Shown here piece by piece: positions 1 to 64,000 of a stretch of 64,000 nucleotides of DNA. How positions within the stretch are numbered: position 1 is the first letter of the stretch; every line of letters starts with the position of its first letter. The position numbers and the translations under genes are program-made. Below the pieces are notes generated by a model, which saw only the letters and a list, made by a program, of their open reading frames with translations, did not search any database and was not told where the DNA came from. Where the stretch lies: assembly GCA_013373015.1 (NCBI GenBank), contig JABXIQ010000007.1:62001-126000 (forward strand). Direction: 5' to 3'. Origin of the DNA: Kangiellaceae bacterium (lineage in GTDB: Bacteria; Pseudomonadota; Gammaproteobacteria; Enterobacterales; Kangiellaceae).

Positions 1-186
1 TGTATTTTGATACACTTACTCCTAACAATGTCAAAATACTTTACAAATCATTATCTTTTCTAATGCAAAATTGCATCGTGGATCTCCTACACGATTTCAA
101 GAAATCAACTCTTTTTCTTATATAACCAATTGAATAATCTGTAATTGCTTTATATGGAAAGCACAACACAACCAAGGATGGAAATT

Positions 187-717
187 ATGAAAAATTTATT
201 AATAGGATTATTTTTATTATCTGCTAGCTCTTCTGTCATTGCTGGTAATTCAGGTGTATCGGGCACTCGAGGTGACTTTAGCAATACGCTTTCTTATTAC
301 GATAGCTATAAACTGCAATCGTTTAATGTCAATGAAAAACTTGATAGGCCTTGTTATGTCAGCGCTATTCTACGAGGTACTAACGGAACTGTTGAAGAAA
401 CAACTAACAACTGCTATTTGTCACCAAACCACACATCTGTCAGTGCAGTAGGTCTATTCTATGGAAAAATTGAAACACTTCAGGTTTGCCACTCAAAAAG
501 TGGTCGCGTCAAAGGTTATAAAATCACTGGAACCAATCAGCAAGGTTTACCCGATACCGACTTCTACAAACGTGCGAATTGTTCAAAGTGGAAAAACACC
601 GTTTCTTGCCCATCGGGCGAAATTGCTAATGGCTTACGCGCCTATTTCAAAGGAGCATCTTTTAATAAGTCAGACATATTGGTTGGCCTGCAGTTATTAT
701 GCAGAATAGATAACTAA
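187..717 (+). CDS. secreted cysteine-containing protein of unknown function
   Basis: Function not recognised. The ATG at 187 is chosen because AGGA lies 8 bases upstream and the protein then opens with a clean Sec signal peptide (MKNLLIGLFLLSASSSVIAG, cut probable after the Ala near residue 19). The mature part of about 156 residues has six cysteines (in CYV, NCYL, VCHS, NCSK, SCPS and LLCR contexts), which fits a disulfide-bonded periplasmic or secreted fold. The C-terminal portion (PSGEIANGLRAYF then LVGLQLLCR) resembles repeats in extracellular beta-rich proteins, but I cannot name a family. It stands alone, facing away from the window start and convergent with the vanZ-like gene. I am confident it is a real exported protein and have no evidence for its role. 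Confidence 0.75.
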   Translation: MKNLLIGLFLLSASSSVIAGNSGVSGTRGDFSNTLSYYDSYKLQSFNVNEKLDRPCYVSAILRGTNGTVEETTNNCYLSPNHTSVSAVGLFYGKIETLQVCHSKSGRVKGYKITGTNQQGLPDTDFYKRANCSKWKNTVSCPSGEIANGLRAYFKGASFNKSDILVGLQLLCRIDN

Positions 718-742
718 GTTAGAATTATTATGTAAAGGCTGT

Positions 743-1102
743 TTATTCAGCCTTTACTAAATAAGGTTTTAACCAATTTCCAATCAGCACACCCGAAACA
801 ACACCTAAACTATTAGCGAGCAAATCCTGCCATTCAAAGCCGCGATTTGGAATAAATTGTTGCAACACTTCGATCACCAGTGAAAACACAATACAGCCCA
901 GTGCAATCTGCCAATGTTTGTGTTTAGTAGAGCCTAAGCGAGCCAATAGAGCTAATCCAAAATATCCTATGAAATGCAAGGCTTTATCCCAGGGTAAGTT
1001 AGAAGGCAGTTGTTTTCCAGGCATCAGGGACATGATAAAAATAAATGTTGTAGCAGCGAGGAACAACACTTTAAATAATTTTGAGTTTAAGATTTTCAAC
1101 AT
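743..1102 (-). CDS. VanZ-like family membrane protein
   Basis: A 119-residue protein with three to four hydrophobic segments and the VanZ-like core: DKALHFIGYFGLALL (about residues 39-53) and the C-terminal signature FEWQDLLANSLGVVSGVLIG. Family members are small inner-membrane proteins; some affect glycopeptide sensitivity, but the role of the proteobacterial ones is unknown. The start codon directly abuts the T-tract of the htpG terminator, so there is no free ribosome-binding site; the only purine-rich stretch (GAGCGG) lies inside the terminator stem. Expression would need read-through from htpG or a promoter I cannot see. A later Met near residue 24 would remove the first transmembrane segment, so the 1102 start is kept. 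Confidence 0.8.
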   Translation of the reverse strand: MLKILNSKLFKVLFLAATTFIFIMSLMPGKQLPSNLPWDKALHFIGYFGLALLARLGSTKHKHWQIALGCIVFSLVIEVLQQFIPNRGFEWQDLLANSLGVVSGVLIGNWLKPYLVKAE

Positions 1103-1137
1103 AAAAAAACCGCTCTTATCTTCACGATAAAAGCGGT
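1103..1137 (-). terminator. rho-independent terminator of htpG
   Basis: Read on the minus strand: 12-base arms (1126-1137 and 1109-1120) with one G-T pair, a five-base loop and seven T. It lies 22 bases after the htpG stop. The T-run ends exactly at the ATG of the next gene (1102). Confidence 0.85.
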
Positions 1138-1158
1138 CTCCATTTAAGATTTCAGCTT

Positions 1159-3063
1159 CTATTGAGCCAATTTTAGCAGCAGCTTGTTGAGCTTACTAGC
1201 AAAACTAGCCGGGTCTTCCAACTGCCCTGCTTCTGCTAATTGTGCCTGATCGAATAATACATCAACCCACTCAGCAAACTTCTCTTCATCAGCTTCATGA
1301 TCGACCAATTGGATCAGCGCATGCTCAGGATTAATTTCAAAAACAGGTTTTACCTCTGGAACAGGTTGACCTGCTGCCTGCATCATCTTCACGATTTGCA
1401 ATGGCATATCACCTTCGCCAGCAACAATCACAGCAGGCGTGTCAGTTAAGCGATTGGTCACGCGAACTTCAGCAACTTTCTCGCCTAAAGTATCTGCAAT
1501 ACGTTTAGTTAGCGCTTCATGCTGTTTTGAAGCAACTTCTTTAGCTTTTTTCTCTTCTGCATCTTCGAGATTCCCCAAATCTAATGCGCCTTGGGTTACC
1601 GACACAAATTGCTTACCTTTATACTCCTGAAGGTGTGACACAGTCCATTCATCAATTCGATCAGACATCAATAACACCTCGATACCTTTCTTACGGAATA
1701 TTTCCAAATGAGGACTGTTTTTGGCTGCTAAGAAACTATCTGTAGCAATATAATATATCTTGTCTTGCTCAGGCTTCATGCGTTCAATATAGGCATCCAA
1801 TGAAATGGTTTGCTCTTTTGTGTCAACATGAGTTGAGCTAAAACGGAACAATTGGGCTATTTTTTCTTTATTAGCAAAATCTTCGCCAGGACCTTCTTTT
1901 AATACTTGGCCAAATTCATTCCAAAACTCTTGGTATTTGTCGGCATCTTTTTTCGCCAGCTGCTCTAACATTTTTAACACACGGCTTACAGTAGCACTGC
2001 GTAGCGATTGAGTTGTCGCTGAATCTTGTAAAATTTCACGGGATACATTAAGCGGCAAATCATTTGAATCTAATAAGCCGCGTACAAAGCGTAAATACAC
2101 GGGTAAAAACTGCTCAGCATCATCCATAATAAATACACGTTGCACATAAAGTTTTACCCCTCGCACACGGTCACGATTCCACATATCAAATGGAGCTTTT
2201 GAAGGAATATACAGCAAACTGGTGTATTCTTGTTTACCTTCAACTTGGTTATGAGACCAAGTCAATGCATCTTGAAAATCATGAGAGATATGCTTATAAA
2301 ACTCTTGATACTCTTCATTTGAAATATCAGATCTTGAGCGTGTCCATAGTGCAGTCGCTTTATTAACTGCTTCAAACTCAGGTGTTTCTGGCTTATCTTT
2401 TTCCTCACCAAAATGTTCTTTTTCCATCTCAACAGGCAGAGAAATATGATCTGAATATTTACCAATAATATTACGCAGACGATAAAGCTCTAAAAACTCA
2501 TGTTCATCATCTTTCAGATGCAAAACAATCTGTGTACCACGCGAACTTTTACTAGTCGGCTCGATAGTAAACTCACCATCACCTGCAGATTCCCAAATCA
2601 CGGCTTGATCAGCATCAGCTCCTGCTGCACGCGTGATCACGGTGACTTTATCCGCAACGATAAATGCCGAATAAAAACCCACACCAAACTGGCCAATTAA
2701 CTGAGAGTCTTTCTTTTGATCGCCAGTTAGCTTGCTAATAAAATCTGCTGTACCTGACTTTGCAATAGTGCCAAGATTAGCAATAACCTCATCATGGGTC
2801 ATACCAATACCATTATCAGAAATGGTCAAAGTTTTCGCATCTTTATCTGACCAAATCCGTATTTTCAGCTGCGCATCATCACCGTATAAAGCCCCATTAT
2901 CTAATGCTTTAAAGCGCAATTTATCAGCCGCATCTGCAGCATTAGATATCAACTCACGCAAGAAAATTTCTTTATTAGAGTAGAGAGAATGCACCATCAA
3001 GTGCAATAGTTGCTTTACTTCTGTTTGAAAAGAATGTGTTTGTTTAGCAGTCGCTTGCGACAT
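1159..3063 (-). CDS. htpG: molecular chaperone HtpG (Hsp90)
   Basis: Bacterial Hsp90: an ATP-dependent dimeric cytosolic chaperone that works with DnaK in remodelling client proteins. The 634-residue length equals the usual HtpG length. The N-terminal GHKL ATPase shows the expected motifs in order: [20 protein letters not shown] (about 20-39) with [17 protein letters not shown] (about 84-89), GTIAKSGT and [11 protein letters not shown]. The middle domain carries [11 protein letters not shown] with the catalytic-loop Arg. The C-terminal dimerisation region is complete. It is monocistronic, with its own terminator downstream and a heat-shock promoter upstream. The start at 3063 follows a GGGG-containing ribosome site. 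Confidence 0.98.
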
Positions 3064-3104
3064 AATAAAACCCCATATAAGACGTTACAATTCAATTGAC
3101 TTGG

Positions 3105-3132
3105 TTATGGGGGTTAGATTAATAATTTCAAG
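3105..3132 (-). promoter_or_regulatory. sigma32 heat-shock promoter of htpG
   Basis: On the minus strand CTTGAAA (3132-3126) is followed by a 13-base spacer and CCCCATAA (3112-3105). This matches the E. coli RpoH consensus (CTTGAAA, 11-16 bases, CCCCATnT) nearly perfectly. The predicted transcript starts about 35 bases before the htpG ATG. Confidence 0.85.
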
Positions 3133-3145
3133 CAACCTTTATATA

Positions 3146-3173
3146 ATAAAAAAGCCAGCAAAAGCTGGCTTTT
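3146..3173 (-). terminator. terminator of the S41 protease gene
   Basis: Perfect 10-bp stem (AAAAGCCAGC/GCTGGCTTTT) with a four-base loop and a T-run on the minus strand, 18 bases after the protease stop and just upstream of the htpG promoter. The symmetry also gives a T-run on the plus strand. Confidence 0.85.
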
Positions 3174-3190
3174 ATAGATACCACTTACAA

Positions 3191-4810
3191 TTACCGCAAT
3201 TCCTCTGGAGTCGTTAAAATACGATTTTCTTCTAAGAATAAACGTTGTTGCAACTTACTATCCTTCAACAAAGAGCCATCTTCAAGATATTGTTTATTCG
3301 TTTGAAGTTTCGCCGCTTTTGTAGTTGTGGGGCAAGAACCCGTATTACGGTAATCCAAAGCTGCTTTCAGCATGGCTTCATTGGGGTCACCCAAAAGATG
3401 GTCAAAGTCATCAGCAACAGTACAGCCCTTTACAAAATCTTGACCATTATCTGTAACAGAAGGCACAAAACCATCGGAATATTCACCAAATCCTTTATCA
3501 TTTTCACCACGGAATTGAATTGTGAAATAAGTAATGCCACAGTTATCTGTCGCATAGAAGCCATATGGTTTACCGCAGGTAGTATTGCCTATCAAAATAA
3601 CCTCAACATCAATACCTCTTAAACCATTAATAAAGGCTTCAGACGCTGAGCATGTTCTTCCTGTAGATAATACAAACACACGGCTAAGATTCACACTTGG
3701 TAGTTTTCCGCCTGGCGCTGTAGCCTCAGAGCTGGTTCCTGTGTAGAAAGGTGTTGCCGACAAGGTTTCTCCTGTTACAGGATTTACGGTTGGATGTTTA
3801 TCGTTAAATACAGTAGTTTCAAAATCTTTATTTGCTGTTTGTGCGTCACCAGCCACCATATAGGCTAATTGACTAGAGATAAACAAGAAACCGCCACCGT
3901 TATAACGCAGATCGACCACTAGATCTTGAACACCTTGGTTATCGAAATCCACAAAAGCATCGATAATTTCTTGCTCGGCAATACGAGTACCAAAAGTATT
4001 GAACTGCATATAGCCAACTTTACCAGTAGCAGTGTCGAAGACTTGCTCATTTTGAACCGGATCAGACGTTACTGTAGCTGATGTCATTGTGATGGTGCGA
4101 GTTGTGTTACTATTCAGGTCTCGTACTACAAACTCATGCATCTCACCATCATTTGATGGGAATAAGCCCGCATTTAAGGTCGCTGTATCATTGCCATTAA
4201 TTACGTCAACACCATCAATTTCCAAAATTTCAGCACCACGAGCAAGGCCAGCCCCCGTCGCGGGTGAGTTCGGTTCTACATAAGCAATACGCACATCTCT
4301 TGGTGGTGCAGACTGGATCAACACAAATCTAGCTCCATAACCCGATGATGAACCAGTGGCAACTTGTTGCTGATATTGATCAGTGTCTGCAGTAAAGTGG
4401 AAGTTATCCTTTTGATTGCCTGAGCTTGTAGTTGCGGTTGTCTTCAAAACATCAAAATAGGATAAGGTATCGCTGAAATTTGCAGGATTTTGGTCTTGAA
4501 TTTCATCGTACCAAAGATAGGTATTGTTACTCCAAGAACGTAGCCAATGATTTTCTTCTAAAGTCGATCCTGCTTTATCTGGCCAAGGATCGCCATTAAT
4601 GTCATTTCCAGTACGAGGCACTTCACACAAGTCTTTGAACTTATCCTCATCTTCAAAAACGCCTTGGGTCCAAGTAGGACCAGAGCCACCTGTGGGTGGA
4701 GGTGTTGTACCACCATCACCTGAATCGGATCCACCACCACAATTGACTAACGCCAATGTTGATAGCGCTAAAAAAAGCGCCTTCAAGCTAAAATTAATAT
4801 CATTGTTCAT
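3191..4810 (-). CDS. S41 family (C-terminal processing type) peptidase, lipoprotein
   Basis: A 539-residue lipoprotein: signal peptide with lipobox ALVNC (Cys about 25) followed by a Gly/Ser/Pro-rich linker. Then come an N-terminal helical region (NHWLRSWSNNTYLWYDEI), a PDZ domain (GARFVLIQSAPPRDVRIAYVEPNSPATGAGLARGAEIL, split here around residues 155-215) and the tail-specific protease core. The catalytic pair is visible: the Ser of STGRTCSASEAF and the Lys of CGKPYGFY. Such enzymes are membrane-tethered periplasmic or surface serine proteases; the substrate is not deducible. It is monocistronic, with a hairpin terminator at 3146-3173. Confidence 0.9.
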   Translation of the reverse strand: MNNDINFSLKALFLALSTLALVNCGGGSDSGDGGTTPPPTGGSGPTWTQGVFEDEDKFKDLCEVPRTGNDINGDPWPDKAGSTLEENHWLRSWSNNTYLWYDEIQDQNPANFSDTLSYFDVLKTTATTSSGNQKDNFHFTADTDQYQQQVATGSSSGYGARFVLIQSAPPRDVRIAYVEPNSPATGAGLARGAEILEIDGVDVINGNDTATLNAGLFPSNDGEMHEFVVRDLNSNTTRTITMTSATVTSDPVQNEQVFDTATGKVGYMQFNTFGTRIAEQEIIDAFVDFDNQGVQDLVVDLRYNGGGFLFISSQLAYMVAGDAQTANKDFETTVFNDKHPTVNPVTGETLSATPFYTGTSSEATAPGGKLPSVNLSRVFVLSTGRTCSASEAFINGLRGIDVEVILIGNTTCGKPYGFYATDNCGITYFTIQFRGENDKGFGEYSDGFVPSVTDNGQDFVKGCTVADDFDHLLGDPNEAMLKAALDYRNTGSCPTTTKAAKLQTNKQYLEDGSLLKDSKLQQRLFLEENRILTTPEELR

Positions 4811-5022
4811 TGCTACCTACCACATGATTTATTTTGCAAATTAATTTAGCAAGTTACTTGCAAAGAAAGAAATACTCTGTCGAATACAAACAAATACCAT
4901 CCTTAACACAGTATTTCAACTTTATCCTTACTTTGTATCACTTTGTAGGCAGACTTTGAAATAGAAATATACGATGAAGAAAGTAATATTTTATAAAATC
5001 AATGAGTTACAACATTACTTTA

Positions 5023-5622
5023 TTATAATTTATAGGGTAAACGTCCCGAGAAAGAGTGCATTAATGTACCTCCGTCGAGATATTCCAACTCACCACCGAG
5101 AGGAACGCCAGAAGCAATTCTAGACAAGCTTACAGGCTGATGCTTGAACATTTCAGCAATAAAATGAGCCGTTGCTTCACCCTCTACTGTAGAATTTGTT
5201 GCAAGGATAATCTCGGTTGGCTGTTCTTGCTCAACCAAAGACTTCAGTATATCCAACCCTAAATCCGAAGGGCCGATTCCATCTAATGGTGATAAATGCC
5301 CCATTAAAATAAAATATTTCCCTTTATAACCACCAGTAGATTCTATGGCATAAACATCGGCTGGGCTTTCAACTATACATAATAAGCTGGAGTCTCGAGC
5401 TTGCGACAAGCAGATGCTACACTGCTCATTCTCTGTAAAATCTCGGCAGCGCTGGCAATGTTTAACCCCCTGCATGGCTTTAAGCAAAGATTCAGACAAA
5501 TGCTCACCACCCTCACGATTTCTTTCCAATAAATGATAAGCCATACGCTGCGCCGATTTAGGACCAACCCCTGGCAAACAAGTAAAAGCATCTATCAGTT
5601 TCTTTATCAGTGGTGACTGCAT
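5023..5622 (-). CDS. recR: recombination mediator protein RecR
   Basis: RecFOR pathway component that helps load RecA on SSB-coated gapped DNA. The 199-residue protein is the standard length. The order is a helix-hairpin-helix ([17 protein letters not shown], about 16-32), a four-cysteine zinc finger ([16 protein letters not shown], about 57-72) and a TOPRIM domain ([15 protein letters not shown], later [12 protein letters not shown] and [16 protein letters not shown]). The C-terminal [20 protein letters not shown] motif is intact. It is the last gene of the dnaX-ybaB-recR cluster, a common gammaproteobacterial order. Confidence 0.97.
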
Positions 5623-5754
5623 TCAATTTCTTCTATATTTAAAGCCGTATTTTTAGAGCTATAGGCGGCAGTTTCGAATCGAAAAAACTGAGTGTATAAC
5701 AATACTCGATGTTTTTGAGCGAGAAACTAACAAACTATAGCACTAAAAAGACAA

Positions 5755-6084
5755 TTAAAAAGGTAAGTTCATACCCGGTGGCAGATTAATACCCTTGGTC
5801 ACTTCCGCCATCTTCTCTTTAGATGTCTCTTCAACTTTACGTACTGCAGCATTCACTGCCGCAGCAATCAAGTCTTCAAGCAACTCTTTGTCATCATCCA
5901 TAAGACTTTGATCAATCTCAACACGCTTAACATCATGACGTCCAGTCATGGTAATTTTAACCATGCCTGCACCCGCTTCAGCTTGAACTTCTAAGTTTGC
6001 AACTTCTTCTTGTGCTTGTTGCATTTTTTCTTGCATTTGCTGGGCTTGCTTCATCATATTGCCCAATCCACCTTTACCAAACAT
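5755..6084 (-). CDS. ybaB: YbaB/EbfC family nucleoid-associated protein
   Basis: A small (109 aa) DNA-binding nucleoid-associated protein, dimeric in known members. The start [21 protein letters not shown] and the Gln/Glu-rich N-terminal helix are typical, followed by the conserved core [16 protein letters not shown] and [16 protein letters not shown]. It lies 18 bases after dnaX and 132 bases before recR on the same strand, presumably in one operon. Confidence 0.95.
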
Positions 6085-6102
6085 CGTAAAACCTCAATAT
6101 AA

Positions 6103-8505
6103 TTATTGTGTTAAATACTTTATACTTGCTTCATCTAATTGCGCAGCAAACTTGCTCTGTAACTGCTTTGCAAAGGGATGAGCAATCAAATCATTACACG
6201 CCTGTCTATGGCGCTCTTTTGCTTTGCGTTGCCAAATCATCGCTGGAGTTTCCATTTCTGGCTCGGCAAAACTCCATTCGATAGTTATATTTCGCTCGAA
6301 ATGTTTTTCAAGCGCTTGTTCGATTTCTTTTTTTGCGGTATCAGTGCAAATAATATCCTGATCAGGACTCACTTTCATCACAAGATCGCCCTGTCCTTGC
6401 TGGCCGCTAGACCATTGCACCGTACTCGATTGTAAGATCTGGTGGTAAGTCCCCGTTAAATCAAGTGTTTTGACCAAATCAGCCCATTGCTGCGACTCCT
6501 GACATGGCTTAAACTGCGCATCATTCACTAGCTCTGCACTAAACTCCTCAACCACCGCTTGTATTGGAGCTTCCTTCTTTTGCCCCTCATCCTGTTCTTC
6601 AGCTTGAGCCATAATCAAATTGCTCATCAAATGCTGAGTCAGCTCATCGTTTAATTCATCATCATCTTCATCATCAACATCATCAGCCGCCTGAATAACA
6701 CTTCCATGATCTATAGATTCTTGATTGTGTGTAGTTGCTGATAATTGAGATTCGGTCAGCGCCATCTCTTCAGAAACACGCTTTTGGTCGCGTAATTCCG
6801 ACGTTTCAAACAATTCGTCGGATTTGCTTACTGAACTCAGCGCTTCACTTTCAGTCTGCGCATTATTTTGCGGCGGTTTTTTGGTGCTAAAATCTAAACC
6901 TAACGCAGAATGCAAACTTGCCAAAGCATTATCTTGCAGCTGCTCATCTTGTTTACTAGGCTCTAATTCATACGTTGAAGTTTTAGTTTCTGACTCACTT
7001 GGCTCAAAGTCAGTTTCATCAGCATCAACAAACTGTTGATAATCATCGGGATTAAATGGAGGTTCATCAAAACCAACTGCCTCATCTAGCTCCTGGTTGA
7101 CCTGCTCCGTGTTTGATTTTTCAAGGCTTATTTCTCCGTTAGCAGCTTCTCCATGAGCAGTGTCACTTTGAATGATTTCATTAGAGGAGTTTTCATCAAA
7201 TAAATGACTATCTATTTCTTGCGGCTTTTGAACAGAGTTCGACTGAACGAGCCCACTTTGAGCATCAAGATGCTTCTGCTCGGCATTAATATTCGCTGGA
7301 TTGTCTTGCTGTTGATGCGAAGTTAAAGAGCGATCTTCTGAGCTATCAATTTCTGGTGCAGCAAATTCAATCGTTAACTTTGCACTAACTTTTTTTTTTG
7401 CCCCAACAGAATTGGCGCTTTCGTTTGCATCAAGTTGAAAGGCGAGCATTCGCAACAAGGCCATTTCTAAACCTTGCTTTGGCGTTGGAGCCCACTCCAT
7501 ATCTCGTCGCGCGTGTAAGCCCATTTGGTAATATAATTGCAGATCTTGAGGATCCATATACTCAGCAAACTGAGGAATGTAAGTTGCTGCGCTGTCTAAA
7601 TGCACGCCTGTGGCTTGGAAAATAGCAATTTGATGCAAGCGGCTCAATAGCTCTTTCATCGCATCTGCAAAATCAACAGGATAATTACTCATATCGGTAA
7701 TAGCTTGAATGGCGGCAGCACTGTCTTTATTAGCTAGCGCTTCCAACAACTTGACCATAAATTGATGATCAATAGTACCTAACATGCTGCGAATATCAGT
7801 TTCTTGAACCTGTCCTTGTCCAAATGCAATGGCTTGATCGAGCAAGCTTAAAGCATCGCGCATACTGCCTTCCGCAGATTGAGCGATCAGATTAAGTGCT
7901 GGCTGTTCAAATTCAATGGCTTCTTGTCCAAGAATAAAAGATAAATGATTGGCAATAGTTTGCTCATCCATATGCTTCAAATGGAATTGCAAACAGCGCG
8001 ACAAAACCGTAACAGGAAGTTTTTGAGGATCAGTCGTTGCCAATAAGAAAATGACGTGTTCAGGTGGTTCTTCAAGAGTCTTTAATAGCGCGTTGAATGA
8101 GCTGTTCGACAACATATGAACTTCATCAATCAGATAAACTTTATAACGCCCACGAGTTGGGCGGTATTGCACATTTTCCAATAATTCACGAGTATCATCG
8201 ACTTTAGTTCTTGAAGCAGCATCCACTTCAATTAAATCAACAAAACGGCCTTGGTCAATTTCAACGCAACTCGCACACTCACCACACGGCTTAGAGGTTA
8301 AGCCATTAGTCTCACAATTCAAACACTTAGATAAAATGCGCGCAATGGTGGTTTTACCAACCCCTCGTGTGCCAGTAAATAAATAAGCATGGTGCAAACG
8401 CTCAGTCTCAATCGCGTTAATTAACGCTCGACTGACGTGTTCTTGACCTTGAAGTTCGTCGAAATTCTTTGGCCGCCATTTACGGGCCAACACCTGATAG
8501 CTCAT
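6103..8505 (-). CDS. dnaX: DNA polymerase III subunit tau (and gamma by frameshifting)
   Basis: Clamp-loader ATPase of the replicative polymerase; full-length tau is 800 residues, longer than E. coli tau (643). Domains: AAA+ with Walker A GTRGVGKT (45-52), a zinc module with cysteines at about 61, 64, 74, 77 and 80, Walker B LIDEVHML, sensor ATTDPQKLP and the collar domain to about 360. A long acidic Ser/Gln/Glu-rich linker (about 375-630) explains the extra length. The C-terminal region (about 640-800) would contact DnaB and polymerase alpha. At Ala369-Lys372 the message has a run of ten A (see 7390-7399), expected to yield a short gamma form. It heads the dnaX-ybaB-recR cluster. Confidence 0.97.
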   Translation of the reverse strand: MSYQVLARKWRPKNFDELQGQEHVSRALINAIETERLHHAYLFTGTRGVGKTTIARILSKCLNCETNGLTSKPCGECASCVEIDQGRFVDLIEVDAASRTKVDDTRELLENVQYRPTRGRYKVYLIDEVHMLSNSSFNALLKTLEEPPEHVIFLLATTDPQKLPVTVLSRCLQFHLKHMDEQTIANHLSFILGQEAIEFEQPALNLIAQSAEGSMRDALSLLDQAIAFGQGQVQETDIRSMLGTIDHQFMVKLLEALANKDSAAAIQAITDMSNYPVDFADAMKELLSRLHQIAIFQATGVHLDSAATYIPQFAEYMDPQDLQLYYQMGLHARRDMEWAPTPKQGLEMALLRMLAFQLDANESANSVGAKKKVSAKLTIEFAAPEIDSSEDRSLTSHQQQDNPANINAEQKHLDAQSGLVQSNSVQKPQEIDSHLFDENSSNEIIQSDTAHGEAANGEISLEKSNTEQVNQELDEAVGFDEPPFNPDDYQQFVDADETDFEPSESETKTSTYELEPSKQDEQLQDNALASLHSALGLDFSTKKPPQNNAQTESEALSSVSKSDELFETSELRDQKRVSEEMALTESQLSATTHNQESIDHGSVIQAADDVDDEDDDELNDELTQHLMSNLIMAQAEEQDEGQKKEAPIQAVVEEFSAELVNDAQFKPCQESQQWADLVKTLDLTGTYHQILQSSTVQWSSGQQGQGDLVMKVSPDQDIICTDTAKKEIEQALEKHFERNITIEWSFAEPEMETPAMIWQRKAKERHRQACNDLIAHPFAKQLQSKFAAQLDEASIKYLTQ
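7382..7402 (-). other. dnaX A10 slippage site producing gamma
   Basis: On the message strand the codons are GCA AAA AAA AAA GTT (Ala369, Lys370-372). Ten consecutive A lie at 7399-7390. A -1 shift reads AGT TAG, giving one Ser then stop (gamma about 373 aa). A +1 shift reads TTA GTG CAA AGT TAA, stopping after four residues. Either ribosomal slippage or polymerase slippage would give a gamma-sized protein ending right after the collar domain. Confidence 0.75.
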
Positions 8506-8710
8506 TTTTTGTTCGAATAATTAGCGATTTCTAAAGATGACAAACTGTACCATAGTTCGGTGAAGAGATAAAAGAATAGAAACTACCTACACTTAACAAT
8601 TGCATGATTTCTGGCTGAAACGCACCATAAGCAATGCAGAAACATCAAGTAACTGTTGGAAAGTTATTATTTTTGAAAAATAAGACAAGAATCAATTACA
8701 GCAGATAATA

Positions 8711-8820
<110 letters not shown>

Positions 8821-8871
8821 GCATTATCCCTTAAATGATTTAAAGAATAAACCCTTATTAGTTACATATTG

Positions 8872-9420
8872 CTAAATTTTTTGAATAAACCCTTGATGGA
8901 TTAACTTTGCTAAGACAGGATCAGCTTCATTATCACCAATATCGGCATAATCATAAGTCTTATAATCTGACCAGCGATTGATTTGCAATTCAACCATATC
9001 ATCTTTGATCAAACGCTGTAATATGAGTTGCTTATTATTAATAGTAGCTCTTTGGACAAAAGAGCCATCTTGTAGCAAAGCTTGTAATTGCGCCAATAAA
9101 CGCTGGTGTTTTTGGGTATGAATTCGTTCAAATTCAATACGGTAATCGTGCTCTTTGAATACTTGAAACAGCGTTGGTTTTGAAGTTTGCCAGTTATGCC
9201 AGAGCGCTATGCTAGAATTGCCGGCTTTTTCCAGCGCAAGCATGTTTCCCGTCATCCAAACAGTCAAGGTATAACTCTTAGGTTTTCCCTGCAGCTCACT
9301 GTCAATCACTCGATAATAAGCCCTTTGACTCACAATTGACTTTGTATCAGTTTTAATGCCTGCAAACAAACACTCAGCATATAGCAGCGTTATCACAATA
9401 AAAAAACATTTATTTTTCAT
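8872..9420 (-). CDS. exported protein of unknown function
   Basis: A 182-residue protein with a Sec signal peptide (MKNKCFFIVITLLYAECLFAG, shown here in part: hydrophobic core at about 5-17, cut near residue 20). The mature part has no motif I recognise. It is basic and Gln/Leu-rich in the middle (about 105-120) and predicted mixed alpha/beta. It lies between ffs and the alkaline phosphatase pair, on the same strand as the phosphatases but 117 bases downstream and beyond an inverted repeat, so operon membership is uncertain. Real exported gene; role unknown. Confidence 0.75.
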   Translation of the reverse strand: MKNKCFFIVITLLYAECLFAGIKTDTKSIVSQRAYYRVIDSELQGKPKSYTLTVWMTGNMLALEKAGNSSIALWHNWQTSKPTLFQVFKEHDYRIEFERIHTQKHQRLLAQLQALLQDGSFVQRATINNKQLILQRLIKDDMVELQINRWSDYKTYDYADIGDNEADPVLAKLIHQGFIQKI

Positions 9421-9449
9421 ATCAAATAAGTGAAGTTATTCATTAAAGT

Positions 9450-9477
9450 GAATCCTACTCATGAATGAGCAGGATTC
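9450..9477 (-). terminator. inverted repeat, possible terminator of the phosphatase operon
   Basis: The 13-base arms GAATCCT-CTCAT and ATGAG-AGGATTC (one mismatch) are separated by two bases. A second, weaker stem (GAAGAGT at 9484-9490 with ACTCTTC at 9507-9513) lies immediately before it on the minus strand. No good T-tract follows either, so intrinsic termination is only a possibility; an RNA-stabilising hairpin is the alternative. Confidence 0.4.
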
Positions 9478-9537
9478 AGGAGTGAAGAGTTCTTTTTGGG
9501 GTAGTCACTCTTCAAAACATCTTAAAGCTAGATGAGG

Positions 9538-11154
9538 TTATTGTGATGCTTCTGCTTTAGCCACTAGATCAGCCGCATGGTTAATAGCATGGAAAATATT
9601 GCTTTGCTCATGCGTGCCTCGCAGTAACTGTGCGCCAGGTCCAATAGCATAAATTCCTACATCTTCGCCTGAATGCGTTTCAGAACTTAACGGCACTAAG
9701 GCTTCTTGGTGAAAGCCATGACTTTCAACAGCGACATCACTCAGCTCATAACGCCCTGCAGCATGAGGATCACTATAGCGCTGATCGCCAGTGCTAGTAT
9801 CGCCATAATCTGCAAAACCTAAACCGTTACGATAACCAACAGTGGTGTAAGGCATATCATCTTTTGCTAACACATGCTCATCTTCCGCATGCCCTGCACT
9901 ATCATTAGTTTTAACCAAACCTAATATCGGATTACCACGAGTTGGATAACCTGCCATTGTGAACACATGCCCATGATCAGCCGTTACAATGATTAAAGTT
10001 TCAGACAAATCAACACTATTAACTGCAACCTGAATAGCTCTATCAAACTCAACTGTATCTTGTAGAACACGATAGGCGTTACCAGCATGATGGCCGTGAT
10101 CAATACGTCCAGACTCAACCATTAAGAAAAAGCCTTTATCATTTTTGCTTAAAATATCTAGGGATTTTTGTGTCATTTCGCTCAAAGATGGCTCTCCCGC
10201 AATATCATTAGCGCGATCCACTTCATATTCCATGTGAGACGAATTGAACAGGCCAAAGACTTTATTCACACTAGCAGCATCAATAGCATCAAAACCCGTT
10301 TGGTCATAAACATAAATACCATTTGTGTATTTGGCTCTCCACTCATCAATCAAATTTTGACCATCTTTGCGCTTGCCTGATTTACCTTCTTCATCAATCA
10401 CACTACTTGGGAAAAAGTGACGACGACCACCACCCATCACAACATCAATTCCATCACCATAACTAAAGTTAACCAATTGAGAAGCTATATCAGTACATCC
10501 ATTGGCTTTTGCTTCATCAGTCAGATTATTATCACTCTCCCAATTACGCTCAGGTGATTTAGAATAAGTCGCAGCAGGTGTTGCATGGGTAATTCTTGCC
10601 GTACTTAACACACCTGTGGATTTACCCGCCATTTCAGCAAGCTCAATAGAAGTAACCAATTCTTGCCCAGATCCAGAAGCACAATCTGCACGCAGCGCTT
10701 TTTCACCGTAACCAATAACACCAGCTTTGGTCTTAACGCCACTGACCATAGCTGTCATGGTGCCAGCAGAGTCTGGAGTTTGTTGATTCGTGTTATATGT
10801 TTTCGAAAAACCAGCAACAGGAAACTTCTCAAAACTTAATTGATATTCTTCGCCCGTTTGCCCATTTTGTTGACCCGCAAAAATTCTTGCAGCAGTAACA
10901 GTAGAAACACTCATGCCGTCACCAACAAATAGAATGACGTTCTTGGCAGCGCCTTTTTCAAGTAATTCCTGTGTTTCTTTCGCCGTTAATACGTTCTGCT
11001 CACCAGCTTCAAACCATTCGTTGGTCTTTGTCCAATCAATTGTTGACACTGCAGGTGTTGGTTCAGATTCATTTTTATCATCATCGCCAAAACAACCACT
11101 TAGTAATGCTGTCGTAACAGCAATTGATAGTAATTTAATCGTACTTTTCATCAT
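9538..11154 (-). CDS. alkaline phosphatase, PhoA family, lipoprotein
   Basis: Zinc-dependent phosphomonoesterase, 538 aa, with signal peptide and lipobox LLSGC (Cys about 21), so probably outer-membrane anchored. All core elements are present: FVGDGM (first metal Asp), TPDSAGTMTAM (phosphorylated Ser), VESGRIDHGHHAGN, TADHGHV and SETHSGEDV. The E. coli D153 position is His (ITHATPAA) and the K328 position is His, the arrangement seen in many high-turnover marine and animal enzymes. It is a close paralogue of the neighbour upstream (23-base gap) and is presumably co-transcribed from the Pho-box promoter in front of that gene. Start by ATG at 11154 with GAGGAT just upstream. Confidence 0.95.
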   Translation of the reverse strand: MMKSTIKLLSIAVTTALLSGCFGDDDKNESEPTPAVSTIDWTKTNEWFEAGEQNVLTAKETQELLEKGAAKNVILFVGDGMSVSTVTAARIFAGQQNGQTGEEYQLSFEKFPVAGFSKTYNTNQQTPDSAGTMTAMVSGVKTKAGVIGYGEKALRADCASGSGQELVTSIELAEMAGKSTGVLSTARITHATPAATYSKSPERNWESDNNLTDEAKANGCTDIASQLVNFSYGDGIDVVMGGGRRHFFPSSVIDEEGKSGKRKDGQNLIDEWRAKYTNGIYVYDQTGFDAIDAASVNKVFGLFNSSHMEYEVDRANDIAGEPSLSEMTQKSLDILSKNDKGFFLMVESGRIDHGHHAGNAYRVLQDTVEFDRAIQVAVNSVDLSETLIIVTADHGHVFTMAGYPTRGNPILGLVKTNDSAGHAEDEHVLAKDDMPYTTVGYRNGLGFADYGDTSTGDQRYSDPHAAGRYELSDVAVESHGFHQEALVPLSSETHSGEDVGIYAIGPGAQLLRGTHEQSNIFHAINHAADLVAKAEASQ

Positions 11155-11177
11155 ATCATCCTCAATTCTGTTACCGG

Positions 11178-12749
11178 TTATTGATACTTTTTGCCAGATA
11201 ATTCAGCAGCTTGATTGATAATGTGGAAAATAACATTTTGCTCAATCACACCATTAATTAAATGAGCGCCAGGACCTTGCGCATGAATAGAAATATCTTC
11301 TCCTGCATGAGTTTCTGAACTTAAAGGAACTAACGCTTCTTGATGGAAGCCACTATTGGACGTATCCACAGTAGTTAAGTCATAACGACCAGAAGCAGCA
11401 TTGTCATCATAACGTTGGTCACCACCATTTCCCTGCCCATAATCGGCATAACCTAAACCATTGGTGTAACCGACTGTAGTGTAAGGCATCCCATCTTTAG
11501 CTAAGGTTGGTTCATCTAACGGATTGCCATTTGCATCAGTTCCTTTTACCAAACCTAAAATATCATTGCCGCGCTGAGGATAACCTGCGATAGTGAAAAC
11601 ATGACTATGATCCGCCGTTACAATGATTAAAGTTTCATCTGCATTAGTTTTATCCATAGCTGCTTGAACAGCATTAGCAAATTCAACTGTATCCTCTAAA
11701 GCACGATAAGCATTACCAGCATGATGGCCGTGATCAATACGTCCAGACTCAACCATTAAGAAAAAGCCATCATCATCTTTACTCAACACATCAATTGCCT
11801 TGCTGGTCATTTCACTTAACGAGGGTTCACCAGCAACATCATTCACTCGGTCAGTCTCATATTGCATATGTGAAGAATTAAACAAAGCTAAAACTTTATT
11901 GACGTTTGCAGTATCTAAATTATCGAATTGGGCTTGATTTTCAATATAAGCAGCAGCTTGCTGTTGATAACGCTGTTGCCATTCAATCGTTAAATCACGA
12001 CCATCCTTGCGTTTACCATTTTTACCTTCTATATCCGTTTTAGTTTCAGGAATAAAATGGCGTCGCCCCCCGCCCATAGCAACATCAATACCATCACCAA
12101 CTTCAAACTCAACTAACTGTGCAGCAATATCTTTACAACCCAAAGTAACAGCGTAATCAGGCAAGTTATTGTCACTTTCCCAATTGCGCTCAGGCACTTT
12201 GGCATAAGTTGCGGCTGGTGTTGCATGAGTAATTCTGGCGGTAGAAATAATACCAGTAGCCATACCTTTTTCTTCTGCAAGCTCTATCGCAGTTTTTAAC
12301 TCATACCCCTGAGCTGTTTCACAACTAGCGCGATCAGTATCAGGTGCGATATTTATAACCCCTGCTTTAGTTTTTACACCTGTCATCATTGCCGTCATAG
12401 TGCCTGCAGAATCTGGCGTTTGTTGATTGGTATTGTAGGTCTTAACATGACCACTATAAGGAAATGTCTCAAATGATAAAGCGTACTCCTCGCCACTGTT
12501 ACCTGCTAATTGACCAGCAAAAATCCTCGCAGCAGTGATAGTTGAGATACCCATACCATCACCTACAAAAACGATGACATTCTTGGCTCTTTCTTGTTTT
12601 TTTTGTTGTAGTTGTTTTGCAATAGCTGTTTGCCCATCAACAAACCAACTGCTCGTTTTTTGCGCATCGGGAATTATCGACGCTTGAGCGTTACTGGCGA
12701 TGATTGCTGATAAAGCACTCACAACTATTGTTTTCGTCATAGAACTCAT
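11178..12749 (-). CDS. alkaline phosphatase, PhoA family, secreted
   Basis: Zinc alkaline phosphatase of 523 aa. ATG 12749 is preferred over an upstream in-frame start because TGAGG lies 5-6 bases before it and the signal peptide (MSSMTKTIVVSALSAIIASN, cut near AQA-S) starts there. There is no lipobox, so it is periplasmic or released, unlike its lipoprotein paralogue downstream. Motifs: FVGDGMGIST, TPDSAGTMTAMMTG with the Ser nucleophile, ITHATPAATY (His at the 153 position), VESGRIDHGHHAGN, TADHSHVFT, SETHAGED. It liberates phosphate from organic esters under phosphate limitation. First gene of a two-gene tandem with three Pho-box repeats upstream. Confidence 0.95.
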   Translation of the reverse strand: MSSMTKTIVVSALSAIIASNAQASIIPDAQKTSSWFVDGQTAIAKQLQQKKQERAKNVIVFVGDGMGISTITAARIFAGQLAGNSGEEYALSFETFPYSGHVKTYNTNQQTPDSAGTMTAMMTGVKTKAGVINIAPDTDRASCETAQGYELKTAIELAEEKGMATGIISTARITHATPAATYAKVPERNWESDNNLPDYAVTLGCKDIAAQLVEFEVGDGIDVAMGGGRRHFIPETKTDIEGKNGKRKDGRDLTIEWQQRYQQQAAAYIENQAQFDNLDTANVNKVLALFNSSHMQYETDRVNDVAGEPSLSEMTSKAIDVLSKDDDGFFLMVESGRIDHGHHAGNAYRALEDTVEFANAVQAAMDKTNADETLIIVTADHSHVFTIAGYPQRGNDILGLVKGTDANGNPLDEPTLAKDGMPYTTVGYTNGLGYADYGQGNGGDQRYDDNAASGRYDLTTVDTSNSGFHQEALVPLSSETHAGEDISIHAQGPGAHLINGVIEQNVIFHIINQAAELSGKKYQ

Positions 12750-12815
12750 GATTAACCTCATTCCCATAATTTGTTAAATACATCGAATAACATAAAGCAA
12801 GCATAGGGTATCGAT

Positions 12816-12848
12816 AACGAATGACGATTTAGTGACGAAACCATGACG
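12816..12848 (-). promoter_or_regulatory. Pho box (PhoB operator), three 11-bp units
   Basis: On the minus strand the hexamers CGTCAT (12848), CGTCAC (12837) and CGTCAT (12826) recur at exact 11-base spacing, each followed by an AT-rich pentamer. This is the architecture of PhoB direct repeats (CTGTCAT plus AT-rich 4 bases). It lies about 70-100 bases upstream of the phosphatase start, the right place for an activated promoter. Confidence 0.85.
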
Positions 12849-13031
12849 TTCCGTTGTAAATTTGATGTCAAGTTAATGAAGAATAAGGAGACGAGTTATA
12901 TTTCATGAAATAGCTATAAATAATTTCTATGTGAGATACGCAAAAGGTGATATATTTGCCCTTTATACAGCTTGCTTATTCCTTGTAAGCTATTGATATA
13001 TCAAGAAGAAAATCACTTAGGTTTATTGCTA

Positions 13032-13946
13032 ATGAAAATTGGAATCTTATCGCGTAATTCAAAACTCTACTCCACACGTCGTTTGGTTGAAGCGGCAAAA
13101 GAACGTGGTCATGAGCCTTTGGTCATAGATGTTTTGAAATGCTACATGAATATCACGGCAAATAGACCTACCGTCCATAGTAAAATACAGGGTGAAGTGA
13201 CTCAAGTGGACGTTGATGCAGTGATTCCAAGGATTGGCGCGTCAATCACCGCTTACGGCACAGCCGTTTTACGCCAATTCGAAGTTGGCGGTGTTTATTC
13301 AGTCAATGAATCGATCGCCATTACCCGTTCACGCGATAAATTACGCGCGCACCAGCTATTGGCTCGTAAAGGCGTTGGCATGCCTATCACCTCTTATGCG
13401 CACTCAGTAGATGCTACAGAAGACTTGATTGCCTCAGTTGGTGGGGCTCCATTAATTGTTAAGGTTATTGAGAGCACCCACGGTAATGGTGTTGTTCTAG
13501 CTGAAACCAATAAAGCTGCAGAAAGTTTGATCAATGCCTTTCGTAGTTTAGATGCAGATTTTCTAGTACAAGAATTCATCAAAGAAGCTGGCGGTTCAGA
13601 TATTCGCTGTTTTGTGGTTGGTGATCGAGTTATCGCCGCGATGCAAAGAAATGCTGCAGAAGGCGAGTTCCGTTCTAACTTACATCGTGGAGGGTCTGCG
13701 CAAGTAGTCAAATTAAAACCCGAAGAGCGAGCATTGGCTGTAAGAGCGGCCAAAGTCATGGGGTTAGATGTTGCTGGTGTCGATCTTATTCGCTCCGCGC
13801 ATGGTCCATTAGTCATTGAAGTAAACTCTTCGCCCGGTCTAGAAGGTATTGAAAAGGCCACAGGTAAAGATATCGCAGGTTCAATCATTCAATACATTGA
13901 AAAAGATTCAAAAAAAGGCCCGAACAAGCCAAAAGGTAAAGGTTAA
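13032..13946 (+). CDS. rimK: ATP-grasp ligase RimK (S6 glutamate ligase type)
   Basis: ATP-grasp enzyme that in E. coli adds glutamates to ribosomal protein S6. ATG 13032 ([18 protein letters not shown]) gives 304 aa, matching the family; the upstream in-frame extension is not conserved-looking and a TTAGG site lies about 10 bases before 13032. The ATP-grasp signature is intact: [41 protein letters not shown] and the metal-binding [13 protein letters not shown] near the C-terminus. A Lys-rich tail ends the protein. It is followed after 16 bases by a retropepsin-like protease gene, a frequently seen pair. Confidence 0.93.
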
Positions 13947-13962
13947 TCATTAGGTTTGAATT

Positions 13963-14391
13963 ATGACTAAAATGATCGTCGGCTGGAAAGAAAAAGCTCA
14001 ACTCAAACAATTAGGGCTTAATAGTATCAAGGTTAAGGTTGATACTGGGGCAAAAACCTCAAGCATTCATGCTTTTGATATAAAAACCATAGAAAAAGAT
14101 GGTGTTAGCTGGGTTAAATTCAAAACCACCCCATTACGCAGACATCCAAAACGTGTTTTTGAGTGCGAAGCAGAAATTGTCGATTATCGAAAAATCACTA
14201 GTTCAAATGGCCAAACTCAATCGAGGTACGTCATTCGCAGCCCAATCACAATAGGCTCAGAAACTTGGGAAATAGACATTACTTTGGCTAATCGCGAGAA
14301 AATGCGCTACAAAATGCTGCTTGGGCGTGAAGCGATGGAAAACATTTTGGTTTCACCTCATGAAGCCTATATGCAATCTCCTAAAGATTGA
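13963..14391 (+). CDS. RimK-associated retropepsin-like aspartic protease (ATP-dependent zinc protease family)
   Basis: A 142-residue protein of the family annotated as putative ATP-dependent zinc protease. The single catalytic motif VKVDTGAKTSSIHA (about residues 27-40) is the retropepsin D-T-G triad of a homodimeric aspartic protease; the C-terminal LLGREAMENILVSP is also conserved. Relatives encoded beside rimK trim the poly-glutamate tail added to S6, so a role opposing RimK is likely (inference from linkage). Start ATG at 13963, in an operon with rimK. Confidence 0.88.
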   Translation: MTKMIVGWKEKAQLKQLGLNSIKVKVDTGAKTSSIHAFDIKTIEKDGVSWVKFKTTPLRRHPKRVFECEAEIVDYRKITSSNGQTQSRYVIRSPITIGSETWEIDITLANREKMRYKMLLGREAMENILVSPHEAYMQSPKD

Positions 14392-14603
14392 CGTCAACTT
14401 TATTTATAAGCTAAGCCAGCTTTACATTAAGCCCCAATTGCTATATCTTACGCGGCTCAAAATTCGGTTAAAGTTAAAAGTCTTTAAGCTCTGATAGCCA
14501 AAGAGTAAAAAGCAAAGCTTCGAGTAACAAGCACGCATAAGTGCGACTGAATGAGTAACAGTGGATCTGATTGATATACCAAGATTCACAAGAAAAGTTT
14601 AAC

Positions 14604-14694
14604 GGTGAAGTGTCCGAGAGGCTGAAGGAGCACGCCTGGAAAGTGTGTATACGTTAATCGCGTATCGAGGGTTCGAATCCCTCCTTCACCGCCA
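14604..14694 (+). tRNA. tRNA-Ser (GGA)
   Basis: A 91-nt serine tRNA with acceptor stem GGTGAAG/CTTCACC, discriminator G and encoded CCA. It has the D-arm TCCGAGAGGCTGAAGGA, anticodon loop CTGGAAAG (anticodon GGA), a long class II variable arm and the T-loop GTTCGAATC. It is almost identical to E. coli tRNA-Ser(GGA). The preceding 210 bases (14392-14603) hold no gene I can support. Confidence 0.98.
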
Positions 14695-14771
14695 AATACA
14701 CAAATGCGAACCGATGATTCCAAGCATATTATCTACTACCCCTCCCTCCCCTTTTTACTAATATCTAAATA

Positions 14772-15293
14772 CTATGAAGCATTTAATGCTTTTGATTTAT
14801 TCACAAGAAAGTAATGATAACTAAAGAACAGTACTCCATTAAAAAACAAATCACCCAATAGACTTCTTTGTAAAAAAGGCAACGCCATTAGATATGATTC
14901 GGCTAAACCTAATATATCTTTACTATAAAAGTCATTCATTAACCATACCCCGAAGTTGGTAATGACAAAGAACAGTAATGAACCTGCCACTGATGCTAAA
15001 AGCACTCGGCCAGAAGAAATCGAATGTCTCAACCAAAAACCAAGCAATACCGATATCAACATTGCAAAATATACAAAAAATATCGTGTTATGCAGACCAA
15101 TGATTAAATCTGATAATAACATTGCCAAAAGCGGTACCAAAACTGCATACACCTTTTTATCAAAGTGTGCTCCAGAAAAAAGAGCCATCGCCATAACAGG
15201 AGTTACATTAAGAGGATGTGGTAGTAATCGATATAAGGCTAAAGCAAAAATAATAGCTATCAAGGTGATTGTTTTAGTTTTGATTCTATTCAT
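14772..15293 (-). CDS. DUF6580-like small membrane protein in the cobalamin operon
   Basis: A 173-residue, very hydrophobic protein with about five transmembrane segments and the N-terminal signature RLLPHPLNVTPVMAMALFSGAHF, typical of the DUF6580 putative transport family. Its shape (small, multi-spanning, solitary) is like the substrate-binding S component of ECF vitamin transporters. It is the third gene downstream of a cobalamin riboswitch, after btuB and the adenosyltransferase (2-base gap). No btuC, btuD or btuF homologue is in the window. A role in moving cobalamin or a precursor across the inner membrane is therefore a reasonable inference, not shown. Confidence 0.75.
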   Translation of the reverse strand: MNRIKTKTITLIAIIFALALYRLLPHPLNVTPVMAMALFSGAHFDKKVYAVLVPLLAMLLSDLIIGLHNTIFFVYFAMLISVLLGFWLRHSISSGRVLLASVAGSLLFFVITNFGVWLMNDFYSKDILGLAESYLMALPFLQRSLLGDLFFNGVLFFSYHYFLVNKSKALNAS

Positions 15294-15295
15294 GA

Positions 15296-15862
15296 TTAAG
15301 TCTCTTTAGTGTTATTCCATTGCAACTCTACTGAATTATTTTGCCGAGCAAATACTCTGCTTAAAACGAACAAATAATCAGATAGTCGATTTATAAACTG
15401 TAACGAAATTAAGTTCAATTCGCTGCATTCTTGATTCAATGCCACTAGCTGGCGCTCTGCTCTTCTGGCAATACAGCGAGCCAGATGGGTTTGTGCTGAA
15501 ATATAATTTTCACCAGGTATAACAAACTCTTTCAAAGCTGGTAGTTTGCTATTGATGGCATCAATCTGTGCTTCCAAAAAAATAACAGAATCCATCTCTA
15601 AAACAGTATTTTCAGGTAAAGCAAGCTCACCACCTATATCAAACAATCTATTTTGAATAAAAATCAAATCTTTTTCATGGCAATCATCATATGGGTAGCT
15701 TTTCAATAACGCTTTAACAAGCCCCAAAGCAGCATTAAGTTCATCAATATCACCAATGGCACATATCCTTATATCTGACTTTAATTTTATGTCACCATTT
15801 GCGATTCGCGTCCGACCATTATCGCCTTGCTTAGTGGTAATTTTTGTTAATCTATGTCTCAT
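15296..15862 (-). CDS. ATP:cob(I)alamin adenosyltransferase, PduO type
   Basis: Cytosolic enzyme that transfers the adenosyl group of ATP to cob(I)alamin, forming adenosylcobalamin. The 188-residue protein has the PduO/MMAB hallmarks: N-terminal TKQGDNGRTRIANGD, the DELNAALGLVKALL segment, DIGGELALP and the ATP-binding CIARRAERQLVAL helix plus INRLSDYLFVLSRVFA. It is the second gene of the riboswitch operon, 34 bases after btuB. MetH itself uses methylcobalamin, so the adenosyl form must serve another enzyme outside the window. Confidence 0.93.
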   Translation of the reverse strand: MRHRLTKITTKQGDNGRTRIANGDIKLKSDIRICAIGDIDELNAALGLVKALLKSYPYDDCHEKDLIFIQNRLFDIGGELALPENTVLEMDSVIFLEAQIDAINSKLPALKEFVIPGENYISAQTHLARCIARRAERQLVALNQECSELNLISLQFINRLSDYLFVLSRVFARQNNSVELQWNNTKET

Positions 15863-15896
15863 AGTATTTCCTGCTTTCTACGCCATTGCTCAATAC

Positions 15897-17924
15897 TTAA
15901 AATTGATAACTTATCTTGGCCACCCCATGTCGACCAGCGGCAGGGTAAAAACCATTAAATTGAGCATAATCAATATAAGACTTGTTAAAAATATTATCTA
16001 ATCGCAAAGATAGTCGCCAGCTATCCAAATTCCAACTCAATGAACTATTGACTAGTGCATATGAGTTTACTTGGGGTAATGCATTTACAGCATCGCCATC
16101 TTGATAGCGGCCTCCTCGATAATTCACCTCCACACGCCAATCGAGATCATCCACTACAGCCCAATTTACCCAACCGTTAGCGGTTTGCTTTGCAACTCCT
16201 GGCAATTGATATTTTTTCGAGTCAACGACTAGTATTGCATCAACATAATGATAATTTAATCCTAAACTGATGAACTGCAATGGATTAAATTCATATGAAA
16301 CAATAAGTCCATTTCGACTTGATGACTGTCCATTCACATTCGCCCCCGGAAAAAAAGCACCTACAGGCTCGGTTGCATTGGGGTCAAAAAAAATCTCATC
16401 TTTTAACTTAAGTTGATAAATAGATGCTTTGAATTGGTGGCCATTCTCTAGGTAACTTATACCAAGCTCAGTAGAATAACCTCGCTGAGGATTAAGACCA
16501 ATGATATTAGGAGATGTATAAGCTTGTTCATCAACTTTAGCGAATCGAAAGTTTTTACTCCAACGAGCATACGCTTGTAATTGATTACTCACTTCATAAT
16601 TTAAGCCAATATCAAATGCATGAGCTTTATTATCAAGATTTACTCCTTGTGCATAACTAAAAGCATCAGTTAATTCGTCTTTAACCTTGCTATAACGGCC
16701 TGCCAAGTTCAGATTCATGCTTTGTAAGAATGGTATTGATAAATAACTATAGATACTCAAAGCCTTCTGCTGATTACCACGACTTAACAGTGAAAAGTCA
16801 TAATCATTATGATCAATATCCATACCAGCTATCCATTCTACAGTTCTAGCGTCGCTTCGCTGCTCTTCTAGCACCCACACTTTTTTTATGCGCGGATACA
16901 CGCCAAGTTGACTCCGCTCAGTGCTGTTTACTGTATCTGTTGCAAAACCAATAAAGCTGTTAATACTTTCTATATTACTGTCAGAATGATTAATATCTAA
17001 ACCAAACTGCCAACTTTCTGAAAGTTGATGACTAGAATTAAATTGATAGCTAACCCTGTCAGTATTCACAAAATCATTTGCAAACTCATCTCTTGATAAC
17101 CGAGGGCTTATTAAGTCTTCCTCTAATAGTGCCCCTGGTGTTTGTAAGTGTTCCTTAAAATCAATAATCTCTAGGTTCCAATTCGAACTCTGACCTATAT
17201 AGCCTAGCTGCATGGCAACCTGTTTTTGTTTTTGCTCATTATGTTCGCGATAATTATCTGTTCTCTTTTCATAGCCTGAAAAAGCCCCTTTCCATCCGTT
17301 ATCACCAGAAAAGTTTACATCCACACTTGCTAATCTATTATGATAACTTCCTGCTGCTACTGTAAATTTTGCAGATTGATTATTGGGTGATTTGGTTATC
17401 ACATTAATCACTCCAGCAACCGCTTGATCACCATAAAGACTGGTTGCACTACCTTGAACTATTTCAATACGTTTAATACGTTCAATAATGATTGTTTCAA
17501 GATCGGGAGCAGCTATGTCAGTATTATTTAAGCGTCGCCCATCAAGCAAAACTAATACATTATTTGCAGCTTGTTCGAATGCTACCCCTCTCAAACTGAC
17601 TATTGTTTTTCCAGAAAGATTGCTAACTTGAACCCCTGCAACTTGTTGCAATAACTGCAAAAGATTACTAGCTCCGGACAACTCAATGGTTTCTTGATCA
17701 ATAACATCAATATGTGTTGGAAGTTGCTTATATTCCTGCTCAAAACGGTTTCCACTTACAATGATAATATTATTTTTTACTTTAGTGTGTTCCGATATTG
17801 TTTGCGCTTTTTCAGCAGCATCAGAGGACTTAACAACAAAAAGATTAACGATGATTACAGCTAATAAATACGTCAAATAATGTGAAGCAGTTGCTTCAAT
17901 CCGGTCAAACATATGCCTTTGCAT
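15897..17924 (-). CDS. btuB: TonB-dependent vitamin B12 receptor BtuB
   Basis: Outer-membrane cobalamin receptor, about 675 aa. N-terminal signal region, TonB-box-like NNIIIVSGNRFEQ, then plug domain (LPTHIDVIDQETIELSGASN, continuing to VLLDGRRLNNTDIAAPDLE and IERIEIVQG-type RIKRIEIVQGSATSLYGDQA) and a 22-strand-type barrel ending ...GRHGVAKISYQF with the terminal Phe. The assignment to B12 rests on the cobalamin riboswitch directly upstream and the adjacent adenosyltransferase. ATG 17924 (MQRHMFDR) is chosen since it begins a plausible signal peptide; ATG 17912 with AAAGG four bases before it is an alternative. Confidence 0.93.
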   Translation of the reverse strand: MQRHMFDRIEATASHYLTYLLAVIIVNLFVVKSSDAAEKAQTISEHTKVKNNIIIVSGNRFEQEYKQLPTHIDVIDQETIELSGASNLLQLLQQVAGVQVSNLSGKTIVSLRGVAFEQAANNVLVLLDGRRLNNTDIAAPDLETIIIERIKRIEIVQGSATSLYGDQAVAGVINVITKSPNNQSAKFTVAAGSYHNRLASVDVNFSGDNGWKGAFSGYEKRTDNYREHNEQKQKQVAMQLGYIGQSSNWNLEIIDFKEHLQTPGALLEEDLISPRLSRDEFANDFVNTDRVSYQFNSSHQLSESWQFGLDINHSDSNIESINSFIGFATDTVNSTERSQLGVYPRIKKVWVLEEQRSDARTVEWIAGMDIDHNDYDFSLLSRGNQQKALSIYSYLSIPFLQSMNLNLAGRYSKVKDELTDAFSYAQGVNLDNKAHAFDIGLNYEVSNQLQAYARWSKNFRFAKVDEQAYTSPNIIGLNPQRGYSTELGISYLENGHQFKASIYQLKLKDEIFFDPNATEPVGAFFPGANVNGQSSSRNGLIVSYEFNPLQFISLGLNYHYVDAILVVDSKKYQLPGVAKQTANGWVNWAVVDDLDWRVEVNYRGGRYQDGDAVNALPQVNSYALVNSSLSWNLDSWRLSLRLDNIFNKSYIDYAQFNGFYPAAGRHGVAKISYQF

Positions 17925-18008
17925 GTGAATAGTCTCGTAATACGAGCGGGAACAAAAAAAATAACTAACCAAATAACACTTCAACGCCCGCCGCATCGAC
18001 TGTCAAAG

Positions 18009-18174
18009 AAATTAAGGCTGGTCTCCGGACTTATAAGCTTCTAGCTTCTCACCTTCCCAGCGATTTATAGCTTCAAATCACCAGTGGTTATTGAAAAGCG
18101 CTCCTAATTACCGTTGCGGGGGCAGTATCAGAATCACACTGATTTCCCAATTAACTCTATCAAGACCTTAATTT
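18009..18174 (-). promoter_or_regulatory. cobalamin riboswitch upstream of btuB
   Basis: On the minus strand all conserved segments are present in order. The P1 arms AAATTAAGG (18174-18166) and CCTTAATTT (18017-18009) are perfectly complementary. Then come TTGGGAAATCAG, the CTGCCCCCGCAACGGTAA core, CTGGGAAGGTGAGAAGC and the B12 box AGTCCGGAGACCAGCC. Binding of coenzyme B12 would repress btuB, the adenosyltransferase and the DUF6580 gene. The expression platform between 18008 and 17925 shows no strong terminator, so translational control is more likely. Confidence 0.95.
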
Positions 18175-18293
18175 AGGTAGTTACTAGATATAACAACTTA
18201 CTCAGAGCCATTAATTCACTTCAAGGGTTAGAAAAAGCAAATCTGTGGGTTTCCCTCTGAGCAAGTGAGTGCTATGATACGCAAAAACCATAT

Positions 18294-18309
18294 AGACGTC
18301 TATACGTCT
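18294..18309 (+). promoter_or_regulatory. MetJ operator of metH, two met boxes
   Basis: Two adjacent 8-mers AGACGTCT and ATACGTCT match the MetJ consensus AGACGTCT (8/8 and 7/8). They lie 19 bases before the metH ATG and downstream of a possible -10 TATGAT (18273-18278), so bound MetJ would block initiation. Confidence 0.9.
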
Positions 18310-18328
18310 TTTAATAATTTATTGGTAT

Positions 18329-21300
18329 ATGAACAAACAACAAATACTAGACTTACTTCAAGAAAGAATCCTATTACTCGATGGAGCAATGGGTACCATG
18401 ATCCAGCAATACAATTTACAGGAAGAAGACTATCGTGGTCATCGTTTTAAAAACTGGCATAAAGATATCAAAGGAAACAATGACTTACTGAGCATTACGC
18501 AGCCAGAAATCATAACAAGCATACATCAGGCTTACCTTGAAGCAGGTTCAGATATTATTGAAACCAACACTTTCAATTCAACTCGGATCGCTATGGCTGA
18601 CTACGATATGCAAGACATATCTTACGAAATAAATCTTGAGTCGGCGAAATTAGCAAAAAAAATAGCGCAGCAATACTCGACGAAAGATAAGCCTCGTTTA
18701 GTGGCCGGAGTATTGGGGCCGACCAATAGAACCTGCAGCATCTCACCTGATGTCAATGATCCTAGCTATCGTAATATTAATTTTGACCAGCTGGTCGAAT
18801 CATATTACGAATCTACCGATGCATTAATCACTGGTGGCTCAGATATCATTTTAATAGAAACCATCTTCGATACTTTAAATGCAAAGGCAGCAATATTTGC
18901 CGTAAAAAAATACTTTAAAGATAAACAAAAAGAATGGCCAATAATGATATCAGGAACCATAACAGACGCCTCAGGAAGAACATTAACCGGCCAAACAACA
19001 GAAGCTTTCTACAATTCCTTACGACATGCGAACCCTATTTCGATTGGTCTTAACTGCGCCTTGGGGCCTAAAGATTTACGTAAATATATAGAAGAACTCG
19101 ATAGAGTGAGTGAATTTGCAGTATCGGCACATCCAAACGCGGGATTGCCAAATGAGTTTGGCGGCTATGATGAAACCCCTGAAGATATGGCTCAGGAAAT
19201 GAAGCAATGGATTGATCAAGGTCGACTCAATATCATTGGAGGCTGCTGCGGGACCAAACCAGAACATATTGCTCGATTTGCCGAAATGATTGAAGGTTAT
19301 AAACCTCGAACACTAAAAGAACATTCAAAATCTTGCCGCTTATCAGGCTTAGAAGCACTTGATATTAATCAAGAGAGTTTGTTTGTCAATGTTGGTGAGA
19401 GAACGAATGTTACTGGCTCAGCGCGTTTTCTCCGCTTGATCAAAGAAGGTGATTTTGAAACAGCAATAGAAGTTGCTTTGCAGCAAGTAGAAAGCGGTGC
19501 TCAAATTATTGACATTAACATGGATGAAGGCATGCTTGATTCTAAGCAAGCAATGGTCACTTTCTTGAACTTAATTGCCTCAGAGCCGGACATAAGTAGA
19601 GTCCCCATTATGCTCGACTCATCTAAATGGGAGATTATTGAAGCTGGCCTTAAATGTATTCAGGGTAAGGGAATTGTGAATTCAATATCATTAAAAGAAG
19701 GAGAACAGCAATTCTTAGAGCAAGCTGAATTGATACAAAGCTATGGTGCAGCAGTTATTATTATGGCATTTGATGAACAGGGTCAAGCTGATACTTATCA
19801 AAGGAAAATAGAAATATGTGAAAGAGCTTATAAATTACTAATAACAAAACTCAATTTTGATCCATACGACATTATCTTTGACCCCAATATTTTTGCCATT
19901 GCAACTGGCATTGACGAGCATAATAACTATGCTGTTGACTTTATTCAGGCTACTCGTTGGATAAAAAATAATTTACCAGGAGCTATGATTTCTGGGGGGG
20001 TATCTAACGTTTCCTTTTCTTTCCGAGGTAATAACAAAGTTCGTGAGGCAATACATGCTGTGTTCCTCTACCATGCCATCAATGCAGGCATGGATATGGG
20101 CATTGTGAATGCTGGACAACTAGAAGTTTATAGCGAAATTCCAAGTGAACTTCGTGATGCCGTTGAGGATGTTGTTCTTAACCGAAGGCCTGATGCTACC
20201 GAAAGATTATTAAGCATAGCAGAACAATATCTAGGTCAAAGCACAGAGCAAAAAACTGCAAAACTAGAATGGAGAACCTGGCCAGTTAACAAACGATTAG
20301 AATATGCTCTTGTCAAAGGTATCACAGAGTTTGTTGTAGAAGACACAGAAATCGCACGCCAACAATATGAGCGCCCTTTGCATGTTATTGAAGGTCCTCT
20401 CATGGATGGTATGAACATTGTTGGAGATCTTTTTGGCTCAGGGCAAATGTTTTTGCCACAAGTTGTAAAGTCTGCTCGAGTGATGAAAGCCGCGGTGGCT
20501 TATCTTCTTCCTTATATGGAAGAGGAAAAGAAGCGTCTAAAATTAGCAGACAAACCAAAAGGAAAAATAGTTTTAGCAACCGTTAAAGGTGATGTACACG
20601 ATATTGGAAAAAATATTGTAGCTGTTGTTTTACAGTGCAATGGATACGAGGTAATAGATCTTGGCGTTATGGTTCCTTGTGAAAAGATCATTCAAACTGC
20701 TATTGAACAAAATTGTGACATCATTGGACTATCAGGTCTCATAACCCCTTCGTTAGAGGAAATGGTGTATGTTGCAAAAGAAATGAGAAGATTAGACCTG
20801 AAATTGCCATTACTTATTGGTGGCGCTACAACATCTAAAATTCATACAGCCGTAAAAATTGAACCGAATTATCAACATGGCGCAATTTATGTAACCGATG
20901 CCTCTCGAGTAGTTGGAGTGGTTAACCAACTTTTAAGTGAGAAAAAAAGTCACTATTTAGACAAAATTACTAATGAGTATGCCGCATTACGAGAGCAGCG
21001 AGCGAAAAGACTAAAAAAAGCATCCTTGTCAAACTTGCAGAAGGCGCGTGATTACAAATTAAATATAGATTGGAGTAATTTCACACCTTATGAGCCAACA
21101 TTTATTGGCACTAAAGTATTCAATGATTTTCCATTAGAAGATTTAATTGAAAGAATAGACTGGAGTCCGTTTTTTAGATCATGGCAACTGGCAGGAAAGT
21201 TTCCCAATATTCTTTCTGATAATATTGTGGGTGAAGCAGCAACCAAACTATACCATGATGCAGAGCATATGCTTAAGAAAATCATTTCTGAAAAGTGGTT

Positions 21301-22006
21301 AACCGCTAAAGCAGTGATAGGATTCTTTCCTGCCCATTCGCAAGGTGATGACATTCTTATTTACGAAGATACTGATTTTGTAACGCCTCGATATACATTA
21401 CATCATTTACGTCAACAAAAACAAACGCGCGAAGGAAAAAGTAATCTATGTTTGTCAGACTTTATTGCTCCTCTTATCTCAAATAAAAAAGACTATATTG
21501 GAGCTTTTGCAGTAACAGCAGGAATTGGAATTGACAAACATATCGAAAGGTTTGAACAAAAAAATGACGACTACAGCGCAATTTTACTAAAAGCACTTGC
21601 AGACAGATTAGCCGAAGCTCTCGCCGAGCGCATGCATGAGTTAGTTAGAAAAGTATACTGGGGCTATAATTCTGAGGAAAACCTAGATAATGAACAAATT
21701 ATCTCAGAGAAGTACCAAGGGATTCGTCCAGCTCCTGGTTATCCAGCTTGTCCAGATCATACAGAAAAAGGAACTCTCTGGAAGTTATTAGAGCCCGAAA
21801 AAAATATTGGTCTTAATATCACTGAGAATTTTGCCATGTACCCTACTGCTGCAGTTTCAGGCTGGTATTTTTCACATCATCGTTCACAATACTTCGGTAC
21901 TGGAAAAATAGATAAGGATCAAGCCCAAGATTATGCAAAACGAAAAGGATGGTCTTTACAAACTGCCGAGTATTGGTTAGCCCCTGTGTTAAACTATGAC
22001 ACATAA
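18329..22006 (+). CDS. metH: cobalamin-dependent methionine synthase MetH
   Basis: Transfers methyl from methyltetrahydrofolate to homocysteine through bound cobalamin. The 1225 aa equal the full four-module enzyme. The homocysteine domain runs to about 330 with zinc ligands including the [11 protein letters not shown] pair (about 307-317). The pterin-binding domain ([16 protein letters not shown] near 350) runs to about 620. The B12-binding module (about 650-890) has the cobalt-coordinating [12 protein letters not shown] and the [10 protein letters not shown] and IGGATTSK motifs. The C-terminal reactivation domain has [15 protein letters not shown]. Divergent from the B12 operon and repressed by MetJ boxes. 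There is no clear Shine-Dalgarno sequence before ATG 18329. No metE is visible. Confidence 0.97.
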
Positions 22007-22127
22007 CACTACAGAACAAATAACTGCTCTGAACAGTGCATTTATTGCAAAAAGTTATTTGAAAAATTATTTTTCCGTGTTAACTTCGTACCAATAATAT
22101 ATATTAAAAAATATGCAAACGATAACA

Positions 22128-22229
22128 ATGTCTATAAAACAGGCGAACATTAACTCCTTAAAAGCTGCTTTAGTGTCAGTGGTAATTATTGTGGTGATTT
22201 TATTATTACCGCAAAGGGGTCGTTTGTAA
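22128..22229 (+). CDS. ilvL: ilv leader peptide 1
   Basis: A 33-residue leader ORF whose middle reads VSVVIIVVILLLPQ; ten of the twelve codons at 22173-22208 are Val, Ile or Leu (GTG TCA GTG GTA ATT ATT GTG GTG ATT TTA TTA TTA, with one Ser). An in-frame ATG at 22113 would give 38 residues. Organisation is like E. coli ilvL. The stop at 22227 lies 17 bases before the terminator stem. No strong ribosome site is visible before either ATG. Confidence 0.8.
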   Translation: MSIKQANINSLKAALVSVVIIVVILLLPQRGRL

Positions 22230-22246
22230 GTAACAAACAATTAACC

Positions 22247-22280
22247 AAGCCCCTGCACTGAAAAGTCCAGGGGCTTTTTA
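22247..22280 (+). terminator. attenuator terminator 1
   Basis: AAGCCCCTG (22247-22255) pairs with CAGGGGCTT (22268-22276) and the T-run is 22275-22279. An AGGGG segment inside leader 1 (22215-22219) could pair instead with CCCCT (22250-22254), a weak antiterminator of five to six pairs. Confidence 0.88.
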
Positions 22281-22311
22281 CTTTATAACGAACAGGAATA
22301 TTTTTAGAACT

Positions 22312-22392
22312 ATGCAACTAGCAACTTCAATTATTGTGGTAGTGGTTATTGTGGTGATTTTATTACCGCAAGGGGGCTTGCTGCGCAAATAA
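22312..22392 (+). CDS. ilv leader peptide 2
   Basis: A 26-residue leader ORF beginning MQLATS and continuing IIVVVVIVVILLPQ: twelve consecutive Ile, Val or Leu codons (22330-22365). AGGAA lies about 15 bases upstream. The ORF ends at TAA 22390, overlapping the segment GGGGGCTT (22372-22379) that forms the antiterminator. Like leader 1 it ends in a short Pro-Gln-Gly/Arg tail, which supports duplication. Confidence 0.82.
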   Translation: MQLATSIIVVVVIVVILLPQGGLLRK

Positions 22393-22407
22393 AAGATAAA
22401 ATGCATT

Positions 22408-22440
22408 AAGCCCCCGCACTGAAAAGTCCGGGGGCTTTTT
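22408..22440 (+). terminator. attenuator terminator 2
   Basis: AAGCCCCCG (22408-22416) pairs with CGGGGGCTT (22429-22437), with an inner ACT/AGT stem, GAAA loop and seven T. The leader-2 segment GGGGGCTT (22372-22379) is identical to the 3' arm and perfectly complementary to AAGCCCCC, giving a clear eight-pair antiterminator. Confidence 0.92.
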
Positions 22441-22470
22441 TTAAATTAAACAAACATCAAAGGTAAACAA

Positions 22471-23487
22471 ATGAAAGTCAAATATGATAAAGATATTAAT
22501 ATCAAATACTTAACAGATAAAAAAGTAGTTGTCATTGGTTACGGCTCACAAGGATATGCTCATTCAAACAATTTGAAGGACAGTGGTTTTGATGTAACTG
22601 TTGCATTAAGAGAGAGCTCTTCAAGTTTCCAGAAGACAACTGCCGCAGATCTTAAGGCTAATACGCTAGACAATGCCATTAAAGAAACTGATGTTGTCAT
22701 GCTTTTATTGCCTGACGAAAAGCAGGCTGAAGTTTATAAAAATCATATTGAGCCTCACCTAAAACCTAACGCCAGCTTAGCTTTCGCACATGGGTTCAAT
22801 ATTCATTTCTCACAAATCGTACCGAGAAAAGATATCAATGTATTCATGGTAGCACCTAAAGGCCCGGGACATACCGTTCGCTCTACTTTTACCGAGGGCT
22901 CAGGTGTTCCATGTTTAGTAGCAGTTTATCAAGACGTCACCGGTGATGCTAAAGAAATTGCTTACGCATATGCAAGTGCTATCGGCGGTGGTAGAGCTGG
23001 TGTTATTGAAACCAGCTTCAAAGAAGAGACTGAAACAGATTTATTTGGCGAGCAAGCAGTCTTGTGTGGTGGAACATCTGCTTTAGTGCAAGCCGGTTTT
23101 GAAACTTTAGTTGAAGCTGGTTATGCACCTGAAATGGCTTATTTTGAATGCTTGCATGAATTAAAACTGATTGTTGATCTAATGTATGAAGGCGGTATTA
23201 ATACTATGCGCTATTCTATTTCAAACACTGCAGAATATGGTGATCTAACGCGTGGAAATCGATTAATTACCGAAGCAACTAAGCAAGAAATGAAAAAAAT
23301 TCTTAACGAAATCCAAGCAGGACAATTCGCTAATGAATATGTTGAAGACTGTAAAAATAACTATCAAAGATTAAACCAGCTTAGAAAAAACAACCAGCAG
23401 CATCCACTTGAAGTTGTTGGTGAAGAGTTAAGATCTATGATGCCTTGGATCAAGAAGAAGCCATTAGTTGATAAGGCTCTTAATTGA
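22471..23487 (+). CDS. ilvC: ketol-acid reductoisomerase, class I
   Basis: NADPH-dependent enzyme that isomerises and reduces acetolactate and acetohydroxybutyrate in Val/Leu/Ile synthesis. It has 338 aa, the short class I form (E. coli has the long class II). Rossmann motif [17 protein letters not shown] (about 19-35), then [12 protein letters not shown], and the Mg-binding knotted C-domain with [13 protein letters not shown] and [23 protein letters not shown] lies 7 bases before the ATG. First structural gene of the attenuated operon, 13 bases before ilvG. Confidence 0.98.
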
Positions 23488-23499
23488 CAAGGATTTATA

Positions 23500-25161
23500 A
23501 TGTTAGGCGCAAACTACTTAATTAAAGTTCTAGAAGAACATAAAGTTGATACCGTTTTTGGTTATCCTGGCGGTGCAATTATGCCAGTCTATGATGCTCT
23601 ATTTGATAGCAGCATAAAACATATACTGTGCCGACATGAACAAGGTGCTGTTTTTGCTGCAGATGGTTATGCTCGTTCCAGTGGTAAGCTCGGCGTATGC
23701 ATTGCAACCTCTGGTCCTGGTGCAACTAACCTTTTGACAGGAATAGCCAATGCCTATCTAGACTCTGTACCTTTACTTGCCATAACGGGGCAAGTGAATT
23801 CAGATCTAATGGGCACAGATTCCTTCCAAGAAATAGATACTCTGGGACTTTCTTTTTCAATTGTGAAGCACAGCATATTAGTAAAAACAATCGATGAGCT
23901 ACCACAAGCTATTTATCAAGCTATTCATATTGCTCAAGAAGGTAGGCCTGGTCCAGTTCTGCTAGATATCACTAAAGATGTTCAGCAGGCAGCAATAAAA
24001 AGAGTAACTGTATCGCTTCCTGTCAGCGATTGCTCTGATCTAGATGAAAAAAAATTACAACAAGCAAAACATCTTATTGAAACCAGCAGTCGACCTCTGT
24101 TTTATGCTGGTGGTGGCATAGGTATGGCTAATGCTAGTACAAGCTTCAGAGCACTAGCAAATAAACTACAAATTCCCATCGTTACCACTCTAAAAGGAAT
24201 CGGTTCAGTTGCTACAAACTTTTCCAACAATTTGGGCATGCTAGGGATGCATGGTACTAAAGCCGCAAATTTTGCAGTACAAGACTGTGATCTGCTAATT
24301 GCTGTAGGAGCAAGATTTGATGATCGAGCCACTGGGAAACTAGACGAGTTTGCGCCTAGTGCTAAAGTGATACACTTTGATTTCGACAAGGCCGAGTTTG
24401 ATAAATTAAAATTTGCCACGGTAAAAGTTACCGGTAATCTCAACAAAAACCTGCAATATTTAGAACAGCAGATCAATTGTACTGGCAATCAACAATGGCT
24501 AAGTAGCTGCCTGGCCAACAAGCGACAGTATCAATTTAAATACTCGAAAAGTGAACAAACGATTTGCGCTTCAAGCCTACTAAATCGTTTATCTAAATTA
24601 TTGCATGATAAGCCTCACATCGTTACTTGCGATGTTGGTCAGCATCAAATGTGGGTTGCTCAACATATGCATTTCCAAGGTATAGAAAATCACCTTAGTA
24701 GCGGCGGGCTCGGAGCCATGGGTTATGGACTTCCCGCTGCAATAGGTGCGCAACTTGCGAATAAAGATCATCAAGTAATCAATGTTTCCGGTGATGGCTC
24801 TATCATGATGAATATCCAAGAATTAGCCACTTTGATCAGGTATCAAATTCCTGTAAAGATCCTACTTCTGGATAATCAACGCTTAGGGATGGTACGCCAA
24901 TGGCAACAATTATTTTACAACAATCGCTACAGTGAAGTAGATCTCTCCGACAACCCTGATTTCACTCTTGTTGCTAATGCTTTTGGTATTCGTTCACAAA
25001 GCATAAGTAGTGGTATGCAAGTAGAAAAGGCTTTGCAACAATTTCTAGATTCGGAAAAAAGTTATCTGCTACACGTTTCGATTGACCCAAAAGAAAATGT
25101 TTGGCCACTAGTGCCTCCAGGTAAAAACAATTCGCAACTTATAGAAGGAGAATCCTTATGA
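23500..25161 (+). CDS. ilvG: acetolactate synthase large subunit
   Basis: Thiamine-diphosphate and FAD-dependent enzyme that condenses pyruvate with pyruvate or 2-oxobutanoate. At 553 aa it is close to IlvG. The N-terminal catalytic Glu sits in CRHEQGAVFAADGYAR (about 45-60), the central FAD domain follows, and the ThDP motif is GDGSIMMNIQELATL with DNQRLGMVRQWQ downstream. It is paired with a short 89-aa ACT subunit, which makes IlvGM (isoenzyme II type) the best match. The stop overlaps the start of the small subunit by four bases (ATGA), indicating translational coupling. Confidence 0.96.
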   Translation: MLGANYLIKVLEEHKVDTVFGYPGGAIMPVYDALFDSSIKHILCRHEQGAVFAADGYARSSGKLGVCIATSGPGATNLLTGIANAYLDSVPLLAITGQVNSDLMGTDSFQEIDTLGLSFSIVKHSILVKTIDELPQAIYQAIHIAQEGRPGPVLLDITKDVQQAAIKRVTVSLPVSDCSDLDEKKLQQAKHLIETSSRPLFYAGGGIGMANASTSFRALANKLQIPIVTTLKGIGSVATNFSNNLGMLGMHGTKAANFAVQDCDLLIAVGARFDDRATGKLDEFAPSAKVIHFDFDKAEFDKLKFATVKVTGNLNKNLQYLEQQINCTGNQQWLSSCLANKRQYQFKYSKSEQTICASSLLNRLSKLLHDKPHIVTCDVGQHQMWVAQHMHFQGIENHLSSGGLGAMGYGLPAAIGAQLANKDHQVINVSGDGSIMMNIQELATLIRYQIPVKILLLDNQRLGMVRQWQQLFYNNRYSEVDLSDNPDFTLVANAFGIRSQSISSGMQVEKALQQFLDSEKSYLLHVSIDPKENVWPLVPPGKNNSQLIEGESL

Positions 25162-25427
25162 GCAGGACAAGCAATATCAAAATCATAGCTAAAAATTCAT
25201 TAGGCAGTCTTGAAAGAATATTGCGCCTAGTCCGTCATCGCGGCTTCGAAGTTAGTTATTTTGAAGCCAACAGTTATGACATTGAAGATGGTTTAGCTAT
25301 AACTATGCAAGTAACAGGTGAACGCCAAGAAAGTAATCTATTTCATCAATTATATAAACTTGTAGACGTTATTGAAGTCAATCTCAACAGTCATCAAAAA
25401 GTAAGGAGCTGCTTGGGCAATGACTAA
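25158..25427 (+). CDS. ilvM: acetolactate synthase small subunit, IlvM type
   Basis: An 89-residue regulatory subunit: a single ACT domain (NIKIIAKNSLGSLERILRLVRHRGFEV, later GLAITMQVTG and LVDVIEVNL). The length matches IlvM rather than the roughly 160-aa IlvH/IlvN, and such subunits are often insensitive or weakly sensitive to valine (family knowledge, not shown here). It overlaps ilvG by four bases and cimA by eight. Confidence 0.9.
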   Translation: MSRTSNIKIIAKNSLGSLERILRLVRHRGFEVSYFEANSYDIEDGLAITMQVTGERQESNLFHQLYKLVDVIEVNLNSHQKVRSCLGND

Positions 25428-27021
25428 CACTATCAGAGTTTACGACACTACCCTGCGTGATGGCTCTCAAACCAATGGCATCAGCTTTTCTTTAGCAGAC
25501 AAAATAGCTATCTGTAAACTACTTGATGACTTTCAAGTCGACTATATAGAAGCAGGATGGCCAGGCTCTAACCCTAAAGATATGGCACTGTTTGAACAAG
25601 CCAATGAAATAGGCTTAAGTCATTCAAAGCTGGTTGCTTTTGGCTCCACTAAAAGACCTAACAATAAGGTAGAAGAAGACCCTCAAATTCGACAGTTAAT
25701 TGAAGCAAACACATCTACTATTACTATTGTAGCTAAGTTTTGGGATTTCCATGTCACTGACATTTTAAGGACAAGTCTTGAGCAAAATTTAGTCATGATT
25801 AAAGAATCAATAAGCCACTTGAAGTCTTATAATAAAGAAGTATTTGTTGATGCAGAGCATTTCTTTGATGGTTTTCTGTCAAACCCGCGGTATTCTTATC
25901 AATGCATCTTGGCGGCCGTTGAAGCTGGTGCAGATAATATCACCTTATGCGACACCAATGGTGGCAGCACCCCTGCTCAAATTCAAAATGCGGTTGAACA
26001 AATTAAGATTCAATTTCCTGATCTGAGTCTTGGTATTCATTGCCATAATGATTGTGATTTAGCTGTGGCCAATAGTCTAAGTGCGATAGAGTCTGGCGTT
26101 GACTTGCTGCAAGGAACTGTAAACGGCTATGGCGAACGCTGTGGCAATGCAAATCTAATCCCTTTAATTGCTAATTTAACGTTTAAAAATAATACACAAT
26201 TCAAGCAAGACTTTGATCTTAAAAAACTTTCAAAACTTGCACATGCAATAGCAAACATCGCTAATATTCCTTTAAATGCTAATGCACCTTATGTTGGCGA
26301 GAACGCTTTTACCCATAAAGGTGGACTGCATGTCTCAGCCATAGCTAAATACAGCAAAAGCTATGAACATATCGATCCACTTCTTGTTGGTAATGACCGC
26401 ACTATTACGATCTCAGAGCTATCAGGACGAAGTAATTTAAAACTTCAAGCCAAAGAGCTTGGATTCAACATTAACGATATTAGTTACGAGTTATTAGAAC
26501 AAGTAAAAGAACAAGAGCAGCAAGGCTTAGTTCTTGAGAATGCTGGTGGAACCTTTGAAATGCTTATTCGAAAAAAACAAAGCGATTATAAGTCTCCATT
26601 CGATCTGAAAAAAATTCAAGTACAGACTGGTAATTTTATTGAAAATACAGAATTTTGCACCGCTATTGTAAAGAATGAGGTCAATCACATTTCTTATTTA
26701 GCGGCCTGTGAATCCAAAGGCCCGGTAGACGCATTAGACAAAGCTATTAAAAAGACTTTAGTTGCTCAATATCCTCAAATTAACGAATTTGAGCTTGTTG
26801 ATTATAAAGTTTCTATTGTTGACCCTATTAACGCGACAGCAGCAAAAACTCGGGTTTGGATTCAGGCATCTGCTTTTGGCAAAACTTGGAGCACTATTGG
26901 ATGTTCAGACAATATTTTAAAAGCAAGTGCCGAAGCATTAGCTGATAGTTATCAATTATTTATTTTAAAGTTCAATCTTAAACGCGAGGAAAGTTCTCAT
27001 GGCAAAAATTTCTCAGCCTAA
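25420..27021 (+). CDS. cimA: (R)-citramalate synthase CimA
   Basis: Condenses acetyl-CoA with pyruvate to citramalate, the first step of the threonine-independent route to isoleucine. It is a 533-aa member of the DRE-TIM LeuA/CimA superfamily: DTTLRDGSQTNGISFSLADKI at the start (catalytic Arg/Asp), HCHNDCDLAVANSL metal-binding region, NGYGERCGNANL and the LeuA-type allosteric domain after about 390. The order and the phrase EAGWPGSNPKD favour CimA over 2-isopropylmalate or homocitrate synthase. It overlaps ilvM by 8 bases and ilvE by 23. No threonine deaminase (ilvA) is in the window; the following steps need LeuCDB from elsewhere. Confidence 0.93.
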   Translation: MTNTIRVYDTTLRDGSQTNGISFSLADKIAICKLLDDFQVDYIEAGWPGSNPKDMALFEQANEIGLSHSKLVAFGSTKRPNNKVEEDPQIRQLIEANTSTITIVAKFWDFHVTDILRTSLEQNLVMIKESISHLKSYNKEVFVDAEHFFDGFLSNPRYSYQCILAAVEAGADNITLCDTNGGSTPAQIQNAVEQIKIQFPDLSLGIHCHNDCDLAVANSLSAIESGVDLLQGTVNGYGERCGNANLIPLIANLTFKNNTQFKQDFDLKKLSKLAHAIANIANIPLNANAPYVGENAFTHKGGLHVSAIAKYSKSYEHIDPLLVGNDRTITISELSGRSNLKLQAKELGFNINDISYELLEQVKEQEQQGLVLENAGGTFEMLIRKKQSDYKSPFDLKKIQVQTGNFIENTEFCTAIVKNEVNHISYLAACESKGPVDALDKAIKKTLVAQYPQINEFELVDYKVSIVDPINATAAKTRVWIQASAFGKTWSTIGCSDNILKASAEALADSYQLFILKFNLKREESSHGKNFSA

Positions 27022-27940
27022 ACTTATTTGGCACAACGGCGAGTTGATTCCTTGGATGGATGCTAAGGTTCATGTACTGAGCCATGCTATCCATTACGGT
27101 TCTTCTGTTTTTGAAGGTATACGTTGCTACAACACCCCTAATGGAGCAGCTTTTTTTAGACTCAACGAACATATTGAGCGATTGTATCAATCGGCAAAAA
27201 TATACCGCATGAACATTCCTTTTACTGCAGTAGAATTAACTGAGGCCTGTCATAACGTTATTAGTGCCAATAATCTTAAAGACGCTTACCTAAGACCTGT
27301 TGCTTTTTTTGGTTACGGTTCAATTGGCGTTAGTCCAAAAGAAAACCCTGTTGTCGTTTCTATTGCTGCGTTTCCTTGGGGAGCATATCTTGGAGAAGAT
27401 TCAATTAATCAAGGTGTTGATACCGCTATATCTTCTTGGAATCGCGTAGCATCAAATACCATTCCAACGGCAGCAAAAGCTGGAGGTAATTATTTATCTT
27501 CTCAACTCGTGATCGAAGAAGCAGCAAGACATGGCTACCATGAAGGCATAGCTCTTGATACTAATGGTTTTATCTCTGAAGGCTCAGGTGAGAATATTTT
27601 TATAGTCAGAAATAATGTTCTTTACACACCTCCATTTACAGCATCAATTCTTCCCGGCATTACTCGCGATACCGTTATAACACTAGCTAAGAAAAATGGA
27701 CTACAAGTTATTGAGCAAAATATGACTCGTGAAGCTTTCTATCTTGCTGATGAAGCATTTATGACTGGTACTGCAGCCGAAATTGTGCCGATAAGAAGTG
27801 TCGATGGCATTGATGTAGGTAATGGCAAACGCGGTGCTGTCACTCAATTACTTCAACAACAGTTCTTTGGTCTGTTTAATGGGGCTACTGAAGATCAATG
27901 GCAGTGGCTCACTCCTGTAAAGGAACTGACTTATGCCTAA
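26999..27940 (+). CDS. ilvE: branched-chain-amino-acid aminotransferase
   Basis: PLP enzyme (fold type IV) performing the last transamination of Val, Leu and Ile. 313 aa, standard length. Motifs: [13 protein letters not shown] (about 30-43), the PLP lysine in [14 protein letters not shown] (about 157-170), [10 protein letters not shown] and the phosphate-binding [10 protein letters not shown] and [18 protein letters not shown] lies about 9 bases before ATG 26999, inside the end of cimA. It overlaps ilvD by eight bases. Confidence 0.97.
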
Positions 27941-29756
27941 CTATCGATCTCGCACTAGCACACATGGTAGAAATATGGCTGGGGGACGAGCATTATGGCG
28001 TGCCACAGGTGTCAAAGAAGAAGACTTTGGAAAACCCATCATTGCTGTCTGTAATTCTTTTACTCAGTTTGTCCCTGGTCATGTTCATTTAAAAGATTTG
28101 GGACAGCTAGTCGCAGGGGTTATAGAAGAGCATGGGGCCATTGCCAAAGAGTTTAATACTATTGCTGTTGATGATGGAATAGCTATGGGACACTCTGGCA
28201 TGCTTTATTCTTTGCCATCACGTGAAATTATTGCTGATTCAGTCGAATACATGGTCAATGCTCACTGTGTCGATGCCATGATCTGTATCTCTAATTGTGA
28301 CAAAATTACCCCGGGAATGTTATTGGCGTCAATGCGCCTTAACATTCCAACCATTTTCGTTTCAGGTGGCCCAATGGAAGCTGGTAAAACCAAGCTCTCT
28401 GACAAAATTATCAGACTTGATCTGGTCGATGCGATGGTTGCAGCAGCTAACCCGAAAATAAGTGATCAGGACAGTGAGCAAATTGAGAGAAGCGCCTGCC
28501 CTACTTGTGGCTCATGCTCAGGAATGTTTACCGCTAACTCAATGAACTGCTTAATGGAAGCTTTGGGATTAGCTTTACCCGGCAATGGATCTTTGCTTGC
28601 CACCCATGCTAATCGTAAACAACTCTTTATCGATGCCGCAAAAACTATTGTACAGTTGACCAAAGCATATTACGAAGGAAACGACACCTCTGTATTACCC
28701 AGAAATATTGCCAATCAACAAGCCTTTGAAAATGCCATGATGTTAGATATTGCTATGGGAGGTTCAACCAATACTGTTTTGCACCTATTGGCAGCTGCCC
28801 ATGAAGCAGAAGTCGATTTTACCATGGCTGACATTGACAGATTATCAAAAAAAATACCTCACTTATGTAAAGTCGCGCCATCAAGCAAAAAATACTACAT
28901 GGAAGATGTTCACCGTGCTGGTGGAGTCATGTCTATTTTAGGTGAATTATCTCGCGGCGGTTTACTCAATGATGAGTTAAGAACCGTAGCAAGTCCTAGT
29001 ATCAAAGAAGCTATCATGCAGTGGGATATTACGGTGTGCGACTATCCAGAGGTGAAGCATTTTTATAAATCAGGGCCCGCAGGTATAGCAACTCAGCGAG
29101 CATTTAGCCAAGACTGCTATTACCCTAGCCTTGATCAAGATCGAGAAACAGGTTGTATCAGAAATATCGACAATGCTTACAGTCAAGACGGAGGACTTGC
29201 GGTATTATTTGGAAACCTAGCCCCCAATGGTTCTATTGTGAAAACCGCAGGTGTAGATGAAAGCTGCCTTAACTTTGAGGGGCAAGCTGTAGTATTTGAA
29301 TCTCAAGATGAGGCAGTAGCGGCTATCCTTTCAGATCAAGTCAAGCCTGGAAGCGCGATCATTATTCGTTATGAAGGACCAAGCGGCGGCCCAGGTATGC
29401 AAGAAATGCTTTACCCGACCAGCTATCTAAAATCAAAAGGGCTTGATAAAAGCTGTGCTCTAATAACTGATGGTAGATTTTCTGGCGGAACCTCTGGGTT
29501 ATCCATTGGACACGTATCACCAGAAGCGGCAAGTGGAGGAAATATTGCATTAGTCGAAAATGGTGATCCTATACGCATTGATATTCCCAATAGGACCATT
29601 GAGCTTTTCATTAGTGAGCAAGAACTTTCACAAAGACATAATGACAAAGCCAATCATTGGAAGCCAAATCAACGTGATAGAACGGTATCAAAGTCACTAC
29701 AGCTTTATTCTAAATGTGTATCGAGTGCAGATAAAGGAGCCGTAAGATTGCTTTAA
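27933..29756 (+). CDS. ilvD: dihydroxy-acid dehydratase
   Basis: Iron-sulfur enzyme that dehydrates the dihydroxy acids in Val/Leu/Ile synthesis. 607 aa, slightly shorter than E. coli IlvD (616). Cluster cysteines appear in [10 protein letters not shown] (about 122-131) and [17 protein letters not shown] (about 189-205); other conserved blocks are [14 protein letters not shown] and [21 protein letters not shown]. Last gene of the ilv operon. The stop overlaps the stop of convergent metF by four bases within a hairpin. Confidence 0.97.
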
Positions 29757-29768
29757 GCAGTCTTACGG
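29740..29768. repeat. hairpin spanning the overlapping stop codons of ilvD and metF
   Basis: CCGTAAGATTGC (29740-29751) and GCAGTCTTACGG (29757-29768) form a 12-pair stem with one G-T pair; the five-base loop TTTAA contains both stop codons. There is no T-tract on either side, so it may act as a bidirectional 3'-end hairpin or block antisense transcription. Confidence 0.7.
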
Positions 29769-30682
29769 TTGATTTGTAACTGTTGTCGTTTACCTAAACT
29801 ATGGCATATAGCATAAGTAAGCTCTGCTCGATTTAAAGTATAGAAATGAAAATTATTAATACCTTCTTTAGAAAGGTGTTTAACCTGCTCTATAGCTAAA
29901 TGTGAGGCTATTAACTTCCTCGTAGTAGGGTCTCCTTCCAATCCTTGATATAACTTTTCCATCCAAGTAGGAATTGCCACATTTGTAAATTTAGAAAACT
30001 TCACTAATTGCTCGAAGTTAGTAACAGGCAGTATTCCTGGTGTTATTTCTATATCTATACCTTGTGCTATACAGCGATCTCTAAAACGCAAAAATACTTC
30101 TGTATTAAAGAAAAATTGACTAATCGCTCGCGTTGCTCCAGCATCAATCTTTCGTTTTAGATTATCAAGGTCAAAATTAGCGTCGGGCGCTTCAGGATGC
30201 ACCTCTGGGTAAGCTGCAACGGTGATTTCAAAGTTATGAAGCTGCTTCAATTTCTCAATCAAATTTACCGCATATTTAAATTCACCTGTAATTTGTTGCT
30301 CTTCTACATCACCTCGTAGAGCAACAATATGTCGAATCCCTTTATCCCAGTAGTTATTAGCTATAGTTTCAATTTCGCCTTCCGTTGCATCTATACACGT
30401 CAAATGCGGTACGGGCGTTAAACTTGTTTCACTTAAGATTCTATCAATAACCTGATGTGTTCGCTCACGTGTTGAAGCTGCTGCGCCGTAGGTTACCGAG
30501 ACAAAATCAGGCTGCAATGTCTCAAGTCGCTTAACCGTATCCCATAAAGTTTTATGCATTTGATCCGAGTTTGGAGGGAAAAACTCAAAAGACACGTTCA
30601 CTTTACCATCTAATTCAGAAAACTTCTGATTAATAGACTCAATATGTTCTAAATGTTCATATGACTGTATTAGAGCAGACAT
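29753..30682 (-). CDS. metF: methylenetetrahydrofolate reductase
   Basis: FAD enzyme making the 5-methyltetrahydrofolate used by MetH. 309 aa with the TIM-barrel features [13 protein letters not shown] (about 29-41), [28 protein letters not shown] and [12 protein letters not shown]. The final Ala-stop is encoded in the convergent hairpin with ilvD. The ATG shares one base with the metL stop (TAATG), so it is coupled to metL as the last gene of metX-metB-metL-metF. Confidence 0.97.
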
Positions 30683-33075
30683 TAGGCTTTCCTTAACAAA
30701 TCACACAAATCATTCAACACTCCAGCGGCAGTCACCTCTCGCCCAGCGCCAGGCCCTTGAATAATTAAAGGGTTATCGTTGTACCATTTAGATTTAATGG
30801 AAAATATATTATCGCAAGGATTGAGATTAGCAAAAGCATGATCTTGACCTACAATCTGTAATCTCAATTTAAGTCTTTCTTTGGTTAATGTTGCTATATA
30901 ACGCAGTACGCCTTGCTGCTGTTGTGCATTTTTGTATTGGTTCAGATAAAACTGATCTATCTGGTTGGATTTACTCCAAAACTCATCTAACGTTCCTTCT
31001 AAAAACTCATTATCAATAGCTGGCTCAAAATCCTCAATTGCACTACTAAAACCCACCTCTCTAGCTAATATTTTTATTTTTCTAATCACATCGTTTCCTG
31101 ACAAATCCTCTCTAGGATCAGGCTCGGTATATGCGTTATCTTTAGCTATTTTCAATAGCTTTGAAAAAGCTACTGAACTGTTAAACTGCCCAAAGAGCCA
31201 AGAAAGCGAACCAGAAAAAATGCCACTAATTTCAACAATCTCATCTCCAGATTCTTCAAGTTTCTGTATTGATGCTTGAACAGGCAGACCTGCACCTGCA
31301 GTAGTATTTTTCAGCCACAATCTTTTATTTGAAGCTAGTTTACTTTCAACCTCATCAGCTAGAACAGAATCTGAAGCAGCAATTTTATTAGCAGAAATAA
31401 TATGCCATTTGTTATCAGCGAAAGTTGTATATAAATTGGCAATAAAATCGCTAGCCGTTAAATCTATAACCACTAGCTCTTTATTTTTATATTCTTTTAA
31501 CTGCTCAAATAGTTGATTGTTAGAGTTATCATTTAAATCAATAAAGCAATTCTCACCATGCAGCGTCAGACATTTATTATTGAATGCATACTGCTTGCTA
31601 TTAGCAATGGCAGTTAGTGACAATGAGCGATTAATTGTACTTTCAATATGCTTTTTATTATCTACTAAAATATTGATAAACTGCTTTCCGATATTTCCAT
31701 AGCCAAGCACAATGATAGGAATAGATGGTTCGAGCAAGAAGAAAGTATCATGTAAATCTTTTAATAAGTATTCAGCATTTTCTTCTTTAATAACAGCACA
31801 TAAGGTATGTGAGTTTGTTGGATAATGTATTTGCTCAATATTAAACCGTTCTAATCGAGATAAAAACTTACTAATTGTTTCTCTATTCTGACGGATATTT
31901 TGTCCAACCAAACTAATAAGCGCCAATGATTCCTGATTAACCACTGGATAGAATTGTAATGATTTAATAACAGAAACCACATTGAACAAATCACTCTTTT
32001 CAGCATAAAAACTTACCCTACCCATACTTCTATCAAATGAATAAGCGTAAGTTGCTAATTGTTTGATCAATAATATCTGCTGAATTTTCCTTGCATTTAA
32101 CTCGCTTAAATTATTAATAACTATAAAGTTAAGACCTTTTTTATATGTTATAGTCTTTACCGTTTGCGTATCTTTAATATCTCTGCTGATTTTTGTTCCG
32201 TTACTAGCGCCATTAGCTTCAAAGCTACTTTTTATATACACATCTGCATTGCAATTGAGAAGTGGATTCACAGTTTTCTGATGTAGTACATTTGCCCCTA
32301 ACTCAGATAAAGCCTGAGCTTCACATAGTGAAATATATTCTAGCTTGTATGCATCGCTTATTATATTTGGATCCGCTGTAAACACTCCATCAACATCAGT
32401 CCAAATAGTCACTGATTCCGCATTTACCAACTGTGCTATAACTGTTGCAGAGTAATCACTACCATTACGTCCTAATGTTGTAACGTTCCCGAGTTTATCT
32501 TGAGCATAAAACCCTGGAATAATTAAGACTTCTTTTTTGTACTGACTGTACAATGCAGCTAAGCCTTCTTCTGCAAACTCTTCATCAAATTGGTGGTACT
32601 CATTATCTGTTTTTAGCCTAAGAAACTTCGTGGGCTCTATTGCCTTTGCAGCAAAGCCATTCTGCTTTAAATACTCATCAACTAGTGTTACAGACCACCT
32701 TTCACCAAATGCTAATACTTCATGATGATTAATAACATTAGCTGTTTTGTATTTTTTGATTTTTTCCAAATCTCTTTCTATTTGGCTGCAAAAGCTGCTT
32801 GCATTTTCTAACAATTTTTTCGCTATATCTTCTAAGTATTCCTGTATTTTTTTAGCAAATTGGTCTTGGCCTTGCGCTAAAGACAATAACCAATCTGTTA
32901 TATGTCCATTTGCTGACAACACAGTCACATCACCCGGATCACAGTCTGCAATAATCCGCTGTGCTACATTTTTAATTTGCTCTGAGGTCGATAAACTTGA
33001 ACCACCAAATTTATATACTTTTACCGCCAAACTCTTGTAATAAGTTTTGGCTAGTGCATAATTTGTATTAGCCAT
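30682..33075 (-). CDS. metL: bifunctional aspartokinase / homoserine dehydrogenase II
   Basis: Catalyses the first and third steps from aspartate to homoserine. ATG 33075 with AAGGAT eight bases upstream gives 797 aa (E. coli MetL 810). Aspartokinase domain: VKVYKFGGSSLSTSEQI (about 15-31), then VTTLGRNGSDYSATVIA; a central ACT region follows (about 320-450). Homoserine dehydrogenase: IVLGYGNIGKQFI (about 455-467), KNTTAGAGLPV and YTEPDPREDLSGNDVIRK. It is assigned MetL rather than ThrA from its place between metB and metF under a MetJ operator. It overlaps the metB end by eight bases. Confidence 0.94.
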   Translation of the reverse strand: MANTNYALAKTYYKSLAVKVYKFGGSSLSTSEQIKNVAQRIIADCDPGDVTVLSANGHITDWLLSLAQGQDQFAKKIQEYLEDIAKKLLENASSFCSQIERDLEKIKKYKTANVINHHEVLAFGERWSVTLVDEYLKQNGFAAKAIEPTKFLRLKTDNEYHQFDEEFAEEGLAALYSQYKKEVLIIPGFYAQDKLGNVTTLGRNGSDYSATVIAQLVNAESVTIWTDVDGVFTADPNIISDAYKLEYISLCEAQALSELGANVLHQKTVNPLLNCNADVYIKSSFEANGASNGTKISRDIKDTQTVKTITYKKGLNFIVINNLSELNARKIQQILLIKQLATYAYSFDRSMGRVSFYAEKSDLFNVVSVIKSLQFYPVVNQESLALISLVGQNIRQNRETISKFLSRLERFNIEQIHYPTNSHTLCAVIKEENAEYLLKDLHDTFFLLEPSIPIIVLGYGNIGKQFINILVDNKKHIESTINRSLSLTAIANSKQYAFNNKCLTLHGENCFIDLNDNSNNQLFEQLKEYKNKELVVIDLTASDFIANLYTTFADNKWHIISANKIAASDSVLADEVESKLASNKRLWLKNTTAGAGLPVQASIQKLEESGDEIVEISGIFSGSLSWLFGQFNSSVAFSKLLKIAKDNAYTEPDPREDLSGNDVIRKIKILAREVGFSSAIEDFEPAIDNEFLEGTLDEFWSKSNQIDQFYLNQYKNAQQQQGVLRYIATLTKERLKLRLQIVGQDHAFANLNPCDNIFSIKSKWYNDNPLIIQGPGAGREVTAAGVLNDLCDLLRKA

Positions 33076-34270
33076 TATGATGATCCTTAAGTAGTTGAAT
33101 TTGACTTCGTTTGAATGCAGCATCCAAATCTTTAATTAGATCGGCTACATTTTCGATTCCAACTGATAATCTTAGTAAATCATCTCCAATACCCGCTTTT
33201 GCTCTTGCCTCAGGATCCATTGCTGCGTGAGTCATGGTTGCTGGATGACAAATTAAACTTTCTACCCCACCCAATGATTCAGCCAATGAGAAATACTCTA
33301 AACTATTTACAAAAGTGCGTAGGTTTGCTTTCTGTAAATTCAATGTAAAAGAGAGCATTGCACCAAAGTCATATTGCTGTTTCTTAGCAATCTCATGAGT
33401 AGGGTGAGTCGCTAATCCGGGATAATATACTTCGTCAACTAAAGGATGCTCTAATAAGTAGTTTATAACTTCTTTTGTATTTTCAGTATGCTGCTTAACT
33501 CGAACCGCTAATGTTCTTAACCCTCTTGTAGTAATGAAACTATCAAATGGCGATCCAGTTATTCCAGTACAATTTGCCCACCACGCTAACTGCTCCCATA
33601 ACTCCTCCTCTTTTGCTACTACTGCACCACCGACAACATCACTATGTCCATTTATATATTTAGTAGTGGAGTGAACAACAATATCAGCACCTAATGTCAA
33701 TGGTCGCTGAGCTATTGGTGATAAAAATGTATTGTCCACCACTTTGATAACATCATCACCAGCTTGTTCGCAGATAGCAGCTATATCCACTACTCTTAAT
33801 AGAGGGTTACTTGGTGTTTCTATCCACAACAGCTTTGGCTTTTTAGCCAATACCTTGCTCAATTCACCAATATCACCTTGATCAACAAACTCAACTTGAA
33901 ACACTCCTTTTTCTTTTAATGAATTAAATAATCTATAAGTACCGCCATAACAATCATGTGGAGCTACGATCAACTCACCTTTTTTTAATAAATGTGTTAC
34001 TAGATAAACGGCAGACATGCCACTTGACGTTACCACTGCATCGTAGCCCTCTTCCAGTTGCGCCAATGCTTTGCCTAAAATATCTCTTGTAGGATTTCCA
34101 GAGCGAGAATAGTCGTATTTTCTTGGCTTGTTTAAGTCATGGAATGTATAGTTACTCGATAAATATAGCGGAGGTGTTACAGCACCATACTGTTCGTCAC
34201 TTTCTATTCCTGCTCTTACTGCTAACGTTTGATTACTACAATCTACGTCCAATGATGAATTTACTGACAT
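33068..34270 (-). CDS. metB: cystathionine gamma-synthase
   Basis: PLP enzyme joining an O-acylhomoserine to cysteine to give cystathionine. 400 aa. Motifs: YDYSRSGNPTRDILGKALAQLE (about 50-71), the PLP lysine in VHSTTKYINGHSDVVGG (about 205-221), and SLAESLGGVESLICHPATMTHA. It is called MetB rather than MetC/MetZ from its operon position between the homoserine acyltransferase and metL. No separate cystathionine beta-lyase (metC) is in the window. It lies 19 bases after metX. Confidence 0.93.
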   Translation of the reverse strand: MSVNSSLDVDCSNQTLAVRAGIESDEQYGAVTPPLYLSSNYTFHDLNKPRKYDYSRSGNPTRDILGKALAQLEEGYDAVVTSSGMSAVYLVTHLLKKGELIVAPHDCYGGTYRLFNSLKEKGVFQVEFVDQGDIGELSKVLAKKPKLLWIETPSNPLLRVVDIAAICEQAGDDVIKVVDNTFLSPIAQRPLTLGADIVVHSTTKYINGHSDVVGGAVVAKEEELWEQLAWWANCTGITGSPFDSFITTRGLRTLAVRVKQHTENTKEVINYLLEHPLVDEVYYPGLATHPTHEIAKKQQYDFGAMLSFTLNLQKANLRTFVNSLEYFSLAESLGGVESLICHPATMTHAAMDPEARAKAGIGDDLLRLSVGIENVADLIKDLDAAFKRSQIQLLKDHHNG

Positions 34271-34289
34271 TATATTTTCCTCTTAACCT

Positions 34290-35279
34290 TTATATGTTTT
34301 CCAAAAACGGACGAATTGCGTTTTCAAGTTTTTTATACTCAATAAGAAATCCATCATGGCCATATTGAGTCTCAATTATTTTCAATCTTGCTCGTTTTAA
34401 CTTTTTGACAGAGTCTTTTATTAAATTTAACGGCACCGTTTCATCGCTATCAAAAGCAACAAATAATGCCTCACATTGGATCTGACTTTCTGAAACGTCA
34501 TGTGTATCAATAGAAGTTGATAAGGATATATATTTTTCTTTATCAAATCGTTGCACAAACTTCTTAGCGTTATGCTCTAAGTAGTCCACCACATCAAACC
34601 TCACCTGTTGGCCTTCAATTTTTGCCTTTCCATCAAATCTAGCTTCTATCTCATCAAATCCTCGGTATCCCAAATGTGCAATTGACCTTGCTATAGCTAG
34701 CTCTGTAGCTGTGTCATGCTGTAAACCTAAAATTTTTCTTTGAATGCTGCGCAATGCTATTGCTTTATTGCTATTACGCAGTGCACAACAGATACACACT
34801 AAATTTTTAATCGACTTCGGGAATAAAGATGCAAATGATTGACCTACTAAACCTCCATATGATGAGCCAATAAATGCTGTAATCTGTTTAACACCTAACT
34901 GTTCGAGCACCAACTTGACAGCCCTTGCTTGATCTTGGGTGGCGATTAATTCGCTGGCTCTACCGTAAATATAATTAATACTAACTACTCTATAGTGGTT
35001 CAAATCTATTAACTTTGATTTACCTACTAACTCACTCCACCAACCTTTTTTTCCTTGTGTATTTGCTATTTCATCAGTTACCAATCTAGTTGCTGAAATC
35101 CCACCTTGGATTACAACAACAGGCTTATCCGAGCCCCCAAACACACAGTACTCAATCTCAATATTTTTTAATATCGCCCCAAAATGCAGCTCAAATTCTG
35201 CTAAATGCAGTGCTCCTAGTTCACTCTGCTCAGTATTAGTCAGCACTTCATTAGCAATTTTTTCTAATGCAACACTCAT
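34290..35279 (-). CDS. metX: homoserine O-acyltransferase, MetX family
   Basis: Activates homoserine for transsulfuration. The 329-aa alpha/beta-hydrolase fold has nucleophile motif FIGSSYGGLVGQ (Ser about 145, GxSxGG as in MetX), catalytic Asp in AFDSDETVPL and His in YGHDGFLIE. It is unrelated to the MetA fold. The sequence is closer to the short proteobacterial MetX proteins, several of which use succinyl-CoA, so acetyl versus succinyl specificity is undecided. First gene of the metX-B-L-F operon. Three met boxes end four bases before the start codon and no Shine-Dalgarno sequence is visible. Confidence 0.9.
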   Translation of the reverse strand: MSVALEKIANEVLTNTEQSELGALHLAEFELHFGAILKNIEIEYCVFGGSDKPVVVIQGGISATRLVTDEIANTQGKKGWWSELVGKSKLIDLNHYRVVSINYIYGRASELIATQDQARAVKLVLEQLGVKQITAFIGSSYGGLVGQSFASLFPKSIKNLVCICCALRNSNKAIALRSIQRKILGLQHDTATELAIARSIAHLGYRGFDEIEARFDGKAKIEGQQVRFDVVDYLEHNAKKFVQRFDKEKYISLSTSIDTHDVSESQIQCEALFVAFDSDETVPLNLIKDSVKKLKRARLKIIETQYGHDGFLIEYKKLENAIRPFLENI

Positions 35280-35283
35280 AAAA

Positions 35284-35307
35284 AGACATATAGACGTCTA
35301 AACGACT
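35284..35307 (-). promoter_or_regulatory. MetJ operator between metX and metJ, three met boxes
   Basis: Three contiguous 8-mers on the plus strand: AGACATAT, AGACGTCT and AAACGACT, the central one a perfect MetJ half-site palindrome. It lies between divergent metX (ATG 35279) and metJ (ATG 35399), so it can serve repression of metX and autoregulation. A TATAAT (35364-35369) on the plus strand is a likely -10 for metJ. Confidence 0.92.
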
Positions 35308-35398
35308 TATTAGTTTATATTTAATATTTTGCAAGTCAAGATGTTTAGAAGGCTAAAAATATGTATAATAACTAAATCGAATAATGTGCGAGGTATTT

Positions 35399-35704
35399 AT
35401 GGCAAAAGATTGGAACGGGGATTTTATTAATCCCTATGTAGAGCATGGCGAAAAAAAAGATAAAGTTAAAAAAGTTACCGTATCGATTCCTTTTTCGGTA
35501 TTAAAAGTATTAACTGACGAGAGAACGCGTCGCCAAGTAAATAACTTACGTCACGCTACCAATAGTGAACTTCTATGTGAAGCATTCTTGCATGCTTATA
35601 CTGGACAGCCTTTACCTTCTGACGAAGATTTACGTAAAGATCGTGATGATTATGTATTAGAAATGGTAGATAAAGGTAATAAAAAGAAAAAAGCCAGCAA
35701 ATAG
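35399..35704 (+). CDS. metJ: methionine regulon repressor MetJ
   Basis: Ribbon-helix-helix repressor that uses S-adenosylmethionine as corepressor. ATG 35399 with GAGG seven bases upstream gives 101 aa (E. coli 105). The sequence is clearly Met[21 protein letters not shown] (beta strand that reads the met box), [41 protein letters not shown] Lys-rich tail follows. It is divergent from metX across a three-box operator. Other operators in the window are at metH, cysB/cysG and cysJ. Confidence 0.98.
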
Positions 35705-35741
35705 GATAATATCGAAAAATTACGTATTTAATATTATTTAT

Positions 35742-35770
35742 AAAGCCCTGAAATAAGGGCTTTTTATTTT
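35742..35770. terminator. terminator after metJ, usable in both directions
   Basis: AAAGCCCT (35742-35749) and AGGGCTTT (35756-35763) form an eight-pair stem; the plus strand continues TTTTTATTTT. It separates metJ from convergent cysK. Confidence 0.85.
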
Positions 35771-35782
35771 ATAATCAAATAG

Positions 35783-36745
35783 TTAACCTAAAGTTTCTAA
35801 TATCTCTTCGTCTGAACCTTCTTTGATACCATCAAATAGGAAGGTACTAAGATACCTCTCACCAGTGTCTGGTAACATGGCCAAGATGTTTGCACCTTCA
35901 GGAGCTGTTTCCGCTACTTTTAAAGCTGCTGCAAAAGTTGCGCCTGAAGAGATCCCGCAGAAAATTCCTTCATTACTTGCAAGCGCCAATGAGGTATCAC
36001 GTGCTACGTCGTCTTCAATCGGTACGACCTGATCATAAACTTCACGGTTTAACACATCTGCCACAAAGTCGGGTGTCCAGCCTTGAATTTTATGGGGTTG
36101 CCACTCTTTACCTTGTAATAAAGATGCTCCTGCTGGCTCAGTTGCTATCACTTTAATGTGCGGTCTAGCAACTTTTAACACTTCACCCACGCCTGTTATT
36201 GTCCCCCCCGTACCATAACCACTTACAAAGTAATCCAGACGTTCACCAGCAAAACTTCTTAATATTTCTGGTGCAGTAGTATTTCTATGGTATTCAGGAT
36301 TTGCTAAATTCTCGAATTGTCTTGCTAAGAACCAATTGTTTTGTTCTGCCAATTGCTGAGCAACTTTTACCATGCCAGTTCCACGCTCAGCAGCTGGTGT
36401 TAACACAACTTTTGCCCCTAACGCACGCATAATCTTACGTCTCTCAACAGAAAATGTCTCCGTCATAACCGCAACAAATGGATAGCCTTTAGCGGCACAC
36501 ACCATAGCCAGAGCAATTCCAGTATTGCCCGATGTCGCTTCTACAACAGTTTGCCCGGGTTGTAACACCCCCTTTTGTTCAGCATCATTGATAATGGCAT
36601 AAGCCAAACGGTCTTTGACAGATGCTAAAGGATTAAAATATTCAGCTTTAACAAATAAATTAACGTGCTTGGGTCCTAAACGATTAATTTTAACAATTGG
36701 AGTGTTACCAATCGTTTCTAAGATAGATTGATAGATATGTGACAT
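35783..36745 (-). CDS. cysK: cysteine synthase A (O-acetylserine sulfhydrylase)
   Basis: PLP enzyme forming cysteine from O-acetylserine and sulfide. 320 aa. N-terminal IGNTPIVKINRLGPKHVNLFVK, PLP lysine in NPLASVKDRLAY (about 42), substrate loop EATSGNTGIALAM, phosphate loop GYGTGGTITGVGEVL and C-terminal LPDTGERYLSTFLF. Length and motifs fit CysK better than CysM. It lies three bases after cysG. Its base composition is richer in GC than the surrounding genes (27 G+C in the line 36001-36060). Confidence 0.94.
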   Translation of the reverse strand: MSHIYQSILETIGNTPIVKINRLGPKHVNLFVKAEYFNPLASVKDRLAYAIINDAEQKGVLQPGQTVVEATSGNTGIALAMVCAAKGYPFVAVMTETFSVERRKIMRALGAKVVLTPAAERGTGMVKVAQQLAEQNNWFLARQFENLANPEYHRNTTAPEILRSFAGERLDYFVSGYGTGGTITGVGEVLKVARPHIKVIATEPAGASLLQGKEWQPHKIQGWTPDFVADVLNREVYDQVVPIEDDVARDTSLALASNEGIFCGISSGATFAAALKVAETAPEGANILAMLPDTGERYLSTFLFDGIKEGSDEEILETLG

Positions 36746-36748
36746 AAC

Positions 36749-38179
36749 TTATACTGCCTCTTTTAATAAATAACGGGGTTCTTGGTTATTTTCATTCAAA
36801 AACAAACTACTTTGATACCATGCTAATTTTTCAGCGAGTTGCACAACTTCGCCAATAATAATTAACGAGGGAGACGTTATTTGATATTGCTCCACTAACT
36901 CAGATAATTGGCATAACCTACCAACTGCAACTCGCTGGCTTGGTGAAGTACCATTTTCTACTATTGCAACAGATGTATCAGGATCGCGGCCATATTTTAT
37001 CATTTGCTCCGATAATATATGATTACGCAACAAGCCCATATACACAACAACTGTTTGGTTCTGTCTAGCTATACTTGGCCAATTCAAAGAATCTTCAGAG
37101 TTTTTACAATGAGCAGTAATAAACATCACCGTCTGCGAATACTCTCTATGAGTTAGGGGTATACCAGCATAACTCGCACAGCCCGAAGCGGCAGTGATAC
37201 CGGGTACTACCTCAAAATCAATTTGATTCTCAACTAAGACTTCAAGCTCCTCACCGCCTCGCCCATAAATAAAGGGATCACCTCCTTTGAGTCGCGCCAC
37301 AGTCAAGTTTTGTTTTCCATACTCAATCAATAACTCGTTAATTTCTTCCTGCTTTTTACTATGACCTTTCGCTCTTTTACCCACATTAACCAAACTTGCA
37401 TCCTTTCTTATTAACGCCATAACACCTTCCGAAATTAAGGCATCATGTAATACTACATCTGCTTTTTGCAATATTTTAAGAGCTTTGACTGTTAATAGCT
37501 CAGGGTCTCCTGGCCCAGCGCCGATTAAATAAACCTTGCCTTTAGCTAGATAATCCGTCTCAAAATACTTTATTGCAGACTCAAAATCATTAATTTGAGT
37601 TAATTCACCAGAAAAGGATTTATCAATATACCATTCATTAAAACTACGTTTATCCTTAAAGCTATGGTATTTTTTTTTTAATTTTGGCCTATAATCTTTG
37701 AGTCTATTAAGTAGTATTGAAAGATTATCAGGTAATATCCACTCCAATTTTTCTTTGATTTTCCTTGCCAAAACAGGTGAAACCCCTGATGTTGATATAG
37801 CCACTAGCAGTGGTGAACGATCGACAACAGCCGGCATTATAAAAGTACTATTCTCTAAATCATCTACCACATTAACCCAAATACGCTGCTCTGTAGCATC
37901 ATTGCTAACCTGCTTGTTCACTTGATAATTATTAGTAGCCGCCACTACAAGAAACTGACCTGCTAAAAATTTAGCCTCATAAGCAGATTTGATCAGATGT
38001 ACCGCTATCGTGCTATTTTGACAATACTCTAAGATCTCCTCACTAAACTGCTTTGCAACCAAAGTCACGCTAGCACCAGCTTTTTGTAAATGTTTGAGTT
38101 TACGTAGAGCAACATCACCCCCGCCCACGATAAGGCAAGCTTTATACTCTAACTGTACTGTTATAGGTAAATATTCCAT
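36749..38179 (-). CDS. cysG: siroheme synthase CysG (trifunctional)
   Basis: Makes siroheme, the prosthetic group of CysI. N-terminal dehydrogenase/ferrochelatase: PITVQLEYKACLIVGGGDVALRKLKHL (given in part; about 4-30), dimerisation domain SILLNRLKDYRP, then uroporphyrinogen-III methyltransferase: VYLIGAGPGDPELLTVKALKIL (about 219-240 in part), VARLKGGDPFIYGRGGEE, VPGITAASGCASYAGIPLTHR. From ATG 38179 (MEYLPITV, aligning with E. coli CysG) it is 476 aa; in-frame ATGs at 38191 and 38212 are possible and none has a good ribosome site. Operon cysG-cysK, divergent from cysB. Confidence 0.94.
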   Translation of the reverse strand: MEYLPITVQLEYKACLIVGGGDVALRKLKHLQKAGASVTLVAKQFSEEILEYCQNSTIAVHLIKSAYEAKFLAGQFLVVAATNNYQVNKQVSNDATEQRIWVNVVDDLENSTFIMPAVVDRSPLLVAISTSGVSPVLARKIKEKLEWILPDNLSILLNRLKDYRPKLKKKYHSFKDKRSFNEWYIDKSFSGELTQINDFESAIKYFETDYLAKGKVYLIGAGPGDPELLTVKALKILQKADVVLHDALISEGVMALIRKDASLVNVGKRAKGHSKKQEEINELLIEYGKQNLTVARLKGGDPFIYGRGGEELEVLVENQIDFEVVPGITAASGCASYAGIPLTHREYSQTVMFITAHCKNSEDSLNWPSIARQNQTVVVYMGLLRNHILSEQMIKYGRDPDTSVAIVENGTSPSQRVAVGRLCQLSELVEQYQITSPSLIIIGEVVQLAEKLAWYQSSLFLNENNQEPRYLLKEAV

Positions 38180-38342
38180 GTATTTGATCATTTTCTGACT
38201 AAAGATCAGCATAACAACACTTTTAGTTATAAATTAATAATAAATAAAAGAATTACCTTTATAACGAAAGAGCATAAAAAATGTAATTATCTGCCTGCCT
38301 CTGTTGATATATCTTTTTGTCATGTGTTAATATTAGGCATCT

Positions 38343-38358
38343 ATGCATTTAGACGTCT
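38343..38358 (+). promoter_or_regulatory. MetJ-type operator between cysG and cysB
   Basis: A perfect AGACGTCT (38351-38358) is preceded by ATGCATTT, with ATTTAAGA after it, seven bases before the cysB ATG. The flanking boxes are weak. Given the identical octamer at metH, metX and cysJ, this is probably a MetJ site, extending the regulon to the cysteine regulator and perhaps cysG. Confidence 0.72.
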
Positions 38359-38365
38359 ATTTAAG

Positions 38366-39370
38366 ATGAAATTACAACAGTTAAAATACTTAATTGCAAT
38401 AGTGGATAACAATTTAAACATTACATCGGCTGCAGAGAAGGTCTATACATCCCAACCAGGAATTAGTAAACAACTCCGTTTGTTAGAAGACGAGTTGCAA
38501 CTCAAAATCTTTGAACGAAATGGTAAACAACTAGTAGGAGTTACTCCTCTAGGGGAAGAAATACTTAGTCGCTCTCGAAAAATCATTCAAGAAGTCCAAA
38601 ACATTCAGCGACTTACTGAACATGACAATCTAAAAGATACAGGAAGCTTCAGTATTGCCACCACACAAACTCAAGCTCAATATGTATTACCACAGGTGTT
38701 TTTAAATTTTCATAAAGAATATCCAAACCTCAAAATCGACCTACAACAAGGTACAACAGAGCAGATAGTTGACTTATTAAAAAAGCAACAGGTCGAGTTT
38801 GCCATCGCTTCTGGAAATGAAGAACTTGGTTCAGATATCGTAAAAATACCTTGTTATCAATGGGATCGAATTGTACTTTTTCCCCATGATCACGAATTAG
38901 GCGATCTCACTAAAATCACCTTAAAAGATATAACTAAATATCCTATAGTGACTTACCCAGGAAATGAAAAAGGTGACTCAAGCCTAATCAAAGCCTGTGC
39001 AAAAGAGAAGCTCAACCCGAATATTGTTTTTACAGCTCGCGATGCCGACATCATAAAAACATATGTTAAAAACGGCTTTGGAATAGGAATATTGGCTAGC
39101 ATGGCATTTGAACCACAGTCTAACCGAAATTTAATAAGCTATTCTACTAGAGATATTTTACCTCGATGTACCACCTGGATAGCTTTTAATAAAAACTTAT
39201 TTCTTCGAAAGTATATGAAAGACTTTATCCGTTTTTTTGCACCGCATATATCAGAAGAAGAATTCAAACATTACCTATACCAAGATCATGTATCTTCTTT
39301 AAGTCTGGTAAATAGTATTGAGCCTGAAAAGACCAGTTCATTACCCATGCATAATATGTGGCATATCTAG
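38366..39370 (+). CDS. cysB: LysR-type regulator CysB
   Basis: Transcriptional activator of sulfate assimilation; N-acetylserine or O-acetylserine is the usual inducer. From ATG 38366 (MKLQQLKYLIAIVDNNLN) 334 aa; the start aligns with E. coli CysB and excludes an upstream extension that would run through the met box. The HTH is SAAEKVYTSQPGISKQLRLLEDEL (about 17-40, in part), and the sulfate/inducer-binding domain shows IATTQTQAQYVLP, TARDADIIKTYVKNGFGIGIL and FAPHISEEEF. Convergent with cysH (11-base gap) and divergent from cysG. Confidence 0.95.
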   Translation: MKLQQLKYLIAIVDNNLNITSAAEKVYTSQPGISKQLRLLEDELQLKIFERNGKQLVGVTPLGEEILSRSRKIIQEVQNIQRLTEHDNLKDTGSFSIATTQTQAQYVLPQVFLNFHKEYPNLKIDLQQGTTEQIVDLLKKQQVEFAIASGNEELGSDIVKIPCYQWDRIVLFPHDHELGDLTKITLKDITKYPIVTYPGNEKGDSSLIKACAKEKLNPNIVFTARDADIIKTYVKNGFGIGILASMAFEPQSNRNLISYSTRDILPRCTTWIAFNKNLFLRKYMKDFIRFFAPHISEEEFKHYLYQDHVSSLSLVNSIEPEKTSSLPMHNMWHI

Positions 39371-39381
39371 TATGTCTTTAG

Positions 39382-40104
39382 TTAAAAGCCAGATAAAGTA
39401 TCCACGTGTAATCCACACTCACGCTGCATTCCGGCAAAGCGGGTATCTTCTTCTCTCATACCCACCGACAGAGGAACCGTACTGTGAGTATCACCAATTG
39501 AGATATAACCTTTCTCCCACAAAGGGTGATAAGGAAGGCTATTATTTTTAAGATATTGATGTAACATCCGATTATCCCAGTCAATAATTGGATGTACCTT
39601 TATTCTATTTTTGAAACTTTGAACTACCGGTAATTGTGACCTTGAACTGGCTTGCTGCCTTCTCAATCCAGCAAACCATGTGCCGACTGTAAGTTGTTCT
39701 AAAGCTCTTTCCATAGGCTCAACTTTGTTACGCTGATTATATTGCTTTAATTGCTCCGCACCTTGCGTCCAAAGTTTCCCATAACGAGCTTCTTGCCATG
39801 CACTACTTAGCTCTGCACGATATACATGCAGATTAAGCTGTAACTTTTCTGTTAACTTGTCAATAAATTGATATGTCTCTGGAAATAAATATCCCGTATC
39901 AACCAAGATAACTGGAATATTGGGGACCACTTGATTCAACAAATGCAAACTTACGGCTGATTGCGCGCCAAAACTTGAAGCCATTGCATAGTTCCGCGGT
40001 AAGTGCTGTAACACAAACTCTATCCGCTGCTGTGCTGTTTTGTTCTCTAGCTCCTCATTCGCATTGCAAAGCCAGTCTTTATTTTCAAATAATATATTAT
40101 GCAT
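39382..40104 (-). CDS. cysH: PAPS reductase
   Basis: Thioredoxin-dependent phosphoadenylylsulfate reductase producing sulfite. 240 aa. Motifs: [16 protein letters not shown] (about 41-56), [46 protein letters not shown] and the C-terminal active-site ECGLH. It lacks the two CC pairs of APS reductases, so PAPS is the expected substrate. Last gene of cysJ-cysI-cysH, 12 bases after cysI. Sulfate activation genes (cysDN/C) and the transporter are not in the window. Confidence 0.96.
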
Positions 40105-40116
40105 AGTCCATTCTGC

Positions 40117-41835
40117 TTAGCGATGAAAATCAAGACCATTAACTACTGATTGGATGTAACCTTTGCGAACAACGAAATCTCCAAAATATTCGCTGGCTTG
40201 CTTGTGATTTGCATAATCATGCAGCAAAAGATCTAACTCGCTTAAAATTTGTTGCTCATTAATATTTTCTTTGAACAACTTGTTTAATCGATCACCTTTG
40301 TAACTTGAGCCGAGATATAAATTATATTTACCTGGAGCCTTTCCTACTAAGCCAATTTCACCTAGGAATGGTCGAGCACAGCCATTCGGGCAGCCTGTCA
40401 TACGCACATTAATTGCTTGTTGTGACAATCCATATTGTTCTAACTGCTGCTCTATTTTAGTAATTAAACTTGGTAAATAACGCTCTGCTTCTGCCATAGC
40501 TAACGAGCATGTAGGAAAAGACACACAAGCCAAAGAGTTGAGCCTGACAGGACTTTCTTCTTGCCCAAAACTGATATTATATTGTTCAATAAGTTTGGCT
40601 ATTTTTTCTTTATCTTGCTTTGCAATGTTACTGATAATAAGATTTTGATTGGGCGTAATTCTAAACTCACCATTATGAATTTTAGCGATTTCATACAACC
40701 CACTAAACAATTTTGAGTGTTCACTATCGATAATTCTTCCGCTATGGATATAGAGTGTTAAGTGAAAGAGCCCTTTTTCGTCCTCAAACCAACCATAACG
40801 ATCACCATTGTGTACAAACTCAAAATCTTCTGCATCCTCTAACTCATAACCTAGATAAGTTCGTAAGATATCTTTAAAACCATCAACGCCTAATTTATCA
40901 ACTGTATATTTTAAACGTGCAAGTTTACGCACTTCACGATTTCCGTAGTCTCTTTGAACTTTTACAATCGACTCTGCAACCTCGAGTAATTGCTCTGGAG
41001 TGCAAAACCCTATGACATTAGCAATACGTGGATAAGTTTCTTGGTCGTTATGAGTGCTGCCCATACCGCCACCAACTAAAACATTAAATCCTTTTAACTG
41101 GCCGTTATCCTCTATTGCAATAAACCCCATATCATTAGCGTAAACATCTACATCATTATAAGGAGGAATAGCTATGGCTGTTTTAAACTTACGCGGTAAG
41201 TACGTTTGACCATAAATAGGCTCTTCTGTTGTTTCAACTTTCTTACCATCTAACCATATTTCATGAAAAGCATTCGTTTTTGGTAACAAATGCTCACTGA
41301 GCTTTTTGCTCCACTCAAAAACTTCTGAATGAATTCGTGAAGTTTCTGGTAAAGGGTTAGCCATAACATTTCGATTAACATCTCCACAAGCTGCGATAGT
41401 GTCAAGTAATGTTGAATTAATACCCGCAATTGTTTTTTTTAGATTTCTTTTGAAAACTCCGTGCCATTGGAATGCTTGCCTTGTTGTTAGACGTAACGAA
41501 CCTGAAGAATACTCGGTTGCTAAATCCGCTAAGACTTTGTATTGCTCTGCTGTTGCTACACCTCCAGGAACACGCGCCCTTATCATAAAAGAATATAGCG
41601 GTTCCAATTTTTGCTTACGCCTCTCATTTCTTAGATCTCTATCATCTTGTTGATAGATGCCATGAAACTTAATCAGCATTTGATCATCATCGGCCACTGC
41701 ACCAGTAATTCCATTATTAAGACCCTCAGCGATAGTCCCTCGTAAATATTGACTCTCTACTTTAATACGCTCTACATCAGAATGTTTAACTGGATTATAT
41801 TGTGTTTGCTGAATTGTCTTTTTTATATCGTTCAT
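40117..41835 (-). CDS. cysI: sulfite reductase hemoprotein beta subunit
   Basis: Siroheme and 4Fe-4S subunit that reduces sulfite to sulfide. 572 aa. Cluster/siroheme cysteines: ACVSFPTCSLAMAEAERYLP and MTGCPNGCARPFLGEIGLVG in the C-terminal half. Substrate-side residues: LRLTTRQAFQWHGVFK and GDVNRNVMANP (about 130-160). The ATG shares one base with the cysJ stop (TAATG). Siroheme is supplied by cysG nearby. Confidence 0.97.
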   Translation of the reverse strand: MNDIKKTIQQTQYNPVKHSDVERIKVESQYLRGTIAEGLNNGITGAVADDDQMLIKFHGIYQQDDRDLRNERRKQKLEPLYSFMIRARVPGGVATAEQYKVLADLATEYSSGSLRLTTRQAFQWHGVFKRNLKKTIAGINSTLLDTIAACGDVNRNVMANPLPETSRIHSEVFEWSKKLSEHLLPKTNAFHEIWLDGKKVETTEEPIYGQTYLPRKFKTAIAIPPYNDVDVYANDMGFIAIEDNGQLKGFNVLVGGGMGSTHNDQETYPRIANVIGFCTPEQLLEVAESIVKVQRDYGNREVRKLARLKYTVDKLGVDGFKDILRTYLGYELEDAEDFEFVHNGDRYGWFEDEKGLFHLTLYIHSGRIIDSEHSKLFSGLYEIAKIHNGEFRITPNQNLIISNIAKQDKEKIAKLIEQYNISFGQEESPVRLNSLACVSFPTCSLAMAEAERYLPSLITKIEQQLEQYGLSQQAINVRMTGCPNGCARPFLGEIGLVGKAPGKYNLYLGSSYKGDRLNKLFKENINEQQILSELDLLLHDYANHKQASEYFGDFVVRKGYIQSVVNGLDFHR

Positions 41836-43643
41836 TAGTACACATCTCTCTGATAACGCTTATCTTTCTTTAGTTGCTTCAAATATTCCTTGGCTTGCTC
41901 AGGTGTTTTATTGCCACTAAGCTCAATAACTTCCAGCAAAGTAGATTCCACATCTTTTGCCATACGATGCATATCTCCACATACATAGATATGCGCCCCA
42001 CTTTCTAACCATTGCCATAACTCTGCGGCGGCTTCTTTAATTCGGTCTTGAACATAAATTTTGCTTTCTTGATCTCTTGAGAACGCAACATCCAATTTCG
42101 TTAATACTCCTGTTTGTAAATACTTTTGTAGCTCTGTTTGATATAAAAAATCAGTATTAAAGTTTGGATTTCCAAAAAATAACCAATTGCGCCCTTTTGC
42201 TTGTTCATTATCTCTTTGCTGCAAGAATGACCTAAAAGGTGCTATACCAGTGCCAGGACCGACCATAATGAGATCTTTACTTTCGTCTGGGAGCTTGAAG
42301 TTGTTATTGCTATCAACATAAATCAATAATTCATCATTCTCATTAAGCACTTGTGTTAAAAAGTGCGAAGCGACACCAAAGCGCTGACCATTTTCATTTG
42401 TCAAACACACATGATTTAGCGTTACATGAATTTCCTCAGACACTTCATCCTGACTTGAAGCAATAGAATACAAACGGGGTTTTAATGGTTTTAATAAATC
42501 AACCAGCTGTTGTGGGGTAAGATTAACATCTAATATTTTCAAGACATCTACAAATTGATGATTATCAATATACTCAGAATAATTTGACTCTAAAATATCT
42601 TTTAAAAGATATGACTTACTCAATTTATATAATTCTTGTAAAGTCTGCTTACTCAATAAAGTTAGCTCTAACTTTTCTGATAACACTTTTTCAATACTTA
42701 ATGTTTCTCCAGCATATTTAACCTGTTGCTCTGGAGAAAATGATAAATTTGCTAACACCTCTGCAACCAACTCTTTTTTATTGCACGGTATAACCGCCAA
42801 GGCGTCCCCAGGCTGATATGTAATACCTGAACCGGCTATATCAATCTCTAGATGATATGTATCTTTCGTTGAACCTACGCCTGTAATTTTTTGAATTGTT
42901 GAAATTGTCGCACGATACGGATTATCCTTTGAATAAAGCCTTTCACTACCTATGAAAGCTTTCTCTGGAACTAATACTTTATTATTATTCTGTCTTTCCT
43001 GATTTGAAATTTTTTGAGTGACATCACTAATCCACTGCTTAGCTGCACTTTCATAATCGATATCACAGTCTTTTCGCTCAATAATTGATTGAGCGCCCAA
43101 CGCTTTAAATACCGCATCAAAATCTTTGGCAGTTTGGCAATAATACTCATAACTACTATCTCCTAATCCTAAAACAGCATAACTTACACCAACTAAATTA
43201 GGGGCTTTCTTACTATGAATTGCTTCATAAAAATCTATAGCATCATCAGGTGGCTCTCCCTCTCCATGAGTTGACGCAATCACAATAATTGATGTGTAAT
43301 CTTTTAATGCTTTCAACTTGATATCTAAGGTTGAGCTCAGCGAAGAACTAACACCTTCAGCTACTAAACAGTCATGTAAATTACTGGCAACTGATTCGGC
43401 ATTACCTGTTTGCGACGCATAAAGGACTAGCACTCTTACAGACGATGATAAATTAAGCGCCAGACCAACTTGCTGATGAATTTCATCACTGTCTGAAACT
43501 TCATTACGTCCGTCGTATAGGCCAGCACAATAGCCACTCAACCATTGAAGCTGATTTCGGCTTAACGCCTTAATATCATTCAATATTTTATGGTCAACAT
43601 CAGTTGATAAAGTAGTCTCTACTGTTTTTTCTTTTACGGTCAC
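41835..43643 (-). CDS. cysJ: sulfite reductase flavoprotein alpha subunit
   Basis: NADPH-dependent FAD/FMN subunit passing electrons to CysI. 602 aa: flavodoxin domain VLVLYASQTGNAESVASNL (about 72-90), SVGLGD-type YAVLGLGDSSYEYYC, FAD-binding RLYSIASSQDEV, GVASHFLTQ and NADPH-binding MVGPGTGIAPFRSFLQQR. The apparent start is GTG at 43643 (VTVKEKTVET); no ATG or good Shine-Dalgarno sequence is nearby, but the alignment with E. coli CysJ begins here. A met box lies 45 bases upstream. The gene is very AT-rich (13 G+C in 42601-42660). Confidence 0.95.
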   Translation of the reverse strand: MTVKEKTVETTLSTDVDHKILNDIKALSRNQLQWLSGYCAGLYDGRNEVSDSDEIHQQVGLALNLSSSVRVLVLYASQTGNAESVASNLHDCLVAEGVSSSLSSTLDIKLKALKDYTSIIVIASTHGEGEPPDDAIDFYEAIHSKKAPNLVGVSYAVLGLGDSSYEYYCQTAKDFDAVFKALGAQSIIERKDCDIDYESAAKQWISDVTQKISNQERQNNNKVLVPEKAFIGSERLYSKDNPYRATISTIQKITGVGSTKDTYHLEIDIAGSGITYQPGDALAVIPCNKKELVAEVLANLSFSPEQQVKYAGETLSIEKVLSEKLELTLLSKQTLQELYKLSKSYLLKDILESNYSEYIDNHQFVDVLKILDVNLTPQQLVDLLKPLKPRLYSIASSQDEVSEEIHVTLNHVCLTNENGQRFGVASHFLTQVLNENDELLIYVDSNNNFKLPDESKDLIMVGPGTGIAPFRSFLQQRDNEQAKGRNWLFFGNPNFNTDFLYQTELQKYLQTGVLTKLDVAFSRDQESKIYVQDRIKEAAAELWQWLESGAHIYVCGDMHRMAKDVESTLLEVIELSGNKTPEQAKEYLKQLKKDKRYQRDVY

Positions 43644-43680
43644 AAATAAGTACGGTTTGCTTTACTGTGCTTGAATTATT

Positions 43681-43703
43681 ACCGTATAGACGTCTAAATA
43701 GAA
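43681..43703 (-). promoter_or_regulatory. MetJ-type operator of cysJIH
   Basis: Perfect AGACGTCT at 43688-43695. On the coding (minus) strand it is flanked by TTCTATTT and ATACGGTA. It lies 45 bases before the cysJ start. It is the same octamer as at metH and metX, so the sulfite reductase operon is probably repressed by MetJ-SAM in addition to CysB activation. Confidence 0.75.
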
Positions 43704-43952
43704 CGAATACGATCGAATACCTTTATAACTTTTTTTTATACCTAGCGCCTAGATCAGAGCAGTTGACATGAACCTGATAGGTTTAACCTTCGAATATTTT
43801 TCCTGTAATAATAGATCTCATTTTATGGTCTAATAAATAGTAAACATCATAAGGCGGTATCCTTATGTATCTACATAGACATAATCGTATATTACGCAGT
43901 TTTTTGGGAACGTGAGGCTTCAGTTCTGATATGTATTTCTGTATCGTCATAC
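43704..43952. other. gene-poor stretch between cysJ and the methyltransferase
   Basis: No conserved gene is visible. A direct repeat CGAATAC occurs twice (43704-43720 region), and AACCT/AGGTT and AAGG/CCTT mini-stems occur near 43770 and 43850. A 16-codon plus-strand ORF at 43865-43915 (MYLHRHNRILRSFLGT) has AAGG about ten bases upstream and is followed 38 bases later by a strong hairpin. I cannot support it as a gene, only as a candidate short transcript. Confidence 0.4.
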
Positions 43953-43981
43953 AATAAAGCCCTCATTTTGAGGGCTTTATT
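43953..43981. terminator. 13-bp bidirectional terminator
   Basis: AATAAAGCCCTCA (43953-43965) and TGAGGGCTTTATT (43969-43981) form a perfect 13-pair stem with a three-base loop. It serves the methyltransferase gene on the minus strand and anything transcribed on the plus strand. Confidence 0.88.
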
Positions 43982-44003
43982 GCTTAGCGGATCAATATTA
44001 GTT

Positions 44004-44918
44004 TTATTGGGCTGCAGGCTTTACAAATCGTAATGTCATACGATTACTTTCACCTATCTCTAAATATTTTTCTTTATCTTCATCACCTAACGCTAAGCGA
44101 GGTGGTAAAGTCCATACGCCTTTAAGGTGTTGAGTAGTATCTTTATAATTACGATTTACATCTGATTTTCCAACTAATACAAAGCCAGCTTCTTTTGCTA
44201 GATCAATAGTATATTTTTCATTCATATAACCCGATTGTGCAAACTCTTCCTGCTCAAGACCACTAGCCAAACTATGCTCAACAACACCAAGATAACCGCC
44301 CGGTTTTAATGCTTTATACATTGCTTTAAAAGCTATTAAAGCGTTATCACGACCGCCATTATTCATCATCCAATTATGCACATTACGAAATGTTAATACA
44401 TAATCAACCGAGTTTTCTGGCGCAATCTCTAAGTGTTTTGGTGGTTGAAAAGTGGTGATTTGAACATTAGCGTACACTTCAGGATTGGCATTCATTTTCT
44501 CAGTAAACTTAGTTCGCGCTTTGCCATAAAAATCAACTTCATGGTTTGGATCAAACTGCGCAGCATAAAGTTTACCCTCTTTCCCAACAAGTGGTGCTAA
44601 AATCTCTGTGTACCAGCCACTACCACCGGGCCAAATTTCCACAACCTTCATACCTGGTTTTACAGCAAAAAACTCTAGCGTTTCTTTAGGGTGGCGATAT
44701 TTATCACGAACTTTGTGCTCTAGCGTTCGGTGCACTCCATCAATAGCCAATTCCAATGCCGACTGTTGCAGCTTAGGTTGCGCCTCTGTTGTCACTTCAT
44801 TAACTTGACTTTCTTCATTAGCATTCTTCTCTGCTTGTGCTTTTTCTTCTGCTTTATCATTTGAACAAGCAGTTACTGCTAAAATCAAAGCGCTTATAGC
44901 CATAATTTTTAAATTCAT
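44004..44918 (-). CDS. lipoprotein SAM-dependent methyltransferase-like protein
   Basis: A 304-aa protein with a signal peptide and lipobox LAVTAC (Cys about 18), followed by an acidic Lys/Glu-rich linker and a class I methyltransferase fold: KVVEIWPGGSGWYTEILAP (SAM motif I), VDYVLTFRNVHNWM (motif II-like), ALKPGGYLGVVEH. It belongs to the predicted periplasmic methyltransferase group (COG4798-like) whose substrate is unknown; a SAM-dependent reaction outside the cytoplasm would be odd, so the true ligand is uncertain. ATG 44918 has AAGGAG eight bases upstream. Confidence 0.85.
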   Translation of the reverse strand: MNLKIMAISALILAVTACSNDKAEEKAQAEKNANEESQVNEVTTEAQPKLQQSALELAIDGVHRTLEHKVRDKYRHPKETLEFFAVKPGMKVVEIWPGGSGWYTEILAPLVGKEGKLYAAQFDPNHEVDFYGKARTKFTEKMNANPEVYANVQITTFQPPKHLEIAPENSVDYVLTFRNVHNWMMNNGGRDNALIAFKAMYKALKPGGYLGVVEHSLASGLEQEEFAQSGYMNEKYTIDLAKEAGFVLVGKSDVNRNYKDTTQHLKGVWTLPPRLALGDEDKEKYLEIGESNRMTLRFVKPAAQ

Positions 44919-44963
44919 CAATTTAACTCCTTAAGTTGCTATCATGTATTTTCTATTAATAAT

Positions 44964-46019
44964 TTATATATTACTGTTTACGCTAGCTTGAATGTCAGAT
45001 GCAAAGTTAACCATTTTTTGTAGAGGGATCATAGCTTTTTCGGCTAAGTGCGGATCGACAAAAATCTCTTTATCATCGCCGTCAAACACTTCCGATAATA
45101 CTTGTAATGCATTCATTTTCATCCAAGGGCAATGCGCGCAACTACGACATGTAGCGCCTTCTCCTGCAGTTGGAGCAATAATAAGCTCTTTATCAGGTGC
45201 TTTTTGCTGCATTTTATAGAAAATACCCTTATCAGTTGCAACAATCATTTGCTTATGCGGCAGTTCATTTGCCGCTTTGATTAGCTGCGAGGTAGAGCCT
45301 ACAAAATCTGCTAATGCCACCACCTTTTCTGGGGACTCAGGATGAACCAAAACTGCCGCTTTGGGATACATTTTGATGGCATTTTGCAAACCTTGATACT
45401 TAAATTCATCATGAACGATACAAGCACCCTGCCAAAGTAACATATCTGCTCCAGTTTTTTGCTGAATATAGCGTCCTAAATGCTTGTCTGGGCCCCAAAT
45501 GATCTTTTTGCCCTGCTCAGCTAAGTGCTCTAGCACATCAACAGCAATACTTGAAGTGACCACCCAGTCTGCGCGCGCTTTAACCGCAGCAGAAGTATTA
45601 GCGTACACAACCACCTCTCTGTCAGGGTGCTGATCACAAAAAGCACTAAAAGGCTCAATTGGGCAACCAAGATCCAAAGAGCAAGTGGCTTCTAATGTTG
45701 GCATCAATATACGCTTTTCAGGACTTAAAATTTTCGCAGTTTCCCCCATAAACTTAACGCCCGCAATAATAATAGTGTCTGCAGGGTGTTTAGCGCCAAA
45801 CTTTGCCATTTCTAACGAATCACCGACAAAACCACCGGTTTCCTCTGCCAGAGCTTGAATCTCAGGATCGGTATAATAATGCGCAATTAATACTGCATTA
45901 TGCTGCACTAGCAGTTGCTTAATATTAGCAACATGCAAATGCTTCTGCTCTTCCGAAAGCACTTCTGGCGGCTTAGGAAAAGGCACGTCAATTTCGATAG
46001 TTGTAAGTAATTCGTTCAT
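44964..46019 (-). CDS. nadA: quinolinate synthase A
   Basis: 4Fe-4S enzyme that condenses iminoaspartate with dihydroxyacetone phosphate to quinolinate in NAD synthesis. From ATG 46019 ([11 protein letters not shown]) 351 aa, the standard long form. Motifs: [20 protein letters not shown] (about 35-54), [12 protein letters not shown], cluster cysteines in [11 protein letters not shown] and [13 protein letters not shown], and [12 protein letters not shown]. The only upstream in-frame start is a TTG with no ribosome site. Divergent from the S9 gene across an 18-base direct repeat. Confidence 0.96.
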
Positions 46020-46087
46020 TAAATTGTCCAATCTATAGCTTTGAGCCTAATGACTAGGCTATGTTGATACTATGATTATATAACAAG

Positions 46088-46170
46088 ATCAGCTTATCCC
46101 AATAAAAGATTTCTTTGTATTTGATTTTGCAGTTTTTTTTGCTCTTGTTACAATCAGCTTATGCCAATAA
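46088..46170. promoter_or_regulatory. 18-bp direct repeat in the nadA / S9 divergent promoter
   Basis: ATCAGCTTATCCCAATAA (46088-46105) recurs as ATCAGCTTATGCCAATAA (46153-46170), 17 of 18 identical, 65 bases apart. The copies could be operator sites for an unidentified regulator of nadA and/or the divergent gene. It matches no NAD-regulator box I know. Confidence 0.55.
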
Positions 46171-46188
46171 GTAAAGCAGACGTTAACC

Positions 46189-48351
46189 ATGCAAAAGAAT
46201 GCAGTAAAGCGTGAACAAACATCTAACCCAAGAGATCGCTCTCAGCTCTATGGTTTTCTGTTTGGCTTAGTTTCCTTACTGGCCATTAGCGCCTGTGGCG
46301 ATGAAAATGCGCAAAATAAAAACAGGCCTATTGCTCTAAATCCCACAAATCCAACTGTAAGTTACAGTTACCAACTTCATAACGTTGAAATTCAAGACGA
46401 CTACCACTGGCTATCGCAAGACACTGATCCGGAAGTAGCTGATTGGCTCAAGACTCAACAACAATTAACTGATGATTATTTTGCAGACTTCGCACCACCT
46501 AAAATAGAAGAACTCGGCAACCAGATAAGCTATAAACACCCGCAGAAGCATCATTACAAAATATTTTGCCTTAAACACAACCTACTTACAGAGACACAGG
46601 AACTCATTGCATATAATCTTATCGATAAGCAAGAGCAGGTTTTGTATCAAATCAAGAACCGTGCAAACGTCATTATAAGCACTAACCTTCACCCTTCCGG
46701 TCGATATTGGGCGATTCAAGAGCGTCTTATTAATAAACAATATCGTTGGAAAGTTTTTGATATTGCTAATAAAAGATTTATCGGTAAAGTTTTCCCAATA
46801 AATGACCAAGCCACTGCATTTACATGGTTAGGCTCAGAGCCCAAAGCTATTTTTAGCTCGGCCAACTCTGTGCAATATCATAATTTGCAACAAGGCGATG
46901 CTTTTGATTATGAATACATCAAAACAGAACAATTTATTCAACTTGATCAATCACTTAGTGACTGGAACATTTCGGCCCAAATTACTCAAGATAGTAATTA
47001 TTTAATTATTACAGCTACTCATCCTGTAAAGTCAGGGCAAAGAATTTGGGTTGAATATCTATCAATGAACACTACTCCACAAGTTGATAAAAACAATCTG
47101 CAACTCGATAAACGTTTAACACCTTTAGTTAATAAGAGCCTCGCTGACTTTGAGTTTATAGGTAACATCGAGGGAACTTTTTACTTCAAAACAAATCTTG
47201 CAGCACCTCGCAACCGAATCATATCGATTGAATTAAATAAACCATCAAGGCGCTACTGGAAAGAAGTCATAGCTCAAGAAGATGCGGTTCTACTCAATGC
47301 AAAACTCATTAACAAACGATGGTTATTACATTACCTTGAAAATACGCGCAATAAAATTGTATTCAGCTCACTTAATGGATCCAATCAACAACAAATTAAA
47401 ATAAACAATAAAGCGCACTTTGCCAGTATGTTTGCTCGAAGCTATACAGAAGAAACACTTGCAACTGTTGAAACCATTACTCAACCCACTACTACATTTT
47501 CGTTAGAAAACGACACAATCAAGCCCCTTTTAATGACAACACCCAACGATATTAAGAATAACAGTGAGCACAAAAGCGAGGTGGTTTTTTATCGTTCAGA
47601 AGATGGTAGCCGCATTCCATTAACCCTTTTTTCGAAAGCTAATATCAATAAGGATGGCGACAATAAAGTTTTGCTAATAACCCACGAAAGTTTTGGTTCT
47701 ATATTTGAAAACCAGTATCACTTTTTATATCAGCAATGGCTGGAATTAGGTCATATTATAGCTGTAGCACATATTCGTGGAGGCTCAACATATGGACAAC
47801 GCTGGCAGCAAGATGGTCAAGGGCAGCAGCATTCCAAAATGGTTGAAGATATTATCGCAGGTGCCGAATGGTTAATTGATAAGAACTATACCAGTCCGCA
47901 ACACTTAGCACTGTATGGTGAAAATTTTAGCGGCTCTATGTTAGCTCAGTCTGCAATAACAAAACCTGAACTTTTTTCAGTTTTAGTGATAGCAGATAGT
48001 GAGCTTGATTATCTTAACTATTTATCTAATGCCAACTGGCAAAATCAATTTAACCTAGCTAATGATAAGGAGTCCGTTGAGTGGCTCAGAAATAATAGTC
48101 CTTACCATCAATTAACACCTAAACCTTTGCCTGCATTATTGATGATCAATAAAAGCTCTGTAAAAACATCATCAAAAAAATTAATTGCCAAATGGCAAAA
48201 CAATCAAACTATCTCCAGATCCGCTTTGCTATTACATCGCTCTGATGAAACTACACAAGTTGAAGATAATTCTACAGAACCTCAATATGAGCTAGATATC
48301 TCCAGAAAGATAGATTTACAAACGATCTATTTTTTACAACAGCAACTCTAA
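46189..48351 (+). CDS. S9A prolyl-oligopeptidase-like lipoprotein, probably catalytically dead
   Basis: A 720-aa protein: signal peptide with lipobox LAISAC (Cys about 36), the S9 N-terminal motif DDYHWLSQDTDPEVADWLKT (about 68-87, first part), a beta-propeller to about 430 and an alpha/beta-hydrolase domain with LLITHESFGSIFENQYHFLY and HIRGGSTYGQRWQQDG. Where oligopeptidase B has GGSAGG, this protein has GENFSGS: the nucleophile Ser position is Asn579. The Asp of the DSQV motif aligns with Lys655 (INKSSV). The His motif is not recognisable. The fold is kept but the triad is not, so a pseudo-peptidase with binding or scaffold function is likely. Confidence 0.85.
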   Translation: MQKNAVKREQTSNPRDRSQLYGFLFGLVSLLAISACGDENAQNKNRPIALNPTNPTVSYSYQLHNVEIQDDYHWLSQDTDPEVADWLKTQQQLTDDYFADFAPPKIEELGNQISYKHPQKHHYKIFCLKHNLLTETQELIAYNLIDKQEQVLYQIKNRANVIISTNLHPSGRYWAIQERLINKQYRWKVFDIANKRFIGKVFPINDQATAFTWLGSEPKAIFSSANSVQYHNLQQGDAFDYEYIKTEQFIQLDQSLSDWNISAQITQDSNYLIITATHPVKSGQRIWVEYLSMNTTPQVDKNNLQLDKRLTPLVNKSLADFEFIGNIEGTFYFKTNLAAPRNRIISIELNKPSRRYWKEVIAQEDAVLLNAKLINKRWLLHYLENTRNKIVFSSLNGSNQQQIKINNKAHFASMFARSYTEETLATVETITQPTTTFSLENDTIKPLLMTTPNDIKNNSEHKSEVVFYRSEDGSRIPLTLFSKANINKDGDNKVLLITHESFGSIFENQYHFLYQQWLELGHIIAVAHIRGGSTYGQRWQQDGQGQQHSKMVEDIIAGAEWLIDKNYTSPQHLALYGENFSGSMLAQSAITKPELFSVLVIADSELDYLNYLSNANWQNQFNLANDKESVEWLRNNSPYHQLTPKPLPALLMINKSSVKTSSKKLIAKWQNNQTISRSALLLHRSDETTQVEDNSTEPQYELDISRKIDLQTIYFLQQQL

Positions 48352-48380
48352 AAAAAGCCCCGCATGTTGTGAGGCTTTTA
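48351..48380. terminator. bidirectional terminator between convergent genes
   Basis: AAAAGCC (48353-48359) pairs with GGCTTTT (48373-48379), with inner pairing CCGCA/TGTGA and loop TGT. The T-runs on both strands serve the S9 gene (+) and the saccharopine-dehydrogenase-like gene (-). Confidence 0.75.
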
Positions 48381-48442
48381 TCAATAGTGCTTTATCGTTA
48401 CTTTTTTACAGTTACTTTTAAGCGTAATTGCAACTTTAACAA

Positions 48443-49759
48443 TTACTCTAGCTCAGATAAAAATCCATCTTTTACTTCAAACTGCTGCTCTACACAAGAA
48501 ATGCCTTCTTTTTCAAGCTGTTGTAAAATTGGTTGGTATATATCTGCGCTAACAGGCAAGATAACACCTTTACGATCTATTTTTTTATCTGCTATAAGTT
48601 GAGCGGCAATTGCAGCTGGGTAGCCAACCGTTTTTGACATGGCTGTATAGCCACCAACTTCACCTAAAGCTTTTAGGGTCGAAGCAATATAGTATTGGCT
48701 CCCATCGGCACGCTCTAAAGCAAATTTATGTTGCAAAATAACCATGTCTCTCTCATTAGATTGGTACACCAATTTTTGAGTTAACAAGTGGCAAAACGCG
48801 TCTAAAGGATTAGAAAAACATCCCACAAACTGATCAGAAAAGCAACCAATCCACTCTAAGCCCGACCATATATTCCCATCAACATGCTGCGATAATTGCT
48901 CTACTGAAAGGCCATTTATTTTCTCAATATATTGACTCCAAGTTAAGTCAGCACTGTTAGCATCTACAACAGATAGCAATTTTAACTGTTTTGCAGCTTG
49001 AATGATGTCACAGAACCCTGCATAGCGTAATGTACCGCGTAAAATATTGTGGGCTTCGGGAATACCGTATGAGACTTGGTAGCTGGTTGATTCGCGATTG
49101 GGATAGCCCTCTAATGACAAACCAGCAATATCTAAAGGTTTTGCCCAAGCTAACAATTGCGCGGCATCGACTTTTTCAACTTCACCATTTTTTAAGAAAA
49201 CGGCTTCATTGAGTAACGCCATAAGCACCCCTTTTGGTGCCCATGAAAACTTATAACCTAAAGGATTGTCATTATCTTCTGGGGCAGGCAAACCTCCGCA
49301 CCAGGAGACAAAAGTTCTTACCTTTTCACCCTTAGCATGGGCTTGGTCAATGATCTGCATTGCACTGAGATGATCAATACCTGGATCTAATCCAATTTCA
49401 TTTAATATAGTGACGCCTGCTGCTTGAGCTTGCTCGTTTAAGGCTTTCATTTCGGCAGACTCGTAACTTGCAGTAACCATATTTTTTGCTTTTGTGATTG
49501 CGGCTTTAGCAATGGTTGGATGCAACGGCGCTGGTACTAAACTAATAACTAAGTCATGCCCATCAACCAATTGTTCAACTTCTTGCTGATTAGTTACATC
49601 TACTTGTACAGCCTTTGCTTGTTCAAACTTTTGCGCCAACAATTCGGCTTCTTGTAAAATATGGCTCGCAACAGTGACTTGATTATCTTCACGTCGAGTC
49701 AAATACTCAACCAGTGGTTGCGCCACAAAACCCGCTCCAAATACTAAAAACTTGGCCAT
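48443..49759 (-). CDS. saccharopine dehydrogenase-like oxidoreductase
   Basis: A 438-aa homologue of the glutamate-forming saccharopine reductase (Lys9 type): Rossmann start KFLVFGAGFVAQPLVEYLTR (in part), QVDVTNQQEVEQLVDGHDLVISLVP, EIGLDPGIDHLSAMQIID, FVSWCGGLPAPEDNDNPLGYKFSWAPKG (parts of about 150-180) and the C-terminal TVGYPAAIAAQLI. In bacteria such enzymes may act in lysine degradation, but no partner enzyme is next to it. AGGAG seven bases before ATG 49759. It lies downstream of the M14 gene on the same strand with a 34-base gap, likely co-transcribed. Confidence 0.88.
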   Translation of the reverse strand: MAKFLVFGAGFVAQPLVEYLTRREDNQVTVASHILQEAELLAQKFEQAKAVQVDVTNQQEVEQLVDGHDLVISLVPAPLHPTIAKAAITKAKNMVTASYESAEMKALNEQAQAAGVTILNEIGLDPGIDHLSAMQIIDQAHAKGEKVRTFVSWCGGLPAPEDNDNPLGYKFSWAPKGVLMALLNEAVFLKNGEVEKVDAAQLLAWAKPLDIAGLSLEGYPNRESTSYQVSYGIPEAHNILRGTLRYAGFCDIIQAAKQLKLLSVVDANSADLTWSQYIEKINGLSVEQLSQHVDGNIWSGLEWIGCFSDQFVGCFSNPLDAFCHLLTQKLVYQSNERDMVILQHKFALERADGSQYYIASTLKALGEVGGYTAMSKTVGYPAAIAAQLIADKKIDRKGVILPVSADIYQPILQQLEKEGISCVEQQFEVKDGFLSELE

Positions 49760-49793
49760 GATTAACTCCTAAGATTTAAGCAACCTATAGCGA

Positions 49794-50921
49794 CTAACGC
49801 AATTTCTCGATTAATTGATATAGCGGATTGAGCAAAGTTTCACCCAATAAGTAGCTACGTTCAGGAGACCAGCCTGTTTCATCATTCGGTAAATTTGCAT
49901 TATCTTTGAAAGGCATTTCCAGTGTTAACGACAAGCAGTCAAATGTCTCACCTACCCAATTACTGGCAACCGTTAAGTTGGCTTGACCAGGCTCATCCAG
50001 AGGGTAACCGTATTCTGTTTGAAAGTCAGGATTAACTGCTTTTAGAATAGTTCGAAAATCATTTTCCAATGCTGCAATGCGCTCATTGTAGCTTGGGTTA
50101 CCTTCACTTGCAGCAACAAAAATGTAAGGTAAACCTTCATCTCCATGAATATCAATGAAGGCATCCACACCCGTTTCTAACATTTTTTGACGCACAAAAT
50201 AGACTTCGGGGCTTTTCTCAACTGACGGCTCTAGCCATTCGCGGTTTAAGTTGGCGCCTGCAGCATTTGAACGTAAATTCCCACGAATACTACCATCAAC
50301 ATTCATATTCGGAACGATATAAAATACAGCCTCATTCAATAAACTACGAGATAGTGCATCATCTTCATTCAATAATCGTTCAAGTAAACCTTCTGCACAC
50401 CACTCAGCCATTGACTCACCTGGATGTTGTCGGGCAATAATCCAGATTTTCTTTGCTTTTGCTTCATCGCCAATGATCAGAAGGTCAATATCGCGTCCAT
50501 CTACAGTGTGCCCAATAACTTGATGCTGGCAACTATCAGTACACTGAGCACTTTGCACTAAAGCTTGATGACGTTGATAACTATATGGCGCAAAATAGGC
50601 GAACTGGATAGAGCTATAAGCCAATTGATGCTTAAAAAGCAAAGTTTGCTGCTCGGTAAACTCTGTTGGCACTCGAAACCAATGCTCTCCATCATAAGAC
50701 GCAACGACTTGATAACCTTTCCAGCCATCAACATAAGAACATTCTTTGGCATTGATAATTTCAAACTGGTAGTCTTGACCTGCTTGTCCTGTAAGTTTGA
50801 AATGGAACCACTGCTTAAACTCACTGTTAGAATCATTTTTGATCGCTAAGCTAATATTGCTCGGATCAGTAGCATTGATAACTTCAATATTGCCACTATC
50901 AAATTGGCTATTAATATTCAT
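49794..50921 (-). CDS. M14-type cytosolic carboxypeptidase-like metallopeptidase
   Basis: Zinc carboxypeptidase of the cytosolic (CCP/AGBL-like) branch, 375 aa from ATG 50921 (MNINSQFDSG), preceded by GAGG. The upstream in-frame extension is just the translated terminator of the next gene and is rejected. The N-terminal beta-sandwich (about 1-125) is followed by the catalytic domain: zinc motif ARQHPGESMAEW (H, E), NMNVDGSIRGNLRSNAAGANLNREW (substrate Asn/Arg, in part), IHGDEG (third zinc His) and LTLEMPFKD (catalytic Glu). No signal peptide. Substrate unknown; eukaryotic relatives remove glutamates from protein tails. Confidence 0.9.
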   Translation of the reverse strand: MNINSQFDSGNIEVINATDPSNISLAIKNDSNSEFKQWFHFKLTGQAGQDYQFEIINAKECSYVDGWKGYQVVASYDGEHWFRVPTEFTEQQTLLFKHQLAYSSIQFAYFAPYSYQRHQALVQSAQCTDSCQHQVIGHTVDGRDIDLLIIGDEAKAKKIWIIARQHPGESMAEWCAEGLLERLLNEDDALSRSLLNEAVFYIVPNMNVDGSIRGNLRSNAAGANLNREWLEPSVEKSPEVYFVRQKMLETGVDAFIDIHGDEGLPYIFVAASEGNPSYNERIAALENDFRTILKAVNPDFQTEYGYPLDEPGQANLTVASNWVGETFDCLSLTLEMPFKDNANLPNDETGWSPERSYLLGETLLNPLYQLIEKLR

Positions 50922-50938
50922 ACAACCTCGACATACTG

Positions 50939-50969
50939 AAAAAAATAAAGGGCCCAAAGGCCCCTTATT
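50939..50969 (-). terminator. terminator of the TonB-C fusion gene
   Basis: Eleven-base arms (50944-50954 and 50959-50969), GC-rich inner half, loop of four, then about seven T on the minus strand. It sits 22 bases after the stop and directly in front of the M14 start. Confidence 0.88.
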
Positions 50970-50990
50970 CACTTGTGATAATAACTGATT

Positions 50991-52265
50991 TTACATCTGT
51001 GGCGCTGGAATTGAAACCGTAAAGTTAGCTTTGAAGGTATCTTCTGGCAAATCTTTAGGCATCGCAGGGTACGGCGCTGCATCAAATAGCGCCTGACTGA
51101 CCGCATCATCAAGGATTTTCTCTCCTGACCCACTCGTCACTGCACCACCTACAAGCTCGCCATCACGATCCACTTCAAGGGAAACAGAAACGTCACCATG
51201 AGTACGTCCTTGGCGAGGTCTTAACGCTCCACCTTTTGCATATTTACGAATAATTTCTTTTAACGGATAAGCAAAAGACTGAACATATTTTGAACGAATA
51301 GCGTTGGTATATTGACTACGCATTGAATTCAACTCCGCTTCCGTTGGACCCGCTGGCACTTGCTCAACTACAGGTTGTTGCACCACCTGTGCTGGCGGCT
51401 GTTGCTGTTCAGCGGCTTGCTGTTGAGCTCTTTCATTGGCTTCTTGTTGACGACGTAAATCATCTTGTCGTTGTTGCTCAAGACGTAACTGCTCTTGAGC
51501 AGCAGCATCGGCTGCTTGCTGTTCTGCCAATTTCTTAGCTTCCTCTGCTTTACGCTCTTCTTCTAAACGTTTTTCTTCCTCTTCTTTTTTCTTACGTTCT
51601 TCTTCTGCAGCAGCTTCTTGTGCAGCGCTATCAAATACCGCAACTCGAGCAGCTGATGGATTAATTGAAGAGAATTTAGCCAATAAATCAGAATACTGAA
51701 CAGCTGGCTGACTACCCAACATGGCATCCTTAAACTCTTGTGTTGGCGGGCGATCACCTAACCAAGTATTCAATACCAAAGGAAAAACCGCGCCGTCTAC
51801 CACGCCAACCTCGGAACCATTGATAGACACTACTGTTCCTTTAGCCGGAACGAGATCAATATCTATCACATCACTGGCTTGCAAGTTTTGCGCCATTAAG
51901 GTTGCAAAATTACGCACACCCTTAGCAATTTTTAATACGTCTTGTCCGTTATTGTTATTTTTAATACGCTCAATCCAAAAACGCTTCAAACGTACGCCAG
52001 ACAAAGAATCTGCTAATACTTTAAGCTGCATACGTTTAGCACCAGATGCGTTTTGAGCAGCATCAGCATCCGTTACCTTGCTCGGTAAATATAAACCCGC
52101 AAGAAACCATTCTTTACGCAATTCACTATGAACAGAAATACCATTGAGCTGCAAATTGCTGCCCGCTACGTTAACTTGTTCAGCCGCTACAGCACTCTGT
52201 GAAACCAGTGTGATCGCAGTAATACTGATCAAGCTAAGAAGTGAAATAAGTGCTTTTTTCATCAT
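50991..52265 (-). CDS. chalcone-isomerase-like domain fused to a TonB C-terminal domain
   Basis: A 424-aa protein in three parts. After a signal peptide (LISLLSLISITAITLVSQSA, cut near AVAA), residues about 28-195 form a chalcone-isomerase-like lipid-binding domain (LQLNGISVHSELRKEWFLAGLYLPS, MQLKVLADSLSGVRLKRFW, PPTQEFKDAMLG). About 215-300 is a long Ala/Glu/Gln/Arg coiled coil like that of TolA. About 315-424 is a TonB-C domain (YVQSFAYPLKEIIRKYAKGG, DVSVSLEVDRDGELVGGAVT, FKANFTVSIP). It lacks the usual N-terminal TonB membrane anchor and no exbB/exbD lies nearby, so it is unlikely to be an ordinary TonB. No clear ribosome site; ATG 52265 or 52262. Confidence 0.85.
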   Translation of the reverse strand: MMKKALISLLSLISITAITLVSQSAVAAEQVNVAGSNLQLNGISVHSELRKEWFLAGLYLPSKVTDADAAQNASGAKRMQLKVLADSLSGVRLKRFWIERIKNNNNGQDVLKIAKGVRNFATLMAQNLQASDVIDIDLVPAKGTVVSINGSEVGVVDGAVFPLVLNTWLGDRPPTQEFKDAMLGSQPAVQYSDLLAKFSSINPSAARVAVFDSAAQEAAAEEERKKKEEEEKRLEEERKAEEAKKLAEQQAADAAAQEQLRLEQQRQDDLRRQQEANERAQQQAAEQQQPPAQVVQQPVVEQVPAGPTEAELNSMRSQYTNAIRSKYVQSFAYPLKEIIRKYAKGGALRPRQGRTHGDVSVSLEVDRDGELVGGAVTSGSGEKILDDAVSQALFDAAPYPAMPKDLPEDTFKANFTVSIPAPQM

Positions 52266-52592
52266 AAATTAGTACCGCTCAAGTATTGCTAGAAAAAGGA
52301 AGTGCCTGATTTTAAGTCGCAGGCTCTGTCAACATTTCAAATATTGTCAGATTATGTCAAAAATTATGACACAGTTCATATTGTAAGAGAAATACAGTTA
52401 ATTGCAAGAAGCAAGTTGTTAAGATAACTCTTTGAATTATAAGTATTTTACATATCCTTTACTGAATGATGAATGAATATCATACTTATAGTGATAGGAT
52501 AGAACTTGAGATAATTACTCTAAATCATTGACCTTGTTGAAGAAATAAGGCAATTTATCTGCCAATACTAGAACTTAACGACAAAAATTACG
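52266..52592. promoter_or_regulatory. divergent promoter region with TGTCA repeats
   Basis: This 327-base gap between the TonB-C fusion gene and rstA has no gene. TGTCA occurs at 52327, 52345 and 52355, and the inverse TGACA at 52367. The last two form TGTCA-N7-TGACA. The site could bind RstA or another regulator; the assignment is inferred from position. Confidence 0.45.
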
Positions 52593-53282
52593 ATGTCTCA
52601 AACAATTTTACTCGTCGAAGATGATGAAAAATTAGCCGCTTTAGTGGCCGATTTTTTGCACAGCAATGATTATCAAGTGCAAATCGAAAGCAATGGCAGC
52701 AAAGCAATAGATCTGATCATTGAAACCCAACCCCGCGCAGTCATTTTAGATGTTATGCTACCAGGAGCTGATGGGTTGTCAGTTTGTCGAACAGTTCGCC
52801 CTCATTATCATGGACCTATATTAATGTTAACCGCAATGAGCGATGATATTGATGAAGTTGCAGGACTTGAAACAGGTGCAGATGATTATTTGGCCAAACC
52901 GGTAAAATCGCGAGTATTGTTAGCTCATCTGCGCGCTTTATTGCGTCGTGTCGAAATTAATGATGTGGACGAACAAAATGGCGATTATATCCATGCCGGC
53001 AAGGTCAAAATCAATCCACAGAATCGTACCGTTATGTGTGGAGAGCAAATAATTCATCTTACAACTGCCGAATATAATTTATTATGGTTATTAGCTGAGC
53101 GCTCAGGTGAAGTGGTTAGCCGAGAAGAACTCCATCAAAAAACCTTTAGATTAGAATATGATGGAACGGATCGTAGTATTGATTTGCGAATTTCTCGATT
53201 ACGCAAAAAACTAGGAGATGACCCAAAGTTGCCATACATCATTAAAACAATTCGTGGTGAAGGTTACTTATTGACCAAATGA
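52593..53282 (+). CDS. rstA: OmpR-family response regulator RstA
   Basis: A 229-aa response regulator: receiver domain with acidic pocket LLVEDDEKLAALVADFL, phospho-Asp in VILDVMLPGADGL (about 55), the Lys of DDYLAKPVKSR, then a winged-helix DNA-binding domain (EYNLLWLLAERSGEVVSREEL, TDRSIDLRISRLRKKLGD, IKTIRGEGYLL). The sequence is closest to RstA. Its stop overlaps the sensor kinase start by four bases. No clear ribosome site precedes ATG 52593. Confidence 0.92.
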   Translation: MSQTILLVEDDEKLAALVADFLHSNDYQVQIESNGSKAIDLIIETQPRAVILDVMLPGADGLSVCRTVRPHYHGPILMLTAMSDDIDEVAGLETGADDYLAKPVKSRVLLAHLRALLRRVEINDVDEQNGDYIHAGKVKINPQNRTVMCGEQIIHLTTAEYNLLWLLAERSGEVVSREELHQKTFRLEYDGTDRSIDLRISRLRKKLGDDPKLPYIIKTIRGEGYLLTK

Positions 53283-54661
53283 TCAAGAAAATTCTTTTAC
53301 CCATAATCCTTCTGATTGTCGCAAACTTATGCGCTTTCATGGTGCTCTATTACGTCTATTTTCCATGGATGGCCAGCATTGATAGCGAAGAGGTAAAAGA
53401 AGAAATTTTGACCGATGTCCGTGAGTTAAATTTCAGATTATCAGTCTTAGATTACAATCACTCACCACAAACCATAGCTCGCGCTGAATATGAGTTAGAG
53501 ACAGATATAACCAACGAAACTTTCGATCAATTGTTGCTCGACAAAGACTCAAAAAAAGAGCTCAAAGAAAATCGCTATCTCGTTTATATGGACGGCGATA
53601 ATGGTCCAACAGGCCACGTTATTCTTAATGATAATCAAACCGTTTTAACACTGGGTCCCTACCCTGCCGACTATAATGATATTATGGTTAAAGACTGGTT
53701 TGTTTACGCTTTTATTTTACTGCTAGCCAACGGTGCAATTGTCATTTCATTGTATCAATATATGCAACGCAGCCTCCGTCCCGCAACTTTTGCTTTGGAT
53801 AAAGTGAGTTTTGAAGGCTTGTCACTCGAACGACAAGAGGTTTCTGTTGAAGATCTATCCAGTAATGTACCAAAACTTATTGAACACATTAATAAGCTCA
53901 GCAAAGAACATCGTCAAAGTTTATACAATCAGCGCGATCTAATGCATGCAGTAGCTCATGAATTTCGCAGTCCAATGGCTCGCATGAGTTTTGCACTAGA
54001 TCTATTTAATGAGAACACCACCGAATCGCGCCGCGAAAAACTAAAACAAGATATGCACGATGCACTTGATGAACTCGATTCTTTAGTTCGTGAAGTGTTA
54101 GGTTATTCCCGACTCAAAGATGGTCAACATCCTTTGCAGCTTGAATATTTCAATATAAAAGATGTAGCTGATGAAGTTTGTGCAAAAGTCAAAGCGATCC
54201 ATGTCGATAAACAATTCTTAATCTACAGCCAGCCCAGCAAAGGTCTAGAAATTTTTGCTGATCGCAACCTAATTGAGCGTGCACTGATTAACTTAGTGCG
54301 TAATGCAGCACGTTTTTCTATTTCAACAGTACAAATCAGTTTGAATAAATATAGTGACAGTCTAGATATTAAAGTTGAAGATGATGGTCCAGGAATCCCT
54401 CCCGGCAAGCGTGAGCGTATTTTCGAACCATTCACCCGCTTAGACTTTAGTCGTAATCGTGATTCAGGCGGAGCAGGTTTAGGATTAGCTATCGTCAAAG
54501 GAATTGTTAATCGTCACAATGGCAAAATATGGGCTGAAGATAGTCGCTTACTCAATGGGGCTTTATTTACTATCCATATTCCGATTGCGCAAGCCGAGTC
54601 TTTAGCTGAAGAAAAAATCAGCGATAAAGTAAGTGATGAAGAGGATTTGCACTTAAGCTAA
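53279..54661 (+). CDS. rstB: sensor histidine kinase RstB
   Basis: A 460-aa inner-membrane kinase: TM1 (KILLPIILLIVANLCAFMVL), periplasmic sensor (about 30-140), TM2 (WFVYAFILLLANGAIVISLY), HAMP-like linker, dimerisation domain with H box DLMHAVAHEFRSPMARMSF (His about 226), N box NLVRNAARFS, G1 DDGPGIPPGKRERIFEPF and G2 GGAGLGLAIVKGI. Partner of RstA; stimulus unknown. Convergent with the MBL gene, overlapping it by nine bases at the 3' ends. Confidence 0.92.
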   Translation: MIKKILLPIILLIVANLCAFMVLYYVYFPWMASIDSEEVKEEILTDVRELNFRLSVLDYNHSPQTIARAEYELETDITNETFDQLLLDKDSKKELKENRYLVYMDGDNGPTGHVILNDNQTVLTLGPYPADYNDIMVKDWFVYAFILLLANGAIVISLYQYMQRSLRPATFALDKVSFEGLSLERQEVSVEDLSSNVPKLIEHINKLSKEHRQSLYNQRDLMHAVAHEFRSPMARMSFALDLFNENTTESRREKLKQDMHDALDELDSLVREVLGYSRLKDGQHPLQLEYFNIKDVADEVCAKVKAIHVDKQFLIYSQPSKGLEIFADRNLIERALINLVRNAARFSISTVQISLNKYSDSLDIKVEDDGPGIPPGKRERIFEPFTRLDFSRNRDSGGAGLGLAIVKGIVNRHNGKIWAEDSRLLNGALFTIHIPIAQAESLAEEKISDKVSDEEDLHLS

Positions 54662-55447
54662 TCGATGCCAATCAAAGCCTTGATTTTGATCAGCAATTTT
54701 GACACTTTCTAATTGCCAACCCAGTGCTTTTGATAATTGTTGACGTACAATATCAGGGCAATTATTCTTTTCGCTAAGATGAGTAGCAATCACAAACTGT
54801 AATTGTTCACAGTTTAATTTATTAATTATTTCAATAGCTTGCCGATTACTTAAGTGACCATAACTACTTGCTACTCGCTGCTTAAGGCGCTCAGGATAAG
54901 CCCCATTCCACAACATATCTTCATCATGATTACATTCTAACAACAAAGCATGACACTGTTGTAAATGTTCAACTAACTCAATTGTGTATGATCCTAGGTC
55001 AGTGAGGATGGCCAGTTTTTTTTGTTGATATTCAAACATAAACTGACAAGGTTCACGTGCATCGTGCGGAACCGATAAAGGAGTTATCGATAAACTTGCG
55101 ACATCAAAAGGCTCAAAACCATGAATGATATGTTTATATTCAATATTACCCAATTTCTGAGACATTAAAGTTCCGCGCGTCCCCCAAACAGGAATGCGAA
55201 ACTTACGACTGACAGGCCCTACTCCACCAATATGGTCTTGATGTTCATGAGTTACTAATATTGCATCAAGCTGCTCAGGTTCAATCCCAAACCTTTGTAT
55301 GCGTTTTGAAAACTCTTTAACGGTAAAGCCACAATCCACCATGACTGTGACTTCCCCATTTGAAACGAGTGTGGCGTTTCCTTTGCTTCCCGAACCTAAA
55401 GATGCAACTTTTAACCCAGTTGCATCGATGCTTTTATCGGTTAGCAC
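54653..55447 (-). CDS. MBL-fold metal-dependent hydrolase
   Basis: Metallo-beta-lactamase-fold protein similar to the YycJ/WalJ group (predicted 5'-exonuclease or hydrolase). Motifs: VASLGSGSKGNATLVS, MVDCGFTVKEF, VTHEHQDHIGGVGPVS (HxHxDH, about residues 63-68), LLLECNHDEDML, HLSNRQAIEI and ATHLSEKNN. GTG 55447 (VLTDKSIDATG) gives 264 aa and a 14-base overlap with bamC; an ATG farther upstream would add a non-conserved stretch inside bamC. It follows bamC on the same strand and meets rstB at its 3' end. Confidence 0.88.
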   Translation of the reverse strand: MLTDKSIDATGLKVASLGSGSKGNATLVSNGEVTVMVDCGFTVKEFSKRIQRFGIEPEQLDAILVTHEHQDHIGGVGPVSRKFRIPVWGTRGTLMSQKLGNIEYKHIIHGFEPFDVASLSITPLSVPHDAREPCQFMFEYQQKKLAILTDLGSYTIELVEHLQQCHALLLECNHDEDMLWNGAYPERLKQRVASSYGHLSNRQAIEIINKLNCEQLQFVIATHLSEKNNCPDIVRQQLSKALGWQLESVKIADQNQGFDWHRLA

Positions 55448-56552
55448 GGCTACGGAACGCCGCGGAAAACTCAGGATAAATTTCTGTGATTTTATTAGCT
55501 GGAAGCAAATTACCTTCACTATCAAAGAATGTCATTGCTACTCCATTAGTGTTGAGCTCTTTCACTTTGATTTGATAATCGCCAGGTTGAAGATTTACTT
55601 TAGCTTCATCGTCATCACCAAATAATGCATCCCATACACCACTATCAGGATCTTTAACATTGAAATAATAAGTCCCAGCGGATTGATCACGATCTGTAAT
55701 TGGTAAGTTTAATGACTCTAATACTCTTGGCATTTGCTGCCAAACCGATTGGAAATCACGATCGGTTACCAATGCCACATTACCTTGATTATCATTACCT
55801 AAACGAACATCAATAGCGCCTTCTTGAAGAATTCGAGCACGAGCTTCTTTGGTACGCTCCGAATCATAAAAGCCTAAGAAATAGTTTAAAAACTGCTTAG
55901 CCACGCGATCAGAGGTTTGCACTTCTGCCCATTGTCCGTCAATTTCTTGCTGGTTAGCCAAGTGCACAGCCTGTAAGCCCACTTCACTAGTGCCGCCTAC
56001 AGCAGCTTGGCTTTCAGCTATCACTTTCAAAGCAAAGCGATGACGCTGACCTTCAATATTATAAGAACCTAAATATTGAGAGACCGCCGATTCATCTTCA
56101 TCTGAAATCCAATCAGTTTCAATCGCTTGCGCACTTGAATTGCTTAAAGCAATATTCTGCTGTTGCACAAAACGGTTAATGTAATCCATCATCTGCGAGC
56201 CACTATTACGCACCCACACGGTCGGTTGAGCTTGTTCTTTGTCTTCACGCACGCCATCACCACCAATCAACAACAACTGTGGTGGTTCAAGGTTCAACAT
56301 CTTGCCTTGGGCGTCACGCTCGGTGATCACCACGCCTTCTGGAACACGATACTGATCTTCAACTTTCAGTTCCGTGGTATTTGGCGGTAATTGCAAATCA
56401 GGCCCTTGCTGGCTTTGCATATAACGATCATCAATATCCTCAGAACCATCATTAGCTGAAAACCAGCTACAGGCCGAGACAGATAAAGCCGCCGTGACGA
56501 CCAAAGATAGATTTAAAGTGTTTCTTAATTTTTGCTTATTGTGTTTTAACAT
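55434..56552 (-). CDS. bamC: outer membrane assembly lipoprotein BamC
   Basis: BAM-complex lipoprotein assisting beta-barrel insertion. 372 aa (E. coli 344). Signal peptide with lipobox SVSAC (Cys about 28), an N-terminal unstructured segment (YRVPEGVVITERD) that in E. coli binds BamD, and two helix-grip domains (about 110-215 and 250-350, the latter with WQQMPRVLESLNLPITDRD). It follows dapA with a 17-base overlap, the dapA-bamC order conserved in many Gammaproteobacteria. Confidence 0.93.
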   Translation of the reverse strand: MLKHNKQKLRNTLNLSLVVTAALSVSACSWFSANDGSEDIDDRYMQSQQGPDLQLPPNTTELKVEDQYRVPEGVVITERDAQGKMLNLEPPQLLLIGGDGVREDKEQAQPTVWVRNSGSQMMDYINRFVQQQNIALSNSSAQAIETDWISDEDESAVSQYLGSYNIEGQRHRFALKVIAESQAAVGGTSEVGLQAVHLANQQEIDGQWAEVQTSDRVAKQFLNYFLGFYDSERTKEARARILQEGAIDVRLGNDNQGNVALVTDRDFQSVWQQMPRVLESLNLPITDRDQSAGTYYFNVKDPDSGVWDALFGDDDEAKVNLQPGDYQIKVKELNTNGVAMTFFDSEGNLLPANKITEIYPEFSAAFRSRANR

Positions 56553-57417
56553 TCGCTTGTTCCAACGCTTGTAATACTTTTGGATGATGTTGCTCTGAAA
56601 GCACCGTTAACGGTAAACGAATACCCTGCTCCATCATGCCCATTGCCGCTAACGCCCACTTAACTGGAATTGGGTTAGCCTGTAAAAATAAATCTTGGTG
56701 TAATGCTGCTAATTTGGCATCAATTAACTGTGCCTGCTGCCAATTTTGCTCTTGCGCCGCTTCACACATTTTGCTCATCAAGGCAGGCGCAACATTAGCT
56801 GTCACCGAAATCACGCCATGACCACCTAATCGCATAAACTCCAAAGCTGTAGCATCATCACCACTTAACAGTGCTATTGGAGCATCGCATAGGCGATTTA
56901 GTTCCTCAACTCGTGAAACATCACCTGTCGCCTCTTTAATAGCGACGATATTTTCAATCAAAGATAGTTCCGCGACAGTCTCAGGTAACAAATCACACGC
57001 AGTTCGACTGGGTACATTGTATAGAATAATCGGTAACTCAGTACTTTCCGCAACCGCTTTGAAATGCTCATATAGACCTTTCTGCGTAGGCTTACAATAA
57101 TAAGGCGTTACCACTAAAGCGCCATCAACACCGAGTTTTTCTGCTTGCTGGGTTAATTTTATCGCTTTATGTGTACCAATTGCACCAGTGCCAGCGATAA
57201 CCTTAACACGTTTAGCGGCTTGCTCGACAACCACTTCAATAGCTTGATAATATTCACTTTCATCAACAGTTGCTGACTCGCCAGTTGTGCCCATAACCAC
57301 AATGCCATGCGTGCCTTGCTCAACGTGCCAATCTACTAACTGTCGTAAAACTTCAAAATCACACTCACCATTAGCTTTCATCGGTGTGACAATTGCTACA
57401 ATACTGCCTGAAAACAT
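56536..57417 (-). CDS. dapA: 4-hydroxy-tetrahydrodipicolinate synthase
   Basis: Condenses pyruvate with aspartate semialdehyde in lysine and diaminopimelate synthesis. From ATG 57417 (MFSGSIVAIVTPM) 293 aa, equal to E. coli DapA (292); AAAGGAT precedes it. Catalytic set: TTGESATVDESEY (Thr44/45), YNVPSRTACDLLPET (Tyr about 134, Arg) and the Schiff-base Lys in IVAIKEATGDVSR (about 162). Longer in-frame upstream sequence has no homology and is rejected. Overlaps bamC by 17 bases. Confidence 0.97.
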   Translation of the reverse strand: MFSGSIVAIVTPMKANGECDFEVLRQLVDWHVEQGTHGIVVMGTTGESATVDESEYYQAIEVVVEQAAKRVKVIAGTGAIGTHKAIKLTQQAEKLGVDGALVVTPYYCKPTQKGLYEHFKAVAESTELPIILYNVPSRTACDLLPETVAELSLIENIVAIKEATGDVSRVEELNRLCDAPIALLSGDDATALEFMRLGGHGVISVTANVAPALMSKMCEAAQEQNWQQAQLIDAKLAALHQDLFLQANPIPVKWALAAMGMMEQGIRLPLTVLSEQHHPKVLQALEQANVKTQ

Positions 57418-57629
57418 CTTGTTATCCTTTAATTTTGCTCGGCTATGGTATCCAGCTTGGAGCATAAAAACAAGCGCTAAAACCCTTTGTAAAAAAGCTG
57501 TGACAACAATTTCACGTTGATCCCTTGCGAAGGCTAAAAATCTCACGTACAGTTAGCTTAGATAAAAAATATAAGACAAATAGCTGGCAAAGACTGGCTA
57601 ACTTAACAACAGTTAAACAGGAGGCGCAA

Positions 57630-58109
57630 TTGAGCCAACCAGAACTGAATATAAAACTGAATAAAAAAGCACCAAACTTCAAACTCTCCGCCACTGGCGA
57701 CCAAACACTTTCCCTAGCAGATTTCAAAGGCAAAAACCTCGTTATCTATTTTTATCCCAAAGACAACACTCCTGGCTGTACCACAGAAGGACAAAACTTC
57801 CGTGATTTATATGAGCAATTTCAAGCGCTTAACACTGAAATATTAGGTGTTTCTCGGGATAGTGTAAAAGTTCATACCAATTTTAAGGCCAAACACCAAT
57901 TTCCTTTTGAGCTATTATCAGACGGCGATGAGAAAATGTGTACAGCTTATGATGTGATCAAGCTCAAAAAGCTCTATGGCAGAGAATATATGGGCATTGA
58001 GCGCAGTACTTTCTTGATTGATGAGCAAGGAAAATTGCGTAATGAATGGCGTAAAGTCAAAGTGAAGGGACATGCCGATGAAGTGCTTGAAGCAGTGAAA
58101 AACCTGTAA
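57630..58109 (+). CDS. bcp: thioredoxin-dependent thiol peroxidase (Bcp/PrxQ)
   Basis: Peroxiredoxin that reduces hydroperoxides. TTG 57630 is chosen because a perfect AGGAGG lies six bases upstream and the protein then begins (L/M)SQPELNIKLN, giving 159 aa like E. coli Bcp (156). The peroxidatic Cys is in KDNTPGCTTEGQNFRDL (about 49). The usual resolving Cys five residues later is absent (Gly/Gln); another Cys (EKMCTAYD) lies farther on, so it may act as a 1-Cys or atypical enzyme. Divergent from dapA, a common arrangement. Confidence 0.93.
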   Translation: MSQPELNIKLNKKAPNFKLSATGDQTLSLADFKGKNLVIYFYPKDNTPGCTTEGQNFRDLYEQFQALNTEILGVSRDSVKVHTNFKAKHQFPFELLSDGDEKMCTAYDVIKLKKLYGREYMGIERSTFLIDEQGKLRNEWRKVKVKGHADEVLEAVKNL

Positions 58110-58194
58110 TAAATGAAATACAACAGGACGGTCAATCATATTTTGTAGGCTAATTTGAATTAAAACAATAACTTGCACCCAAAGAGGTTACTGA

Positions 58195-59625
58195 ATGGTC
58201 AAGAAAAAAATCGAAGGAAAACGACTTTTTGTTTTAGACACTAACGTATTGATGCACGACCCCACCTCCCTCTTTCGCTTTGAAGAACACGATATTTTTA
58301 TCCCAATGGTGGTACTCGAAGAGTTAGATGCAGGCAAAAAAGGACTCTCAGAAGTTGCACGCAACGTTCGCCAAGTCACTCGCTACATCGATGATCTCTT
58401 TTCCACCGCTAGCGAAGACGAAGATCCCATGACCGAAGGCATTCCCATCGGCTCATTACCGCAAATTGGCGACGAAACCAAACACGGTAGAATCTTTTTC
58501 CAAACCCGCGAACATATTGACCGTCTTCCAGACTCATTACCAAGCAGCAAAGCCGATAACACTATATTAAACGTAGCCCTCGCTTTATGCGAAAAACATC
58601 CAGAATCCACCGTTACTTTAGTCTCTAAAGACATTAATCTGCGCATTAAAGCGAATATCGTAGGCGTACATGCAGAAGATTACTTCAATGATAAGGTGCT
58701 GGACGATGTTGAGCAGTTACACACAGGCTATTATGAACTACCTGAAGATTTCTGGGATAGTCATAGCCGTGATATAGACTCTTGGCAAGAGGAAGGTCGA
58801 ACTTACTACCGTATCAAAGGCCCGCTGGTTAGCGAATGGTTTACCAATCAATGCCTGTACAATCCAAGCGATAACTTCGAAGCTATTGTTCGAGAAATTA
58901 CTGAATCGCCAAGTGAGCAAACTGAATCATCTGCATTAATTGAAATTCTTACTGATTATCGCAATGACAGTCACAATATTTGGGGCATCACTGCCCGTAA
59001 CCGCGAACAAAGTTTTGCCTTAAACCTACTGATGGATCCTGAAATTGATTTTGTGACCCTACAAGGCCCCGCAGGAACAGGCAAAACCCTACTCGCTTTG
59101 GCAGCGGCACTTGAACAAGCTATTGAATTAAAACGTTATAAAGAAATTATCGTCACTCGCGTCACCATATCCGTTGGTGAAGATATCGGCTTCCTACCGG
59201 GAACGGAAGAAGAAAAGATGACCCCTTGGATGGGTGCTTTGATGGATAACCTTGAAGTATTAGCCCCATCAGATAATGATGAGTGGGGAGCTGCGGCAAC
59301 GCACGATTTATTACGCAAATGGATCAAGGTGCGCTCACTCAACTTTATGCGTGGTCGAACATTTCTCAATAAATTTATCATCATAGATGAAGCGCAAAAC
59401 CTCACCTCAAAACAGATGAAAACCTTGATCACACGTGCAGGTCCAGGAACCAAAGTTGTATGCATGGGTAATGTCGCGCAAATTGACACGCCATACTTGA
59501 GTGAAACCACATCAGGAATTACTTACGTCGTCGATCGCTTCAAAAACTGGGGGCATGCAGGTCATATCACGCTAAAACGTGGCGAACGCTCACGATTAGC
59601 GGATTATGCGTCGGATATACTTTAA
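58195..59625 (+). CDS. PhoH family ATPase with N-terminal PIN domain
   Basis: A 476-aa two-domain protein of the YlaK/PhoH2 type. The PIN ribonuclease-like domain is about 10-150 (FVLDTNVLMHDPTSLFRFEEH, then VVLEELDAGKKGLSEV and SKDINLRIKANIVG). The PhoH P-loop ATPase follows from about 250: TLQGPAGTGKTLLALAAALE (Walker A), TRVTISVGEDIGFLPG, FIIIDEAQNLTSKQMKTLIT (Walker B) and VVCMGNVAQIDTPYLSE. PhoH2 proteins have shown RNA helicase/RNase activity in other bacteria; substrates here are unknown. Gene stands alone. Confidence 0.93.
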   Translation: MVKKKIEGKRLFVLDTNVLMHDPTSLFRFEEHDIFIPMVVLEELDAGKKGLSEVARNVRQVTRYIDDLFSTASEDEDPMTEGIPIGSLPQIGDETKHGRIFFQTREHIDRLPDSLPSSKADNTILNVALALCEKHPESTVTLVSKDINLRIKANIVGVHAEDYFNDKVLDDVEQLHTGYYELPEDFWDSHSRDIDSWQEEGRTYYRIKGPLVSEWFTNQCLYNPSDNFEAIVREITESPSEQTESSALIEILTDYRNDSHNIWGITARNREQSFALNLLMDPEIDFVTLQGPAGTGKTLLALAAALEQAIELKRYKEIIVTRVTISVGEDIGFLPGTEEEKMTPWMGALMDNLEVLAPSDNDEWGAAATHDLLRKWIKVRSLNFMRGRTFLNKFIIIDEAQNLTSKQMKTLITRAGPGTKVVCMGNVAQIDTPYLSETTSGITYVVDRFKNWGHAGHITLKRGERSRLADYASDIL

Positions 59626-59635
59626 TTACTAAATT

Positions 59636-59673
59636 CCCGCTAAAGACCTAAGAATTAACCTTAGGTGTGCGGG
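59636..59673. terminator. inverted repeat between convergent genes
   Basis: CCCGC (59636-59640) pairs with GCGGG (59669-59673), and inside it CCTAAG pairs with CTTAGG. There is no long T-run, so it is a likely but imperfect terminator for the PhoH gene and the convergent secreted protein gene. Confidence 0.55.
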
Positions 59674-59694
59674 CATTTAGCTAGATTATTCAAC

Positions 59695-60192
59695 TTATTG
59701 AAGCGAGGCAGAAAACTCTATCAGTTTAGTCATAACTCTATAAGTATTTTCATTGTTATCCCCATATGAAATCATTACAAACTGATCTTCACAAAAAACC
59801 CAATAATCACTTCTAAATATAAATCCTTCGTCATCAAAAGTTGTTTTATAATCAAATCGGTCAGTTTCACAAGTAGAGCTGGTATCAACCTTAACATTTA
59901 GCCGTTTCAAATTAACAATTTGCTTATCTGCTGATAAATTATCAAAATTCACATCTGAAATTAAAGCCTTCTTTTGCAAAAATGTGTTATCTTTTTTTGG
60001 CGTCATTCTAACCATAAGAATTTTGTTAGGATCACTATAAAGACTAACAGCGAAAACCTTTACTTCAGCATCATCAGTTTCCTGTACTATCTTCGCACTT
60101 TCAGGCAAGGTTAATTTTAAGTTATCAAAGTGAAAATCTTGGGCCATTACTGTAATTGAGAAAAACAAGCCTAAAATTCCTACAAACTTCAT
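59695..60192 (-). CDS. secreted protein of unknown function
   Basis: A 165-aa exported protein (MKFVGILGLFFSITVMAQ signal, cut near AQ-D). The mature part has three cysteines and no motif I know. ATG 60192 is chosen because GGAGAG lies just upstream and the signal peptide begins there; it starts two bases after the stop of the permease gene, so they are co-transcribed. Role unknown; possibly an accessory of the permease. Confidence 0.75.
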   Translation of the reverse strand: MKFVGILGLFFSITVMAQDFHFDNLKLTLPESAKIVQETDDAEVKVFAVSLYSDPNKILMVRMTPKKDNTFLQKKALISDVNFDNLSADKQIVNLKRLNVKVDTSSTCETDRFDYKTTFDDEGFIFRSDYWVFCEDQFVMISYGDNNENTYRVMTKLIEFSASLQ

Positions 60193-60193
60193 A

Positions 60194-61273
60194 TTACTCT
60201 CCACTTTCATCTGAATTTATTATTTCCCTATGCCCTTTCACAGCATCAAGTACCGCATTGACTAATATGGCAAGTGGTATGGCGAAAAAGACACCCCAGA
60301 AGCCCCAAAGACCTCCAAACAGCAAAATCGCACCAATAATAGCTACAGGATGCAGACTCACCGCTTCTGAAAAAATCAATGGTACCAGCACGTTACCATC
60401 AAGAATTTGAATGACCATATAGACCACAAACAGGATATAAAACGGTTGGGTAAATCCCCATTGGAAAAAGCCTATCAATAACACTGGAATGGTCACTAAT
60501 GCCGCTCCAACGTAGGGTATTAGCACTGACAAGCCAACACAGACACCTAATAACAGAGCATAGTTCAAGCCCATAATAGCAAAAGCAATATAGGAAACGA
60601 CTCCGACAATAATGATTTCTAACACTTTGCCGCGAATATAGTTACCAATTTGATGATTAACTTCGCCCCATACGCTTTCGGCCAAGTGCCGATCTTGCGG
60701 TAGCCACTGTAAACACCAACCTAAAATTTGGTTGCGATCTTTTAAGAAGAAAAACACAAGCAATGGAACCAATACAATATAAACCAGCGCTGTGGCTATA
60801 CCAACTAACGAGCTAAATGAGGCAGTTAATAAGGTTTCGCCAAAAGCACCCAGATCAGAGTTAACACTGGCGAAAAAGCTACTGACTTGCTCAGTTGAGA
60901 TGAAATTTGGGTATTTTTCTGGCAGAGCTAAAATCGCTTCTTTAGCTTTTAAGGTGATGTTGGGCAGCTCTGAAACTAAACGCGAGCCCTGTTTCCAAAC
61001 GAGAGGAATTAAACCAAATACGATCAGTAAGGCCAGTCCAATAAAGCCCGCAAATACAATTAATACGGCCCAAAACCGTCTCAAACCACGCTTTTGTATT
61101 GCCGACACGACCCATTCCAACAAATAAGCAATTACAATAGCCCAAAGTATCGGAGCCATCAGATCGCCTAAGGTTAAAATAAACACAAAACCGACAATCA
61201 ACAGCATTGTCAGTACAATTGTAGCTGGGCTCGAAAAATTGCGCTTAAACCAGCGTGTGAATATTGAAGTCAT
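60194..61273 (-). CDS. perM: AI-2E family transporter / PerM-like permease
   Basis: A 359-aa inner-membrane protein with about eight transmembrane segments, ending QILDGNVLVPLIFSEAVSLHP and IGAILLFGGLWGFWGVFFAIPLA, the AI-2E/PerM family signature. Central blocks: LVYIVLVPLLVFFFLKDRNQIL and GNYIRGKVLEIIIVGVVSYI. The family includes autoinducer-2 exporters and Na/H antiporters, so substrate is open. It is named PerM because it is divergent from a bepA-like gene, as perM neighbours bepA in E. coli. Confidence 0.9.
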   Translation of the reverse strand: MTSIFTRWFKRNFSSPATIVLTMLLIVGFVFILTLGDLMAPILWAIVIAYLLEWVVSAIQKRGLRRFWAVLIVFAGFIGLALLIVFGLIPLVWKQGSRLVSELPNITLKAKEAILALPEKYPNFISTEQVSSFFASVNSDLGAFGETLLTASFSSLVGIATALVYIVLVPLLVFFFLKDRNQILGWCLQWLPQDRHLAESVWGEVNHQIGNYIRGKVLEIIIVGVVSYIAFAIMGLNYALLLGVCVGLSVLIPYVGAALVTIPVLLIGFFQWGFTQPFYILFVVYMVIQILDGNVLVPLIFSEAVSLHPVAIIGAILLFGGLWGFWGVFFAIPLAILVNAVLDAVKGHREIINSDESGE

Positions 61274-61407
61274 TTTTATATTGTTTACCCATTACTGGAA
61301 GCTAAAGTGTGATTGAGCAAAAGTTTGCACTTATCACATGTAGTTTGATTGAACTTTTATCACATTAAAGACATCATATACAGTAACTCGCAACACTATT
61401 TTACATA

Positions 61408-62892
61408 ATGAAAAAAAACTTTCTTGCGCTAAAACTGATCATTTTAAGTTGTATTAGCTGTTTTACTTTAGGCTTTGCCGCTCAAAGTCACGCCGCAACT
61501 GACTTGCCGAAAATTGGCGAGGCAGCAGGCTCAACCCTTTCTGTTGCCAAAGAGCAAATTATTGGCGATGAAATTATGGCGCAAATTCGTCGTAGCGAAT
61601 ATTTAGTCAAGGATCCACTGATCACTGACTATATACAGCAACTTGGCCATCGCTTGGTAGCCGCCAATCCCGATGCGCTAGGCCGTCGCTTCCAGTTTTT
61701 CGTGATCCAAGAAGACAGTATCAACGCCTTCGCCCTACCCGGAGGTTATATTGGGATCCACACCGGTTTAATCACAGCTTCACAGTCCGAGAGCGAGCTT
61801 GCTTCTGTGCTAGGCCATGAAGTTGCGCACGTTACTCAACGCCATCTTGCGCGACGTTTGGAAAAACAAGGTCAACTGAGTTTACCAGTGATTTTGGGTA
61901 TGATTGGTTCCGTAATCGCAGCCACCCAAGATCCAGAGGCTGGTATGGCAGGTGTTGCAGCGACGCAAGCAGCAGCTCAGCAAAGCATCATTAATCATAC
62001 TCGTGAAAATGAACAAGAAGCAGATCGCATAGGTGTAGCTATGCTTTCTAGTGCAGGCTTTGATGCGCGAGATGCAGCAAACTTTTTTGAAACATTACAG
62101 CAAGCCAGCCGCTATACAAAAAAACCACCTGAAATTTTGTTAACCCACCCTTTATCTCGAAATCGTATAGCTGCAACTCGCTCGCGGGCAGAGATGTATC
62201 CAGAAATTGAACATCAAAGTTCAATGGATTATCAATTAATTAAGGCAAGAGTCGAAAGTCAAAGCAAAACTCACGACAATAATTATTTTATCAACCTACG
62301 TGATAAACATAGAAATGGTAAACTTAACCGTCTTAGCGAACAGTACCAATATGCAGAATTGCTGAAAAGCCGAGCCCTACACATCCAATCTACCGCAATA
62401 TTGGAACAGTTATATGCGCAAAACCCTAATAATCAAGTGTTATTATTTAGTTTAGCTGAAGTCCAACTTGCACAAGATAATAACAAAAAGATACTGCCTT
62501 TATTGTTAGAGCAGCTAGACAAAACGCCTGGCTCAAGCAAACTCATCAATATAACCGCTCAAGTTTATTTGAATATGGATGATGCAAAAAGTGCAGAAAA
62601 ATTACTGTTGCGTTATGCTGATGTGAATAAAAATAATCCGAGCTATTTATATACCCTCGCCCAAGCTCAATCCAAAGCAGGCCACATCCCTGAAATGCAC
62701 GAAACCACTGGACAATACTTACTTTTGCTAGGTGATTTGCGCACTGCTAAAAAGCATTTTGAGCTTGCGCTAAACCGTACATCAGAAGATCCTTATGCGC
62801 AAACACGCATACAAGCGAGGTTGGATGAAGTTAGACAACGCTTACGCGAACAACTGCAAAAAAAATCAGACCTTCGCTTAAGCATCAATTAA
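61408..62892 (+). CDS. bepA: periplasmic M48 metalloprotease with TPR domain, BepA
   Basis: Quality-control protease for outer-membrane assembly; BepA degrades stalled LptD and BamA. 494 aa (E. coli 487) with a signal peptide (cut near SHA-A). M48 zinc motif LGHEVAHVTQRHLARRLE (HEVAH, about residues 136-140), third ligand in ENEQEADRIGVAML, and THPLSRNRIAATRSR. TPR repeats occupy about 310-480. Convergent with the TlpA gene, sharing stop-codon bases. Confidence 0.94.
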   Translation: MKKNFLALKLIILSCISCFTLGFAAQSHAATDLPKIGEAAGSTLSVAKEQIIGDEIMAQIRRSEYLVKDPLITDYIQQLGHRLVAANPDALGRRFQFFVIQEDSINAFALPGGYIGIHTGLITASQSESELASVLGHEVAHVTQRHLARRLEKQGQLSLPVILGMIGSVIAATQDPEAGMAGVAATQAAAQQSIINHTRENEQEADRIGVAMLSSAGFDARDAANFFETLQQASRYTKKPPEILLTHPLSRNRIAATRSRAEMYPEIEHQSSMDYQLIKARVESQSKTHDNNYFINLRDKHRNGKLNRLSEQYQYAELLKSRALHIQSTAILEQLYAQNPNNQVLLFSLAEVQLAQDNNKKILPLLLEQLDKTPGSSKLINITAQVYLNMDDAKSAEKLLLRYADVNKNNPSYLYTLAQAQSKAGHIPEMHETTGQYLLLLGDLRTAKKHFELALNRTSEDPYAQTRIQARLDEVRQRLREQLQKKSDLRLSIN

Positions 62893-63383
62893 TCCTTCGC
62901 GGAATCTACCCCAGAGCTGGCTTTAATTTTTTCGATGATAGTCAAGATCTTTTCTTGATCGACTTCACCTAATAAAGGACCAAGAACTTCACTTTGTGGT
63001 GTAACCACGTAAGTCGCGGGCAAACTTTGCGGTCGCGCCATCGGCAAATAAGGCATCGGCTCGGTAGCCAATACAGGATATTCAATATTTAACTTCATGA
63101 CCAACCCAGCCAATTCTGCGTTTGACAACTTGTCAAAGCTAACTCCTAAGACAGCAATATTAGGGTTATTTTTGGCTAATAGGTTTAATTGTGGGATTTC
63201 CTTTAAGCAAGGCGGACACCATTCTGCCCAAAAGTTAATGACCAACCATTGGCCACGATAATCTTCGATAGATCTTTTTTGTCCATTAAGTAAGCTGAAT
63301 TGCTCATCTTTCTGACAGGAAGCGAGGCCAAACACACAGGAAAGCCATAATAAAACCAAAACTGTTTTTTTTGAAATAATCAT
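62889..63383 (-). CDS. TlpA-like thioredoxin-fold thiol-disulfide protein
   Basis: A 164-aa exported protein: signal/lipoprotein-type N-terminus (lipobox-like GLASC at about 20-24) and thioredoxin fold with active site FWAEWCPPCLKEIPQL (CPPC, about 55-58), cis-Pro region LPATYVVTP. It probably reduces disulfides in periplasmic substrates. Overlaps the bepA stop by four bases; no terminator is visible between them. Confidence 0.9.
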   Translation of the reverse strand: MIISKKTVLVLLWLSCVFGLASCQKDEQFSLLNGQKRSIEDYRGQWLVINFWAEWCPPCLKEIPQLNLLAKNNPNIAVLGVSFDKLSNAELAGLVMKLNIEYPVLATEPMPYLPMARPQSLPATYVVTPQSEVLGPLLGEVDQEKILTIIEKIKASSGVDSAKD

Positions 63384-63540
63384 TATAAATCATTAATTTA
63401 CGGTTAATTCTTGATGCTTTTTTGTGGAAATAGCCATCAAATTAGGGCATTATTATACAATCTTTTGCAAACTCTAGGGTATTATTGATACAGCGAAACC
63501 AATGATACTTCGACATAACAATAACTAAGGTCTTGGCAAC

Positions 63541-64000
63541 ATGGAAACACTCAAGCTCACCTTCCCGTCGCTACAAGCAGGACAGGAGTTTATGCTCGAT
63601 ACCAGCCCAAATGCTGTGTCGAAGTGGGTCAATGAGCTTGCTTATTCTGATATCGACCACGCTATTAACGAAATGACTAGAGTGGTTCGCACCCTCAACC
63701 GCAGTCGTCAAAAAGCCGCTCATCGCGAAGAAAACTTATTCACGATAGACAAGGCCTACCTGCAAATTAGTCGCCATTTTCGTGAACAAAACGACAAGCG
63801 AGCGATAAAAGTTGATACCAATCAGTACAAGGCCTTGCACAACCTGACCACCGAAATGGCTTTTGCCGCCAAGCGAGTTTTAGATGAAATAAGCTCGCAA
63901 AAATTTTTATTGAAGAAAAATCAAAGACTTGCCAAAGCAATTAATTTTTCACAGCATTATCTTGGCTTGATGTTAATCGAGCAATACCAACTTTACGCTC
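63541..64000 (+). CDS. protein of unknown function, cut by the window end
   Basis: An open frame from ATG 63541 (METLKLTFPSLQAGQEFM) runs to the end with no stop, at least 153 residues. It is predominantly helical and charged, without signal peptide or membrane segment: AINEMTRVVRTLNRSRQK, then YKALHNLTTEMAFAAKRVL. I do not recognise the family from this part. AAGG lies about ten bases upstream. It is divergent from the TlpA gene. Confidence 0.75.
   Translation, partial: METLKLTFPSLQAGQEFMLDTSPNAVSKWVNELAYSDIDHAINEMTRVVRTLNRSRQKAAHREENLFTIDKAYLQISRHFREQNDKRAIKVDTNQYKALHNLTTEMAFAAKRVLDEISSQKFLLKKNQRLAKAINFSQHYLGLMLIEQYQLYA

Follow-up and report, generated by a model that had tools for sequence, protein, structure and literature searches.

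A predicted pair of homologous ilvL-type attenuators in series before the ilvC operon in a genus of the Kangiellaceae

Results

Two leader-terminator units lie between metH and ilvC

In the window (the whole 64,000-nt stretch of DNA analysed here), the interval between metH, which ends at position 22006, and ilvC, which starts at 22471, holds two short leader ORFs with a GC-rich hairpin and a T-run behind each (Table 1). Translated from ATG 22113, leader 1 reads MQTITMSIKQANINSLKAALVSVVIIVVILLLPQRGRL; the translation of leader 2 is MQLATSIIVVVVIVVILLPQGGLLRK. Downstream, ilvC is followed by ilvG, an ilvM-like small ORF, cimA, ilvE and ilvD. With cimA in the operon, the source organism may make isoleucine from pyruvate. 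In the source genome, all matches of a threonine dehydratase model were below its cut-off, but that cut-off was passed by just two of 14 control genomes, so ilvA may still be present. On the other side of the locus, a Cobalamin riboswitch (17999-18185, minus strand, 107 bits) lies divergent from metH, immediately ahead of an ORF (15897-17996) resembling a TonB-dependent receptor.

Table 1. Features of the attenuator region and the downstream operon (positions in the window).
Feature	Position	Strand	Basis and details
Promoter-like site	22059..22086	+	Consensus scan; TTGAAA, 16-nt spacer, extended -10 TGT TAACTT
Leader peptide 1	22113..22229	+	ATG 22113, second in-frame ATG 22128, stop 22227-22229
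Unit 1 antiterminator strand 2 (AGGGG)	22215..22219	+	Overlaps leader 1 end; duplex with strand 3 -11.2 kcal/mol
Terminator 1	22247..22279	+	Hairpin 22247-22276, T-run 22275-22279; R2 match 22170-22285, 77.8 bits
Leader peptide 2	22312..22392	+	Start 22312, stop 22390-22392
Unit 2 antiterminator strand 2 (GGGGGCTT)	22372..22379	+	Duplex with strand 3 -18.1 kcal/mol
Terminator 2	22408..22442	+	Hairpin 22408-22437, T-run 22436-22442; R2 match 22327-22446, 98.8 bits
ilvC, first controlled gene	22471..23487	+	NF004017/TIGR00465, over cut-off
ilvG (acetolactate synthase 2 catalytic subunit)	23500..25161	+	NF006524, over cut-off
ilvM-like small ORF	25158..25427	+	Named by position, by eye, no model score
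cimA, citramalate synthase	25420..27021	+	TIGR00977, over cut-off
ilvE	26999..27940	+	TIGR01122, over cut-off
ilvD	27933..29756	+	NF009103/TIGR00110, over cut-off

A preliminary description of this DNA had proposed two complete attenuators in series, 160-161 bases apart and sharing a 20-base coding core. Our analysis bears this out: both leader ORFs, hairpins and T-runs are present, the hairpins are 161 nt apart measured start to start, and TTATTGTGGTGATTTTATTA, read by eye, occurs in both leaders. Hairpin 1 folds at -19.6 kcal/mol (z -5.1) and hairpin 2 at -21.0 kcal/mol (z -4.5), a fold as good being reached in 0 of 200 shuffles for either one. Hairpins and leader cores are covered by two direct repeats, one of 48 nt with 81% identity at a distance of 161 and one of 41 nt with 76% identity at 157. 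When both strands of the 64 kb were scanned with a detector for Ile/Val/Leu-rich short ORFs followed by a terminator at most 40 nt downstream, only these two units were found, and the same detector returned 0 sites in 30 simulated (first-order Markov) windows. In the source genome, it found no leader attenuator before leuA. Between 21000 and 24000, a simple terminator scan listed no terminator, with 2.1 expected in shuffles; the internal C.C mismatch of both hairpins, barred by the rule of the scan, probably accounts for the miss. A simple promoter scan of the plus strand over the same interval also listed none, the promoter-like site there being of the extended -10 kind, and Rfam at gathering cut-offs gave no family at the attenuator site.

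The identical hairpin tip was considered as a sign of recent duplication and rejected: the tip, CACTGAAAAGTCC, is also present in 12 of 20 single-unit loci from elsewhere, which represent three families, with ten of the 12 loci coming from one genus.

Both units belong to the ilvL attenuator family

Two covariance models were used. R1 was built from 18 units of the genus described below, and its matches within the genus are partly circular; for R2 we used 80 units from outside the genus, which R1 had found at 80 loci in 78 genomes. On the window, R2 gave two strong sites, at 98.8 bits for unit 2 and 77.8 bits for unit 1, and the next matches were an antisense one over unit 2 (21.0 bits) and one at 3077-3180 (15.9 bits). 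One of the 80 sequences of R2, L240, has matches of 95-99% in 5375 of 5426 E. coli genomes; the three rows listed, at 97.8%, carry the annotation ilvL, 'ilv operon leader peptide'. Since R2 contains this ilvL match and finds both units, both belong to the ilvL attenuator family.

Two units precede ilvC in the nine ilvC-bearing genomes of the genus

The preliminary description had proposed searching related genomes for one versus two units. In our sample of the genus (20 genomes, nine with ilvC, the source genome included), two units precede ilvC in all nine ilvC-bearing genomes. R2 gave 18 matches in the genus, at 77.8-114.9 bits, and the IlvC proteins of the other eight genomes are 75-82% identical to that of the window. 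Each of the 18 units has a short leader ORF with regulatory Ile/Val/Leu codons just before the attenuator and a computed intrinsic terminator ahead of the first gene. A single unit with a thinned Ile/Val/Leu run (L129 1501-1615, minus strand) was found in G016, a genome of the same genus with no ilvC match, before ilvM-like and ilvE-like ORFs (named by eye); the other 10 genomes gave no unit match at E 0.1 or better. No ilvC match was obtained in 11 of the 20 genomes (two of the 11 less than 90% complete), which suggests that branched-chain amino acid synthesis has been lost in many species of the genus.

In a tree of the units, whose sequences are too short for dating the duplication, units 1 and 2 form separate groups in four genomes (G001, G005, G007 and G014) and are mixed in three (G000, G004 and G015). 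Possible histories, as judged from these sequences, are one old duplication with gene conversion or separate duplications. The two units of G018 (L035 10744-11123) are 83% identical, the highest value of the nine genomes, as if evened by gene conversion.

Unit-bearing loci surveyed outside the genus carry one unit

Leader-peptide attenuation is a textbook system, usually with one attenuator per operon. We surveyed a draw of 394 genomes of the order, with strict filters for R1 under which a rare tandem elsewhere is possible, and obtained R1 matches in 207. Among the matches listed, 80 non-genus loci were inspected, 20 returned by the search and 60 picked. The ORF-plus-terminator detector sees a unit in 20/20 and 52/60 of these, respectively, and R1 finds the unit in each of the loci that the detector misses (L184, L186, L199, L225, L230, L232, L237 and L243). 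At L153 and L159, the detector additionally linked distant ORFs to another terminator lying upstream; R2 scores nothing there.

R2 was run on 88 non-genus sources, namely the 80 loci and eight ilvC loci (L011-L018; L012 and L151 are the same locus). One full sense-strand unit was found in 86, none in two (L011 and L018) and two units in 0, where for the 80 source loci of R2 one unit is found by construction and the test is the absence of a second. The statement in the preliminary description that a single attenuator is the rule elsewhere thus agrees with all 86 unit-bearing non-genus sources. Upstream of ilvG, L232 (652-824, genome G042) has a single leader with two successive terminators behind it, the second being a terminator-only half-duplication. 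At L201, R1 but not R2 gives a second, weak match on the sense strand (16.7 bits, E 0.48), in which no hairpin was seen by inspection. Of the non-genus genomes, 17 gave more than one R1 match; in these, R2 at E 0.01 detected no adjacent sense-strand pair apart from the G042 half-unit. No unit was found within ~1 kb upstream of the longer type of ilvC that most other families have (13 loci, L019-L031), and in a class-wide survey R1 matched 12 of 369 genomes, strongly only in the genome of the window and one member of the order.

Alternative pairings are conserved in both units

In all 18 units, a strand 2 within or at the end of the leader pairs with the 5´ arm of the terminator (strand 3), at -11.2 to -18.1 kcal/mol. 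On an alignment of the 18 units, standard pairs fill 99.5% of cells for the terminator (slid controls at most 66.2%) and 92.1% for the antiterminator (slid controls at most 61.9%). The first antiterminator pair fails in four sequences and the sixth in six; we ascribe these failures to G000, G004, G015 and unit 2 of G008, whose strands pair with a mismatch or in a register shifted by one base. Five related genomes show a two-sided G-C to A-U change in unit 1, at a single antiterminator pair; the five may go back to one event. The number of pairs with a two-sided change (one) was reached by 432 of 500 shuffles and the number of cells by none. In unit 2 of G004, the CCGCAACGG segment is kept although an inserted base has put it into another reading frame, which points to a role of the RNA rather than of the peptide.

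To model ribosome positions, we folded transcripts truncated ahead of strand 4, assumed that the ribosome covers 12 nt downstream of the A-site, and omitted unit 1 from the folds of unit 2. With the ribosome on the fifth codon before CCG, the computed antiterminator probability is 0.96-1.0 in 18/18 units; on the last codon before CCG, the computed values are mixed (0.09-1.0), and with the ribosome at the stop codon strand 2 is predicted to be covered in 18/18 units. In folds without a ribosome, the antiterminator reaches at least 0.79 in 14/18 units and 0.04-0.40 in the other four. No strand 1:2 protector hairpin is evident in the ribosome-free folds of most of the 18 units, and with the antiterminator this high, untranslated leaders would leak. 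Under this model, a ribosome reaching the stop codon therefore seems needed for termination in most units.

A strict separation of the pairings of the two units was rejected: pairing of strand 2 with strand 3 of its own unit beats the cross-unit pairing in only 14/18 units, equals it in two and is weaker in two (unit 1 of G004 and unit 1 of G015). The bolder reading is that the gates are coupled, such that strand 4 of an antiterminated unit 1 becomes free, binds strand 3 of unit 2 and antiterminates that unit as well; only polymerases that have slipped through an intact terminator 1 would then be stopped at unit 2. The duplex this calls for is computed at -13.9 to -21.5 kcal/mol in the nine genomes and equals or exceeds the antiterminator of unit 2 itself in strength in seven of them, but it is weaker in the window (-13.9 vs -18.1 kcal/mol) and in G004, and such pairing arises automatically from two similar terminators. 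Moreover, a G-to-A change in strand 4 of unit 1 in 3/9 genomes, including that of the window, is unmatched in strand 3 of unit 2, which argues that the cross pairing is not specifically kept. Coupling is the boldest rather than the best supported reading, and we consider it quite unlikely. If true, the coupled double gate would amount to RNA-based proofreading of attenuation, with licensed polymerases passing unit 2 and leaked ones being stopped.

The units read nearly the same codons and differ in strength

Directly before the CCG codon, 12 of the 18 units encode precisely the six residues Ile-Val-Val-Ile-Leu-Leu; two more contain this string one residue off, and the units that depart from this core (G004 unit 1, G008 units 1 and 2, G015 unit 2) are spread over both unit classes. 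The codons thus point to the same signals for both units. The preliminary description had offered, as one of several options, that the units sense different charged tRNAs, a view at odds with these near-identical cores; the run of three Leu codons in leader 1 and the excess of Val in leader 2 on which it drew are present in the genome of the window, and this bias is not kept in the relatives. A broader version would have the units answer different amino acids or thresholds (for example Leu as against Val/Ile) as a two-input gate. The codons upstream of the core do differ, unit 2 is richer in Ile/Val/Leu over the last 12 codons in 9/9 genomes and has one more Leu in 3/9 (one fewer in the window), and the terminators of unit 1 are weaker in 8/9 genomes with one tie. 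The core shared by both unit classes and the absence of the window's Leu and Val bias from the relatives nevertheless lead us to regard such split tuning as unlikely.

The two units are unequal in a consistent direction. In counts over nine genomes that are related and hence not independent, unit 2 has the higher R2 score in 9/9 and, as noted, the richer leader and mostly the stronger terminator. From these comparisons, we read unit 2 as the consensus-like main gate and unit 1 as a weaker, probably added pre-filter that is further from the family consensus.

A conserved predicted promoter lies upstream of unit 1

Upstream of leader 1, the pattern TTG[CA]A[AG]-N16 (ending TGn)-TAnnnT is present in 8/9 genomes, with a degenerate TTGCTT form in the ninth. 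No comparable promoter was seen between the units in the nine genomes, where the best consensus scores are 6-8 with no extended -10 (vs 8.5-10 upstream), and in the inter-unit spacer of G004 the consensus scan gave no promoter site at all. The spacer from hairpin 1 to the ATG of leader 2 measures 20, 35 and 39 nt in three genomes, which leaves no room in them for a promoter plus a leader start. In the other six, it measures 105-188 nt (130 in G018); these spacers could hold a weak promoter, given that the margin by which the upstream scores of 8.5-10 exceed theirs is narrow. With a conserved promoter before unit 1 and no comparable internal one, a transcribing polymerase is expected to have to get past the two terminators in turn.

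Shine-Dalgarno pairing is weak for leader 1 (best -2.2, median 0.1 kcal/mol) and for leader 2 (median -2.2 kcal/mol) over the nine genomes. As a special cause of the doubling this finds no support, because single-unit leaders are weak too (median -1.4 kcal/mol for the 75 of 80 scored, five without ATG having been dropped; p 0.11 against leader 1 and 1.0 against leader 2). The weak pairing of leader 1, together with the lower scores and, in 8/9 genomes, weaker terminators of its unit, could also be taken to mean that unit 2 alone works as an attenuator and that unit 1 is a drifting duplicate or simply a constitutive partial terminator. Against this, a leader, a terminator and a matching antiterminator are retained by unit 1 in 9/9 genomes while the spacer just downstream varies from 20 to 188 nt, and the two-sided antiterminator change falls in unit 1. 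That unit 1 is such a passenger is, in our judgement, very improbable.

Discussion

Our preferred reading, which we consider likely, is that two homologous ilvL-type ribosome-mediated attenuators in series, behind one promoter, form a same-signal gate on ilvC-ilvG-ilvM-cimA-ilvE-ilvD. The tandem architecture, the homology to ilvL, the computed alternative pairings, the conservation in the genus and the lack of a comparable internal promoter are all apparent in the DNA itself, and we infer that the leaders are translated, that termination occurs in the cell and that the same-signal logic is multiplicative. In each unit, a ribosome reading smoothly to the stop codon would cover strand 2, strand 3 would pair with strand 4 and transcription would end; a ribosome delayed on the Ile/Val/Leu core would leave strand 2 free for strand 3, and polymerase would continue. 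As both units read nearly the same core, polymerase would have to escape twice before the operon is transcribed, and output would approximate the product of two escape probabilities. By analogy with tandem TPP riboswitches, such a series gate would probably leak less at the basal level and respond more steeply to one and the same starvation signal. The multiplied repression or widened response suggested in the preliminary description would be a natural consequence of two terminators behind one promoter.

Among the matches listed in the open-access literature, we found no report of same-signal tandem leader-peptide attenuators; an earlier mention is possible in Vitreschak and colleagues 2004, reportedly a comparative attenuator survey. 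The attenuator of ilvL / ilvGMEDA in E. coli and relatives shares with the units described here an Ile/Val/Leu leader peptide, alternative strands, a C-run/G-run terminator and a similar tip, but there is one unit there and two here. The ORF downstream of single-unit loci is ilvG in 19 of 20 looked at and ilvC in one, whereas here two units stand before an ilvC-G-M-cimA-E-D operon.

Doubled leader elements of other kinds have been described. In the accessible text on the mgtCBR leader of Salmonella, tandem attenuators sense different signals (ATP and proline), an arrangement that its authors call 'a singular example' (PMC3641672), and the same text describes that leader as being without two intrinsic terminators, unlike the metE leader (PMC3641672). 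As far as that text goes, the likeness to our locus lies in a pair of short ORFs that serve as attenuators one after the other within a single leader. Our locus differs in having two intrinsic terminators and, as its units, homologous duplicates whose sensing codons are almost the same (PMC3641672). The rimP leader likewise has tandem terminators in a gammaproteobacterial leader, but the available part of the report does not describe it as a leader-peptide amino-acid attenuator, and its upstream terminator is given there with an inverse motif (PMC2965389). Closest in logic are tandem riboswitches for the same ligand, such as tandem TPP riboswitches, which are called pseudo-cooperative in the sections available, with a steeper, more digital response expected (PMC9481103). 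Judged from those sections, two independent elements for the same signal, each with its own decision point, are common to both systems, and the sensors are ligand-binding aptamers there and a translating ribosome here (PMC9481103). The pair described here would qualify as same-signal elements in series behind one promoter with their own terminators, the signal being deduced from the codons and the promoter from a consensus scan; its likeness to pseudo-cooperative tandem riboswitches is one of logic only.

Attenuation by a single unit has been modelled as hyper-sensitive, according to the accessible text of that work (PMC1183508), and the pair also offers a test of models of attenuator sensitivity, sharpening having already been argued for tandem riboswitches. 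For engineering, the genus provides a part list of natural variants, whose spacers span 20 to 188 nt and whose weaker unit consistently comes first. A genus with two homologous attenuators of nearly the same core in 9/9 pathway-bearing genomes is, finally, a natural test of whether stacking attenuators sharpens or tightens control.
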